From assembly GCA_026874595.1 (NCBI GenBank), contig CM049306.1, forward strand, positions 60,020,019 through 60,084,018: a stretch of DNA of 64,000 bases. Direction: 5' to 3'. Source of the stretch: Sipunculus nudus (Eukaryota > Annelida > Sipuncula > Golfingiida > Sipunculidae). Made by a program: the position numbers and the translations under genes. Within the stretch, counting starts at the first letter, position 1, and every line of letters starts with the position of its first letter. The notes beneath the pieces were generated by a model. The model was not told the origin of the DNA. It saw only the letters and a list, made by a program, of their open reading frames with translations, and did no database searches. Positions 1 through 64,000 of this stretch are shown here, piece after piece.

Positions 1-1095
1 CCTTCAGCAATTCTCATGTTAAGAGAGTAAATATATTTCTTGATTTTTTACAAAGTGCATTATGTTTGGGCCCATAACTTAAACCAATTACACAATACTG
101 ACATCATTTCTGGCATATGCATAGCGAATGTATAGAAAAATATGTATATTATATATTATCATAGTCAGATCAGTGGTTCTGATATTAGGCAGTCTTAAAG
201 TGTAACAATGGGTTTTTAATGGAAAAAAGAAGTTTTTTCTTAATATCTCGAAGGAATGCAGTCCTAGTGACCAAACTCTTAGTATAGTAGGGGATTTAGG
301 GGACATCTAACTGTATGCCAAATTTAAGAAACTTAGAGCTGAAGCTAGGGAGCTGAGCTCTAACAAACTGCATAACACTAGCTTGATGTAAACAATAAGT
401 GACATTGTGCTTGAAAACTTTTTGATCAACTGGTTTCAAATTTTTGGTGTTAACAGTTGAAATGCTAACAAAAACATGCTTTGAAAATTAAATCCACAGC
501 AGTTACAGGAAAAAAAAATGCCATGGTCAAACTTTGGCAAAATTTTAGGTACCAATTTTATATTTTTGCCAATATTTAAAAAAATTTAACAGATTTTGAT
601 CTAATTTTTGGTATACAATTAAATTTTGATTAATTAAAGTAGTATTACTGAAAAAAAAGTCCCTACCTTTAACACTTTTGGTCTTAAGTGGTGACCAAAT
701 ATCTTTCCTATCTTTCCAAAGTCCATTATGTTTGGGCCCATAACTTTTTTAAATTAAATTATACTGACTTAATTTCTGGCATGTACATAGGAACCATATA
801 GAGGAATATTTATGGTAAATATGAAGAAAACCAGATGTGTGGTTTTGATATTAGGCAGTCCTGAAGTGTGAAATAGATTTCTAATAAAAAATTGAGGTTT
901 TTCCTTAATATCTCGAAGGAACGAAGTCCTATTGACCCAATTTTTTGCATGGTAGGAGGTTTTGGGGACATCTAACTGTATGCCGAATTTAGGTCCAATG
1001 GTGTCGAAACGTGCCAGTCTTACGGATGGACAGACAGACGGACGGACAATGGACCACAATCTATAGCTCAGATGACTTATAGTCAGCTGAGCTAA
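1..1095 (-). repeat. Family A interspersed repeat, truncated by window edge
   Basis: Read on the minus strand, it starts at about 1095 with GTTAGCTCAGCTGACT and an inverted AGTCATCTGAGCT, then a pyrimidine-rich GTCCGTC stretch and AT-rich body. The same order is seen on the plus strand at 22945, 30703 and 40164. The copy continues beyond the left edge. Translated segments inside it are shared with the other copies and are not gene evidence. Confidence 0.85.
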
Positions 1096-1399
1096 CCAGT
1101 TAAATATTTCGATGAATTGATTTGTGGCATCATTGTTTATACCTGCCACTGACATTCTGTAACATTCTACAATCACACAATAACTGTCAGCATTTTCATA
1201 TTCCTTGGTAAATTCTAGTATATGCCACAAAATTAGTAAAGATAATAAAATATATGAACCAATACACCATGATAAACATCCTAACTTTAAAAAATAATGA
1301 TGGACTAACCCTTTTGGGCTCTAATCTTGGATGTAAATCAGTGAATTGTTCCAATGCACACATTTAAAAATAATTCATCAACATGAAATGAGTTCTGAC
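1096..1399. other. UBLCP1 intron 7 sequence, no clear feature
   Basis: Unique AT-rich sequence between the family A repeat and the exon 7 donor. The minus strand is open across about 1100-1230 (contains LEFTKEYENADSY) but shows no convincing match to the missing UBLCP1 C-terminus, and the preceding expected segment (IRPF-like) is absent. It is therefore left as intron. Confidence 0.5.
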
Positions 1400-1513
1400 C
1401 TTGAGCCCTGATTGAGGATTCATGATAAAGTTGCTGCGTACATCATCAAACATTATTGTATTCTTATTATTCCACTGTGGGTACTTTCCCCAAATTACAG
1501 CTAATGGTTTCAC
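1400..1513 (-). CDS. UBLCP1: UBLCP1 coding exon 7 (residues 232-269)
   Basis: 114 nt, phase 0 at both ends. The acceptor TTTTTCAG precedes GTG AAA CCA and the donor is AAG|GTCAGA. It encodes the [14 protein letters not shown] stretch, then KNTIMFDDV with the conserved Lys and the paired Asp of the HAD motif, and ends MNPQSGLK. The next coding exon, expected to begin with an IRPF-like motif, is not in the window. Confidence 0.95.
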
Positions 1514-1669
1514 CTGAAAAACAAAAATAAAATAAAATAAAACAACGAAAACCTAATAATTTGATTTACTGTCAATACACTTAAGTAATTAATCAAAGAA
1601 AAATGGTTGAGATTGTAATGTCAGCTGCAACAGATATTTAGTTCAGCTTCAGAAAATTATTTGGCATTA
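1514..1669. other. UBLCP1 intron 6, unique 3' part
   Basis: Short non-repetitive stretch holding the pyrimidine-rich tract and acceptor of exon 7. It contains an AAAATAAAATAAAATAAA run. This is the only part of intron 6 not made of minisatellite. Confidence 0.6.
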
Positions 1670-4242
1670 ATGACAGAAGACAGCTTACATCAATGAGCAC
1701 ACACTTGGAGGTGTGACACTGATGTCAGAAGAGAGCTTACATCAATGAGCCCATACTAAGAGATGTGACATTGATGATACAAGAGAGCTTCCATCAAGGA
1801 TCACATACTTCAAGGTTGTTACATTGATGATAGAAGAGAGCTTCCATCAAGGATCCCATACTTCGAGGTTGTTACACTGATGAAAGAAGAGAGCTTCCAT
1901 CAAGGTTCCCACACTTGGAGGTGTGACACTGATGTAAGAAGAGAGCTTCCATCAAGGATTGCATACTTCGAGGTTGTTACACTGATGATAGAAGAGAGCT
2001 TCCATAAAGGATCCCATACTTCAAGGTTGTTACACTGATGATAGAAGAGAGCTTACATCAAGGATCCCATACTTCAAGGTTGTTACACTGATGATAGAAG
2101 AGAGCTTCCATAAAGGATCCCATACTTCAAGGTTGTTACATTGATGATAGAAGAGAGCTTACATCAAGGATCCCATACTTCAAGGTTGTTACACTGATGA
2201 TAGAAGAGAGCTTCCATCAAGGATCCCATACTTCAAGGTTGTTACACTGATGATAGAAGAGAGCTTACATCAAGGATTCCATACTTCAAGGTTGTTACAC
2301 TGATGATAGAAGAGAGCTTACATCAAGGATCCCATACTTCAAGGTTGTTACACTGATGATAGAAGAGAGCTTCCATCAAAGATCCCATACTTCGAGGTTG
2401 TTACACTGATGACAGAAGAATGCTTCCATAAAGGATCCCATACTTCGAGGTTGTTACACTGATGATAGAAGAGAGCTTCCATAAAGGATCCCATACTTCA
2501 AGGTTGTTACATTGATGATAGAAGAGAGCTTACATCAAGGATCCCATACTTCAAGGTTGTTACACTGATGATAGAAGAGAGCTTCCATCAAGGATCCCAT
2601 ACTTCAAGGTTGTTACACTGATGATAGAAGAGAGCTTACATCAAGGATTCCATACTTCAAGGTTGTTACACTGATGATAGAAGAGAGCTTACATCAAGGA
2701 TCCCATACTTCAAGGTTGTTACACTGATGATAGAAGAGAGCTTCCATCAAGGATCCCATACTTCAAGGTTGTTACACTGATGATAGAAGAGAGCTTACAT
2801 CAAGGATCCCATACTTCAAGGTTGTTACACTGATGATAGAAGAGAGCTTCCATCAAGGATCCCATACTTGAGGTTGATACACTGATGATAGAAGAAAGCT
2901 TCCATAAAGGATCCCATACTTCAAGGTTGTTACATTGAAGATAGAAGAGAGCTTACATCAAGGATCCCATACTTCAAGGTTGTTACACTGATGATAGAAG
3001 AGAGCTTACATCAAGGATCCCATACTTCAAGGTTGTTACACTGATGATAGAAGAGAGCTTCCATAAAGGATCCCATACTTCAAGGTTGTTACATTGATGA
3101 TAGAAGAGAGCTTACATCAAGGATCCCATACTTCAAGGTTGTTACACTGATGATAGAAGAGAGCTTCCATCAAGGATCCCATACTTCAAGGTTGTTACAC
3201 TGATGATAGAAGAGAGCTTACATCAAGGATTCCATACTTCAAGGTTGTTACACTGATGATAGAAGAGAGCTTACATCAAGGATCCCATACTTCAAGGTTG
3301 TTACACTGATGATAGAAGAGAGCTTCCATCAAAGATCCCATACTTCGAGGTTGTTACACTGATGACAGAAGAATGCTTCCATAAAGGATCCCATACTTCG
3401 AGGTTGTTACACTGATGATAGAAGAGAGCTTCCATAAAGGATCCCATACTTCAAGGTTGTTACATTGATGATAGAAGAGAGCTTACATCAAGGATCCCAT
3501 ACTTCAAGGTTGTTACACTGATGATAGAAGAGAGCTTCCATCAAGGATCCCATACTTCAAGGTTGTTACACTGATGATAGAAGAGAGCTTACATCAAGGA
3601 TTCCATACTTCAAGGTTGTTACACTGATGATAGAAGAGAGCTTACATCAAGGATCCCATACTTCAAGGTTGTTACACTGATGATAGAAGAGAGCTTCCAT
3701 CAAGGATCCCATACTTCAAGGTTGTTACACTGATGATAGAAGAGAGCTTACATCAAGGATCCCATACTTCAAGGTTGTTACACTGATGATAGAAGAGAGC
3801 TTCCATCAAGGATCCCATACTTGAGGTTGATACACTGATGATAGAAGAAAGCTTCCATAAAGGATCCCATACTTCAAGGTTGTTACATTGAAGATAGAAG
3901 AGAGCTTACATCAAGGATCCCATACTTCGAGGTTGTTACACTGATGATAAAAGAGAGCTTCCATCAATGAACATATACTTGGACTTTTTTAGTTGGAGGT
4001 GTGACACAGATGATAGAAGAGAGCTTCCATCAATGAACATATACTTGGACTTTTTTAGTTGGAGGTGTGATACAGATGATAGAAGAGAGCTTACATCAAT
4101 GAGCCCATACTTGGAGGTGTGACATTGATGATAGAAGACAGCTTACTGTCTGAGTCCATCTTGGATGACATTGATGACAGAAGCATTTACATCAATGAGC
4201 CCATCCTTGGTGGTGTGACATTGATGACAGAAAAGAACTTAC
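1670..4242. repeat. 53-bp minisatellite derived from the UBLCP1 exon 6 / 5' splice-site boundary
   Basis: About 47 head-to-tail units of 53 bp fill the intron. The plus-strand unit reads roughly CTTACATCAAGGATCCCATA, then CTTCAAGGTTGTTACACTGA, then TGATAGAAGAGAG. On the gene strand this contains AAGTATGGGMTCMTTGATGTAAG. Exon 6 ends AAGTATGGGCTCATTGAT|GTAAGT, so each unit is a copy of the last ~30 exonic bases and the donor. Units nearest the exon (4080-4242) are most exon-like and still carry the ACACCACCAAG segment upstream. About 22 units keep the donor GT (GATGTAAG); about 25 carry GG instead (GATGGAAG or TATGGAAG). Confidence 0.95.
2045..3950. repeat. Higher-order repeat: two copies of a 953-bp block of 18 minisatellite units
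   Basis: Marker variants recur exactly 953 bp apart. The unit with GACAGAAGAATGC is at 2411 and 3364. The 52-bp unit with CTTGAGGTTGATAC is at about 2867 and 3820. 17 units of 53 plus one of 52 equals 953. The order of TTACATC and TTCCATC units is the same in both blocks, showing a recent block duplication. Confidence 0.85.
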
Positions 4243-4379
4243 ATCAATGAGCCCATACTTGGTGGTGTGCACGGAGATCATGGCCAGGCTGTCCAGCATG
4301 AAGCAGATCTTGTAATTCTGGCTGCTGCTGACACCAAGCTCTTGCATCTTTGCCTCAATCCACTTCATTCTGGTGGCAG
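4243..4379 (-). CDS. UBLCP1: UBLCP1 coding exon 6 (residues 187-231)
   Basis: 137 nt. The acceptor GGTTACAG precedes CT GCC ACC; with the T left over from exon 5 this makes Ser186 of the conserved WSAT motif. It encodes [23 protein letters not shown] and the end KYGLID. The donor is GAT|GTAAGT. This exon end is the source of the adjoining minisatellite. Confidence 0.96.
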
Positions 4380-4651
4380 CTGTAACCAACATTATCAGCA
4401 GCACAATATTTAAACTGCCTAAAATGGTTCTTATACTGTGAATACTATGATAAGCTAAATATCCTGCTTATGTGCAAGTTTTAAGCTATGCAGGTATAAA
4501 GCTACTGACACTTGCAACATTTAAATAAAATATTTCAAAGGAACACCCACTGTGTCAAAGCTAGCATATGTCCAACTCTCCTGCTGTCTTTCCAACAAGA
4601 CTAGGTTTATTGATTATTATAAAACAAACACTGGCAGTCATTGCATATGAA
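4380..4651. other. UBLCP1 intron 5, unique part next to exon 6
   Basis: AT-rich unique intron sequence with the exon 6 acceptor at its edge. Nothing else is recognisable. Confidence 0.5.
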
Positions 4652-7600
4652 AAACAAGGCCTACAGGCCTAATGCAAACCTGTGCAATGAGATTACACCA
4701 GGTATAATACTTCAATGCTGGACCATTACTTTTCAAGAACATGTGTAACATGTATATGAACAATGCATATACTAAACACTTAGAACAAGAAACAATTAAA
4801 CAAACATCACTGCTGTAATTCTGGCATGGATGCACACAACACAAAAACTAGAATAGTAGTCAACAAGCGACTACATGTATCCTCCAAAATCAGAGTGGGA
4901 CGGGTAAAGTGAGGCATGGATTGAGTGGCAAGGGGAAATAGATTGAGTTTTGTTGCATAATAGCCTGGATGTCTGCAGCTGAAATGTGTTATGGGTTGCG
5001 CCACCTACCACAAAATCCAGAAAGCTGTCCAAAATGTATAAACATGCAAAATTTTAGGCAGGGGGATATGTCAAACCAGTCCTGATATATAAGCTGAATG
5101 TCTGCAGCGTATACATAAATGTAGGTTGGGCCACCTGCCACAAAATCCAGAAAGCTGTCCAAGATGTATAAACCTGCAAAATTTTAGGCAGATATGTCAA
5201 ACCACTGCCGAGATATGAGTGGTTTTATCCCACGGCAAACAAACAGACGGATGCTGTGCAAAAATGATTGCTGGTGGCGCCACCACTTTTGTGTATGATA
5301 AAGAGCTATGTGAGATCTATAAACATGCAAAATTTTTGCCCAATCGGTCATATGGTTCCTGAGATATGAGCTTGGATGTCTGCAGTGTAAATTTGAATGT
5401 AGGTGGCGCCACCTGTCATAAAATCAAGAAAGCTGTCAAGGATGTATAAACCTGCAAAATTTCAGAAGGATAAGTCAAACCACTGCTGAGATATGAGTGA
5501 TTTTATCCAAAGGCAGATGAACAGATGGATGCTGTGAAAAAATGGTTGCAGGTGGCGCCACCAGTTTTGCGTATGATAAAGAGCTATGGGAGATCTATAC
5601 ACATGCCAAATTTTGACCCAACTGGTCAAACGGTTCCCAAGATATGAGCTTGGATGTCTGCAGCTTAAACGTGAATATAGGTGGCGCCAACTGTCATAAA
5701 ATCAAGAAAGTCCAGGATGTATACACATGCAAAATTTCAGATGGATAAGTCAAACCAATGCAGAGATATGAGTGTTTTTATCCCAAGGCAGATGAACAGA
5801 TGGACGCTGTGCAAAAATGGTTGCAGGTGGTGCCACCAATTTTAGTGTATGTTATAAAGCTTTCCAAAAGCTACTTTTGTACAATATCTTTAGCCTTATC
5901 GGTCGAATGGTTTCGAGATATGTGGGTTTATGTGTGGAAACAGACGCACAAATGGACGCTGGGCAGAGAGGAAAGGTCAGAGGTCAACCAAAAATGAGGG
6001 CGCAGCAGTTCACATGTGACTGATCATAATTCCGAATTTAAAAAAATTCTGTCCAGTGGTTATGGAGGAGTTCTCCAGAAACCTATGCAGCGATGGCAGC
6101 AGCATCGGCGTCCGACTGAAAACATAGTATCCGCAAAACTCTGTTTTGGCGGATACAATGATTGTAGCTGGCACCACCAGTCTTATATACAACGAAGAGA
6201 TATATAAATATGCCCAATGTCAGTCTGATATATCAAACCCCTCCTGTGAAATAAGCAGGGACATACACTGTGCAAATATTATTGTAGGTGCCGCCACCAT
6301 TCTTGTACACTAAAAAGCTACCCGATATGTATAAACATGCCCAATTTGAGGCTGATGTATCAAATTCCTCTGTAGAAATAAGCAGGAGCATACACTGCAA
6401 AAGTCAATGTAAGTGGCACCACCTGTCTTGTATATGAGAATACCATCAAAGATGCATAGGTCAAAATCAGTCCAATACATCAAACATTTCCAGAACTTGA
6501 TGCACTGGGCTGACAAGGCTTAGGTGAGTATGGCAGTTGCCCCCCAGTGACCTGTGACAAATTGCTGCCTCAAGCTACTGCACTGAGTGAACTCTTGACC
6601 TGCACCTGGCTAGACTGAATGAACTTTTGACCTGTACTTGGCTGCACTGAGAGAACTCTAGACCTGTTGCATAATCTGACACAGTTGGCAGTCTGCCAAA
6701 GCTATAAATAGATCCAGGCTAAACATTGGTGCCAAATCTAATGCAGTGAGCAATCTGCCAAAGCTATAAATAGAATGCTGCTACTGCACTGAGTGAACTC
6801 TTGACCTATACCTGGCTGCACTTCTTCCAATCCTGGCACTGTGCACAAACTATTTATAGAGCTGACATCATCTTGGCTAATGGCCAACATCAAGGGACTG
6901 GCAATCTGCCAATGGTAAACCAAGTGCTGCCATCTGTACACAAAAGTGGTCCCTACTTGAAATAATTTTGAAATTAATTTTCCCAATACAAAATGCTTTT
7001 CAGCTGAAATCAGGAATATGTGTAAAATTATTACAGATGTATACTGAATGCAAAATTAAAATACAGGTATATCTCATTGATGGCAAATTCTTGAATTAAG
7101 TTGAGTAGGGATACCAATAATTTATAATCCATGTACAGTTTTATAGCCACAGAGAGCTGAATATCTATGATTGTAACATTGCCTGGTATGATGAATAACT
7201 TAAATCAAAAACCTAATTTTTTTAAAAGCTTTTAAAAAAACTTTCTTATCACTATTTTAACCAAAGATAACCTGAAATATAAATGTCTTGTGGCATGATG
7301 TAATAGGTGCTGATAAACTGGTGCCAGACTAGATGTAACAGCATCACACAGCTAACATACATGGTAAAATGACTCAATTCAATCTCCATAATTAAGCCAA
7401 AAATCATTCATGTGGAACCATTAATGACAATTATTTGAAGGATTATTGTAAGGATTATTCTTGTAAAATACTTAACAAACTGGCTTCAGTGGCATAAGTC
7501 GAAAAAAACGTTTCGCAGGTTTATAACTCATATAGGAAGATACAGCAAACTGGCTAAGTTCAGCTTCCCAGAACTCAGCCAAAAAGCACTGAACCAAAAC

Positions 7601-8384
7601 CATTTGAACAAACTTGAATTATCAACATCTGAGGATAATTAATTTGTGAGATTTAAGAAATTGGCCCAGTGGTTTTTGAAAAGATCTTTGTAGCCACTGA
7701 GCTAAAATGGGCTGTTATGGCATAGGACTAAATTCAGCTTCCCATAACTCAGCCAAAAGTCACTGAACTGAGACCATTTGAACAAACTTCAGAAAGCACT
7801 ACCCTAAGATCATTTCTGTGTGATATTAAACATTTTGGCTATATGGTTTCAGAGAAGAAGTTTTTTGTAGCCCTCAGTGTGATACAGGCACTGATGACCC
7901 TGTAAAAAAAAGGCCGATGCAGGTAGTGCCACCAATACCTCAATTTCAGATATGACCTATGTGACCAACATTGGCATAAAATTTGGTGATGATAGCTCCA
8001 GCAGTTTCTGAGATAAAAATTTTAATATGCTTTTTTGGACAGATGACAAAGTTCAACCTCCTGTAACTCGGCCAAAAATCTCCGAACTGGAACCATTCGA
8101 ACAAACTTGAAACAGATTGTTCCAGGGATCATTTCTTTGAAATATTGGACAATTTGGCTGGACAGTTTCTGCTGAGAAGATTTTTAAAACAGCTTTTCCC
8201 TATAAAATCTAAGAAAATGCAGTTAGAAAAACAAATAAACAAAATCCAATATAGTTTTTTGGATGACTGATTATTTGCAAAAAATTTGGTGATGCTAGCT
8301 CCTGCCATTTTTGAGATAGCTATGGTAAATGTACAGACAACGCATGACGAAGCACCATCACATAAGCTCACAGGTTTGCTAACA
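4652..8384 (-). repeat. Family B interspersed repeat, near full length
   Basis: On the minus strand it runs from GTTAGCAAACCTGTGAGC (about 8384) to AGGCCTGTAGGCCTTGTTT (4652). The 5' part (7030-8384) has the 'cagcttcccataactcagcc' type text shared with 15384-16766. The centre (6530-6990) has GGCAGTCTGCC palindromes each followed by GCTATAAATAG. The 3' part (5000-6450) is a core of ~275-bp tandem units marked by GGTGGCGCCACC at 5265, 5541 and 5815. Short translated segments here repeat between units and copies and are not genes. Confidence 0.85.
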
Positions 8385-8693
8385 AGTCTGAAATTAGATG
8401 TTGTTATTTGAATTATATCATACTGCAAATCTCATTTTGTTTGAGACAGTGAGTAACAGCAAAGATATACAGCTATCTCCGTATAACCAAACTTGGTTGC
8501 TTTCTGATGAATGACCACATCTAAGTTTGAACACCAATCCAGCAAGGCTTAGTCTTGCTGCACTACTAATATGCCAATGAAATTCTTTCTTGAAATACAC
8601 TCATTAATGTATATGCTTATTGTTGTATTTAATTTCAGATTAGTTTAATAACCAACAACCTGGCTAAAACAGTAGAAGAGATTTAAAACTTAC

Positions 8694-8792
8694 ACCATAT
8701 AACTATATCATATGTCTGATAAGCTGATTCCAGGAACTCGTGTAGATAAGGCCTTTTCAGCTCCTCCCCACACTCGGCTACAGATTTGTGGT
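8694..8792 (-). CDS. UBLCP1: UBLCP1 coding exon 5 (residues 153-186)
   Basis: 99 nt. The acceptor ATTCCAG precedes AC CAC AAA, completing Asp153; the donor is TGG T|GTAAGT. It encodes [19 protein letters not shown] and YDIVIW, the cap-proximal and motif II segments typical of UBLCP1. Confidence 0.95.
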
Positions 8793-8989
8793 CTGGAATC
8801 ATTCAATAAAATCCCATTTGAAGGATATCAGATTAAAGTGATTACATATGACATAAATTTCTGTTAAGAAGTATATAACAGAAGTGTATATACATTAGTC
8901 AGCCACTGATATTGCAAAGGCATGGCTTATGTACCAAGTGTGAATCAGTTACATAAATTAACAAAATTTTAAATGTTTCCTGAGAAAAA

Positions 8990-9979
8990 TAACAAGTGAC
9001 TCATGGGTGAGCTGACCAGCACGACATGCTGACTTAATTTGGGGTGAGGGAGGTGTTATTGATATGACTGCTGTCGTTTGATGATTCCAAAAATAGAGGA
9101 AAAAATGTGTCAAAAATAGAAAACAAGTGGCACCCAGGCCATGACGGATTTCAAGAAACCTTGAAAATGGGTAACATGACTCCAAGAGTGTTCAAAATAA
9201 TGCATTTTGCGAATAGACCTTAGATATAGTCTACAATGACCTTTTTCTAAATCCAGCTGCTTCCATTTGTGCCCATCTGACTAATAGTGTGTTTAAACCA
9301 TGTTTTTTTTCACAGCTTGGAGAATGTAGGTCACAATGACATTATTTTTAAGGTTTTCAAAGAATTTTTTATAGATCCTCCCTGGATCTTAATAGGATAA
9401 AAAGTTTCTACGTCCAAATGTAACTAATCATGCAAATCTGTCCTGTAAGGTGCTCAAATCATGTTCTTTCAGATATCTTGCAGAATATAGATCACTATAA
9501 CCTAATTTCAGGTTTCCAAGATTTGTCTAGGATCTTCCTGGATGTACAGGTAGAAGATTCTAGGTCCATTGGTTACGATTTGTGCTCTGTAAATGGATGA
9601 CCATTTTCTTTAAAGGTCTAAAAAATACAGGTAGTCCTACCAGTCTGCAGGAACTGATGAAGCACTCCATGATCAATATGCATGCAAAGAATCATGGCCA
9701 TCAATGCATTACATATTCAGATACTGGAGCTTTTGTGTTAAATTTTTTATTATTCTAGGGGGTACTTACAAACCCAATAGGTGGGAGGATATGGGTAACA
9801 GAGACCTAATTTCAGGTTTCCAAAAAGATTTTTACATGGACCTCCCTAGATGTCAATTTAGAAGATTCTAGGTTCAACGGTAGCGAAATGCGCCCTGTTA
9901 ACAGATGACCTGACGGCTGGACGATGGAAAAAGAGTGATCACTATTGCTCAGATGGCTTACAGTCAGATGAGCTAAAAA
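8990..9979 (-). repeat. Family A-related repeat (variant A'), minus orientation
   Basis: Starts at 9979 with TTTTTAGCTCATCTGACTG and ends at 8990 with the reverse of CACCCATGAGTCACTTGTT. The interior repeats 'ggtttccaa... ggacctccctgg' units at 9350, 9510 and 9810. The same text is on the plus strand at 22640-22890 and 27425-27953. Confidence 0.75.
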
Positions 9980-9984
9980 TACAG

Positions 9985-10235
9985 GTGGCAACACCTGTTG
10001 GGGTGCTCAAAACTGTGTTTTGGCTCCATGGCTTGCATAAGATAGGTCATCATGACCTAATTGTGTGTTTCAAGTGAGGTTCCCCTTGGACCTCCTTGGA
10101 TGATGAGTCAGAAGTTTTTGGGTCAAATGGTTATTATTTGTGTCCTGCATACAGACAGCTTGCTTGCCGGATGGAAGGATGACAGACAAATACCCCATCA
10201 CTGTAGCACAGCATAACTGAGCTGAGCTAAAAATT
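9985..10235 (-). repeat. Family A' fragment, 5' end
   Basis: Starts at about 10235 with TTTTTAGCTCAGCTCAG on the minus strand and holds one 'ggacctccttgg' unit. It abuts the 9979 copy in the same orientation. Confidence 0.65.
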
Positions 10236-10459
10236 GGAAGAACAAGTAAATGGATTAAATTAATAAAGAAACAGTTGTTCATTACACAAATGCTTCTTAA
10301 GGTAGACAGCAACTACTGGTAATTCTTGAACAGGTAAACAGATATGGTTCATGAAAGTATGTGGGAATGGGTGTATTTAATGTTTTGGTACAGAAAAATA
10401 ATGGACATGTTAGATATGTCTTTTTCATTATGATCAGTAGTATTTGCAGACCCTCTCAC

Positions 10460-10575
10460 CAAATAAAGTGTAATCCACGTCAAGGACTAACAGCTTCTTT
10501 CCTGGCCTTGGTTCATTCAAAACGTTAATTTCATATTCCTTTACCCGTCTTTCTATCTTGGACAAATTTTCCTCC
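10460..10575 (-). CDS. UBLCP1: UBLCP1 coding exon 4 (residues 114-153), catalytic DxDYT
   Basis: 116 nt. The acceptor TTAATGCAG precedes G GAG GAA AAT; the donor is TTATTTG|GTGAGA. It encodes [25 protein letters not shown] and VLDVDYTLF. The DVDYT motif carries the phosphatase nucleophile (first Asp) and the general acid/base (second Asp). Confidence 0.97.
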
Positions 10576-11141
10576 CTGCATTAATAAAGATAATATCAAA
10601 CTTATAGTTAATGAATTCAATAATTGTAAGTTGACAGTATATATGAATACACTGTGGCATATAAAATAGTGATGTAGTTAGGACAATATGTTTCTTTATA
10701 AAGCTGTAACATGCTGTATGTCTTACACAGCAGTCTATATCAGTATCCTCATTTTATAAATGATATTATCACTAGATTACACTCTTTAATCATAAAACAA
10801 TAAATTTCTTTTTAAACAATTATCAGGTAAAAATGACATTTTAACTCATTTTTACATTTTTAAACTTTTACATTTAAAGAAATTTAAAATGTTTCCCTTT
10901 TTCATTTTTTTTTTAAAAAGAGATCTATGACAACAACACATGAAATGCACTCTAGGTTATTATGAAGAATAACATTCCTAAATGTGAACCATTTATATCA
11001 TGCCTTTTCAAATAAGTAATATTTTGTGCATTCCCATGTGAAATGCAAATGAAACAAGAAAAATATGAAACTGACATGGAAATATTTTGCATAAAATGCC
11101 TGTAATGATCAACTGTGATAACAATATCTTCGTTAACAGAC
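10576..11141. other. UBLCP1 intron 3
   Basis: AT-rich intron with poly-T and poly-A tracts (10860-10920). No repeat family or RNA gene is seen. Confidence 0.5.
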
Positions 11142-11227
11142 CTGTTCTCTATTGCTACTTCCTCTTCCTCAATATCAAAATCATCAATGACATCTGGTAT
11201 ATCTTCTGGTGGGTCTTTTACTTCTGC
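11142..11227 (-). CDS. UBLCP1: UBLCP1 coding exon 3 (residues 86-114), acidic linker
   Basis: 86 nt. The acceptor TTCTATACAG precedes GCA GAA GTA; the donor is AACAG|GTCTGT. It encodes AEVKDPPEDIPDVIDDFDI followed by EEEEVAIEN, matching the acidic linker between the UBL and phosphatase domains of family members. Confidence 0.93.
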
Positions 11228-12414
11228 CTGTATAGAAAATGTATCATTAAAAATAATGTGAACAACAACTATAAGAAAATTACATATCTAAAAGATTTCA
11301 ATTGGTCACAAAATCCTCAAATCTCCACATTTACATTGTTTCAATTTATTTAAAGGTAAAATCAAATGGATCATATGATGGCAAAGCTGATAGAATTACA
11401 TGTATATAATATATTTAAAGATGATATGGATTATGGATTAGAAATCAGTCCAAAGATAACTGTCATGAGTTTTACTTTGGACTGTAGTGGTTCAAATAAG
11501 TGACATCCATTTAAAAGCCTGCAAATAAATATATATGGACCCTGCAGTGAAAGACAATTCATATTATCAAACATAATGAAATCCTCAAGAGGAAATCTTT
11601 CCATTAAGAAACACATTCATGATTCTACACACTACATAATGCTGGATGGTATTAAAATTAGCACTTTCTGACCAACTTTGGCATAATCAGCTAAATATGT
11701 TTCATAAAAGAGAAGTGTACCTACATATAAGATATTTAACTGTAAAAAAAGTTTATTGTCAGACTCCTAATCAAGATGCAGAAAATTCTTTATAGGTTAA
11801 AGGGTTGAAATTCATCCAAACAGTAAAGGAAGAATACATGCAACAGTCACATGAACTGCATTATTGTAATATGAAACACCACGACTTGCAAAATTGGCTT
11901 ATTTTTCATAGTAAGAGCCTGGTTATAGAAAGGTCCTGATGAATGTAATAGATCATGTGCACACTGTGGAAAATTGGACTCACAAGAGTATGACTGCTGG
12001 TTAGAGATTTTGAGCTTCAAAATATGCAGCACACAATGCACCAGGCTTCTACATACACTGACAGCATAAGTACAAATGTAATGAAGAGGTTTATGTAGCC
12101 TTTTCAAGTATTTTGGATATGAATTGTTTCAAGGCAAATAAAATAATCATCGGTGTTTTGTGGTAAGGACTTCACAGAATAAGCAATATTTTGTAAGCAT
12201 GCCAGAAACATTAACAGAAGGTGTTTCCTTGAAATTAAATAAGTATTGATTTTTAAAGTTTGACAGTTGGGACAAGTAGTCCAAGCCATCCCACAGTGTC
12301 CAACACAAAGTGGCTTATTTTCAGTAGAGAAAACCTCTGGCAGATGTGTTGATCATGTCTAACTGCTACATTTCCTGGTTATCCCCTAAATGTTTAATTA
12401 CCTATATTTCTTAC
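11228..12414. other. UBLCP1 intron 2
   Basis: Unique AT-rich sequence of about 1.2 kb. Minus-strand open segments at 11431-11616, 11847-12107 and 12104-12289 lack recognisable domains and are judged chance. Confidence 0.5.
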
Positions 12415-12506
12415 CAAGGTTTCTTCACTTGTTCCCATCATCATGATTTTGGTGTTGGGTTTTAGCTGCAAAAAGCTCAGTGCCAGTTCATCTGTTAGCT
12501 GCTTTC
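12415..12506 (-). CDS. UBLCP1: UBLCP1 coding exon 2 (residues 55-85), end of UBL domain
   Basis: 92 nt. The acceptor ACAATCACAG precedes GA AAG CAG, completing Gly55; the donor is TTG|GTAAGA. It encodes KQLTDELALSFLQLKPN followed by TKIMMMGTSEETL. The LKPNTKIMMMGT stretch is a hallmark of the UBLCP1 ubiquitin-like fold's last strand. Confidence 0.96.
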
Positions 12507-12953
12507 CTGTGATTGTAAAAATGACAGTCAGTATCACAGCTGAGAAGTAAAGATGCTTGTTCACATGACTGGTTTGACAGGTACCTTAACTGGATTTCTC
12601 TCTAATTATTTATCATGTGGCACTGAACTGGTACATTAGTGCATAATATCTTCACAAACTTTATTCAAGAAGGGACTTCAAGTGAATTAAATGTACTGGT
12701 ATTTATTTATTACAGTCATTTCAATATCTTAATACATAATACATATTGCATGGACTTTTTAATGCTGGTGTTCAGGAATTATCATTTATCATGTTTTCAG
12801 ATACTACATGCACATAAATATGAATGAATTTCTGTTTGAGACCCTTCTAAAAAGCAAGTCTTACTGCTTTCTTAGGGCATTGCTACAAATATCTAGCAGG
12901 TTCAATGATGTGAATGAATCTATGTACAATTGCTAAAAATCTATTTTTACATT
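12507..12953. other. UBLCP1 intron 1, unique 3' part
   Basis: Unique AT-rich sequence leading to the exon 2 acceptor. Nothing else is recognised. Confidence 0.5.
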
Positions 12954-15383
12954 AACAAGGCCTACAAGCCTAATGCGAACCTGTACATTCAGATATAAAC
13001 CAGGTATTATGCTCAAATGCTGGACCATTACTTTTCAAGTACAAGTGCAACGTATATGAACAATGCAAATACAAAACATTTTGAACAAGAAACAATTATA
13101 CAAACATTACTGTTTCAGACTGTAAGGTCAAACCCCTCCTGAGAAATAAGCAAGGACATACATTGTGCAAAAATTATTGTACGTGGCACCACCAGTCTTG
13201 TACACAATAAAGCTATCCGATATGTATAATTACGCCCAAATTCAGGCTGATATATCAAATTCCTCTGCAGAAATAAGCAGGCACATACACTGTGCAAAAG
13301 TCATTGTAATGGCCACTCCTGTCATTTGAACGATAAAGCCATCAATGACGCATAGGCAGGTCAAAATATCAGGCCAATACATTAAACTTCCCTTGAGTTT
13401 GATGCACTGGGCTGACCAGGCTTAGGTAAAAAAGAGTTGCCCAGAGTGAACTGTGACAAATTGCTGGCTCAGGCTACTGCACTGAGTGAACTCTGCACCT
13501 GGCTAGACTGAGGGAACTTTAATTTTGTTGCATAATCTGACACAATTGGCAGTCTGCCAAAACTTTAAATAGATCTGTACCAAATCTGATGCAGTGGGCA
13601 GTCTGCCAAAGCTATAAATAGAATGCAGCTACTGCACTAAATGAACTCTTGACCTGCATCAGGCTAGACTGAGTTAACTTTTGACCTGTACCTGGCTGCA
13701 TTGAGTGAGCTCTTGACCCATGCATAATCTGACACAGTTGGCAGTCTGCCATAGCTATAAATAGATCCATGCCAAATCTGATGCAGTGGGCAGTCTGCCA
13801 AAGCTATAAATAGAATGCAGCTTCTACACTGAGTGAACTCTTGACCTATACCTGGCTGCACTGTGTGAACTCCTGACCTGTTGCCTAATCTGCTACAGTT
13901 GGCAGTCTGCTAAAGCTATAAATAGACCCAGATTGACCTTTGGCCTGTTGCCAAATCTGAAATGGCTGGCAGTCTGCCAAGCTATTTATAGATACATACA
14001 CAATCTTGGTCTGTTGTTAAATCTGTTTACACATACTGAAAGACTTTGGGGAAAATTTTTTTTGAAGCGGATGCATTCATATGATTTTAATAAAAATGTT
14101 TAGAATAGTAAAAGATGTAGTCCTTTCATTTTTAAAGGTCTATTTATTTAGCCAAAAATCATTTAAGTAAACTTGAATGAAGACCACCTAAGAATTATTT
14201 TGGTGCAATGTTACATAAATTAGAACTACAGTTTTGCAGTAGAAGACTATTGCAGCCCTCAGTTTGAAATGGGTTTACTAATTGCCTCAAGACCAACTTA
14301 AGCTTTCTATGACTCTACAAAAAATCAACGAACCCAACATATCCTTATACAATTAAAAAAAATTATTAAATATTTTTATGAAAAATTAAACCATTCAGGT
14401 TGACAGTTTCATCATAAAACATTTTTAAGCTGTAAGTGGCTAAAATTATAAGGTTCCTTGCAGTAAAAAAATAACAGGTAGATGTAGGTGGGGCCACAAA
14501 AACTGCAATTTGAAATATGAGTCACATGACCAACATTTACACAAAATTTAGTGATCCTAGCTCCTATTGTTTCTGAGATTGTTATGTTAGTATACTTACT
14601 TGCCAAATGACTAATTTCAAATTCCTGTAAATTGGCTAAAATTCATCAAACCACAACCATTTGAACAAATCACAGAGAGCTGGTCTCTGGGATAATTTTT
14701 GTGAAATATTAACCATTTGGCGGAATGATTTTTGAGAAGAAGATTTTCGAAGGTTTTTTAACTTTTTCCCTAACAAATGTTAGTTAATGCAGGTGGTGCT
14801 ACAAAACACTTAATCCAACATCATTTAGTATGTGACAGATTTCTGCATAAAATCTGGGGATGCCAGCTCCTGCTATTCCTAAGAAATTATAGATTAATTT
14901 ACTGATGACTGATGACCCCTGTACAGAAATGGTAGATGCAGGTGGTGCCACCAATACCTCATGTTTAAATATGACTTATGTGACCAACATTTGCATGAAA
15001 TTTGGTGATGATACCTCTTGCTGTTTCTGAGCTTGTCATTTTAGTATGCTTCTTTTGGACATATGACTAAGTTCAACTTCCTGTAACTTGGCCAAAATTC
15101 ACCAAACTTGAACCATTCAAACAAACTTGAGAGAGATGGTATAAAAAATTATTTCTGAGAAATATGGAAACAATTTGTCTTGACTGTTTTGAAGGAGATA
15201 ATTTTTAAAGGTTTTTTATCTTTTTCTCTATAAAATCTAAGAAAATGCAGAGTTTTTCAGATGGCTAGTTTTTTGCATTAAATTTCATGATACTAGCTCC
15301 AGTGGTTTTTGAGATAGTCTGGGTTAACATACAGACGACGGACGCTGCCACACCATCGCATTAGCTCACAGGTTCGCTAAAAA
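12954..15383 (-). repeat. Family B interspersed repeat, copy in UBLCP1 intron 1
   Basis: Minus strand from TTTTTAGCGAACCTGTGAGC (about 15383) to AGGCTTGTAGGCCTTGTT (12954). It keeps the 5' text and the GGCAGTCTGCC plus GCTATAAATAG array (13540-13990), but has only part of the 275-bp core. The order matches the copy at 4652-8384. Confidence 0.82.
13540..13990. repeat. Array of GGCAGTCTGCC palindromes with TATAAATAG
   Basis: Six or seven spaced copies of an 11-bp palindrome, each followed by (A)AGCTATAAATAGA and alternating with 'CTGCACTGAGTGAACTCTTGACCT' type text. Clear TATAAATAG hits are at about 13612, 13756, 13805 and 13917. Related arrays are at 6680-6780 and, reversed, at 29820-30090. 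It is a subregion of family B. Confidence 0.75.
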
Positions 15384-16766
15384 TTACTACAGACGCATAC
15401 TGAATGCAAAATTATAATACAGATACATCTCACTGATGGCAAAATCTTGATTTAAGTTGAGTATGGATACCAATTATTTATAATCCATGTACAGCCATCT
15501 TCATATACCCACAGGGAGCTGTATACCTGTGATTGTAAACATTGCCTGGCATGAGGAATATATAAAATCATAAATCTACATTTTTTAAAAGCTTTAAAAA
15601 ACATTCTTGTCAATATTAACCATAGATAACATGAAATTTAAATGTCTAGAGACATGATGATGTAACAAATGCTGATAAACTGGTGCCAGGCTATATGTAT
15701 CTGCTTCACACAGTTAACATATATGGTAAAATCACTTAATCCAATCTTTATAATTCAGCCAAAATTCATTCTTTGGAACCATAAAAGACAATTATTATAA
15801 GAATAATTCAGGGGATTATTCTTGTAAAATATTAAACAAACTGGCCTCAGTGGCATTAGTCAAAAAACGTTTTGCAGGTTTTTAACTCATATGGGAAAAT
15901 ACAGCAAAATGGCTAAGTTCAGCTTCCCATAACTCAGCCAAAGATCACTGAACCTAAACCATTTGAACAAACTTGAATAATCAACATCTGAGGATAATTA
16001 ATGTGTGAGATTTAAGAATTTGGCCAAGTGGTTTTTAGAAGAAGATCTTTGTAGCCACTGAGCTAAAATGGGCTGTTATGGCATATGACTAAATTCAGAT
16101 TCCCATAACCTAGCCAAAAGTAACTGAACTGAGACCATTTGAACAAACTTCAGAAAGCACTACCCTAGGATCATTTCTGTGCGATATTTAACAATTTGGC
16201 TGTATGGTTTCAGAGAAGAAGTTGTTTGTAGCCCTCAGTGTGATACGGGCACTGATGACCCCCGTACAAAATAGGCCGGTGCAGGTGGCGCCACCAATAC
16301 CTCAATTTCAGATATGACTCATGTGACCAACATTGGCATAAAATATGGTGATGATAGCTCCAGCGGTTTCTGAGATTGTAATGTTTGTATGCTTTTTTGG
16401 ACAGATGACTAAGTTCAACTTCCTGTAACTCGGCCAAAAATCACCCAACTCAAACCATTCGAACAAACTTGAGAGAGATTGTTTCAGGAATCATTTCTGT
16501 GAAATATTGGACAATTTGGCTGATCAGTTTTGGAGAAGAAGATTATTAAAGCTTTTTTAGCTTTTTCCCTATAAAATCTAAGAAAAAGCAGTTAGCCAAA
16601 AAATAAGCAAAATCCGATAGAGTTTTTTAGATGATAAATTTTTGCATAAAATTTTGTGAAGCTAACTCCTGCCATTTTCAAGATGGTATGGGTTAACTTA
16701 CAGACGACAGACGACGGCTGACAGACGACGCCACACCATCGCATAAGCTCACAGGTTTGCTAAAAA
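15384..16766 (-). repeat. Family B 5' half, adjacent partial copy
   Basis: Starts at 16766 with TTTTTAGCAAACCTGTGAGC on the minus strand and runs directly into the next copy's start. It aligns by text with 7030-8384 over its whole length (for example 'atactgaatgcaaaattа'-type text at 7045 and 15400). It lacks the hairpin end. Confidence 0.8.
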
Positions 16767-18329
16767 GCACTGAAGAAAGTAAAATCTATACACTGATATG
16801 GCATTGGTACAAGGTGATATTGTTTAGCCAACAATCTGATTTAAGGTCTTTATAAATATTGTCAAAAATGTTCATTTTCAGAAAATTTGTTTATAACTGA
16901 GTCATTTAGTACCCACTATGTCACAAAAATGTGTTAGTTCATCATTTAAAAAAAATGCATTTTGACTGACCTGTCAACTCTATGTGGGAATGAAAATAGA
17001 ACTGAATATAACCTGCAGTAGCAGTCTCTTGAGCTTGAACACTGCTGATCTTGATAAGCTGGGCACTGTTTATTGATCCTTAATTAGTGCAAGCCACAGT
17101 GGCCACCTAATTAGTAGTTGTTATCCTGGGACCATTACTCCGCCTTCTTCTAAGTCTGACACTTACAGACTTGACAGTAGGCATCAAAATCACATTTTTA
17201 CACACAAAATAATGATTAAGACCAGTAAAACTAAAAGAGGAAGGGCGCAAAATCAGATCACGATGTGTATTCATGTTAAAACTGTCACTTGCATTCATAT
17301 TTCAGTCAAACAGCTGAGACAAAATTACTCTTCCAAACAATTTTTGGCCATTTTCTCATAACAGCATTTCAGTTAGGTACACCATCTTCCGAGGGCTATT
17401 TCTCACAGACTATCAGGCATTCAGCTATTAAATTTTGCACTTATGTTTGAAAACATAAATCTTTTTTTTTATTTGATATCTTATTTATAGGGACATAATC
17501 AGGGGCAATATTATGCCTATTCTTTCACTATATCAGTTCAGTTCTGCTTTATTTAAAAGTTTCCAAGCAAAACCATCACAGTACAGTCTCAGTACCTCAC
17601 ATACGACTGTTATCTTCTTGGCCCGGTATGGCTCTGCGAGTTGTTAACACAGTCTATGTATGTCTGTTTACCAAAACAAGGCTGCGTGACCAAGGTCAGA
17701 TTGTGAGCCACAAAATGCAGTGTTTCAGCCAGTGGGAACAGGTATTACATTTTCTGGGCCAAGTCAGTCAAGGCATCTCCTGATTGAAACTTATAGTTGC
17801 TCTGCATTGCATGTGGCCCCACTTGCTGTGTTTATGTTGACACCTATGATCCCGCCCAGTCCACTGTTTTTAAAACTCATTTACAGGAGTAAGCAAACAG
17901 TTCAAGGCAATATTTTGGCAGGTACAGATTTATTTTAAAGGGGAGAAGCTATTTCATGTTAATTCAACATGCTGTATTGGTGATTTGGCCCTTTTAAAAA
18001 ACAGTTACAGGCTATTTAATACAAAGGGTCATTTGTTAATTTGTCAAAGAATTTTAAAATTAAAGTTTTATGAGAAGGAAAGATCATGGATTTGCATTAA
18101 TAAAAAAAACTCCTAGAGATATTTGTGTATATTTTAAGATGATGATATATATATATAATATTATTTAATGCATAGACCTATGTATACAGCTAGATTTGAG
18201 ATATATCGCATTTTTTGTAAAAATGAATAATTCCCTTCAAATTCTTAAATCTTAAGACCAGCAACAACCAATATATTAATATATCGAAGATCTAATAGAA
18301 GATATTCTGAGGATTAAAAATATGTATTC
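16767..18329. other. UBLCP1 intron 1, no feature recognised
   Basis: Unique sequence of about 1.6 kb between a family B copy and the LINE. A 72-codon open frame at 17720-17938 shows no domain. Confidence 0.5.
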
Positions 18330-20660
18330 ATATGTAAATCATTGAGAAATTTGACACAGAGAGTGATTACAAGAACTAAGAAAAACTTCAATAGAAATGA
18401 GATTCATGAAAACCAGCATACTCCCAAGGCTTTGTGGAAAACTTTGAAAAGTGTGCGAATGCCTGGGAAACTCAAAATGCATATGTACACATTGGCCTCA
18501 AGGATAAAAATGGAGAAATTAATTTTGATTCTAAATTTGTATCTGAAAATTTAATAATTTCTTCTGTAATATTGCTACTACCTCAGTCAAAAAGCTGACA
18601 CTGAGGGTATCTAATGAAGCTTCTTTAGTAAATTTCTATTCTGAAAAGAATGGTGTTACGAATTATTTCAACTTTAATGAAGTTACGGAGTAACATGTAA
18701 AAAAGCTACCGTTGAAGCTTAACACAAACAAAGCAACAGGTAGTGATAATATATCAGCCAGGTTTCTCAAGGATGCTGCATCAATCATTGTATCACCCTT
18801 GACCTACATCTTTAATCTCTCATTAAAACAGTTCCAGATATATTTTAAGTGGCAAAGTTGTCCCACTTTTCAAAAGAGGTGATCGAAATTTTAAAGGTAA
18901 CTACAGACCCGTGTCTATTTTACTGATTGTCTCGAAATTAATAGAAAAGATTGTCTATGACCAACTTTTTGAATATTTAAAGAATAAAGATTTGTTCTAT
19001 GAATTTCAATCAGGGTTAAGGCCAGGTTTTTGGACCGACACAGCGCTTGCATATTTAAGTGATAGAATTAGATTAAACATGGATAGAGGAGAATACACAG
19101 GCATTGTCCTCATTGACTTACAAAAAGCTTTTGATACTGTTGATCATTCTATTCTGGGATTTAAGTTGAAAGCAATTGGTCTTAATGAACAATCTGTTTC
19201 TTGGTTTGAGTCGTATCTCTCAAACAGGAAACAATTTGTTGATTTAGGTAATCATGCAGCAAAATCTTCTTCAGGCAATGTTACTTGTGGGGTTCCTCAG
19301 GGATCAGTTTAAGGCCCTTTTCCTTTTTCTATATTTGCGAATGATATGATACAAGCTACCAAATGTGAACTTTTCCTTTATGCTGATGATTCTGCACTAG
19401 TGGTGAGCAGACCGGATCCAAAGAAAATTGGAAATATGTTGTCAGTAGAATTAGAATCTCTTATTATTGGCAGGAGGAAAATAAGCTCTCTCTTCACCTT
19501 AGGAAAACTGAAAGTATTTTGTTTGCATCCAACCAGAAGCTTAGTAAGTGCAAACAATTATTGGTGAAATGTGATAATGTGGATATTAATACCAAGGAAA
19601 GTGTGAAGTATATAGGGGTCATGGACCAAAACATGTCAGGTACTACTAAGGGTATGTCTATAATTAGTAAAGTTAATGCTAAAATTAGATTTCTTTTTAG
19701 GAAAGGTATGTACATGGGCATCAAAGAAAAGAAAATGTTATGCTCAGCCCTGCTACAGTCAATTTTTGATTATGCCTGTAATTTTTGAAACAGAGGACCC
19801 CATAAGAAGCTTAAGAATAGGTTACACACAGCCCAAAACAAGATTATTCAATACATCTTTAATTATACTCCTTGACAGCAAATAAGAGTTTCAGATTTTA
19901 AAAAATTAAAATGGCTTGATGTCTCACATAGAGTAGACTGTCTAACTCTTAACCTTACCAGAATGTTCAATATTCATCATAATTATGCATCTTCTTACTT
20001 GTGTGATATTGTTCCTGATAGTCATAATTACAGAACTCATAGGTCAAATTTATCATAAAATGTTCCAGAAGTTAAATATCAAGGCAGTAAAACTTTTAAA
20101 TACTGGAGTGTAAAATTGTGGAATGATCTACCAATGGCCATCAAAACAGAAAATAGTAGATATATTTTCAAAAGGAAATGTCACAATTATCTTTTACAAC
20201 AGATGGAACAATACGAAAATTGTGTATACACTGTTTAGATAATTTAAGGAAGGTTTATTGCTGATTTTTTGGTTGATGTGATGGTTCTTAGCTGTTGTGA
20301 TAATACCAGGTGCAGCCGCCGTCTTGTAAACTGTAATCTTAGTATGGTCCACTATGGAAATAAGTCTTTTATTGGGAAGACTTTTCAGTGTTCCATTTTC
20401 AATTGTATTGTTTATAGGTTCAATAGTGCATGGTGCTCAAATGATGTACTGTGATTTTATATATATTTTCTTTTTAGATAGTCTGTGATATGTAATGTGA
20501 TATATACTTTAATTATTTTTTTATTTTTTTTTTATTCAGCATGTACTGTGATATATAAAGTTTCTTTTTTTAATATGTACTGTGATATATTGTATATATT
20601 TTATACTTGTACCGTAAATAATGTAACTAAATAAAAAAATTCATTCATTCATTCATGAAT
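18330..20660 (+). mobile_element. 5'-truncated non-LTR retrotransposon (Jockey/CR1/L2 type), inactivated
   Basis: An open segment at 18345-18550 (RTKKNFNRNEI, PKALWKTLK) matches the linker between endonuclease and reverse transcriptase. The RT runs from about 18900, with SKLIEKIVYDQLFEYL, FQSGLRPGFWTDTALAYL, LIDLQKAFDTVDHS, VSWFESYLSNRKQ and GVPQGS, then the catalytic LYADDS at about 19378. The C-terminal region follows (HRSNLS, LWNDLPMAI) to about 20238. The endonuclease is missing. A stop replaces the residue after GVPQGSV (19310-19312), with further stops and frame changes at about 18555, 19788 and 20056, so it cannot be active. The 3' end is an AATAAAAAAATTC tail with a (TTCA)n microsatellite at 20637-20656, as in CR1/L2-type elements. 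It lies antisense inside UBLCP1 intron 1. Confidence 0.92.
18911..19567 (+). pseudogene. Reverse transcriptase domain of the LINE (degenerate)
   Basis: RT motifs appear in order: the SKLIEKI fingers segment, FDTVDHS (first catalytic Asp), GVPQGS and YADD (paired catalytic Asp). A stop lies directly after GVPQGSV. The YADD block continues in frame after it as FANDMIQATKCELFLYADD. The family assignment comes from motif spacing. Confidence 0.9.
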
Positions 20661-20903
20661 CATGTCAATGCCACATAGTTATTTCAAAATATATTTTAAA
20701 GCTTAACTGAACCAAGGCAGTTTCAAATATGAAGACAGTAGGGTAACCATCTATCAGTGCTTTGGGTTGGGTGTGGGGCCCTCTTGAGTGGGCGGGGCTT
20801 GAGCACACTAGCTGTCAGTCGTTCTTTTCTGTGCCAGTCCCAAATCATTCATGTCAAATGTTAACTCAGTGGACGCGTAGCTTAGCAACGGAAAATATAC
20901 CAC

Positions 20904-21066
20904 CTTTACATTTGACACCAAGTAACTTCTGACGGTCTGGACGGACGTTGGTTTCCTTCTGTATTCGTTTCTTCAATTCCATTATCGTATCGTCCTCTGT
21001 AAGGCCAGTAATGTTTATTTCTCGACCACTCCATTTGACAGTTATGGGCTTCATGGGCGCAGCCAT
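20904..21066 (-). CDS. UBLCP1: UBLCP1 coding exon 1 (residues 1-55), start of UBL domain
   Basis: 163 nt from the ATG at 21066. It encodes MAAPMKPITVKWSGREINIT, then DDTIMELKKRIQKETN, RPDRQKLLGVKCK: a ubiquitin-like start with the family's RQKLLG motif. Two donors are possible; AAAG|GTGGTA is preferred over GGTG|GTATAT because it gives the family's spacing (KGK) into exon 2. No alternative upstream in-frame ATG is seen close by. Sequence upstream (21067-21170) is presumably 5' UTR and promoter, with no TATA box identified. Confidence 0.95.
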
Positions 21067-22644
21067 CTTGAAACTACGATCGAAATTTCTAGACTTAGTT
21101 TCTAATTTAATCGAACTCCATTCTTGTCATTGTCCCACTTATCATATAAAATAAAACCTCAAAATACGGTAATTATTATTTCGTTTAAAAAGCATAATTA
21201 AAATTAATCGTTTCCTTCAATTATTTTCCTAGTTTTATACGTAAGTAAATTGAAAATGACAGTTATACCTCACAGCTGTGAAGGTCAAGGCTGTTTGTGC
21301 AAAATTTGTGACATTTGCTTGCTGACAGCCACTGCCCATATTCTGTCAAAATGAATGTCACAGACACGGATACATATATATGACCTTGATTTGTGAAAAC
21401 AAGTAACAGGTAGGAAGTTTTAAAACCTCATACATCTTTGCTATTGCAAAGAAGAGCTGTGCAGATTGTTTAGATTGCTTGCATTCAAAATGGGATTGGA
21501 TCAAAGACAAAGTGGAGTGTTTACTCCACTGGCACTGATTTTGTCAATTTGATTGTACATGCTAATGTAGTCCAGTGATCAGTTTTTAAAGTCGCTTTAT
21601 TTTTTTCAGATTTAAGTAAAGGTTATTGTTAATGTGACTTTTTATAAAGATTTAAACTACCATTATTGCTTGTTCACTGTGCAGTTCAACTTCATTACAG
21701 ATTTTGTTTATTTACTCGGAGAGGTGCCTGTTAGGCTGTATTACTATTTGAAGTGTCCATCTGCAAGTCCGTTGTGCAGATAATCTCTCTTAATTGCACG
21801 ACAGTTGTGCGTCCTCAAATATATCTAACACTAAGTATTCTAATTATTCATAATATAACTACTTTTAAGTATAAGAGAAATGATTATTGTTGGGAAAATT
21901 GATATAAACAAACAAAAACTCATAAAAAATTATATTGATGATACAAACGTTTCAATTGATCTTAGCATGACTGTGCAAAAAAAGTAATAAAAAAAAATCT
22001 TATCAACACCTGTTTTATCACAACATCCAGCCATCCATATTACCCTTTCTTCTTCACATTCTTTACATTCCATGTGTACCCTTTACATGACCAACTTTTT
22101 TTCCAGGATTGGCATCTATATGTTCAATGTTACCATGTTCATGAAGAACATTACCATGTTTTATATGACGCATAATTTTCATTCTCAATTATCAGATCAT
22201 GTTTATGTATATGAAACGTACAGGGAAAGAGCGACTAAGGAGCTATGTTTGTGCTTAATAAAAAAAAAACTTGTAGCAAGATGAATGTTTTGTTAGTCAG
22301 ATGTCAATCAAATATTCACAAACAAGAAAACTCGCTTGATGAATGGAAATTAACATACCACCAGATTCGTAAAGAAACCTGATATGATCAGCACCATTTT
22401 AGTGACAATAGCCTCAGCCTATTACTATTAGACCTCTGATGACTTGGATTAGAACTCTTTTTCATTGAATTGACCAATCCACCATATGTGTCTGTAATGT
22501 ATGAATGTAGCCTGGATAGAAATAGGGATGGCTAAATGACAGTTTATACTCATAATGTTGATGCCGGTGGTAAATGCTGGTAAATGCCACTTTTAGGCCA
22601 AAAATGCTGGCATTTGCTGGTAAATATTGACAAATTCATTTTTT
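21067..22644. other. Intergenic, upstream of UBLCP1
   Basis: AT-rich sequence presumed to contain the UBLCP1 5' UTR and promoter. A small subrepeat of 'ggtaaatgctgg' occurs at 22565-22625. No coding region is recognised. Confidence 0.5.
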
Positions 22645-22890
22645 ATCTCAGCTGACTGAAAGTCATCTGAGCTATAGTGATCACTCTTTGTCCGGCGTCT
22701 GTCCGTCTGTCCCTTAACCAGGCACAAATCGTAACCGCTGGTTATGGAACTTCTAACTTCACATCCGAGGAGGCCCATAAAAAATTTCCTTGGAAACCAG
22801 AAATCAGGTCTCTGTTTTCCATAGCCTCTGAGCTATGGGGTTCTGAAGTACCCCCCAGAATAATGGAAAAGTGATAAATTTCGGCGCTGT
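22640..22890 (+). repeat. Family A' fragment, 5' end
   Basis: Begins TTTTTATCTCAGCTGACTG with the inverted AGTCATCTGAGCT, then GTCCGTC text and an 'aggcccataaaaaatttcc' unit as at 27510. Breaks off before any terminal hairpin. Confidence 0.7.
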
Positions 22891-22944
22891 GGTACCCATA
22901 CGGAGAGTCTAATCACAAGTGATGGGCAAATTATCTGATAATGC

Positions 22945-25900
22945 TTTTTAGCTCAGCTGACTATAAGTCATCTGAGCTATAGTTGTGGTCCATTGTCCGT
23001 CGTCCGTCTGTCTGTCTGTCCGTCCGTCCGTAAGACTGGCACATTTCGACACCGTTGGATCTACGAATCTAAAATTCAGCATACACTTAGATGTCCCCAA
23101 AATCTCCTACCATGCCGAAAATTGGGTCAATAGGACTACTTTCCTTTGAAATATTAAAGAAAACCTCAATTTTTTATTAGAAATCTATTTTTACTCTTCA
23201 GGACTGCCCAATATCAAAACCACTCATCTGGTTTTCTTCATATTTACCATAAATATTCCTCTATATAGTTCCTATGTACATGCCAGAAATTAAGTCAGTA
23301 TTGTTTAATTTAAAAAAGTTATGGGCCCAAACATAATGGAGTTTGTAAAAAAATCAGGAAGATATTTGGTCACTTAAGACCAAAAGTGTTAAAGGTAGGG
23401 ACTTTTTTTCAGTAATACAACTTTAATTAATCAAAATTTAATTGTATACCAAAATTAGATCAAAATCTGTCAAATTTTTTTAAATATTGGCAAAAATATA
23501 AAATTGGTACCTTAAATTTTGCCCAACTTTGGCCACTGCACGTTTTTTTCCTGTAAGTACTGTGGATATATAATTTTCACAGCATGTACATATAAGGATT
23601 TAATCTGTTAAAATCTGAAATTTGAAAATAAAAGCTGCAAAATTAGGCTAGTTATTGAATTTTTTTAGAGGCTCTTGTTGTATACCCTTACATTTTCAAG
23701 CAGTCCACTTTGATGACTGTAGGTCATTCAGTGCACATCTCTATGCTCCCCAGGCTGTTGGCATAATTTTAGATGTCCCCAAAATCTCCTACCAAACCGA
23801 AAATTAGATCATTAGGACTTCGTTCCTTCGAGATATTAAGGAAAAACCTCCGTTTTCCATAAAAAAAGCCATTGTTACACTTCAAGGCTGCCTAATATCA
23901 AAACCACTGATCTGTTTTTGATCATATTTAGTATTCACATTCTTTCATACATTTTCTATGAACATACCAAAAATTAGGTCAGTATTGGGTATTATTTTGA
24001 AGTTATGGGCCAAAATATAATGCAATTTTTAAAAAAATCAGGAAACATATTTACTCACCTAACATGAGAATTGCTGAACCTAGAGACTTTTTTTTTATAA
24101 CTTTATTTAATCAAGATTCAATCGTTTACCCAAAATTAGATATGAATTTTGCAAATTTTTCAAGTTATTTGCATAAATAAAAAATCAATACCTTAAAATT
24201 TGTCCAACTTTGGCACTGTTGATTTAATTTTCACAGCATATATACATAAGGATTTAATCTTTTAAAATCTGAAATTTCAAAGAAATTGATTGGAAAGAAT
24301 AGCTTTTATTCACGTTTTCATACACCATGTCAAGTGTCAAGTTTACATCTAGCCCACCTTGTAGTACAGCCTTCACTTGCATTATGTAACACACCCCAGG
24401 CAGCTTGCCTTGGCTAAGCTTGGCCACTACCAGCAGGCTTCCCCTCTGCCCTGCACTCCCCCCCCCCCCCCAGATGGTGCATAAACTAGATGAATGTTAT
24501 TATTTTCTGTATTTGATTCATTCTTATTCTAGGCTATGCTACATTTTAAATTTTGTATTGTACCACCAGGGTTACAATGATTAAAGTGTACATTTAATTG
24601 TGTCCACAAAGTGGTGTATTGCTATGAAAGTGTGGATGTTCATCAGATAAGTAATTCCTTACTTCAGAAGAGTAAAAACTTCACCAGTTGTGACATTGAC
24701 TATTAATTCCAGTAATAAATTAAAACTGGGATAGTAATTAGCACAATGATATTGTTGTCCCTCATTCAACCAACAGTGTGTATACTTTATTTGAAAAGAT
24801 GTTTTATTTTATCAAATTTACTGAATCTTTTATTTTATTTTGGTGAATAAAATTAAGCATGTACTGAAAACTCCAGTGTACAAAACTTTTTAATAGTGGT
24901 TTAAGGAATATTCTTGTAGATGCCATGTTGTGGCATTATTTTCTTTTAAATTCAGTTTAAACATTTATGATTTAAAAATAATAAAATATATGTGTATGCA
25001 TAATATGACCCAATATGAGCTACACTCTGGATATATGATGATTGCAACTTTTGCAACAATTCAAATATTTAAACTTATAGTTTCAGTTTTTTACTCTGTA
25101 TATATAATGATTGCAACTTTTGCAACAATTCTAATATTTTAACTTATATTTTCAGTTTTTTTATTAAAAATTTATAAAACCTGTAAATAAAAAAAATGAT
25201 TCAGATAAAAACTTCTTAATGGAAAAAGTGGATATGCTTAAAAACATAGGCTTATATATAAACTTAAATGCATTATTCCCTTGAAAGTGAAATAAAGGTA
25301 TTAGTCCATTCTGTCCACTTGCTTGTCCATCTGTAAATTTTCATATGCATCACAGTATCTCAAAACTTTACTGTTTTTCTTCATGACAGTCTTGTCAGAG
25401 TATTAGTTTGCAATCATATATTTAGAACTTTTCTATAACCAAGTGGGAGGGCCCCTTTCCTCTTAGCTTTTCATATTCTTATATAAATGAAAAACATTAC
25501 GATAGAATATTTCTACATCCACCTTCGTGCTGCCCTCACTTTCCCCTTCTCCAAACCCCATCCCAAAGTCAGCCTCAGTAAGCAAGAACAAGATGAATCA
25601 GATATATTCATACTTTAATATTTTGTATAACTATTCATCCATAGGTACCTATGTACATGCCAGAAATTATGTCAATATTGTGTAATATGTAGACAGTGGG
25701 CATCACAATAATATACCTTGTCAAGACTAAAGAGATATTGTGTCATACAGTCACAAATTCATAAATCACTTCATCAGCATAGTTAATCATAACATCATAT
25801 CTGTCAAATTGAAAACTTGCAGACTACCATACACTTTAGATCCTTCAACAAATAGCCTTATCATCATTCTACTACTGCTTATTACTGCTGTCATTGCATT

Positions 25901-26158
25901 CATATTTGCTCAAATATATCACAATTTTCAACCCCTCCTAAATAAATAAAAATAAACCACTATATTTTACTCTATTAATCCATCAGTCAGGTAATTTCAT
26001 TTATCATTTACTCACATATTACATTACATTCCTTTATAATAGCCCAACATGTCCATGATTTTCATAAGCTTTCTCGACTCAATATAGTATCTCAGTGGAG
26101 AAACATTTATAGTCCAATCAGGATCAGCTGAGCGCCGTGACCCATGGGTCCCTTGTTT
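22945..26158 (+). repeat. Family A interspersed repeat, full-length (3.2 kb)
   Basis: Starts TTTTTAGCTCAGCTGACT followed by the inverted AGTCATCTGAGCT. It has two related internal halves, with GATGTCCCCAAAATCTCC at about 23087 and 23772. It ends GCGCCGTGACCCATGGGTCC then CTTGTTT. The last 500 bp (25640-26158) match 33310-33834. A C-tract lies at 24459-24472. No open frame of note. Confidence 0.88.
25029..25165. repeat. Two-copy tandem repeat of about 72 bp
   Basis: ATGATTGCAACTTTTGCAAC occurs at 25036 and 25107, followed both times by AATTC(A/T)AATATTT(A)AACTTAT and TTTCAGTTTTTT. A local duplication inside the family A copy. Confidence 0.8.
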
Positions 26159-27424
26159 GAAGCTGGACACGCTAGTTAGTTTCTTCCTTTTAGGCACTAT
26201 CCATGGGGAAAATACCTTTAATTGCCTGGGGGGAAAGTCTGTTTACTGGTAAAAGAACAGGGTTGCAGGAACCCTGAAGCCCAAGGCTTATGAGGGACCC
26301 ATCGGTCGAAATGGTGCTTTGTCCAGATGCAGCGTCCCACTCCAGGTCACTGAAAGTCAGCTATGCCAGAGTTTCTGATTTGTTACAGTCACTGGGGGAG
26401 ATCTCCTGTGTACAGTTAGTCTCATTTTGTCCCCCCAACCCCCCCCCCCCCCCCCCACCCTCCCAGCAAACCCAACCCATCAAGTGTTATGCAGTAATTG
26501 TATCCCAAGACAAAGGCGGGATACTATATCAACTTAGCCGAAGTTTTTGGATAGTGTTGTCATGTACTGGAAACTGGTGGCGTCACCTAGTATCCTTTTC
26601 TTGTTTTCCTGACCTTTAATACCCTTATCATTGCCACTTAACAGAACTGTGAGCATTATAAGTCAAAAACTAATGGAGAGATTTCTTTCATATTATGCAT
26701 ATACATAAACATGGGTTATGGGATGATGTATATTTAAATTGGGGTCATGACCTTTCCCAATATAGCCATATATGGTGAAAATCACACAAAATCATTAATA
26801 TCTCAATAAGGGATGCATGGATTGGTCCGAAAATTAAATTGACCGAAGATCTTGGATAGCTTTGTCATCTGCGGAAGACCTGTGGTGCCACCTTCTGTCT
26901 TCATCTTTGTTGCGCCTTTTAATACCCCATCATTGCCACTTGACAGTACTGTGAGCATTATAAGTCTAAAACTTATGGACAGATTGGGCTGAAATTGTGT
27001 CTGTACATTGAACTTGGAGACCTCCATCTTGTATTTAAGACTGGTGGCACCATCTGCAATCCTTTTACCGTGGCGTTCATCAGTACATGTGCTTTTGGTG
27101 AAAATTTCTGATATCTCTGGAGTAGTTCAAGGTATTGGTCTGAAATTTGGCATGTCTATCCATCTTGGAAAATTTTCTCGTAAACCAGACAGGTGGCACC
27201 ACTTACCTTCCCATTTCCATAAAATGAACTCATGCTCTTTTCTGAGGAGTGATTCTCCCTATTGGCCCCCATATTTGGTGATAAAATATTGTTTCTCATG
27301 TTGATGGATGGAAGAAACCATAGTGGCTTGCCAAGTGTCAGTATATGCTACTGTAGATAGGGGGGGGGGCTATTCTTAAAGGGGGGGGGGGGGATTAATT
27401 GTCTGGGGAAACTATGGCACCTGC
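26159..27424. repeat. Repeat-derived region related to the GGCGCCACC core
   Basis: Several loosely spaced 'ctggtggc(g/a)ccatct' elements (26575, 27045, 27190) alternate with 'tgagcattataagtc' text at 26650 and 26955. Homopolymer tracts: C-run at 26441-26457, G-runs at 27361-27369 and 27381-27392. Not assigned to a full-length element. Confidence 0.55.
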
Positions 27425-27953
27425 TGTTCCAAGAAATATCTAGTTAAAAATTTGTTACCAAAGCAGGGCACAAATCTAAACCATTGGACCTGGAATCTTC
27501 TAACTTTAAATCCAGGGAGGTCCATGAAAAGTCTCCTTGGAAACTTGAAATTGGGGCTTATAAGCACCATAAGAATAATTGAAAATTTGATATCACAGTA
27601 GGAAACAAATCATAACCATTTGGCCCAGAAACCTCTTACTTGACATCCTGAGAGTTCCTCAAAATTTCCCCCCAGAAACCTGAAATTCGTTCACTGTGAA
27701 CTATATTCCCAGAGTTTTGGGTTATGTTTGAGCACCCCAGAAATAATGCAAAATCCACACAAATTGCCAGATTCCTAAGAAAAGGCTGGTTAGATTGTCA
27801 TCAAATTTGTTGTGCTTATGGGTCTTGATGAACTTAAGCTAAGATGCATGAACAATGATGCCACCTACATTATCTTAATTATTTCCCTGTGCAAGGACAT
27901 ATTGTCAACATGTTAGTCGGCTGACTGTCATGACCCATGGGTCACTTGTTGCA
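27425..27953 (+). repeat. Family A' 3' portion
   Basis: Contains 'gggaggtccatgaaaagtctcc' type units and ends GACTGTCATGACCCATGGGT then CACTTGTT. This is the terminal palindrome GACCCATGGGTC plus TTGTT seen in other copies. Confidence 0.72.
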
Positions 27954-30705
27954 GAATAAATTAATGCCATTTTATTAGGAGTGGTGTTCTGTATTGGTCT
28001 GAAACTGCATGTCCATAGATCTTGCACTCCTCCATCTTTTACTTAAGACTGGTGGCGCCATCTGCAATGGTTTGACTGGTGGTTGTACATGTGCTTTTGG
28101 TGAAAATTGCTTATATCTCCAGAGCGGTTCAAGGTATTTGTCTGAAATTTGGCATGTCCATCCATCTTTGAAAGATTTCTCCTAAACTAGACAAGTGGTG
28201 CCACTTACCTTCCGGTTTTTGTAGAATAAATTAATGCCCTTTTTTCAGGAGTAATATTCCCTGTTGGCCTGAAATTGTGTACCGTAGATTCAGAAATATT
28301 AGTTGGGATTTTATTTTCGTGGTTTTCGTGGATCAAGATAATCCACAAATTCATGATTCCAACGATCAAAAAATCACACGGTCAGAGGATATACGGTATC
28401 TCAACGGCAGCTGGTGGTCGACTTTATATTTATAATTGTTACCGCTGGCTGAATTTTCAATAAAGATACAAAAATTGTTTATTACTTTTTTATGATTGTT
28501 TTTGATACAATCATTAAATGCACTGAATTGCTTTTCGTAAATTACTATAAAAATACGGGATTTATAAAAATTTTTTTGTCCATTAAATTATTTCCCCTAA
28601 TATCGTACGAACACCGCCCCCTGATATCTTTACAATAAAACAATATCAAAGTATAATTTAAACTGAAAACGTATTTTCCTCTTATCAGCATTTCGGATGA
28701 AAAATTCAAGAACAATACCACATTTCTGTCGAGCAAAGCGGTAGTTCTGACACGCCAAGAACGGTACACAAGTTCCAATGTTCGTAACCATAGCTACCGA
28801 GGCATGGCTTTTTCGGAACCGGCCTTTTCAACCTTCTTTCAATAGATATTAAACGAGACTTACGCTACCTTTTGGTCCAAAAGACAAGGACAGTGTAAAC
28901 TCATTTGCATTACCGGGATTACCGCGGGACGCAAAAGAGCACTTATTCCGAATAAGGCGGTACTTTTTCCGAATATTGCCGATAGTGGTACATATATATG
29001 TTAGCGTAAGTAAGCATCACCGAATACTATTAGGCAAATTATTTCTTTATAATTTCCAGATATAGCTGACATGATGAATGACGAACGAACCGTGTCTCGT
29101 CTCACCGCCCTGTCAGGGATTTGTAGGCGCCACATGTGACTACCGCCTAGATAAAAAAAAAAGTTAAAAACCTTCATGTGGACGGTCCCGTTTATTTTTT
29201 TCCTCCGGTCAAGTGATGATTTACGTTTTCTGTTAACGTGGTGTGATCGGGTGTTATAACTGATAGCCGATGTATCGGGTATTACAACTAACAGCCGATG
29301 TATGGCCCAGCACGTGTCAGTCACGGCTGATTAATTCTTTGTTAGGCTCACGTCGTTCGGAGCATGTTTGTTCTACACTGACCTGATTGACCGTGGTACA
29401 GGCGCAACGTGCGATAAGCATCTGAGCCAAACCACCTGTGTACATCGGGCTCGTCTTCCTTGCGCATATGGAGGTATTAATAACCATAATTTTCTAAAGT
29501 TTTCTTTGTCTTTCCACGAATTCAAATACCCCACGATATGCGTTTTGTACAAAAACCACGAAATTTTAAGCCCACGATATTATCTGAATCTACAGTATAT
29601 CCATAGATCTTGGACTCCTCCTTCTTGTACGCAAGACTGGTGGCGCCATCTGCCATTTTTTGTGTGGTGTCCATCTGTACATTTATTTAAGCAAAAATTG
29701 CTTATATCTGTGATCACCTCATGTGTGTCATGCCCCTCAGGGCTGCATGTGGAGCCAATCTGTGAGCTTGTGCAATGGTGTGGCTACTATTTCAGATTTG
29801 GCAACAGGCCAAACGTCAGTCTGGATCTATTTATAGCTTTGGCAGACTGCCAACTGTATCAGATTGGGCAACAGGTCAAGAGTTCACTCAGTGCAGCCAG
29901 GTATATGTCAGGAGATCACTCAGTGCAGTAGCTGCATTCTATTTACAGCATTGGCAGACTGCCTACTGCATCAGATTACGCAACAGATCAAGAGTTCACA
30001 CAGTGCAGCCATGTACAGGTCAAGAGTTCACTCAGTGCAGCCCTGTACAGGTCAAAAGTTCACTCAGTCTAGCCAGGCGCAGGTCATGAGTGCACTAGCA
30101 TTTTGTCACAGTTCACTCTGGGCAACTGCCTTTCTCGCCTAAGCCTGGTCAGGCCTCATGCATGAGACTCAAGGTAAGTTTGATGTATTGGCCTGATATT
30201 TTGACCTGTCTATGTGTCTTTAATGGCTTTCTCGTTCACAAGATCAGTGTCGCCACCTACAATGACTTTTGCACAGTGTATGTGCCTGCTTATTTCTGCA
30301 GAGGAATTTGATAAATCAGCCTGAAATTTGGCATATTTATACATATCGAATAGCTTTGTTGTATACAAGACTGGTGGTGCTACCTACATTAATTTTTGCA
30401 CAGTGTGTGTCCCTGTTTATTTCTCAGGAGGGGTTTGATATATCATTCTGAAATTGGGCATATGTATATATCTCTGATAGCTTTGTTGTATACAAGACTG
30501 GTGGTGCCAGCTACAATCATTTTTGTGTTGTGTGCACCCATGCCAGAATTTCAGCAGTGATGTTTGTGTAATTGTTTCTTATTCAAAATGTTAGGTACTT
30601 ACATTGTTCATATATATACAAGATAAGTAATGGTTCAGCATTGAAGCATTATACCTGGTGTATTTCCCAATGCACAGGTATGCATTAGGCCTGTAGGCCT
30701 TGTTT
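27954..30705 (+). repeat. Family B copy split by the TIR element
   Basis: Text before 28281 and after 29596 is continuous repeat ('ctgaaattgtgta' then 'tatccatagatcttgg'). The right part carries the reversed GGCAGACTGCC palindromes (29828-30090), 'ctggtggtgc' units and the terminal AGGCCTGTAGGCCTTGTTT at 30687-30705. It is joined there directly to a family A copy. Confidence 0.75.
28282..29595. mobile_element. 1.3-kb DNA transposon-like element with inverted termini, TA flanks
   Basis: The left end CCGTAGATTCAGAAATATTA and the reverse complement of the right end CTGTAGATTCAGATAATATC begin imperfect inverted repeats of about 45 bp, both continuing into TTTCGTGGTTTT. Both ends are flanked by TA (28280-28281 and 29596-29597), and the flanking family B text reads on across the insertion. 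The interior (28560-29460) is markedly richer in CpG than its surroundings. Open frames inside (minus 29001-29324, plus 29368-29931) have no recognisable transposase domain, so it is probably non-autonomous. Confidence 0.8.
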
Positions 30706-33700
30706 AGCTCAGCTGACTGTAAGTCACCTGAGCTAAAGTCATGGACCTTTGTCCATCGTCCGGTAACAGGGCATGTTTAGATACCGTTGGCCCTTCAAAT
30801 CCAAAATTTTGCATAAATTAGATGTCCCCAAAATCTCCTACCATACCAAAAAATTAGGTCACTAGGACTTTGTTCCTTCGAGATATTAAGGAAAAACCTC
30901 CTGTTTTCCATAAAAAAGCCATTGTTACACATCAAGGCTGCCTAATAACAAAACCACATATCTTTTTTTAATCATATTTAGTATGCATATTCTCCCACAC
31001 ATTTTCTATGAACATACCAAAAATTTGGTCCGTATTGCATATTGTTTTGAAGTTTTTGGCCCAAACATAATGCAATTTTTAAAAAATCAGGAAACATATT
31101 TACTCACTAAACATGTTACTCACTGAAGCTGGAGACTTTTTTTTCAGGGATATAACTTTATTTAATCAAGATTCAATTGTTTACCCAATATTAGATCTGA
31201 ATTTTGCAAATTTTTAAAGTTATTAGCATAAATAAAAAATCAATACCTTAAATATTGTCCAACTTTGGCCATGGCATGTTTTTTCCTTGTAAGCACTGTT
31301 AATTTAATTTTCATATCTTTTACACGTAAGGATTTTAGCTTCTTAATTCTGGAGTTTTAAAAGGAATTGATCAAAAACTAGCTTTTATTAAAGTTTTTAT
31401 GAGACCATGTCACACCTGGGCTGTACTATAGCCACTCTATATGTCCCCACATTGACCTTTCAGGCCAATTATGCATGCTTGAAGCGAGGCACTCTGCAGC
31501 CAGCCAGCTCTTTGATTGCTTCAGCTGGATCTAACTATCCATCCCCCCTCCTCTTGTATTTGTTTTGGCCATAAATATAACAATAAATTTTTTTTTAAAT
31601 TATTGGTTTATGATAAGAACTTCAAGAAAAATAAATGGAAAAGGAGTTTTATAGATAATGAGTTACAGGGAATTACCTTGCAATTACTGATCATTTATGG
31701 ATCTTTCATGGATGGCTAAAAATGTATTTCAAATGACACCATGCAGTCACCATTGGGTATTTTTTGTTTCAAACATAAAAGTGAAAAATAAATCATTAAA
31801 TAAAATTGTTGTTTACTATGAGGGATTATATGAAGCAAGATAATGTAGACAAGGATGCAGTTGATTAAATTAAATTTATCTAAATTTCCAGGTCTTTCCA
31901 GGTGTTTAACTTGTTGGTTATATTTATAACAAAATTAAAAAATAAATAAATATGCCAAAAATTTAACATATTACTCAGACAAGTGCTCATTAAAGATTTT
32001 AATATGTTTGACTAATGACATTAAGACTCATGGTTGTATCAGTTTTACATGATACTGGCTAAATAATCAAAATTTATATTACTGATTCCTTTATTTCAGT
32101 TAATAAAATCAAACATTCCCAACTCCAGTTTGCTCCTGTTATAATATATTGGGTGTTTTGATCCTTGGATTATTTTCAACATGTATTAGTTCCATAGCTG
32201 GGAATACTTTTCTTTTTTTTTTTCTAATATGATTAAAAAAATATAAATATTCAAATTTTTCCTGTTAGTGCTGTGGATTTAATTTTCACAGCATGTACAC
32301 ATAAGCATTTCATCTGTTAAAGTCTGAAATTTGAAACCAGTTGATCAAAAACTGTAGATATCATTTAAGTTTTCAAGCACCATGTTTTGATTGTTACATC
32401 AGGTCAGTATAAATGCAGTGTACTAGGCAGTTACATAACACCTCCATGTCCGACCTACTCCCTCTGTGAGCCTCTGGGTCAGGCTGGGTATGGCAGTAAT
32501 TACCAGAGAGCCTCTCTTTCTCTCTCTCTTTCTGTCTCTCTCCATGACAGTCTAGCTCTCTCTCTCTCCTGCTTTTTCTCTTTCTCTCTCTCTCTCTTTT
32601 TCTCACCCTAATTGCCTCCTTCCTCCCTCCATCTCATTCTGTTGACAGGTAGTATAAACTAGATACATTAGCTATAAATTTTGATGGAATTTAGAAATGT
32701 GAATCAACTGAAATATTGACAGTTACATGGGATTTGCCGTGTTTCTTCATCTTTCTGTCTGTTTTAAATATTTAATGATCATGAATAAACTTTTTTCCTT
32801 ACAAGCACTGTTGAATTAAATTTCATATCCTGTATGTATATGCAAGGGTGTTGCAACTCTCACCATCCCCTTCTTCACCCCACTGAGTCTTTGCTCATTG
32901 GCACTGTGAACAATAGTTCTATTGCTATAGCATAAAATTTAATAATTAAAGAAAATATCTACAGAGAGACAGAGGCGTTGTAACTCTGATCATAACACCC
33001 CCCCCCCCCTCCATCAAGTCATTCCACCTGAGGAGTGGAGATGTTATGGCAACTGTATACATATCATAAAACTGATAAAAAAGGTTTACTAAATAAATTG
33101 GATCTCATTAGACAAAAATGTAAACTGTTGAACTGTCAACAGCGTATCAAAAAGGTAACCAATGGAAACGCATGGTCAGATCTCAAAATATAATTTGCAA
33201 CAATTTTCTCCAACCATGGCCTAGATTACCTCTTCCTCTAAAACTTTATCTTCATTTCATAATGTTTTAGATTTTAACCTTCCAGGTGTTTCAGAACTGT
33301 TGACTATTTGTCCATAGGTACCTATGTATATTCCAGAAATTATAACAATATTGTGTAATATATAGACATGGTGATCATCAAAATAATGTACCTTGTCAAG
33401 ACCAAAGAGATATCATGTCATACAGTCACAAATTCATAAATCCCCTCATCAGCATAGTTAATCATAACCTTATATCTGTCAAATTGAAATCTTGCAGACT
33501 TCCATACACTATAGATCCTTCAACAAAAAAACTTATCATCATTATACCACTGCTTAGTGTACTGTCATTGCATTCATAATTGCTCCAATAAATTGCTTTT
33601 TCAACCCCTCCCAAATAAATAGAAAATAAACCACTATATTTTACTCCATATTAATCCATCATTCAGGTTTTTTTATATATCATTTACTCACATATTACAT

Positions 33701-33834
33701 TATATTCCTTTATTAAAGCCCAACATGACCATGATATTTATAAGCTTCATCAACTCAGTATAGTATCACAATGGTGATACATTTATAGTCCAATCATGAT
33801 CAGCAGAGTGCCGTTACCCATGGGTCCCTTGTTT
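30703..33834 (+). repeat. Family A interspersed repeat, full-length (3.1 kb)
   Basis: Starts TTTAGCTCAGCTGACTG directly at the end of the family B copy. It has two internal halves (GATGTCCCCAAAATCTCC at 30817) and ends ACCCATGGGTCCCTTGTTT at 33834. A CT-rich microsatellite lies at 32512-32606 and a C-tract at 32998-33009. Confidence 0.86.
32512..32606. repeat. (CT)n/(TTTCTC)n microsatellite
   Basis: Imperfect pyrimidine repeat. Frames reading it give Ser/Leu- or Arg/Glu-only peptides, which are low-complexity artefacts. Confidence 0.9.
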
Positions 33835-34910
33835 AAATTAAGCTTTCAAAATATTTCAATTAAATACAGAGGAAAACCACTGGGGTGCAAGACTCCCATG
33901 CCAATCCTTTGATGATTAAATAATACACAGGATCAAAACACCTTGAACAAATGAGTGATCATTACAATTGTCGGTCCTGCTAGAATGGTTTGCGGCCGAC
34001 ACAATACCAGCTACCTGACAGCTGAGTGCCAAGTTTTGTTCATTTAAAATTATATAGTAAAGAAAAATAATTAAGGTTTAAGAAAAAAAGTTTACCAAAT
34101 AAAACAGATTCAGAATTAATTGAAAATGTACAGTAGGGCTCCAATCAGTCATTTGGAAAAAAAAAACTTATGGGTTAGCTTTTCATGACAAAGCCATGAA
34201 GGCCTACAAACTTTTTTAAATTTAATTTTACTTTTAAAGTCATTAATAAAAGCAAAATTAGCTGTGTTGTGAACAAATAAATGGACTTGGGTGCCAGTTA
34301 TATGAAACGGAATTGAAAAGTAATTTGGTGCTTGATGAAACGGAAAAGCTTTGTTTATGACAAACAGCTCTACTAATGACATTGCTTTTTGGAATAAAAT
34401 AGTTATTTGCAAAAATTTTCTTTGGGTAACTGTAATATAGACTACTTAAATAGAACTTATGAGAAAATTACTTACACATGCTGTCTGGCTAATGCCTGTA
34501 TATGTTATGTATATGTATAATCACTTCTCAATCATGCAACAAGCACTCTATGGCATCTGGAATGTGAGCATAGGGATACACCATTTTGCACAGTGATGTG
34601 CCTTTCAGTTATTGGATGCATATAATATAAAAATTGATTTCTGTTGATTCCAGTAATTCTTGAAATGATGGTATGTCAAATCAACCAAAGGGTTTGCTAT
34701 CACATGCATAATCCGCATCAAACTGGGCAATTCACCTGTCAAGTGTAATGAGGTGTCAAGATAAGTTGAGAGAGCTGAGTACAATAGCCCGCCATGGTCA
34801 GGACAATAGGCTAGGGCAATAAACTACAGGGGACAGCTATACTGCAAGCTTTGAACTCAGTGCTCACTCCTTCTATGTTATACCTTTTTGGAAAAAGCTT
34901 GTATTTTTTT
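33835..34910. other. Region upstream of the HTT ATG exon
   Basis: Unique AT-rich sequence. A splice acceptor at 34918 implies at least one noncoding HTT exon upstream, which could lie here or within the repeats to the left. A CpG-bearing patch (TTGCGGCCGACAC at about 33990) is the only promoter-like hint; no exon could be defined. Confidence 0.4.
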
Positions 34911-34925
34911 CTTAACAGACACACC

Positions 34926-35008
34926 ATGGCTAGTCTTGAGAAGCTAGGAAAAGCTCTGGAGGCCTTGAAGGTTTTCCAGCCTGGAAACCAAAGTGAAGAT
35001 GTCCAAAA
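34926..35008 (+). CDS. HTT: HTT coding exon 1 (residues 1-28): N17 helix, no polyQ
   Basis: 83 nt from the ATG in a CACACCATGG context. It encodes the 17-residue amphipathic start MASLEKLGKALEALKVF, then QPGNQSEDVQ; the single Q after F is followed by P, so there is no glutamine tract. The donor is AAAA|GTAAGC. A pyrimidine-rich acceptor (TTTTTTTCTTAACAG) ends at 34918, only 7 nt before the ATG, so the start codon sits in the second or later exon. Confidence 0.97.
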
Positions 35009-35413
35009 GTAAGCATCAGTCTGTTGTACATTGTTAAATTTTCTGTGTTTTCAACATGTTTTAAATTTATCATTCTCATGCTCCTCTGCATTAAATGTGT
35101 AATATGGTTTTTTATGTAATTGATATGGTGCCTGGTATTAATCTATAATTGTCAAATAATTTTTAGTATTTCTTTAAAATTTAATGATATACTAGTTGTG
35201 ACATGGTTTTCATGGTTACGTCCAGATTCAGATGTAGATATTTCGGATATTAAATCCAGTAGACTGAGAAATACATTCAACAGTCTTTTTCCTTCACAGA
35301 TCTATAATTCAGGAGTCTATATATCTTTGTGACATTAAAAGCTTTCATGACTAATATTCATGTTTATAAAGAATTACTTTGGTCTATGAGACTTACCTCC
35401 TTATTTATTACAG
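35009..35413. other. HTT intron 1
   Basis: AT-rich, unique. A chance 70-codon open frame at 35120-35332 has no domain. Confidence 0.5.
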
Positions 35414-35497
35414 AAAAAAGGACCAGCCTGTGACAAAAAAGGATAAGATCATCAACTGTAACATTATAGCTGACTGCATGTGTTCACAGAGCCTCAG
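35414..35497 (+). CDS. HTT: HTT coding exon 2 (residues 28-56)
   Basis: 84 nt, acceptor ATTACAG, donor CTCAG|GTAAAG. It encodes KKDQPVTKKDKIINCNIIAD then CMCSQSL, aligning with the KKDR...NHCLTICENIVAQS region after the human proline tract. Confidence 0.94.
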
Positions 35498-35672
35498 GTA
35501 AAGGAATTATTACATGTAGTTCTGTGCATGCAATCCCAGAGTCTTGAGTATGTTCCTGATATTTGCTGTGAAGTTTAAATAAGAAAGACTAATGCATATT
35601 AAATTTTTCTATTGTTTTCCCCAAAATGAATCCCAAACTTAAGAAATTCAGTTCTTCCTGTGCAAACATGTT

Positions 35673-36086
35673 CAGAGTTCACAGGTTTTACCAAGCTCAG
35701 TAAAATTCATTTTACCCAGGTATTACCCATGATTCCTGGGCTTAACCACTAATGCCCATTGATTAGAGTGATGTGTTCTGCACAGCGAAACATGAGTTAA
35801 AGTGGGAGTGGTAAATGGCTTCATTTTAACAGGGGTGGTCAGAGCCACTTGGCTTGCTTTCAATATTCATTAAATGTGTGTATAACTTATGCTGACCAAT
35901 CAGAAAGAAACTAAGCTTTGGTAATGCTTGATAAAAGCAAAAAAAACATGGGCAAAAGGTAGGGAAATATGCTAGGCAGAATCCTGGGTGAAACATGGGT
36001 AAAACCTGGGTACAATACTTATAACCCAAGCTTTTACCTACTTGGTTGGGTAAAATGGGTTTTACCTAAGTGAAATGCGAACCCTG
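35673..36086. mobile_element. hAT-type MITE with 8-bp target duplication
   Basis: The left end CAGAGTTCACAGGTTTTACC is inverted at the right end (reverse complement CAGGGTTCGCATTTCACTTA). A perfect 8-bp duplication AACATGTT flanks it at 35665-35672 and 36087-36094, the size expected for hAT elements. It is 414 bp, with internal inverted 'gtaaaa/ttttac' motifs and no coding capacity. Confidence 0.9.
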
Positions 36087-36474
36087 AACATGTTTATTAT
36101 GCAGTTAATGAATAACAACTGCAGAAATTAACTTTTGTATGCGGTCTCTGAATTATTTCTGATTTCTGGTATGAATTCTCTGCTAACTTGGATTATTATG
36201 GAGATCAATGGGTTTGTGCTGAAAGCAAACTCATTGGAACATTTTCTGATTAAACATTTACTGATGTGCAGGAATATTGTTATATTATTAATGGTCCATG
36301 CAGAGTAATGATATACAATTATGCAGACTAATTTGTGATTTCCAGGTCCCCCCCCCCCCCCCCAAGTGTCAATAATACCTGTAGACTAGTGAAGCACCAA
36401 CATACATGTTTTGCCAATAGGTTCAGCAGTTTGTATGCAAATACATACATTAATGTTTTGGGTTTAATTTGCAG

Positions 36475-36595
36475 AAATATTGCTGATTTTCCAAAGTTCC
36501 TTGGAATTGCTATAGAAACATTCCTGGTGCTCTGTGATGACCCAGAGTCAGATGTCCGCATGGTGGCAGATGAAAGCTTGAACAGGACAATTAAA
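36475..36595 (+). CDS. HTT: HTT coding exon 3 (residues 56-96)
   Basis: 121 nt, acceptor AATTTGCAG, donor ATTAAA|GTAAGG. It encodes RNIADFPKFLGIAIETFLVL then CDDPESDVRMVADESLN, the first HEAT repeat. A C-tract at 36350-36363 lies in the intron just upstream. Confidence 0.97.
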
Positions 36596-36840
36596 GTAAG
36601 GGAATAATCATTTATAAGAACCGCTGGATGAGTCCATATAAAATAACTATTGTGAGTTTCTTATTTTAGTGAGGAAACATGATTCTTGCTAAGAAGAATA
36701 TCTGAATTACTTTGACCTAAAACTTTGTGTTTCAGAATGTGAAAATATACATATTTATTATGCTATTAGACACCGCAGAATTTTATTGATGTACATGAAA
36801 CATCACTATTTGTCAATAAAATAGAAATTCAGATGCATTA

Positions 36841-37023
36841 CAGTGGAACCCCACAATTATGACCACCTTGCATTTTTGGGACTCACCAAAGTGGTTGTAA
36901 TTTGGTGATGGTCATATTTGTGAAATTAAAGTTACCTGAATCAAATATGCGGGACCAAGAAAAGTGGTTGTAATTGTGGGGGTGGTCACAATTGCAGGGT
37001 GGTCACAAGGCAGGGTTCTACTG
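36841..37023. mobile_element. Short MITE with CAGTRGAACC termini
   Basis: The left end CAGTGGAACCCCAC and the reverse complement of the right end CAGTAGAACCCTGC form inverted termini around internal 'ggtggtcac/gtggttgtaat' motifs. It is 183 bp; no clear target duplication. Confidence 0.7.
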
Positions 37024-37260
37024 GGTTAGAATGGCATGTTTTGACACTCTGAATTTGCATACATTAGATGTCCCAAAGTTCTCCTACCATACCCAAAATT
37101 AGGTCACTGTGACTCCATTCTTAAGAGAATTCAAGCAAAAACCTCAGTCTTTCATTAAAGACTTAATATTTCAGGACTACCTTTTATCAAAATTGCAAGT
37201 GTTATTTTGTTCATATTTGGCATATATGGCCTTCCATATATATCTATTGCATTGGGTTAT
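37024..37260 (+). repeat. Family A internal fragment
   Basis: 'gcatacattagatgtccc...ctcctaccatacccaaaattaggtcact' matches the start of a family A half (compare 30805-30870). No terminus retained. Confidence 0.65.
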
Positions 37261-37441
37261 GAGAGCATAATTTGTTAATATTATTGATAAAAATTTGTTT
37301 TCTAATCATGATAAATTTTAAACTGTTAAACTTTTTCATCATGGCCTTTGCATATTGTGTTCATGATATTCTAGTTCCCATGAGCAAAGAACAATCGGAC
37401 TTTACCAGTCATGAACTGGAACAGTTTGGTACTTTTATCAA

Positions 37442-37485
<44 letters not shown>

Positions 37486-37510
37486 CTATATAATATATAT
37501 AATATATTTA
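37442..37510. repeat. (GT)n(AT)n compound microsatellite
   Basis: About 8 GT followed by about 13 AT units, then AT-rich TATAATATAT text, 140 bp before exon 4. Confidence 0.95.
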
Positions 37511-37649
37511 TGTACCAGTACACATTCTACTCATCTATTTGTATTGTGGCAGTACAAAAGAACAGACAGCTCAGGATAAAGTTCTTATATGGATATTCTA
37601 ATATTTTGTCAGATTATAACAAAGCATGGTTGATCTTCTTTTGTCACAG

Positions 37650-37789
37650 ACACTGTTGGACAGCAACCTTGGGCGCCTTCAAGTAGAGCTGTACAAGGAA
37701 ATTAAGAAGAACGGACCCTCCCGGAGTCTGCGTGCAGCCCTCTGGAGGTTTGCTGACATGTGTCACCTCATACGACCTCAGAAGTGCAG
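37650..37789 (+). CDS. HTT: HTT coding exon 4 (residues 97-143)
   Basis: 140 nt, acceptor TTTGTCACAG, donor TGCAG|GTATTC. It encodes [20 protein letters not shown] then [17 protein letters not shown] and HLIRPQKC, among the most conserved HTT segments. Confidence 0.98.
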
Positions 37790-38346
37790 GTATTCATCAA
37801 TTTTTGTCTTTTTGCCCCCACTGTTGCCGAAAGCACCATTGTCAGGGGACATAGAAATGGCAAGCATCCGTCCTTTCCGTCCATCTGTCACAGATATGAT
37901 ATTAAGGCAATAATTTAAAAACAAATTAACATACAGTCATCATACTCACAACATTGATCAAACTCATAAAGGGCTAGGTCAAGTTCGAACATGGATGAGC
38001 TTGATGAATTTTTCAAGGTCACAGAGGATATAAGGCAAAAATGATGTTAATGCAATACCTTGAGAGAATTTGATGCACCGTCATCAAAGTTTGTAGTACA
38101 GATACACCTCATCATTAAGGGCTAGGTCAGGTTTGAATATGGATGACCTTGATGCATTTTTCAAGGTCTTAGAGGCAATAATGCTTTAATGATGTTAACA
38201 CAATAACTTGAAAGGAATTTGAGACACAGTCACCAAACATGCAAACATGTATCGTAGTCTGTAATCATCATCTCAAGGACCATGAAGCAGTACTTGAAAA
38301 AAATTTTTCTTTTCTGTATACCTGATTATTTATTTGAATTTTACAG

Positions 38347-38485
38347 ACCGTATGTGGTGAACTTGGTGCCTGGTATTGCCAAAGTTTCCTCACGTGAAGA
38401 GGAAGCCATCCAGGAAACCCTGCAGTCTGCCATGAAGAAAGTCTGCCCTGTCCTCATGGGGTTTGCCAATGACAATGAAATCAAG
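38347..38485 (+). CDS. HTT: HTT coding exon 5 (residues 143-189)
   Basis: 139 nt, acceptor AATTTTACAG, donor ATCAAG|GTGGGT. It encodes RPYVVNLVPGIAKVSSREEE then IQETLQSAMKKV and FANDNEIK. Confidence 0.97.
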
Positions 38486-38512
38486 GTGGGTCAGAGTGTA
38501 CAAAGTTTTAAA

Positions 38513-38945
38513 CAGGGTTCCTGCCTGGCCTTAAGTCTTATTTTTCGATTTTGCATTTTTACAGCCTTAAAAAGGTCTTAAAAATGCCAAGAATCCTGAC
38601 AAAGGTCTTAAAAAGGTCTTAAATTTGATTTAATCCATCCTAATATAATGAATGTGCATAAACAGTTTGGTGATCGAACATAAGCTTGAGACATTTTAGG
38701 AGAAATTGCCGTTGTCAAGAAGTTACTTGTCGAAGAAAAATATCTGTAGAATCTCAGGGCTCCTCCCTTATAAATGAAGGCTCTATACAAACATCATGAG
38801 TATTAGTCTCTCCAACAGTTTTAAAGGATGGTAGGGTCATGATTAAAGAATTCTCTGTATAAAAGGGTTTTAAATATCTGTCAACTGGTCTTAAAAGTCT
38901 TTAAAAGGTCTTAAATTTGCTTTGCCAAGAGGTGCAGGAACCCTG
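38513..38945. mobile_element. MITE with CAGGGTTCCTGC inverted termini (hAT-like)
   Basis: A 12-bp perfect terminal inverted repeat CAGGGTTCCTGC bounds 433 bp. The interior repeats AAAGGTCTTAAA-type motifs. The flanks share TTAAA, shorter than the 8 bp typical of hAT, so the class is provisional. It starts only 27 bp after the exon 5 donor. Confidence 0.78.
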
Positions 38946-39459
38946 TTAAAGCCATAAATATAAATTCTTATATATTGTTTCATATGCTTCATGTGGTATT
39001 AGTATAAACAAAGTATGGAGCATGAAAGTGTAATGTTTAATGTCCTGGACTTGTGACTGACAGCAAGGTCAAGCAAAAGATTTAACCTCAAGGAAATAAC
39101 ATCATCCATGAAATCAGACTGTTATCATGAACATTTACTTTTCTTTATAAGCATGAATATTATATCAGATTTTTGTGAAAAGGATGGCATTTTTTGTGCA
39201 GTTGGTTAGACTGCACATGAAAAGCTCAGTTTTACCCTTTGTGTCAGTTCTTTTGTGTAAATTGTAATAAGATAAACAGTGATTCACATATGAATATCCT
39301 ATTACTTTCAGTAGAAATGGATGAAGAATCATGTTACTTATGTTTATTGTGTAACATCAACTTCTTGCTGAGAGTTCCATGAAAATCTTAATTTGAATAA
39401 TCAGAGAGAAAGAGGCCGTGATGGTACATTTTAAATGCTACTTTTTATCTATCTTGCAG
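38946..39459. other. HTT intron 5, remaining part
   Basis: Unique AT-rich intron sequence with the exon 6 acceptor at its end. Confidence 0.5.
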
Positions 39460-39601
39460 ACTTTGTTAAAGTGTTTTCTCGACAATTTGCGATCCCCCTC
39501 TGCTGCCACCAGACGGACATCAGCCAACAGCATGACCTGGGTGTGTCAGTACTCCAGGAAACCCAAAATCTTCTTCTCGTGGTTATTACTAGCACTGCTG
39601 G
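39460..39601 (+). CDS. HTT: HTT coding exon 6 (residues 190-237)
   Basis: 142 nt, acceptor ATCTTGCAG, donor CTGCTGG|GTAAGA. It encodes TLLKCFLDNLRSPSAATRRT then ANSMTWVCQYSRKPK and FFSWLLLALLG. Confidence 0.97.
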
Positions 39602-40163
39602 GTAAGACATTTCACTCCTTTACAAATTACTCATATACTCCTGATTGAAACCTGAACTTTGTATTCAAACATACTTTTTAATTCAACATGCATTATACAA
39701 AATCATTTACTCAAATCTTATTCCAGAGCAGAGCTACCATTGGAGCTAACTTTTAATTATGATAAAAAACCTCTCTTTGCTGTGTTTAGGTCTCTGGTGC
39801 TCCATCGTATCATGTTTTTTTTTTCTGTTGATATTTCTGCATATGCTAGCCATCTGAACAGTTCTTAAAAAATTGAAGGGCAGTTTTCTCATAGGTCACG
39901 TAGCTCTGTACGCATGAATAATAAAGGTGCAAATTTACTACATGGATACTTACTGTAACAACAACTACTAGAAGCTAATGGTTCAAAATAAGAAATCAGC
40001 ATAAAACATATAAAATATTTTAATATGCAAAAATTTACTTATCAGCCTTTAGATGTTTTGTAAAGAAGTAGTGTCTGTTCTGCTAGACATTTATAATATC
40101 TTTTATAATATCTCTTACTAGATAACAGAATTTTAATCGATGGGTAATATACGCTGATATTCA
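39602..40163. other. HTT intron 6, unique 5' part
   Basis: AT-rich unique sequence before a family A insertion. No feature recognised. Confidence 0.5.
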
Positions 40164-42817
40164 TTTTTAGCTCAGCTGACTATAAGTCATCTGAGCTATA
40201 GTCGTGGTCCATTGTCCGTTGTCCGTCTGTCTGTCTGTCTGTCTGTCTGGTTGTCTGTCCAGATAGATGTCCGTCCGTAAGACTGGCACGTTTCGACACC
40301 ATTGGACCTACAAATCTGAAATTAGGCATACAGTTAGATGTCCCCAAAATCTCCTACCATGCCGAAAATTGGGTCAATGGGACTTCGTTCCTTCGAGATA
40401 TTAAGGAAAAACCTCAATTTTTTATTAGAGATCTATTTTCACACTTCAGGACTGACTAATATCAAAACCACTCATCTGGTTTTCTTCATATTTACCATAA
40501 ATATTCCTCTATATAGTTCCTTTGTACATGCCAGAAATTGAGTCAGTATTATTTAATTTTAAAAAGTTATGGGCCCAAACATTATGGACATTGTAAAAAA
40601 ATCAGGATAGGTATTTTGTCACTTAAGACCAAAAATGTTAAAGGTAGGGACTTTTTTTCAGTAATACAACTTTAATTAATCAAAATTTAATTGTATACCA
40701 AAAATTAGATCTGATAATTTTTTTTAAATATTGGCAAAAATATAAAATTGGTACCTTAATTTTTGCCCAAGTTTGACCATGGCACTTTTTTCCCTGTAAC
40801 TGCTGAGGATTTAATTTTTGAAGCATGTTTTTGTTACCATTTCAACTGTTAACACCAAAAATTTGAAACCATTTGATCAAAAACTGTAGATTTTATTCAA
40901 GTTTTTAAGCACCATGTCACATATTGTTTATATCAAGCTAGTGTTATGCAGTTTGCTAGAGCTCAGCTCCCCAGCTTCAGCTCTAAGTTCCTTAAATTTG
41001 GCATACAGTTAGATGTCTCCAAAATCCCCTACCATGCCAAGAATTTGATCACTAGGACTTAATTCCTTCGAGATATTAATGAAAAACTTCATTTTTCCAT
41101 TAAAAACCCATTGTTTCACTGTAAGATTGCCTAATATCAAAACCACTGATCTGACTTTGATCATATATAATATACATATTTTTCTATACATTCGCTATGC
41201 ACATACCAGAAATGATGTCAGTATTGCGTAATTGTTTTAATTTATGGGCCCAAACATAATGCACTTTGTAAAAAATCAAGAAATATATTTACTCCCTTAA
41301 CAAGGGCATTGCTGAAGCTAGAGATTTTTTTGTCAGGGATGTAACATTATTTAATCAAGATTCAATTGAATACCCAAAATTAGTTCTGAATTTTTTTCAA
41401 ATTTTATAAGTTATTAGTATAAATATAAAATTAGTACCTTAAATTTTGCCCAACTTTGACCATGGCACGTTTGTTTCCTGAGAGCACTGTTGATATAATT
41501 TTCATATCATGCACACATAAGGATTTCATCTTTGTAGTTTAGAAAGCTGAAAGAAATTGGCCAAATATTGTAGCTTTTATTAATGTTTTTATGAGACTAT
41601 GTCAGACCCAGGGTCAATCCAGCCCCTCTTGAGTCACCTGTATGTTGACCTTCTTGACCTTTCATCAGATTATGCACGCTTGAGGCAAGGCGTACACTGA
41701 GGGCAGCCAGGCAGCTAATGCCCAGCCACAGTTGATCCAGGTGTCCAACCCAACTCATCTAGTAGTTGTTTTGAAAACATTAATCATTTTTATTGGTTTT
41801 TAATAACAAATTAAAGAAAAAGTAATAGAAAAGGAATTTGTTAGTTGATGAGTAACAATAAAATTAACTTGCAGTTACTGATGATGAAAGAATCTTGTAT
41901 GGATGGATAGAATGTCAGTGTCAATGATATTCCAAATAACACCATGCAGTCACCTATGGTATTTTTCAGTTAAAATTTAATGATAAAAAAATAAATCATA
42001 TTATTCATTACTAATCATTAGGGATCATATGAAGGAAATTAATGATAGACAAAGATGCAGTTGATAATATTAATCTAGATTCCTACTGTGTCTAGTGTGT
42101 AGATTGATGTGAAAGTAGTCCAAAGTGAATATATTACATTTAATTTTTTTAATATAAATAAAAGCCATAAAACCAGGTACTTATGATCATTATTTAAATT
42201 TGTGAATTTTGTATATTCTGGATTCTCAACATCATTGTTTGGCTTAAACTACTAGACATGGTGCGAATGCTTTGCAAATGTATTTGAATACGAATATGAA
42301 TATGTACTGCATTAAAAAATTTTATTGCATAAGAATGGGATTTCAGGTAAAAATGAAAGTATTTGAATACCAGTGCAGATACTTTCAAATGTTTTCATGG
42401 GCATTCATGAATATATTCTATAATATTATTTTAGTAATCATTCCAGTTATATTTTATTTTTAAAAAATTATATGATTTTCTTATTATTTTTTTTAAAATA
42501 AAAATTATATTGGCACAATATTTGTTATTAAATTTTAAGAAATAGTTTAACTCTTTTATTATATGTGCTGCTTATAAGTTATATGGCCAAGTCAAAATCT
42601 GTGTGACAATAGCACTCCATTTGTTAATAAAATAAATGAAATCAATCCTCTTCCCTGTCTCCAAAGATACTATCAAAATCATACATAAGCTAAACACCAA
42701 CATCTCATAATAAAGCTTATATTTATTACCACACAAAACCAGCATGTGCCTCATTCCCAAATCATATGTTTTATCATATATAACAGCTGAGCGCCGTGAC
42801 CCATGGGTCCCTTGTTT
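40164..42817 (+). repeat. Family A interspersed repeat in HTT intron 6
   Basis: Starts TTTTTAGCTCAGCTGACT with a (GTCT)n stretch at about 40224-40248. It has the two internal halves (GATGTCCCCAAAATCTCC at 40338 and a diverged one at 41012). It ends GCCGTGACCCATGGGTCCCT then TGTTT at 42817, where a family B copy begins at once. Confidence 0.88.
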
Positions 42818-45800
42818 AGCAAACCTGTGAGCTTATGCGATAGCGCAGCATTGTCCGTCCGTCGTCAGCCGTCCGCCATCCACTGTCCAGGGCTGGCTTT
42901 CCGCCGTCTCTGAAACTGTCAAGCCAAATTGTCCAATATTTCACAGAAATGATCCCTGGAACAATCTCTTTCAAGAATGGTTCCAGTTCAGAGATTTTTG
43001 GCAGAGTTACAGGAGGTTGAACTTAGTCATCTGTCCAAAAAAGCACACTAAAATTAAAACTTAGAAAGGGCTAGAGCTATAATCACCAAATTTTATACCA
43101 ATGTATGTCACATATGTCATATTTGATTTTGAAGTATTGGTGGCGCCACCTACATTGATGTGTTTTTTACAAGCGAAAATGTAATTTTAAACTCTTCTAG
43201 CTTATACACTGATTTATGATGAAAATGTTAAGCTGATTGGTTTAAACTTTACAAGAATTATTCTATGGTAGTTTTATGCCAGTTTTATAAGAATAGATTG
43301 GGTAAATACAGTTTTAAAAAAGCATTGTAGCCAATTGAAAAAGGCTTTCTGTATTTGAAAACAGATTTGACAATATGCTTAGTTGCAGCAGCCAAGTCAA
43401 GAGGTCACTCAGTACAAACAGGTGGGGTCCAGACATCACCATGGCAACTGACCTGGCTCTGGAACAATGTGTCTAGACATCTAGACACAGCGTCTAGACA
43501 TCTGGACACAATGTTTAGATGCAGAATTCCAAGATTATTGGAACTATATCTTTCAAAGGTTTGAAAAAACTTGGTTTGCATTTTAAGCGAATCGAGTTTA
43601 TCATCAGGTTACATGTGAACTGCTGCACCCTCATTTTTTGTTGACCTCTGACCTTTCCTTGCTGCTCAGCGTCCATTTGTGTGTCTGTTTCCAAACATAA
43701 ACCTGCATATCTCGGGAACCATTTGACCAATCAGGCTAAAAATTTTGCACAAATGTAGCCCTTTGATAGCTTTATAACATACACTAAAAATGGTGGCGCC
43801 ACTTGCAACCATTTATGCACAGCATCCATCTGTTCATCTGCCTTGGCATAAAATCACTCATATCTCAGCAGTGGTTTGACTTATCCACCTGAAATTTTGC
43901 AGGTTTATACATCCTGGACAGGTTTATCAATTTTATGACAGGTGGTGCCACATAAATTCACGTTTACTCTGCAGACATCCAAGCTCATATCTCGGGAACT
44001 GTTTGAGCGATTGAGCCAAAATTTTGCATGTGTATAGATCTGACATAGCTCTTCATCATATACAAAACTGGTGGCTCACCTGCAACTATCTATATATTAA
44101 TAGCGTAAGGCGATTTTTGTAATTTTCCGTATCTCCTCTGATACTACCGTACGGTTTGCCATGATTTCTGACATACATATGCTCAGGGTTTGTCCGAAGA
44201 GATTCCACCCACTTTTATTTGCAATATTTGCGTATTACATGCAAAATTAATAATTTTAATTTATGCTCCCCCGCGGGCGCCTCTTTTCTTTGTGTCTTCG
44301 GGCCTGGTAACACAATGGCCACAGAGTGTTTGATGGCGGGACAGTTTTTCTCCGGGGGCCTTATCCGGGCTTTTCTTAAATTTGCGATGACCGGCCTGAA
44401 ATAATCCCCATTGGTGATCCCTTCTCAAAAGGCAACCTCCGCGCAGCGAAAAGGTCTATTGTGCACAAGGAGATCTCGCGTGAGGAAAATGCTCAAAAGG
44501 GGGTCTTTCAAAGAATGAAAATTTTCTGAGCGGTAGTGAATGCAGAGTAGTGTGTAAAACCCGAACCCCACGGTCCCCGGACCCCATAAACCTATTTCCT
44601 CATTTTCCATTATTATACCGATAAAAACACCACTATTGTTGATGTAAGGACAGAGCAAAGTCCCTAAAAGTCGCACATTTGTAAATGACCGATTCACTGA
44701 AAGATTTATAATTACAAAAATATTTCGATGGAGACGGACCTCATTTACTTTAATTTGCCGACTGTTCAATTTTGACGGACCCCAGTAACCACCGCTCATA
44801 TTTTTATTTATGACTAAAAGAGGACAAAAATAGCACTCATGTCACACACTAAATATAATATTTGTTATTTTAAACGAAAATATAATAGTGCGGACACAGT
44901 GGGGGAGATTTTTGCCACCTGTTACCATTTATGCACAGCTTCCATCTGTTCATCTGCGTTGGGATAAAATCACTAATATCTTAGCAGTGGTTTGACTTAT
45001 CCACCTGAAGTTTTGCAGGTTTATACATCCTGCACAGCTTTCTTGATTTTATGACAGGTGGCACCACCTACATTAAGGTTTACTCTGAAGACATCCAAGC
45101 TCATATCTCAGGAACGTTTGACCGATTGGGCCAAAATTTAGCATGTGTATAGGTCTCACATAGCTCTTCATCATAGGCAAAACTGGTGGTGCCACCTGCC
45201 ACCAATTATGCACAGCAGCCATCTGTTCATGTGCCTTGGGATAAAATCACTCATATCTCAGAAGTGGTTTGACTTATCCACCTGAAATTTTGCAGGTTTA
45301 TACATCCTGGACAGCTTTCTCGATTTTATGACAGGTGGTGCCACCTACATTCACTTTTCCTCTGCAGACATCCAAGCTCATATCTCGGGAACTGTTTGAC
45401 CGATTGGGCCAAAATTTGCTTGTGTATAGATCTCACATAGCTCTTCATCATAGGCAAAACTGGTGGGGCCACCTGCAACCACTTATGAACTCTGTCCATC
45501 TGTTCATCTGCCTTGGGATAAAATCACTCATTTCTCAGCAGTGGTTTGACTTATCCACCTGAAATTTTGCAGGTTTATACATCCTGGACAATTTTCTCGA
45601 TTTTATGACAGGTGGCACCACCTACATTCACGTTTAAGCTGCAGACATCCATGCTAATATGCAACACACCTAACTCTTTTCCCCTTGCCACTTGATCCAT
45701 GCCTCACTTCACCTGTCCCACTCTGATTTCTGCGGATACACATAGTCGCTTGTTGACTACCCATATTCTAGTTTTAAAATGTCCTAGTCTGAAACTTGCA

Positions 45801-45946
45801 GGTCTGAAATGTCCATTTTGCTGAAATCATAATGACTATGGTAGATATGCAGGACTTAAAAGGTTCAATATTAAATTTTGAAAATAAACCTCCATTCATA
45901 CTCCCAAACTTTGCACAGGTTAGCATTAGGCCTGTAGGCCTTGTTT
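42815..45946 (+). repeat. Family B interspersed repeat, full-length, in HTT intron 6
   Basis: Starts TTTAGCAAACCTGTGAGC and ends AGGCCTGTAGGCCTTGTTT at 45946. The core has ~275-bp units with 'catttatgcacagc' at 43810, 44930 and 45203 and GGTGGCGCCAC or variants in between. Near 43465-43530 there is a TCTAGACATCTAGACAC tandem stretch, also found at 61820-61850. A GC-rich block interrupts it at 44087-44912. Confidence 0.86.
44087..44912. mobile_element. GC-rich insertion of unknown type inside family B
   Basis: The family B text stops at CTCACCTGCAAC and resumes at GCCACCTGTTAC, a possible diverged duplication of the junction. The block between starts TATCTATATATTAATAGCG, has CpG-rich text (CCCCCGCGGGCGCC at 44270), and lacks recognisable inverted ends. 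A 124-codon minus frame (44425-44799) has no domain. Which kind of element this is remains open. Confidence 0.5.
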
Positions 45947-46202
45947 TTAGATAATATGAACTTTTTTTATTTTACATGGATTGTACAAATAGTAATACCT
46001 AATCACATCACTCTCCAAGGCTCAGATGGTGGCGTTCAGTAGTCTGTAGGGGTTGTAGAAACTTGAGAACCCAGAGAAAACCACCAGACTTGGAAGGGCA
46101 ACTACAACCCACTCTCATAGCCAGGCCATGGATAGAGCCTGAGTTGCCTGCAGAGAGAGAGGAGCATTTTACCCCTCGATTGTCCAGGCCCCAAGCCGAA
46201 TG
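45947..46202. other. HTT intron 6, 3' part
   Basis: Possibly an unclassified repeat remnant (46020-46160: CAGATGGTGGCGTTC ... AACCCAGAGAAAACCACCAG). No gene seen. Confidence 0.4.
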
Positions 46203-46441
46203 ATCAGATGGTGCCGGTCACCCCAAACCTCCCTGTACCTCAGATAATGGGTGTGTTGATTGGTAATATACACTGCATGACGTTCATGTTTTACAGATTT
46301 GATGGTGCCAGTCACCCTAGAACCTGCCTGTACCTCAGATATTGGGTGTGTTGATTGGTAATATACACTGACGTTCATGTATTACAGATCAGATGGTGCC
46401 AGTCACCCCTAACCTGCCTGTACCTCAGATACTGGGTGTGT
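46203..46441 (+). repeat. Three tandem copies of the HTT exon 7 start
   Basis: ATCAGATGGTGCC...CCTGTACCTCAGATA(A/T/C)TGGGTGTGTT occurs at 46203, 46297 (as ATTTGATGGTGCC) and 46388. The first two are followed by GATTGGTAATATACACTG(CATG)ACGTTCATG and a new acceptor; the third continues as real exon 7. The middle copy has an intact TTTTACAG acceptor; the first lacks CAG. Spacing is 94 and 91 bp. Confidence 0.93.
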
Positions 46442-46569
46442 TCCTCTGTCTGCGCATGATGCTGCCTCAGCTGGCCTGCCAGGACCAACAGGAACAAAGC
46501 CTCAAAGGAAGCTTTGGTCAGACCAAACTGGAGCAAGAAACAAACATAGACCCTCAACATTTCATACAG
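46388..46569 (+). CDS. HTT: HTT coding exon 7 (residues 237-297)
   Basis: 182 nt, acceptor GTATTACAG, donor ATACAG|GTACTG. It encodes DQMVPVTPNLPVPQILGVFL then CLRMMLPQLA and QSLKGSFGQTKLEQE. The middle decoy copy upstream would, if spliced in the same phase, run into a TAA after about 21 codons. Confidence 0.95.
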
Positions 46570-46861
46570 GTACTGGAGCTGTGTAATAAACCAGTGAATA
46601 CATTTGTTTACAAAGTGACATTTTTTATGGATCACTATAAGGCATTTAATTGAGGCAAGGCATTTCACATAAGTGAAATTTTATAGATAAAATTGTTTTC
46701 TTAAATACTTGAGAAATTTCTTTTTATATCCCATCATTAAACAAATTAGTTTTACACTTATACTTGTGTAGGTGTCATTTTGTATCTGTGTTTTTGAAAA
46801 TATTTGACTCTTGGTATATGCCAAAATTGTAAATTTTGAGTTTTATTACCTAAACATAATT

Positions 46862-47016
46862 GTGAGCTGTTTCTGTATTAATTAATGAGAATTTTCTCTG
46901 TTAAAGTTTATATGCCAGAGTAAGCCAACCAAAAATTTTTCCTTATTGATTATCGCCTATCCCACCTCACTCCCGTGTATCTAGGTCACACTTCCGTTTC
47001 CTGTGATCACTTTTTC
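46862..47016 (+). repeat. DIRS left inverted terminal repeat
   Basis: GTGAGCTGTTTCTGTATTA to CCTGTGATCACTTTTT. It pairs, inverted, with 51810-51963, sharing TTAAAGTTTATA, GCCAGAGTAAGCCAACC and GTATCTAGGTCACACTTC. Confidence 0.93.
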
Positions 47017-47136
47017 TTCTGGCGTTCAACCATGATGGACGTGTAAACACGCTTTGTGGTTTTCATCTACTGTTTTGGTTTGTATGGTCTGTTTGCCAAC
47101 TGAACTGTAAGTTGTGTTTCTTTTTCCCTTCCCGCC

Positions 47137-48165
47137 ATGGAGAACCCCTCTTATTGTTCCACTTGTGGTTCCATAATCCCTGCCTGGGACTCCCACCCTT
47201 CTTGTCACTTGTGCCGTTCTAAGAACAACACTTGCCGTGGACCGGCCGACCCTTGTTTTTATTGTCAAACTTGGTCCTCGGATAAGTGGGCCATGTTCAA
47301 TGCTTGGTCCCACTCCCCAGTTCTTGGGGTTTCTCCTTCCACAGTTCCTCTGTCAGGTGCCCCTACAAGTCCAGGGGGGGGGGGGGGGTATCCTACCTTA
47401 GGTGACTGCAATCTGTTCCTCCGTGTAGAGTAACTACTCCTTTTGTTTCTACTACAAAATCATTATTATCTATTTCATGTAAACAGAAGACTTCGCCTGT
47501 GCCCTCAACTGATCAGTCGAGACCGTCTTCCGCTTATGATATCTTAAGCAAACTGTCCAAGTTTTGTTCTTCCTTAATGTCAGATCTAGACGATTCGTCT
47601 AGATCCTTTTCCCATGTTCCGGTGGTCTCCCCGGCTCCCCTGGTTCTCTCTCCTATGCCGTTGTCCTCCCTCCGTCACCACGTCAGCTTAATTCCCAGAC
47701 TCCTGCTGTTCCTATTGTTGTTCTCCACCTGGATGAGGTACGTATTCCTGGCTCTGTTTCCCGCCCTCCATCTGCTTCCTTTCGGCTTTCCCTGCTGTCC
47801 CTGTTCCCAGCCGCCTGTCCCTTTCTTTCTTCCAGCCTCCTCCGGTTGCAGTTCCTCAGGTGGTTCCTGCCTCTGGACGGCCGTCCCCTTCTTTATTACA
47901 GCCTTCTCCTGTGCCTGTTGATCAGGTTTCTTTGGCTCCAGATTCACGGGGTTCTCCGGCCTCTTCAGCTTCTGTTTCAGCTATGTCCACCCCGCTGGTC
48001 TGTATGGAGTTTTCGGAAAGAATGGTGGCACTGTTGCAGGAACATCATGCAGTGGTCACCGGCTCCATTTCCACATCTACTGGTGCATCAGTCCCTCCAG
48101 GTCTTGGTCCACTGGCACCCTTTGGACCCCTCGTGACTACCCGACGTACTGTTTTGACCGTTTAA
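47137..48165 (+). pseudogene. DIRS gag-like region (frameshifted)
   Basis: The first frame opens MENPSYCSTCG and carries paired Cys motifs (YCSTCG, CHLC, CFYC) like other DIRS gag starts. It breaks near a G-tract at 47378-47388. Later pieces at 47499-47920 and 47860-48165 are in other frames and are Ser/Pro-rich. Its product would be the particle protein; it is not intact. Confidence 0.7.
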
Positions 48166-48804
48166 TTCCTTCACCAGCCCTGCGGGCTGTGCCTTCCTCT
48201 CCTATGTGCCTTGAATCCTGCGTAGACCAACCCTTTGCGGATGGCAAATCCCTCTATTCTCCGTCAGCTCACGTGTCTCATCACAAACTTGCTGATATGG
48301 AAGGGTTGGGCCGTCAGGCGGAAAGGATTATAAATGAAGATTATAAAGGTGGTCACCAGTCTCCTCACCTTATCTCCAGATGCTGCTAATCAAAACGATA
48401 TATGTCAGGCCTCTGCACATTATTTGGCGCTTAGTTGAGCATTGTATTCTCCTTCACCCTTCTGCCTGTTTAAAATCTTTACCATCTCTCAAACCTGAAC
48501 TAACACAGGCTGAGTTGTCCGAACTGAATACTCAACCCTTTACTGGATCCCTGCCTTTTTGGTGGTCATCTGCGGCCGCTATTCGAGTGTGCATTAGAAC
48601 TTCTGATTGGCAGGGCTGACTCCGTTCGGCGCCACCTGCCTCTCGACAGTCCCTCCATATTCCTCGGAATCGCCCACCCCCTTCCGCCCAATCTGTTCCT
48701 CGTGAGGCGCCTGCTCCTGCTTCCCAGGCGTCCTCCTGTTCAAGCCGTTCCCAATCTTTTCGAGGCAAAACCACTAAATGAGGTCATCCCATAAAATGAC
48801 TCTT
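48166..48804 (+). pseudogene. DIRS gag 3' region / spacer
   Basis: Fragmented frames (LADMEGLGRQAERIINEDY at 48285 is the longest recognisable piece). Assigned to gag by position only. Confidence 0.45.
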
Positions 48805-49475
48805 TAGTTCCGGTTGGTGCTTGCCTAAACGCTCATTTTCCTGCTTGGGCAGATATCACATCGCACCGTTTAATTCTAAGCATGGTTTGTACGCACTCCA
48901 CCTCTCACGCTGCACCCGTTTTTCACTCCGCCTCCTCCGGATTCAATCAAACGGCTCCCTTTAGAAGAAGCCATCCAGTCGATGTTAGAAAAATGGGCTA
49001 TTCTCGACGTTCCCCCTTCAAATCCAGGGTTTTACTCTCATCTCTTTTTGGTTCCAAAACCACACTGAAAGTGGCATCCCATAATAGATCTCAAGCAGCT
49101 AAATTCGTTCATTACCCAGCCTCCTTTTTTCGGAAGTTCAGTATTCATGCGGTCCTCCGCATTATCCACTGGCTGGATTGGGCGTTCAAAAATCGACCTC
49201 ACGGATGCATAATTTCATGTGCCAATCCATCCGTCGTCACAACTGTTTCTTTTATTCGCCTACGAGAACCCCATTTTTCAATTCCGTGCTCTTCCATTTG
49301 GAATCAATGTGGCCCCATGGATTTTTACAATGATAGTCCACACAGTCACGACTCACCTCCTCTCGCGGGGCATCTCGGTTCTCCCATATCTCGACGATTG
49401 GCTTGTCCATGCTGCTGATCGCTCTCTCTTACTACACCACAGGACCCAGGTTCCCTCTTTGTGACAGAACCTTGG
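48805..49475 (+). pseudogene. DIRS reverse transcriptase (interrupted)
   Basis: Opens with VPVGACLNAHFPAW, a conserved DIRS pre-RT motif. Then LEEAIQSMLEKWAI, FLVPKPH and IIDLKQLN lead to the palm, and LPYLDDWL at about 49380 is the catalytic box. Breaks seen: TGA at 49066-49068, a frame change near 49185 and TAA at 49210-49212. Confidence 0.9.
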
Positions 49476-49699
49476 GTTTCTTGTCAATGTAGCTTCTCTG
49501 CACGGTGTTCTCAATTGGGTGGCTACTTTCATTCCTTTCGGTCTTCTCTATCTCTGTCCTGTTCAGTCCCTCTTTCGAGATTGGGGCCTTCTCAGCGTGC
49601 GTCAGTTCAACCTGCAGTCCTTCCGTTTTACCTCAGCTGGAAGATTCTTTGTCCCCTGCTTGATCTTCCATTACTCTTTCAGGGCATACCTTTCTCTCA

Positions 49700-50070
49700 G
49701 GAGATCAATTGCATGATCTTCACGGACGCATCTCTCCTCGGTTGGGGTGCCCATATGGCAGATCTCAGGGCCTCAGGTGTTTGGTCCCCCTCAGAATGGC
49801 TACTTCACATCAATGTGCTAGAACTCTGCGCAGTCCGTCATGCGAAGGCCCATTGGTCCCGCCACTTGCTAGGCCATCATATCCTCATCATGACAGACAA
49901 CACAACAGTAGTGGCGTATATCAACAAGCTGGGTGGTACTCGGTCTCCCTCACTTCTTTGGGAGACCTACCTTTTGTTTGATCGTTGTATGACTTTTAGG
50001 GCCTTGCTCCGTGTGTGTCATCTTCCGGGTGTCTCGAACAGTCTTGCCGACACCCCCTCCCATTATCCCG
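49700..50070 (+). pseudogene. DIRS RNase H domain
   Basis: Contains CMIFTDASLLGWGAHM (first catalytic Asp), LHINVLELCAVRHA (Glu) and ILIMTDNTTVVAYIN (second Asp), then LLRVCHLPGVSNSLAD. Spacing and motifs match the RNase H of DIRS elements. The frame is open from 49461 to 50597 but disconnected from the RT by the upstream breaks. Confidence 0.9.
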
Positions 50071-50545
50071 TCTCTCCACCTCCGACAGTTATACTTCCCC
50101 TCACTGTCCTTCTGTGTCTTTTCTCTCGCCTTGGGTGCCTGGAAATCAATCTGTTTGATTTACCGTCCCCTCCAGCCCTCGTTCCTTCTGTGACACGGCT
50201 ACGTCACCCTCGCGACCAACTCCCAGACACCCCGGCGTCGGTCTGGTCACACAGGATTCTTTACGGGTTTCCAGTGCACAGTCTCATCCGACGGATCCTC
50301 CTACTCCTGTCCCGTACTGTTCAGACTAATCTCCTCCTCATCCTTCCGTTTCAACCAACCGCTCCCTGGTTTCCCCTGTGGAGCTCATTTCTGTCCCGGC
50401 TGCTGCTTCTTCTGCTGCTCCTGATCAATCTCCCGTTGTTCCCCCAATCATGTCGTCAGTTTCGGTCGTACCCTCTATGTGCATACGTACTATCATCAGA
50501 CACCTCTAAGATCAAGGCCTTTCAAGCCCAGCTGCTCTCCTTGCC

Positions 50546-51597
50546 TTGGCTTCATGTCAAAGTTCTTCGGACCGCATCTATGACTCCTGGTGGCTAATCT
50601 TCTCCCGATGGGCGGATGACCATGGTATCTCTCCTTTAGATCAGTCGATTTTGGCGGTTTTGGATTTCTTCATTTATTTACTTCAGATCAAACACTTATC
50701 CTATCCGTCTCTCTGTGGTTATCATGCCGCCCTTTTGTTGGTCCTCTGTCAGCTTGGTCACAATAGTGTCCTACACCATCCGCTGGTGACAGATTTTCTC
50801 AAAGGGATGCATGCACGCTCCTCTCATCCTCCCTACATATCTCCTTCCTGGCACCTTGGTGTTGTTTTATTACATCTCCGGGACCCCCTTATGAGCCTCT
50901 TTGTTCAGCTCATCTTCTCCATTTGTCTCGGAAAATGGTTTTCCTCCTTGCTCTTGCATCTGTCGGTCACCGCTCTGAGCTTCATGCCTTAGTGGCCGAT
51001 CCGAAATGCACTCAAATTGCGGCCATCGGTTCTTCAGCCACTTTACATTTTCCTCCTGACTTCTATAAGAAGAACCAAAATTTTGATGATCCTTCGGTGC
51101 CTTGGCATGTGCCAGCACTTCCTAAAGGCCAGTACTGGTTTGGGGCCACTAATTGCCCGGTATGTGCGTTATGTTATTATCTTAAAGCTACCAGTTCTAT
51201 TCTGGGGGGCACAAGAAGTTGTTTATTTAATAAAAAATCACTACTTCTCAAAAAGAAATTAGCCCTATCACCATCAGTGCATGTCTCAAAGCTACCATCG
51301 TGTCTGCGTAAGAATCTGCATCACCTTCAAGTCACAGCTCATGAAGTCCGGGCAATCTCTACCTCCTTCGCCTATTTATCTGGGATTTCACCCAACCAAC
51401 TTGTTAAGAAGGGTTTTTGGAAATCTCCATCCACCTTTACACAGTTTTATCTGCGAGATGTCAAACTGCAAGACTGGGGCCTTTACGCCTTGGGACCTGT
51501 TGTCTATGTGGGTGAAGTCATCGCCTTCTCCAGGTCGTCTACCCAGTCCTCTTCAGTTCCTGTGACTATATCTCCCCCACCATCTTTGCTCCAGTGA
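50546..51597 (+). pseudogene. DIRS tyrosine recombinase
   Basis: The recombinase N-terminal helices (LDFFIYLLQIKHLSYPSLCG, HHPLVTDFLKGMHA) are in the first frame, with a frame change near 50900. The catalytic part follows: ALASVGHRSELHAL (first Arg), VTAHEVRAISTSFAYLSG (H-x-x-R) and FTQFYLRDV (candidate Tyr). This enzyme would integrate the circular intermediate without target duplication. The catalytic residues appear present in the second frame (50923-51597). Confidence 0.9.
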
Positions 51598-51667
51598 TAG
51601 TTCTTCTTGTTCCCGCTGATTGTAGGTTGGTATCGCCTCCCCAAGGTTTATCTGCATTATTCTTATA

Positions 51668-51770
51668 AATACAGAAACAGCTCACAATTATGTTTACGTA
51701 ATAAAACCCCCCATTCCCTCCCTGTGAATGATGGTTTTGTTAGTAAACTGTTGTGAGCTTTTCTGTATTA
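51668..51770. repeat. DIRS internal complementary region
   Basis: AATACAGAAACAGCTCACAA at 51668 is the reverse complement of the left outer end (46840-46882). TTTTGTTAGTAAACTGTTGT at 51734 is the reverse complement of the right outer end (51955-52010). The two lie side by side, giving the template for joining the ends of a circle. Confidence 0.92.
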
Positions 51771-51809
51771 CAAACATCTCTCCCTCCCAGTTCTCGTCGT
51801 ACACCATCG

Positions 51810-51963
51810 AAAAAGTGATTACAGGAAACAGAAGTGTGACCTAGATACATGGGAGTGAGGGGGGAAGGGCAATAATGGGACCAATAAGGGAAAATTTTTG
51901 GTTGGCTTACTCTGGCGTATAAACTTTAACATAGACAATTCTCATTAATACAGAAAAGCTCAC
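51810..51963 (-). repeat. DIRS right inverted terminal repeat
   Basis: The reverse complement of the left repeat with a few differences (for example GTGATTACAGG versus GTGATCACAGG reversed). Followed by the right outer end to about 52015. Confidence 0.92.
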
Positions 51964-52351
51964 AACAGTTTACTAACAAAACCACCATTCACAGGGAGGA
52001 AATGGGTGGGGTTTTAAATGAATTTTGGCTTGTCATTAACTGATTTGATATGTTTGTTTATCATTAGCCCACAAAAGGAAAGGCATTATACTCTCAATAT
52101 GTAATATATAGCTCCACCCTTCCATCTGTGAAAGTTCATGTGTGATTTCCTTTGACAAACTCTGAACAGTAAAAGCATGAAGTCCAATTGGCACCAATTA
52201 GTGTGATGGTGGCTGTTTATCTTAGTATGTGTATGGCCCAAGGTAACATTTACTAAAGATGAGGGGTGTTTTGTTAATGGTGAAGTTTAGGTGATCTACC
52301 AGCCAGACATTTTCATACCATACAAAACTAATGGTTTTCATTCTGTTTCAG

Positions 52352-52532
52352 ATATATGAGTTGATAATTCACTATCTTGACCACAGTGACCACAATGTGA
52401 TCACAGCTGCACTGGAGACATTACAACAATTGCTCAAACACACTCCTAAACCTTTACTACATGCACTACTGACCCCTGGTGGTATCCGGAAGACCAGCAT
52501 CCATGACCAAGAACCATTTGATTTGAACCGAA
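52352..52532 (+). CDS. HTT: HTT coding exon 8 (residues 298-358)
   Basis: 181 nt, acceptor TTCTGTTTCAG, donor CCGAA|GTAAGA. It encodes IYELIIHYLDHSDHNVITAA then LETLQQLLKHTPKPLLHALL and TPGGIRKTS. Confidence 0.97.
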
Positions 52533-53784
52533 GTAAGATATTGTATTATTCTCAGAAGGAATTATTGCAAACAAAATTTATTTACAATGAATGCTCTTGT
52601 TTATCATACTTTGTTCATTTCATAGTCAGTCCCACCAAGGGGTGCTTATCCATTTATTATATGACTGTCTGTGATGGGAGGTAATATGGTATACCCACGG
52701 TCTGTCCATCAATCTGTCTGTCTGTTTACTTTTAGTGTCTCTGTGATAACTTGCCAGGGATTTGATGAATTTTCACATAACTCGGCATAACTTCTTGCCA
52801 ATACATCATCTCGCTTAAGTTTGATTTTAGGCATGATCAATGCATAATTATTGAGCTCTTGTTAAGCTTTTTATTTGCAAAGTCATTAGATTTTGAAATA
52901 GCATATGTCAGTGACTGAACCAAGTACCCCAGCTATAATTTAAAAGGAAAACACTATTCCTTGTGAAGAATTTAGTTGAAACAATATATTTAATATTTTT
53001 GGCACTATTTAGTCAACCAGATAGGACATTTATAAAAATCCTATATTATTAGAACCCTAAACAGTATTCTAATTAATTTTAATATAGGAGGCTGGTTCCT
53101 TCAAGATTATTTAAATTCTTTATTTATTACCTGAGTATAGCATTTTGATTGTTCATTTCATGTCAAGCTAACTACTAGCTTTAAATGGAAATAATCACAT
53201 AAAAAATCAACTCATTTAACAAATGCTTATGGTCTTGATCATGGTCTTGAGATTTGTTTTAAAACCAGTTTGTGTGATATGGCTGCTTTTGAATGCTTGA
53301 AGTCCTCAGATCAGGTCATGTGAGAGAAACATATCCTGAAGATTGTTTAGTATCAACTTCATAAATATTTTATTCCTTATTCAATTTGTGTCAGTATTGA
53401 CAAAATCTTTGTTGGACACCAGGTTGTAGTAGAATCATTAAAAAAAAAATATGTCATCAACAATAGTATTTTATTATGGTCGAACACTAACATGTTCTAT
53501 AAGATCTGTATATGAGATGATATTATTACTCACATACATTAACTTGTTTTATCTAAGATTTCAAATGGAAACTTTTCATTTTTATGACTTAACAGTTTTA
53601 CCTACTAATATTTAACTCAAAAATGATATTGAAAATATTTTATTTTGCTCACAGTTCCAGCCACTAACCAGTTTTACCTGTTGGTATTTATTGTTTAATT
53701 TCTTTCTTTATTTACTTACCAAGGTGTGCACACCCTTTGCATGTGTTTGCTTACCTCCTTAGTGTTTTGATGTGTTAACACTAG
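52533..53784. other. HTT intron 8
   Basis: AT-rich, 1.25 kb. No repeat family or gene recognised apart from A- and T-tracts. Confidence 0.5.
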
Positions 53785-54504
53785 GTCGCACCACTAGGCT
53801 CCCATCAGTAACCGATGATCCTGAGGATGATCTCACTTCAGAAACCAGCAGCGAGAGGCCGGGGTCAGCTGACTTCCAGGTCAAGGCCATGCTGGGTCAA
53901 GGTGACATGAGTACAGCTGAATCTACACCAGAAGTCCAGTCACCATCAGTAGAATCAGTGGATCTCCCTGGTGACCTGGCACCAATCATCAGGGAAACAG
54001 ATGAGGACGGCTACCTCACCGTGACAACAGATGGAGAATATTCAAATGTGGAGATTGGTAGTGTTGGTGATGATAGTAGTATACAAGGTAGTACAGCTGA
54101 TGACAGTATAGCAGAGGTGCACCGAGTGAGCCCTAGGAGAAGGCCATATCTCAGAAAAGGCGTGAGTCAGGACCATATGAACCAAAGCGTAGATGCAGAA
54201 GATAATTTGATAGCAGTAGAGATAGATATTAGTGAAGCTATCCAGCCGACAGCGTGCAATCAGCCGCATTCTGTGCTGAGGGATGGTTTCATTGGCAGCA
54301 TCACAGATGATGACATTCCACTGACCCACTGTGTTCGGTTACTGTGTAGCCACTTCCTGCTTACAGGGTATAAACATGGCCTGGTTCCTGACCGTGTTGT
54401 GAGGGTAAGCGTGAAAGCGCTCGCCCTCGGCTGTGTGGCATGTGCAATATCACTACATCCAAAGGCATTCCTGTACCTGCTGCACAAACACAGCTCGGCT
54501 CCAG
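53785..54504 (+). CDS. HTT: HTT coding exon 9 (residues 358-598): disordered acidic loop and HEAT resumption
   Basis: 720 nt, acceptor GTTAACACTAG, donor CTCCAG|GTGAGA. The first two thirds are Ser/Asp/Glu-rich and probably disordered (DDPEDDLTSETSSERPGS, then ESVDLPGDLAP). This corresponds to the human loop that carries the caspase sites, but is shorter, and several vertebrate exons are represented here by one. The end returns to conserved sequence: GSITDDDIPLTHCVRLL, LLTGYKHGLVPDR and VRVSVKALALGCV. Confidence 0.95.
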
Positions 54505-54529
54505 GTGAGATACAAACAACTTTCTTTTG

Positions 54530-54725
54530 ATCTACACAAGCTTTTATTGATGTACACATGCTTATGTAGAATCAATTAGGTACATTTATCATGCTTATGT
54601 ACAATCAGTCAGGTACATTTATCATGAGTATTTATAATCAGTTAGGTACATTTATCAGCCTCTTTTATTGATGTACACATGTTTATGTACAATTAGTTAG
54701 GTACATTTATCACCATCTATCATGA
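54530..54725. repeat. Short tandem repeat after the exon 9 donor
   Basis: Four imperfect units of about 40-60 bp built on ATGTACAATCAGTTAGGTAC followed by ATTTATCA; another related stretch lies at 55150-55200. Confidence 0.75.
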
Positions 54726-55489
54726 TAACTAGTGGTAGGAATGGGATGTAAAATCATATTTGATGATTGATAGATAAAAAATGACCAATGATCAATTATT
54801 AACCAATTATTTTATGTACTTTACTACTGAGAAATCTGCTGTATCAAATTATAAGTGACGGAGTAAATTCATTCTAACTTGTACATCATGCTGAAAGGTT
54901 AAGGTCATGGTTGGGTTATTGATACGCCTTCACTGCACAAGGATAAACCTTAATGCTGTTTGCTCTTTTGTGCCCCGTCCGTCTCATAACTCTGACTGAA
55001 TTTGAAGATTTTATCAGGATAATCTGATGTCTTTGGATGTGCATACATCATCATTTGTGATCAGTTATGGAGAAATGTAATTGATTTAATCAATAATGAA
55101 AGAAAATGTCCAATCTTGTACATAACCAATTAATTGGCACAGCACTAGTATGCATGCTTATGTATACAATCAGTTAGATACATTTATCAGGATTTATCAT
55201 GTTTACATGCACTCAAAGATCAAATTTAAGTACATAATTACAAAAATAAATTTAATAAAATTTTAAATGTTAAAACTAAAGCCTTCTCTAGTTCCATGCT
55301 TGCTCATCAAAGACACATTTTGACAGTTAAAATTAATGATAAATTGAAAAGTAAAAAAAATAGGGCTGTTGAAACAAAATCCTAACAAAGAAATACCAAG
55401 CACAGAACTTGAAATGTGTATGTTTGTTTTATCTAAAGTGTAAAGGTTTACACACTATTTTGCTTTATGTCCCTTTCTCTGTGTACCAG
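54726..55489. other. HTT intron 9, remaining part
   Basis: AT-rich unique sequence; no further feature recognised. Confidence 0.5.
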
Positions 55490-55648
55490 GAGCTTTACAA
55501 GACGTGAAAGATGTTCTGTTGTATACAAGTCACTCAGACCCCCAGCTCAAGGGTAATGCTGCCATCTTGATGGGTAACCTCATCCACGCAGCACTGACAG
55601 AGTCTCATTGCCGGTTTGACCTTTGGGCAGCCTCCAACTCACACTCAG
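55490..55648 (+). CDS. HTT: HTT coding exon 10 (residues 598-651)
   Basis: 159 nt, acceptor GTGTACCAG, donor CTCAG|GTCAGA. It encodes GALQDVKDVLLYTSHSDPQL then KGNAAILMGNLIHAAL and CRFDLW. Confidence 0.95.
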
Positions 55649-56199
55649 GTCAGATCTGTATTCATAGTCATAAAAGTGTGTGATTTTTCAGACAGGTATA
55701 TCTGAATAATGCTTTAATGTTGAAACAATACATGGTAAGTTCATACAAATGACATTATTTATTACAGTAGCATAAAGATAACAAATATCAGCAGATTGAG
55801 CCCAAGCTACTTAAAGCTTACAAAGCTCGCTCCTGATTTCCACCATAGTTATTTCTGATAGCACTGAGGAGCTATTGTAACATATCAATAACATGGGAAT
55901 AAAGATAGCGCTGAGCAGTATAATGACAATGTTTTATGTTATATAACTGTTTGGTGTTATTTAACAAAGGGAGAAGGAAATTCTTCTTTAATTTTATTGT
56001 TAATTAAAGTTGTGCAAATATTAAAAAAATGATAGCCCAAAACAAATCCTCTAATTTAGTATAACTGATAAGAGCTTGTGTTATTGACCTGTATACACTC
56101 CCATCAGTTTGTTTGTTATAATCACATGTTAATTTGTTGGGAAACTTTTACCTTGTATATAGATGTGATATGGATGTGACACAGCTTTGGATTTTACAG
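55649..56199. other. HTT intron 10
   Basis: AT-rich unique intron; nothing recognised. Confidence 0.5.
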
Positions 56200-56396
56200 A
56201 ACCCTTAACAGCAGAACAGCTGGTGAGACAGTTGATCTCAATCCTAGAGGATGAGTCGTCAGTTGCCGTGAGACTGGCGCTTGTGGCGCTGCAGACCTGT
56301 ATGCGAGACCTGTTGAACAGCGTACACAGTGAGCTAGCCCTCCAGGTCATGATGCCACTGCTTCACCTCAAGAACAACCCATACTGGCTCGTCAAG
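56200..56396 (+). CDS. HTT: HTT coding exon 11 (residues 651-716)
   Basis: 197 nt, acceptor ATTTTACAG, donor GTCAAG|GTAAGA. It encodes EPLTAEQLVRQLISILEDES then SVAVRLALVALQTCMRDLL and LKNNPYWLVK, a HEAT repeat pair. Confidence 0.97.
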
Positions 56397-56444
56397 GTAA
56401 GATGACATTTTACTAAGACATCACTTAGGACCCACATATCCTTA

Positions 56445-56490
56445 TAGACAAATTTGGCTGAGTGACGAGATCCATAGGTCCCTTGTTTTG
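56445..56490 (+). repeat. Family A terminal fragment
   Basis: Only the 3' end remains: GGCTGAGTGACGAGATCCAT then AGGTCCCTTGTTTTG. A C-tract follows at 56499-56510. Confidence 0.65.
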
Positions 56491-56780
56491 TTTGTTGCCC
56501 CCCCCCCCCCATATCCCAAGGTTGTAAACTTTCTTTTATAATAAAATGTAATATCCATCTATATTGTCTAGATATGTATATGAATTTCTTTTACTTTTGA
56601 CCTCAAATATGATTCCCTGTTTTAAGAGGGACATCCATGTTGTGAAGCTTTCTCCAGTTATCTTTTATCTCATGGGGTTATTATACTACAGATTTATACA
56701 GATCATTCTAAATTAATGTAAAGCGTTCAATGTATTTAGAATATGTATTATCATTTTCATACTCTGGTTTTATATTTCAG

Positions 56781-56882
56781 GTTGAGCTGCTGGACTTGCT
56801 TGGACAGATAGACTTTAAATTAGTCAGTTACCTTGAGCAAACATGTCAGGATTTGAAGAAAGGAGCTCACCATTATGTAGGG
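56781..56882 (+). CDS. HTT: HTT coding exon 12 (residues 717-750)
   Basis: 102 nt, phase 0, acceptor ATATTTCAG, donor GTAGGG|GTAAGA. It encodes VELLDLLGQIDFKLVSYLEQ then KKGAHHYVG. Confidence 0.97.
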
Positions 56883-56929
56883 GTAAGACACCTTATTAAA
56901 TGAATGACCTTTGAGGATTTCACATTGTC

Positions 56930-58110
56930 ACTAAATGTATCCGCCAAAACAAAGTTTTGCGGATCCTGTGTTTATGACTGGGTTCTGCTGCCGCTGCCCC
57001 ATTCATTTCCAGAGAAATCTTAGACCACTGGACTGTTTTTTCGAAACTTGACACCATTATGGGGTCATATATGAACTTGTGCCTAAACATTTTACGTTGA
57101 CCTCTGACCTTTCCTGTCTGCTTTGCATCCATCTGTGCGTCTGTTTCCACACATTCACCCACATATCTTCAGACTTGTTTGACCAATAAGGCTGAAATTT
57201 TGCACAGGTGTAGCTCTTGGATAGCTTTATATCATTCAAAATACCTGGGCCACATGCAACCATATTTGCACAGCTTCCATCTGTTCATCTGCCTTTGGTT
57301 AAAATCACTCATATCTCTGCAGTGGTTGGCCTTATCCAACTTAAATTTTGCATGTGTATACATCTAGGATAGCTTTCTTTATTTTATGACAGGTGGCACC
57401 ACCTACATTTATTTACAGTTCAGACTTCCATGGCTAATATCTCAGGACTGGTTAGAGGTATTGGCCTGAAATTTGCATGTGTATAGATCTCGCATAGCTC
57501 TTTATCAGACACAAAACTGTGGGCGCCACCTGCAACTATTTTTTCACAGCGTCCATCTGTTCATCTGCCATGGGATAACATTACTCATTTCTGGTCAGTG
57601 GTTAGATTTTTCTGCCTTAAACTTTGCATGTGTATACATCTTGGATAGATTTCTAGATTTTCTGGCAGGTGGCCCCACCTACATTCAAGTTTAATGTAAT
57701 ATCTCAGGACTTGTTTGACATATCAGCCTGAAATTGTATATGAGTATGGATCTTACATAGCTCTACAGCTAATACAAATTTTGTGGCCAAGCTTACAACC
57801 ATTTTTGCATGGTGTCCATCCGTTCATCTGCCTCGGGTAAAATTCACTCATATCTCAGCAGTGGATTGACCCATCCACCTGAAATTTTGCATATGTATAC
57901 ATTTTGGATAACTTTCTCTTTCAAATAAGAGGTGGCTCCACCTACAGTCATGTTAAAGTAGCATACATCCTTGCTAATATGCCACATCTCACTCTATTTC
58001 CCCTGACCACTCAATCCATACCTCACTCCATCTGCCCCACTTAGCGGATACACATAATCGCTTGTCAACTACCTGTATTCCAGTATAGTCTGGTTGCTTA
58101 AGTGATGAAA
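56930..58110 (+). repeat. Family B core fragment in HTT intron 12
   Basis: Carries ~265-275-bp units with 'tgcaacca/t..tttgcacagc' at 57258, 57533 and 57796 and GGTGGC(A/C)CCACC variants at 57391, 57666 and 57935. Neither terminus is retained. Confidence 0.8.
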
Positions 58111-58577
58111 ACAGTAATTTTCATACCCCCTTAGAAAAAAGTATAGGTTAGGTCAGCGACAGAGTGGCTTACATTACAGAATTTGAGAAAGTATTCAATA
58201 TATTGCAGTACTTAAACATGTGATGCAAATATGACACAGAAAATATATTTATTACCATGTATGATGTAAAGTTGTAACTAAGTTGTATGAGTGAATTCAA
58301 TTTTGTTTCATTGATGAAGTTTTGCCCTAGATAAAATGTGTGAGATCATCCTCATAAATATTTATGAAAAAATAAACTGAAATAAAATCTGAAATATGTA
58401 TAGTCAGAACATACCTTAAACATAATTAAATTTGCTATTTATCCATTGCTTGTTAATTCATTACTGTATAAACTATAAACTAGTGAGGCATTCATGGAAG
58501 TTATATATAGGATAAACAGTTACATTACCCATAATGAACATACAGGTTAAAGGTCATATGTTGCTTGATCATTGCAG
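58111..58577. other. HTT intron 12, unique 3' part
   Basis: AT-rich, no feature. Confidence 0.5.
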
Positions 58578-58678
58578 CTCCTGCGGATTCAGGAGAAGAC
58601 GTTATGTGATGTCATTATTCCATTACTCTGTGATGAAGATGCTCGCGTGCGGCATGCTGCCGCTACATCTCTAGTCAA
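58578..58678 (+). CDS. HTT: HTT coding exon 13 (residues 751-784)
   Basis: 101 nt, acceptor CATTGCAG, donor GTCAA|GTAACT. It encodes LLRIQEKTLCDVIIPLLCDE then DARVRHAAATSLV, a HEAT repeat with the conserved ED-x-RVRH motif. Confidence 0.96.
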
Positions 58679-59877
58679 GTAACTGTTCTTGTGATTCCTA
58701 CTATAACCCAGTTATATCTTAAGGTCTCAGAACTGTGCAAGGAGCCTATCTATACATTGTTTCAGTTTTGCCTTAATATTATCTGAACTGTTGCTCTATG
58801 ACCAGTTGACATGTACATATTCTGAAAGCTAAACATGTTCTCTACAATAATATATGTGAAAACTTTTGGATTTCCCAAAATTGTTGAATTTGTAACATTT
58901 TTGAAAAAAAAATTACTAGTTTCATAATTTTAATTTTATATTAATATTTTTCAGCCATTTATGGTTCTAAATATTCCATTTTCAATGTGTGGAGTTATAA
59001 ACATGTTTTCTGAAATGCTTATTTTTAATTTTTGCATATCTTCGGTGGGGAGCCTTTTATATGTGAAAGTATAAAAATTAATTTTGTATATTTTAAACTT
59101 AAATACTGCATAAAATCATAATTGTAGAGTTAACATTCCAAATTAAACATGTCTGAGGGTTTTTACCCCTATTTTAACGTGAGCATAAGATATTCTGTGT
59201 TCTGTTACAGGTATTGTGAAATAAATAATTTTTTGTCAAATATCTGAAATTCATGAAAATATTTTAAAATCTAAATAAAATCCACCTGTGTCAGAGAAAT
59301 TAAGGCTAAAAAAAAGGTTTGGTTCTCAGGCACTGTTTTTCAGAAATCAGAATTTTTGCTAAAAAGGGAAAAGCACTGCATATCAAAGGAAATCTTATCA
59401 AAATTGTATTATTTCATCTTCTTGAATGATGAAAAATCAAAATAAAGTTTTTCATGAAATCAAAATAAAAGTTTTTCATGCGGAGGGTTAAAATTGATTG
59501 GGGCGATGCCAGAGAACCATACTTTTTTTTGCCTAATTTTTCCATATATGGTCATGTAGAGCACATACATTCTCAGCTTTCAGAAAATGTACATGTTAAG
59601 GTGTCCAGACCAGGAGTTTGTAAAATATTAAGGAAAATCTGAAACAATGTTTGTATATGCTCATGATCAGTTCTGAGACCTTGATATTAAGAAAATGTGA
59701 CAATTTTTTATTATATAATATTTTAATAATACTATCTAATACTATAATACTAATACAATACTTTGCTATGCTATAAATCTTCCTGTCTATTAACCTATAT
59801 TTGTTATGTATACATGTTTGTGTATGTATACTTATATTAGAGCTCTGATTTACCCTTTATATTTTCTGATATTTCAG
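58679..59877. other. HTT intron 13
   Basis: 1.2 kb of AT-rich sequence without recognisable repeats beyond A/T tracts. Confidence 0.5.
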
Positions 59878-60139
59878 GTTGGTACCACTGTTCTTTTTTG
59901 GAGTGGACCACCCTCAGCATGATCCTGTGATAGCCAAGTCTAAGGAGTACACTCAGAGCTTCCTGGAGCCCATTCTTCATGAATTCTCACAACCTCCCCA
60001 GCCTCTGGTTCATGGTCTAGTCAAACCATTCCACACAAACAATGTGCAGCCATCGCATAACACTATCGAGGCCAGCCTGTCACGCGTTGTGGCAATCCTT
60101 GTGGCTCAACTCAACCAGTCTACCAAGAGACACCTCACA
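59878..60139 (+). CDS. HTT: HTT coding exon 14 (residues 784-871)
   Basis: 262 nt, acceptor ATATTTCAG, donor CTCACA|GTGAGA. It encodes LVPLFFFGVDHPQHDPVIAK, then VHGLVKPFHTNN, HNTIEASLSRVVAILVAQL and TKRHLT, aligning with the human NLSRVIAAVSHEL region. Confidence 0.95.
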
Positions 60140-60324
60140 GTGAGAAATTATATTTTCTTCTTAAAGCCAGCTATTCACCTACCTTATCTATAATAAATAT
60201 ATCTTATTTTATCTTATAGAATTTATGTGGTTTCTGGCTAACTCTGCATACATATTAATGATTTCTACGTAATCCTGTTATGAAAAATTTTGATTATGCC
60301 TCTAGATCTAGGTTAATACAAGCT
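60140..60324. other. HTT intron 14, 5' part
   Basis: AT-rich, nothing recognised. Confidence 0.4.
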
Positions 60325-60478
60325 CAGGGGTAGATCTAGGATTTTGGAAATGGGAGGGTCCAACCCATGCAGGCAAAATGAAAAACCTAAAAAATTGCCC
60401 TCTGGTCCAAAAAAGAGGGGATCCAAGTCAATTGGTTTGAAACCCTTTTTTTAAATCCCCCCTCTTGATTTGCCACTG
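60325..60478. mobile_element. Small MITE-like element
   Basis: The left end CAGGGGTAGATCTAGGA and the reverse complement of the right end CAGTGGCAAATCAAGA are imperfect inverted ends. AGCT flanks both sides. 154 bp, no coding. Confidence 0.45.
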
Positions 60479-60999
60479 GAGCTTTTTTTATCAACAAGCT
60501 GTTAGTAAATACTGCATTGTTGATGAACTGAATAAACAATATGGGATTCAAGGGAGTATCTTCAGTTAATAGTTGTCAGATATTGGAACAGGCCCCTTTA
60601 ATTGACTGGCAAAAGAAATTGATTTACCAATAAAGACCAATGCAATTAATGTTGGTTCTGAGAAGAATCTATATGATTATTTATGGGTCTTACAAAATGT
60701 AATGCAATCATCTGTGCCTCATATAAGAACTGAAATGAAATAATACCATCTTCAAAGAATCCAGAACTGAGAATATGATAGTTTTCTTTCTCTGTATCTC
60801 ACAAAGTGTGGACACATAGATTATGGTGGTTTTTCAAGATATTTCAATTCAAATTGGTACCCATTGTGTAAAACTTTTTTATGCCCCCCCCCCCCCCCCC
60901 CACAAAGTGGCCAGAGTATATAGGTATATAGTTTTACCCATGTCCATCATTCTGTCATTCCGTCCTTCCCTCATTCTGAAATGAAACAGTTGTACAGAC

Positions 61000-61680
61000 T
61001 TTTTTTCTCAATGCCTGCAGATATTGGCCTGATTTTTTACGTTTCGTCCCGGTCGACCTACTTTTGACCTTATGACGGTTCCGGAACATAGAAAACTTCA
61101 TGAAAAATAGAAATTTTCATGACAAATGCACATGTAAGGACTTTTTATCGCAATGCTTGCAGATATTGGCCTAATTTTTGGTGTGTGGGTGCATAACGAC
61201 CACTCACAGATAGAGTTCACATTTTGTCCTGGTTGACCTACTTTTGACCGTATGGCGGCTCCGGAACATAGAAAATCACATGAAAAATAGAAATTTTCAT
61301 GACAGTACACATGTATGAACTTTATTTCGCAATGCTTGCAGATATTGGCCTAATTTTTTATGTGCGGGTGCATAATGACCCCTTACAGATCAAGTTCACG
61401 TTTTGTTCCAGTTGACCTACTTTGACTGTATGACAGCTCCTGAACATAGAAAATCACCTGAAAAATTGAAATTTTTATGATAAATGCACATGTATGGACT
61501 TTTTTTTGCAAAGCCTGCAGATATTGGCCTTATTTTTGGTGTGTGGCAGCAAAATGACCTACTTTTGACCATATGACAGCTCCTGAACGTAGAAAATTTT
61601 AAAAACTTTAACAAATATTGGCCTGATTTTTGGTATTTGGCAGCAAAATAACCACTTTAAGATCAAGTTCGCAGCTTTAA
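61000..61680. repeat. About 179-bp tandem repeat in HTT intron 14
   Basis: 'GGAACATAGAAAA' or variants recur at 61083, 61262, 61441 and 61587, with 'gatattggcctaatttttgg' and 'ttgacctacttttgacc' between. About 3.5 units. A C-tract lies upstream at 60887-60901. Confidence 0.85.
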
Positions 61681-61689
61681 AAAAAGCAG

Positions 61690-62397
61690 TGTAGCCTTTC
61701 TTTGTTTGAAAACAGATTTGACAACATGACAGGTTTCAGCAACCAAGTCAAGAGGTCACTCAGTTCAACCAGGTGGTGTCCAGACATCACCATGGCAACT
61801 GACCTGGCTCTGTCTGGTGTCTAGACATCTAGACACATTGTCTAGATGCAGAATGCCCAGATTAGAACTATTGGAGTTGTATCTTTCAGCTGTTTCAAAT
61901 AACTTGGTTTGCATTTTTAGCGAATCTGTGAGCTTATGCAATGGTGTGGTGTAGTCTGTGGTGCGTCATAGCTATCTCAAAAAGGGCAGGAGCTAGCATC
62001 ACAATATTTTTTGCAAAAAATGAGTCATCTAAAAAATTCTATTGGAATTTGCTTATTTCTTGGCTAACTGCATTTTCTTAGATTTTATATGGAAGAAGCC
62101 AAAAAAACATTAAAAAATGTTCTTCTCCTTAACCATGCTGCCAAATTGTCTGTTCATCTGTCCCAATAATCCTCCCTGGCAAAAAGATCATATCCGAAAT
62201 ATCCTGACTTATACATCCTAGTTTTAAAATGTCCCAGTCAGAAACTTGCAGGTCCAAAACCTCCATTTTGCTGAAATCATAATGACTAAGGTAGATATGC
62301 AGGACATAAGAGGATCAATATTAAATTTTTAAAATAAACCTCCATTCATACTCCCAAACTTTGCACAGGTTCCCATTAGGCCTGTAGGCCTTTTATT
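61690..62397 (+). repeat. Family B short derivative
   Basis: TTTTTAGCGAATCTGTGAGC at 61915 to AGGCCTGTAGGCCTTTTA at 62397, only about 480 bp, so the 275-bp core has been lost. It is preceded (61690-61914) by the TCTAGACATCTAGACAC text seen at 43330-43560. Confidence 0.78.
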
Positions 62398-62667
62398 ATG
62401 AATTACAACATAAAGATATTGCTATGTCATCTGTTAATCAGAGATTGGTAATAAATATAATATCAGACCTTTTATGTAATCAGCCAATAATGAACTTCTA
62501 TATGTTCAGTGTTCCCTTTGGTCTGTGTGTTCAGATTTTTTTTGCATATTTAATAATCAACAAAGTGATAGTTATACTCTAGTGTATTTATTGTCCAGTA
62601 TCAACTCCAAAAAAATACATCTCCAAAACAGAGTTAAGATATATGATATTTTTTCATGTTCCCCCAG

Positions 62668-62825
62668 TACGGCTGCTGTCATTCCCTGAGCTTGCTGTCA
62701 GACAGCTACCCTCCCACACAGTACAGCACTGCCTGGTGTTACAGCCCTGCAGTGACACCTGCTGGCACAGAGGGGAACTCATCCAAGTCCGGCAACAAGC
62801 AGAGTAAAAGCAGAAATTCATCAGG
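62668..62825 (+). CDS. HTT: HTT coding exon 15 (residues 872-924)
   Basis: 158 nt, acceptor TTCCCCCAG, donor TCAGG|GTAACA. It encodes YGCCHSLSLLSDSYPPTQYS then TAWCYSPAVTPAG and a Ser/Lys-rich end, matching the human FGCCEALCLLS segment. Confidence 0.93.
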
Positions 62826-63680
62826 GTAACATGGATTTGTTTTTGCTTTTTGCAAACCAAAATCATGAGGTCTTATCAGATATTTTATTACATTAAATGT
62901 AAGATATTAAATGAAAGATATACCTTTTACTGTAAGTCAATTTGGATAAATTATATATGTTGTTTCTCCATGAGACTCATCTTTAATTCCATCATATTTA
63001 CATGACAGCATGTTAATTAAAATTAATTGATAATTAATGTGAATACCGTAGATATAACTGCCCTTCACTTGTGTGGTTTTTATTCTTTGCATTCTCTTTG
63101 TATAATTCAAGTGATAATCAAAGTATGCTTTAATTAAATGTTCTATTCCTTTACACACAATTTAGCCAATAAACTTTTCCAAAGGCAGACAGGAAAAAAA
63201 GGTTATCTGGAGTAAAAATAATAGTTCAGTATATCTGGATTAATTGTACAAAATTTAAAATAGAATATGAGAAAAAAATTCTTGTGTAATCCACCCTATA
63301 AAAAATTACCCCCAACATTTAATGGAACTGTTTACAGTAGAAAGAGATTTTAACATGGTCTCTGTGATGTCACCTGTGTATCACTCCAGTATACAGAGGG
63401 CTCATTGACAGTATTTTCAATGGTTTCCTTGAAAGAATGAGATATGATTTCACATGACAACAATTCATTAAATTAATATTCTTCCCATATCATTTTCCTG
63501 GTGTATGAACTTCCTATTTACAAAAATATAGATAGTTATCACATTTAGTATTTTTCTGATTTTGATTTCCACACCAAATGAATTTTAAAGCAAAATCAAA
63601 AAAAAGTTGACACGTGTTATAGAAAAGTTTTCAAGTACAGAAGGTAATACTGTCTTTTGGACCTGTGTTATTACATTGAG
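62826..63680. other. HTT intron 15, 5' part
   Basis: AT-rich, no recognisable element. Confidence 0.5.
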
Positions 63681-63689
63681 CAACCCCCA

Positions 63690-63870
63690 AAAGGCACACT
63701 TGTTTGTGAGTGAACCCACCTGTGGGGCACAGTCTTCCATTAAGCTTTTGCAGAGTGCTCACACTGGGTTGGAGTCGTTCCTAAAAAATCTCACTACCTC
63801 AGCTGAGATTTGAACTCATGACCTCCCAGTTTTGAGCAATGTGCTCTACCCCTAGACCACAGAAGCTTGT
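63690..63870 (-). mobile_element. tRNA-derived SINE just upstream of HTT exon 16
   Basis: On the minus strand a tRNA-like head starts near 63868 with an A box TGGTCTAGGGG (63849-63859) and a B-box-like GAGTTCAAATCTC (63804-63816) at tRNA spacing. A non-tRNA body continues to about 63690. Loss of tRNA base pairing and the attached body make a SINE more likely than a functional tRNA gene. Confidence 0.75.
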
Positions 63871-63895
63871 TCCTGAGTGTTAGTTGTGTTCACAG

Positions 63896-64000
63896 GTCAC
63901 AGAGTTCAGTCATGTTGAGTGAGTACAATCTTGGGACAGGAGGCGGGCCTTTGTCCCTCATCATGTCAATCATTACCTCTTCTGCAATCTCATTGGACCT
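63896..64000 (+). CDS. HTT: HTT coding exon 16 (residue 925 onward, runs off window)
   Basis: Acceptor GTGTTCACAG; the first G completes a Gly codon with exon 15. It encodes SQSSVMLSEYNLGTGGGPLS then LIMSIITSSAISLDL, aligning with human MATMILTLLSSAWFPLDL. The exon end is not in the window. Confidence 0.9.

Follow-up and report, generated by a model that had tools for sequence, protein, structure and literature searches.

Background

Tandem repeats built on a splice junction, which can disturb splicing, are already known from a few human genes and, as far as the available text of the reports goes, the VNTRs of ABCA7 and CBS are the close precedents. The VNTR in intron 18 of human ABCA7 starts with the donor of exon 18, whose GT makes up the first two bases of the repeat; splicing at a cryptic donor one unit downstream leads to retention of a single 25-bp unit and a PTC, and alleles range from ~12 to 427 units, the longer ones showing lower expression and exon 19 skipping while unit retention is unchanged (PMC5954066). 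The 31-bp VNTR of human CBS, c.1444_1467+7, comprises by its notation 24 exonic and 7 intronic bases (PMC2630376); it is present in 16-21 copies and, according to a review, more units are accompanied by lower CBS activity (PMC5188458). In human duplicated genes, 27 intron modifications by variable exon-intron boundary repeats have been put down to minisatellite expansion; these repeats have on average 30-bp units in four copies, and the majority have alternative-transcript support (PMC2812944).

Other intronic repeats are less closely comparable. The 38-bp VNTR of TERT intron 6 can affect splicing once its copies exceed a threshold (PMC3948165), and neither the intronic minisatellites of Caenorhabditis elegans (PMC4039745) nor the intron repeats of earthworm metallothionein (PMC12783039) are described as a copied splice junction in the available text of those reports. 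A literature search by title and abstract openings, from which subscription journals were mostly missing, returned no mollusc precedent.

We hereby describe a minisatellite in intron 6 of UBLCP1, a phosphatase gene, in Sipunculus nudus, within a window that is the whole stretch of 64,000 nucleotides analysed; all array figures refer to one assembly. A sequence-only reading had proposed that the junction between exon 6 and its 5' splice site was amplified in tandem, and had suggested that the result could compete for U1 snRNP, change splicing efficiency or differ in length from one individual to another. The explanation that we consider probable is that of a junction-derived minisatellite which arose by tandem duplication, acquired point changes that spread in blocks, and is mainly a passenger with a minor leak to decay-prone messages.

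Results

UBLCP1 exon 6 and intron 6

Coding exon 6 of UBLCP1 (4243..4379, minus strand) is 137 nt long with an open frame, and its limits, read directly, agree with the exon start at 4379 given by the sequence-only reading. It ends in ...AAGTATGGGCTCATTGAT, followed by the donor GTAAGT, whose +1 base is 4242 on the minus strand. Intron 6 (1514..4242, minus strand) measures 2,729 nt and terminates with the acceptor TTTTTGTTTTTCAG, after which exon 7 (1400..1513, minus strand) extends from GTGAAACCATTAGC... to CTCAAG|GTCAGA, as placed by reading the sequence and by the match to Drosophila UBLCP1. The number 6 of exon and intron follows the sequence-only reading and a count by eye in which exon 2 was not located.

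All 83 residues translated from exons 6 and 7 together align with Drosophila UBLCP1 (3shq; E 1.7e-32), and the same translation matches TIGR02245 (HAD-IIID family) with an E value of 5.1e-37, at a score under the family's whole-protein cut-off, as expected of a query made of two exons. Because the 3shq match takes in the residues encoded by the exonic part of the repeat, the coding origin of that part can be regarded as secure at the level of sequence. A genome search with TIGR02245 gave five exon-level matches, all at this place, and thus one locus for UBLCP1. Reverse-transcriptase-like frames of retroelements were also noticed by eye in the list of open reading frames at 18827-19788 (plus strand), apparently inside an intron of UBLCP1.

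An array built from the exon 6/intron 6 junction

The founder junction segment (4217..4268, minus strand) is 52 nt long and consists of 26 exonic nt, which are the last 26 nt of exon 6, and 26 intronic nt including GTAAG, with the donor GAT|GTAAGT and its +1 at 4242; the unit is thus composed as the sequence-only reading had described it, of an exon end, GTAAG and intronic bases. It is followed by a tandem array of 48 junction copies (1670..4216, minus strand), delimited by TRF and by a scan, whose far end at 1670 is also the one first proposed. The array occupies 2,547 of the 2,729 intron nt (93%), and the intron without the copies would be ~180 nt long. TRF reports a 53-bp unit in 43.5 copies with 93% matches at 1670-3967, and further rows of period 66 (3929-4115) and period 52 (4059-4269). 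The scan with the 38-nt junction gave 52 local maxima, three of which (1554, 1414 and 1367) were dropped, lying outside the array with 18-21 of 38 matches; the remaining 49 junction-like units are the true one and its 48 copies, mostly 52-53 bp long, with 66- and 44-bp variants close to the exon. The first copy begins after 26 intronic nt that are themselves bases of the founder unit, so the array directly adjoins the exon and the repeat unit includes the authentic 5' splice site of exon 6 (the founder being unit 0).

Local alignment of the 52-nt junction with the interior consensus scores 29, a value reached by none of 3,000 dinucleotide shuffles (mean 7.1, SD 1.4, maximum 14). For the 26 exon bases by themselves the score is 14, and again none of 3,000 shuffles, with a maximum of 11, reaches this. 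Taken with the conservation of the coding part as far as Drosophila, the 49 units and these alignments demonstrate, as a statement about sequence, that the intron 6 array is made of tandem copies of the exon 6/intron 6 junction, and the proposal of a junction amplified in tandem stands.

Three other arrays in the window, with units of ~263-278 bp and a similar consensus (5080-5851, 44913-45660 and 57257-57954), apparently belong, as judged by eye, to one dispersed family.

Differences between copies and apparent recent growth

The donor position reads GT in 23 of the 48 copies and GG, through a T>G change at +2, in the other 25; a raw count of 24 GT includes the true donor. Twenty-one of the GT copies carry GAT|GTAAGC, one carries GAT|GTAAAT and one ACA|GTAAGC. 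The array therefore holds ~23 candidate decoy donors and not the "about 47 decoy 5' splice sites" first announced for it. Positions +1, +3 and +4 are unchanged in all 48 copies and +5 is kept in 47, which leaves +2 as the single position between +1 and +5 where more than one copy has changed, while -9, -6, +6, +10, +15 and +22 are altered in most copies (38-47 of 48).

Measured against the founder, identity is 0.79, 0.73 and 0.87 for copies one to three, 0.71-0.79 for the 43 that follow, and 0.85 for both copies at the far end. The statement that likeness to the exon is greatest beside it is accordingly not borne out, since the far end of the array holds exon-like units too, and this speaks against a simple gradient; founder-like units at both ends are the usual picture of interior homogenisation.

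At a larger scale, a block of 969 bp (2960..3928, minus strand) recurs at a shift of 953 bp (2007..2975, minus strand) with 0 mismatches in 969, and a 303-bp stretch recurs exactly at shifts of 371 and 582. Because the 969-bp block recurs without a mismatch, the latest expansion of the array appears to be recent, unless the assembly is wrong; the same exact duplication, seen in one assembly, makes copy-number variation between individuals likely. The proviso leads to the reading that the array is real and its length wrong, the perfect second block having arisen when the assembly duplicated it or merged two alleles. Tandem arrays are a usual site of assembly error, and the identity over 969 bp holds although adjacent units differ at several positions. 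Nevertheless, a recent unequal exchange would give the same picture, the smaller exact blocks suggest several real rounds of copying, and the assembly is in long contigs (C1, for example, is 110.9 Mb), so we take a wrong length to be unlikely. Moreover, removing the second block leaves 30 copies, 14 of them with GT, and the derivation of the array from the junction holds either way.

Candidate decoy donors and acceptor-like signals

Donors were scored with a human matrix and their pairing was computed with a human/vertebrate U1 end, either of which may not fit Sipunculus nudus. By this human matrix the true site scores 3.23 and the common decoy GAT|GTAAGC 2.47, the other two GT copies scoring -1.33 and 1.29. 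Four other UBLCP1 donors score 1.66, 2.61, 3.09 and 7.68, which places the common decoy within the range of working sites. Among 3,376 minus-strand GT sites, 1.8% reach the score of the true donor and 4.0% that of the decoy; sites at or above the decoy score number 21 in the 2.5-kb array (8.2 per kb) versus 1.9 per kb elsewhere in the window. The computed U1 pairing is -5.1 kcal/mol for the true donor, -4.3 for the common decoy and -3.1 for the GG copies. Another GT within the unit, GAA|GTATGG, is present at 36 sites and is weak (score 0.2).

The array sequence makes use of decoys possible, and such use would add a premature stop: the extension to the first decoy (52 nt) ends in an in-frame TGA, and all longer extensions contain the same stop. 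Our script registered a stop for 22 of the 23 decoys, the exception being the first one, whose TGA (index 185) just missed the cut-off.

The units also carry acceptor-like signals, judged by motif and pyrimidine count. CATCAA of the founder has become CATCAG, by A>G at +22, in 35 of 48 units, where it follows a pyrimidine-rich stretch; without gaps, +22 is G in 38 of 48 units, 35 times as AG and three times as TG. Thirty-six YAG sites of the intron are preceded by at least 11 pyrimidines in 17 positions. Nineteen YAG-GT pairs lie 30-31 nt apart in intron 6, 18 of them with a stop by the script's criterion, and 80 CATCAG-GT pairs are spaced by 20-250 nt (137 nt in 14 cases, 84 nt in 13); 79 of these 80 pairs would give a stop if included (within the stretch examined). 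No AG|GT ratchet site, of the kind used in recursive splicing, was seen by eye in the units.

These pairs are what would be expected if the array acted as a cluster of decoy exons, in which splicing factors gather on non-productive pseudoexons and intron 6 is held back, as regulated intron retention with a strength set by copy number. The pyrimidine-rich stretch and CATCAG of most units are followed by the donor of the next unit 31 nt on, and the pairs at both spacings mostly contain stops. However, 31 nt is short for exon definition, the founder has no AG and the A>G change could be due to chance, 25 of the 48 donors are dead, and selection is not apparent, as recently copied blocks contain a mixture of GT with GG units. 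In favour of this reading, decoy exons of OGT and other genes promote intron retention and are rarely spliced in, according to the available text of that report (PMC12017769). On balance, a function of this kind for the array is unlikely.

The huntingtin neighbour and a survey of exon edges

Exons of huntingtin (HTT) are found at 36500-64000 on the plus strand and UBLCP1 is on the minus strand, so the two genes are divergent neighbours. A huntingtin exon, homologous to huntingtin residues 300-363, starts at 46388 after TTACAG, and its start is held in a three-copy repeat of ~95 bp (46202-46257, 46297-46352 and 46387-46442, plus strand). The first 55 bases of this exon recur in the first repeat copy, with a block match of 93%, and the TTACAG acceptor is also present in copies two and three; an acceptor edge has thus undergone the same kind of event. 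Reverse-transcriptase-like frames were seen in this gene as well, at 47400-51600 (plus strand), apparently inside an intron, by eye from the same list.

A survey of exon edges, with a threshold of a same-strand copy within 5 kb at E 1e-3 and with little flank on one side near the ends of the stretches, found a local copy for 2 of 49 exon matches, both in the UBLCP1/HTT stretch (2 of 17, versus 0 of 32 in TCP-1 family genes). The HTT sample was made of four of the five matches of one search, five of the 14 of another (two of them weak, E 0.15 and 0.98) and one further exon; the UBLCP1 sample comprised seven exons with hand-set limits, exons 1 and 3 being taken by eye from the translation and exons 2 and 9 not located. 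The TCP-1 sample held 32 of 63 matches, the other 31, some of them on loci L002-L031, being left out. Two cases in 49 are too few to claim an enrichment, and exon-edge repeats as a general feature were set aside. Nine open GroEL-like genes of 547 aa with equal score were met in the assembly on contigs C61, C62, C66, C72, C73, C75, C89 and C99 (L002-L010); these nine loci are probably bacterial DNA, from a symbiont or a contamination.

A more far-reaching proposal joins these elements: intron 6, rebuilt from its own 5' junction, would be an array of decoy micro-exons, tunable by copy number, through which the UBLCP1 message level is set, and amplification of exon edges would perhaps be a recurrent route of intron growth in this genome, represented by the UBLCP1 donor and the huntingtin acceptor. 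We consider this proposal unlikely and offer it as speculation.

Hairpins and the loss of donors

A perfect 8-bp inverted repeat, CATTGATG/CATCAATG, spans the true donor of the founder (4250-4218, minus strand). Its hairpin has a z score of -5.3 in a 33-nt stretch, chosen after the hairpin had been seen, and of -2.9 in a 47-nt stretch. The window contains 90 inverted repeats of this kind (loop 4-20), or 1.4 per kb, and for this reason we give the founder hairpin no weight as a cause of the amplification. The commonest type of interior unit gains a complete 9-bp hairpin through T>G at +2 (-9.3 versus -3.5 kcal/mol). Mean accessibility over 9 nt is 0.017 for the true donor, 0.029 for GT copies and 0.001 for GG copies (regional mean 0.045); the idea that hairpins hide the decoys was dropped, as the true donor is no more accessible than the GT decoys.

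The +2 change could also be adaptive, units that carry it having been favoured because intact decoys harm UBLCP1 expression. The restriction of variation within +1 to +5 to this one position, split 25 to 23, would agree with such selection, as would the hairpin completed by the same change. On the other hand, one mutation and block copying suffice to produce the pattern, 38-44 of 48 copies depart from the founder at -9, -6, +15 and +22 as well, and 23 donors are intact (14 of 30 after removal of the duplicated block). Selection against donors is supported neither by the variation of positions nor by the mixing of GT and GG, and we regard it as highly improbable.

Distribution of the repeat in the genome

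A query of 2,611 bases found one place in the 1.43-Gb assembly, and a 121-base junction query gave five pieces, all at the intron 6 locus. A 27-base core, allowing at most three mismatches, occurs at 47 sites in the genome, all 47 in the array or the exon and all on the minus strand, and the reversed control of this core occurs at none. No copies of the junction repeat were found elsewhere in the assembly by the DNA queries and the 27-base pattern, in counts that are lower bounds since these searches skip very common words. The sequence-only reading had been wary of two outcomes, a dispersed satellite and a lack of similarity between unit and exon end; the unit was found in the genome searches only in intron 6, and its likeness to the exon end lies beyond all 3,000 shuffles. 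The alternative of an unrelated dispersed satellite, inserted in the intron and similar to the exon through coincidence, has next to no probability, at the sensitivity of these searches, since nothing was found in its favour and the repeat occurs nowhere else, its similarity to the exon is reached by no shuffle and its coding part is conserved in Drosophila.

Discussion

Probable origin and possible effect of the array

The junction-derived minisatellite would have started with a tandem duplication, towards the intron, of the 52-nt segment across the exon 6/intron 6 boundary, and repeated unequal exchange or replication slippage may then have extended the array to nearly all of intron 6. The point changes, which are seen directly, presumably began in single units and spread by block amplification; among them, +2 T>G should kill the donor, +6 T>C should weaken U1 pairing, and +22 A>G creates a putative acceptor AG.

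By analogy with ABCA7 and CBS, the array is probably mainly a passenger, and the true donor would win over the copies because it stands behind a real exon and has the better base at +6. Occasional use of a downstream GT would lead to a stop codon and, on the same analogy, to nonsense-mediated decay; longer alleles may thus cost a little expression, as the decoy extension would end the message by decay. Two points weigh on the other side. The margin of the true donor over the decoys is small, and 21 decoys together could outcompete it, which counts against a passenger; and the unchanged unit retention over ABCA7 VNTR lengths, in the available text of the report (PMC5954066), would speak against a cost that grows with length.

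As a passenger or not, the UBLCP1 array is a natural experiment on donor choice, with ~23 near-copies of a donor within 2.6 kb and with interspersed dead GG copies as matched internal controls. If array length varies, decoy donors would be available in graded dose in a gene for which one locus was found. The array also shows how copies of its own splice junction could bring an intron from ~180 nt to 2.7 kb.

Comparison with known systems

RNA pairing is the reported mode of action of the TERT repeat, which lies more than 1 kb away from exon-intron junctions (PMC3948165); this sets it apart from an array adjoining its exon. Paired 3' and 5' splice-site-like sequences, the mark of a decoy exon, are present by motif inside intron 6, and the OGT type resembles the array in being an intronic pseudoexon that has splice sites of both kinds, 3' and 5', and contains a stop; it is however one exon of 143-153 nt (PMC12017769), whereas in UBLCP1 the spacing is 31 nt, in an array whose putative splice sites are recognised by sequence.

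ABCA7 is similar in that a tandem repeat begins at the exon's own donor and a stop results from the downstream donor. It differs in its unit, 25 bp long and C-rich, which flanks the exon and for which coding bases are not described in the available text; its length variation and expression effects have been measured (PMC5954066), and the UBLCP1 array is known from the sequence of one assembly. Human boundary repeats affect duplicated genes with ~4 units (PMC2812944), compared with 48 copies at the single locus found for UBLCP1. The CBS VNTR, as described in the available text, shares with UBLCP1 a unit that combines exon and intron bases, its unit being shorter and its copies fewer (PMC2630376, PMC5188458).
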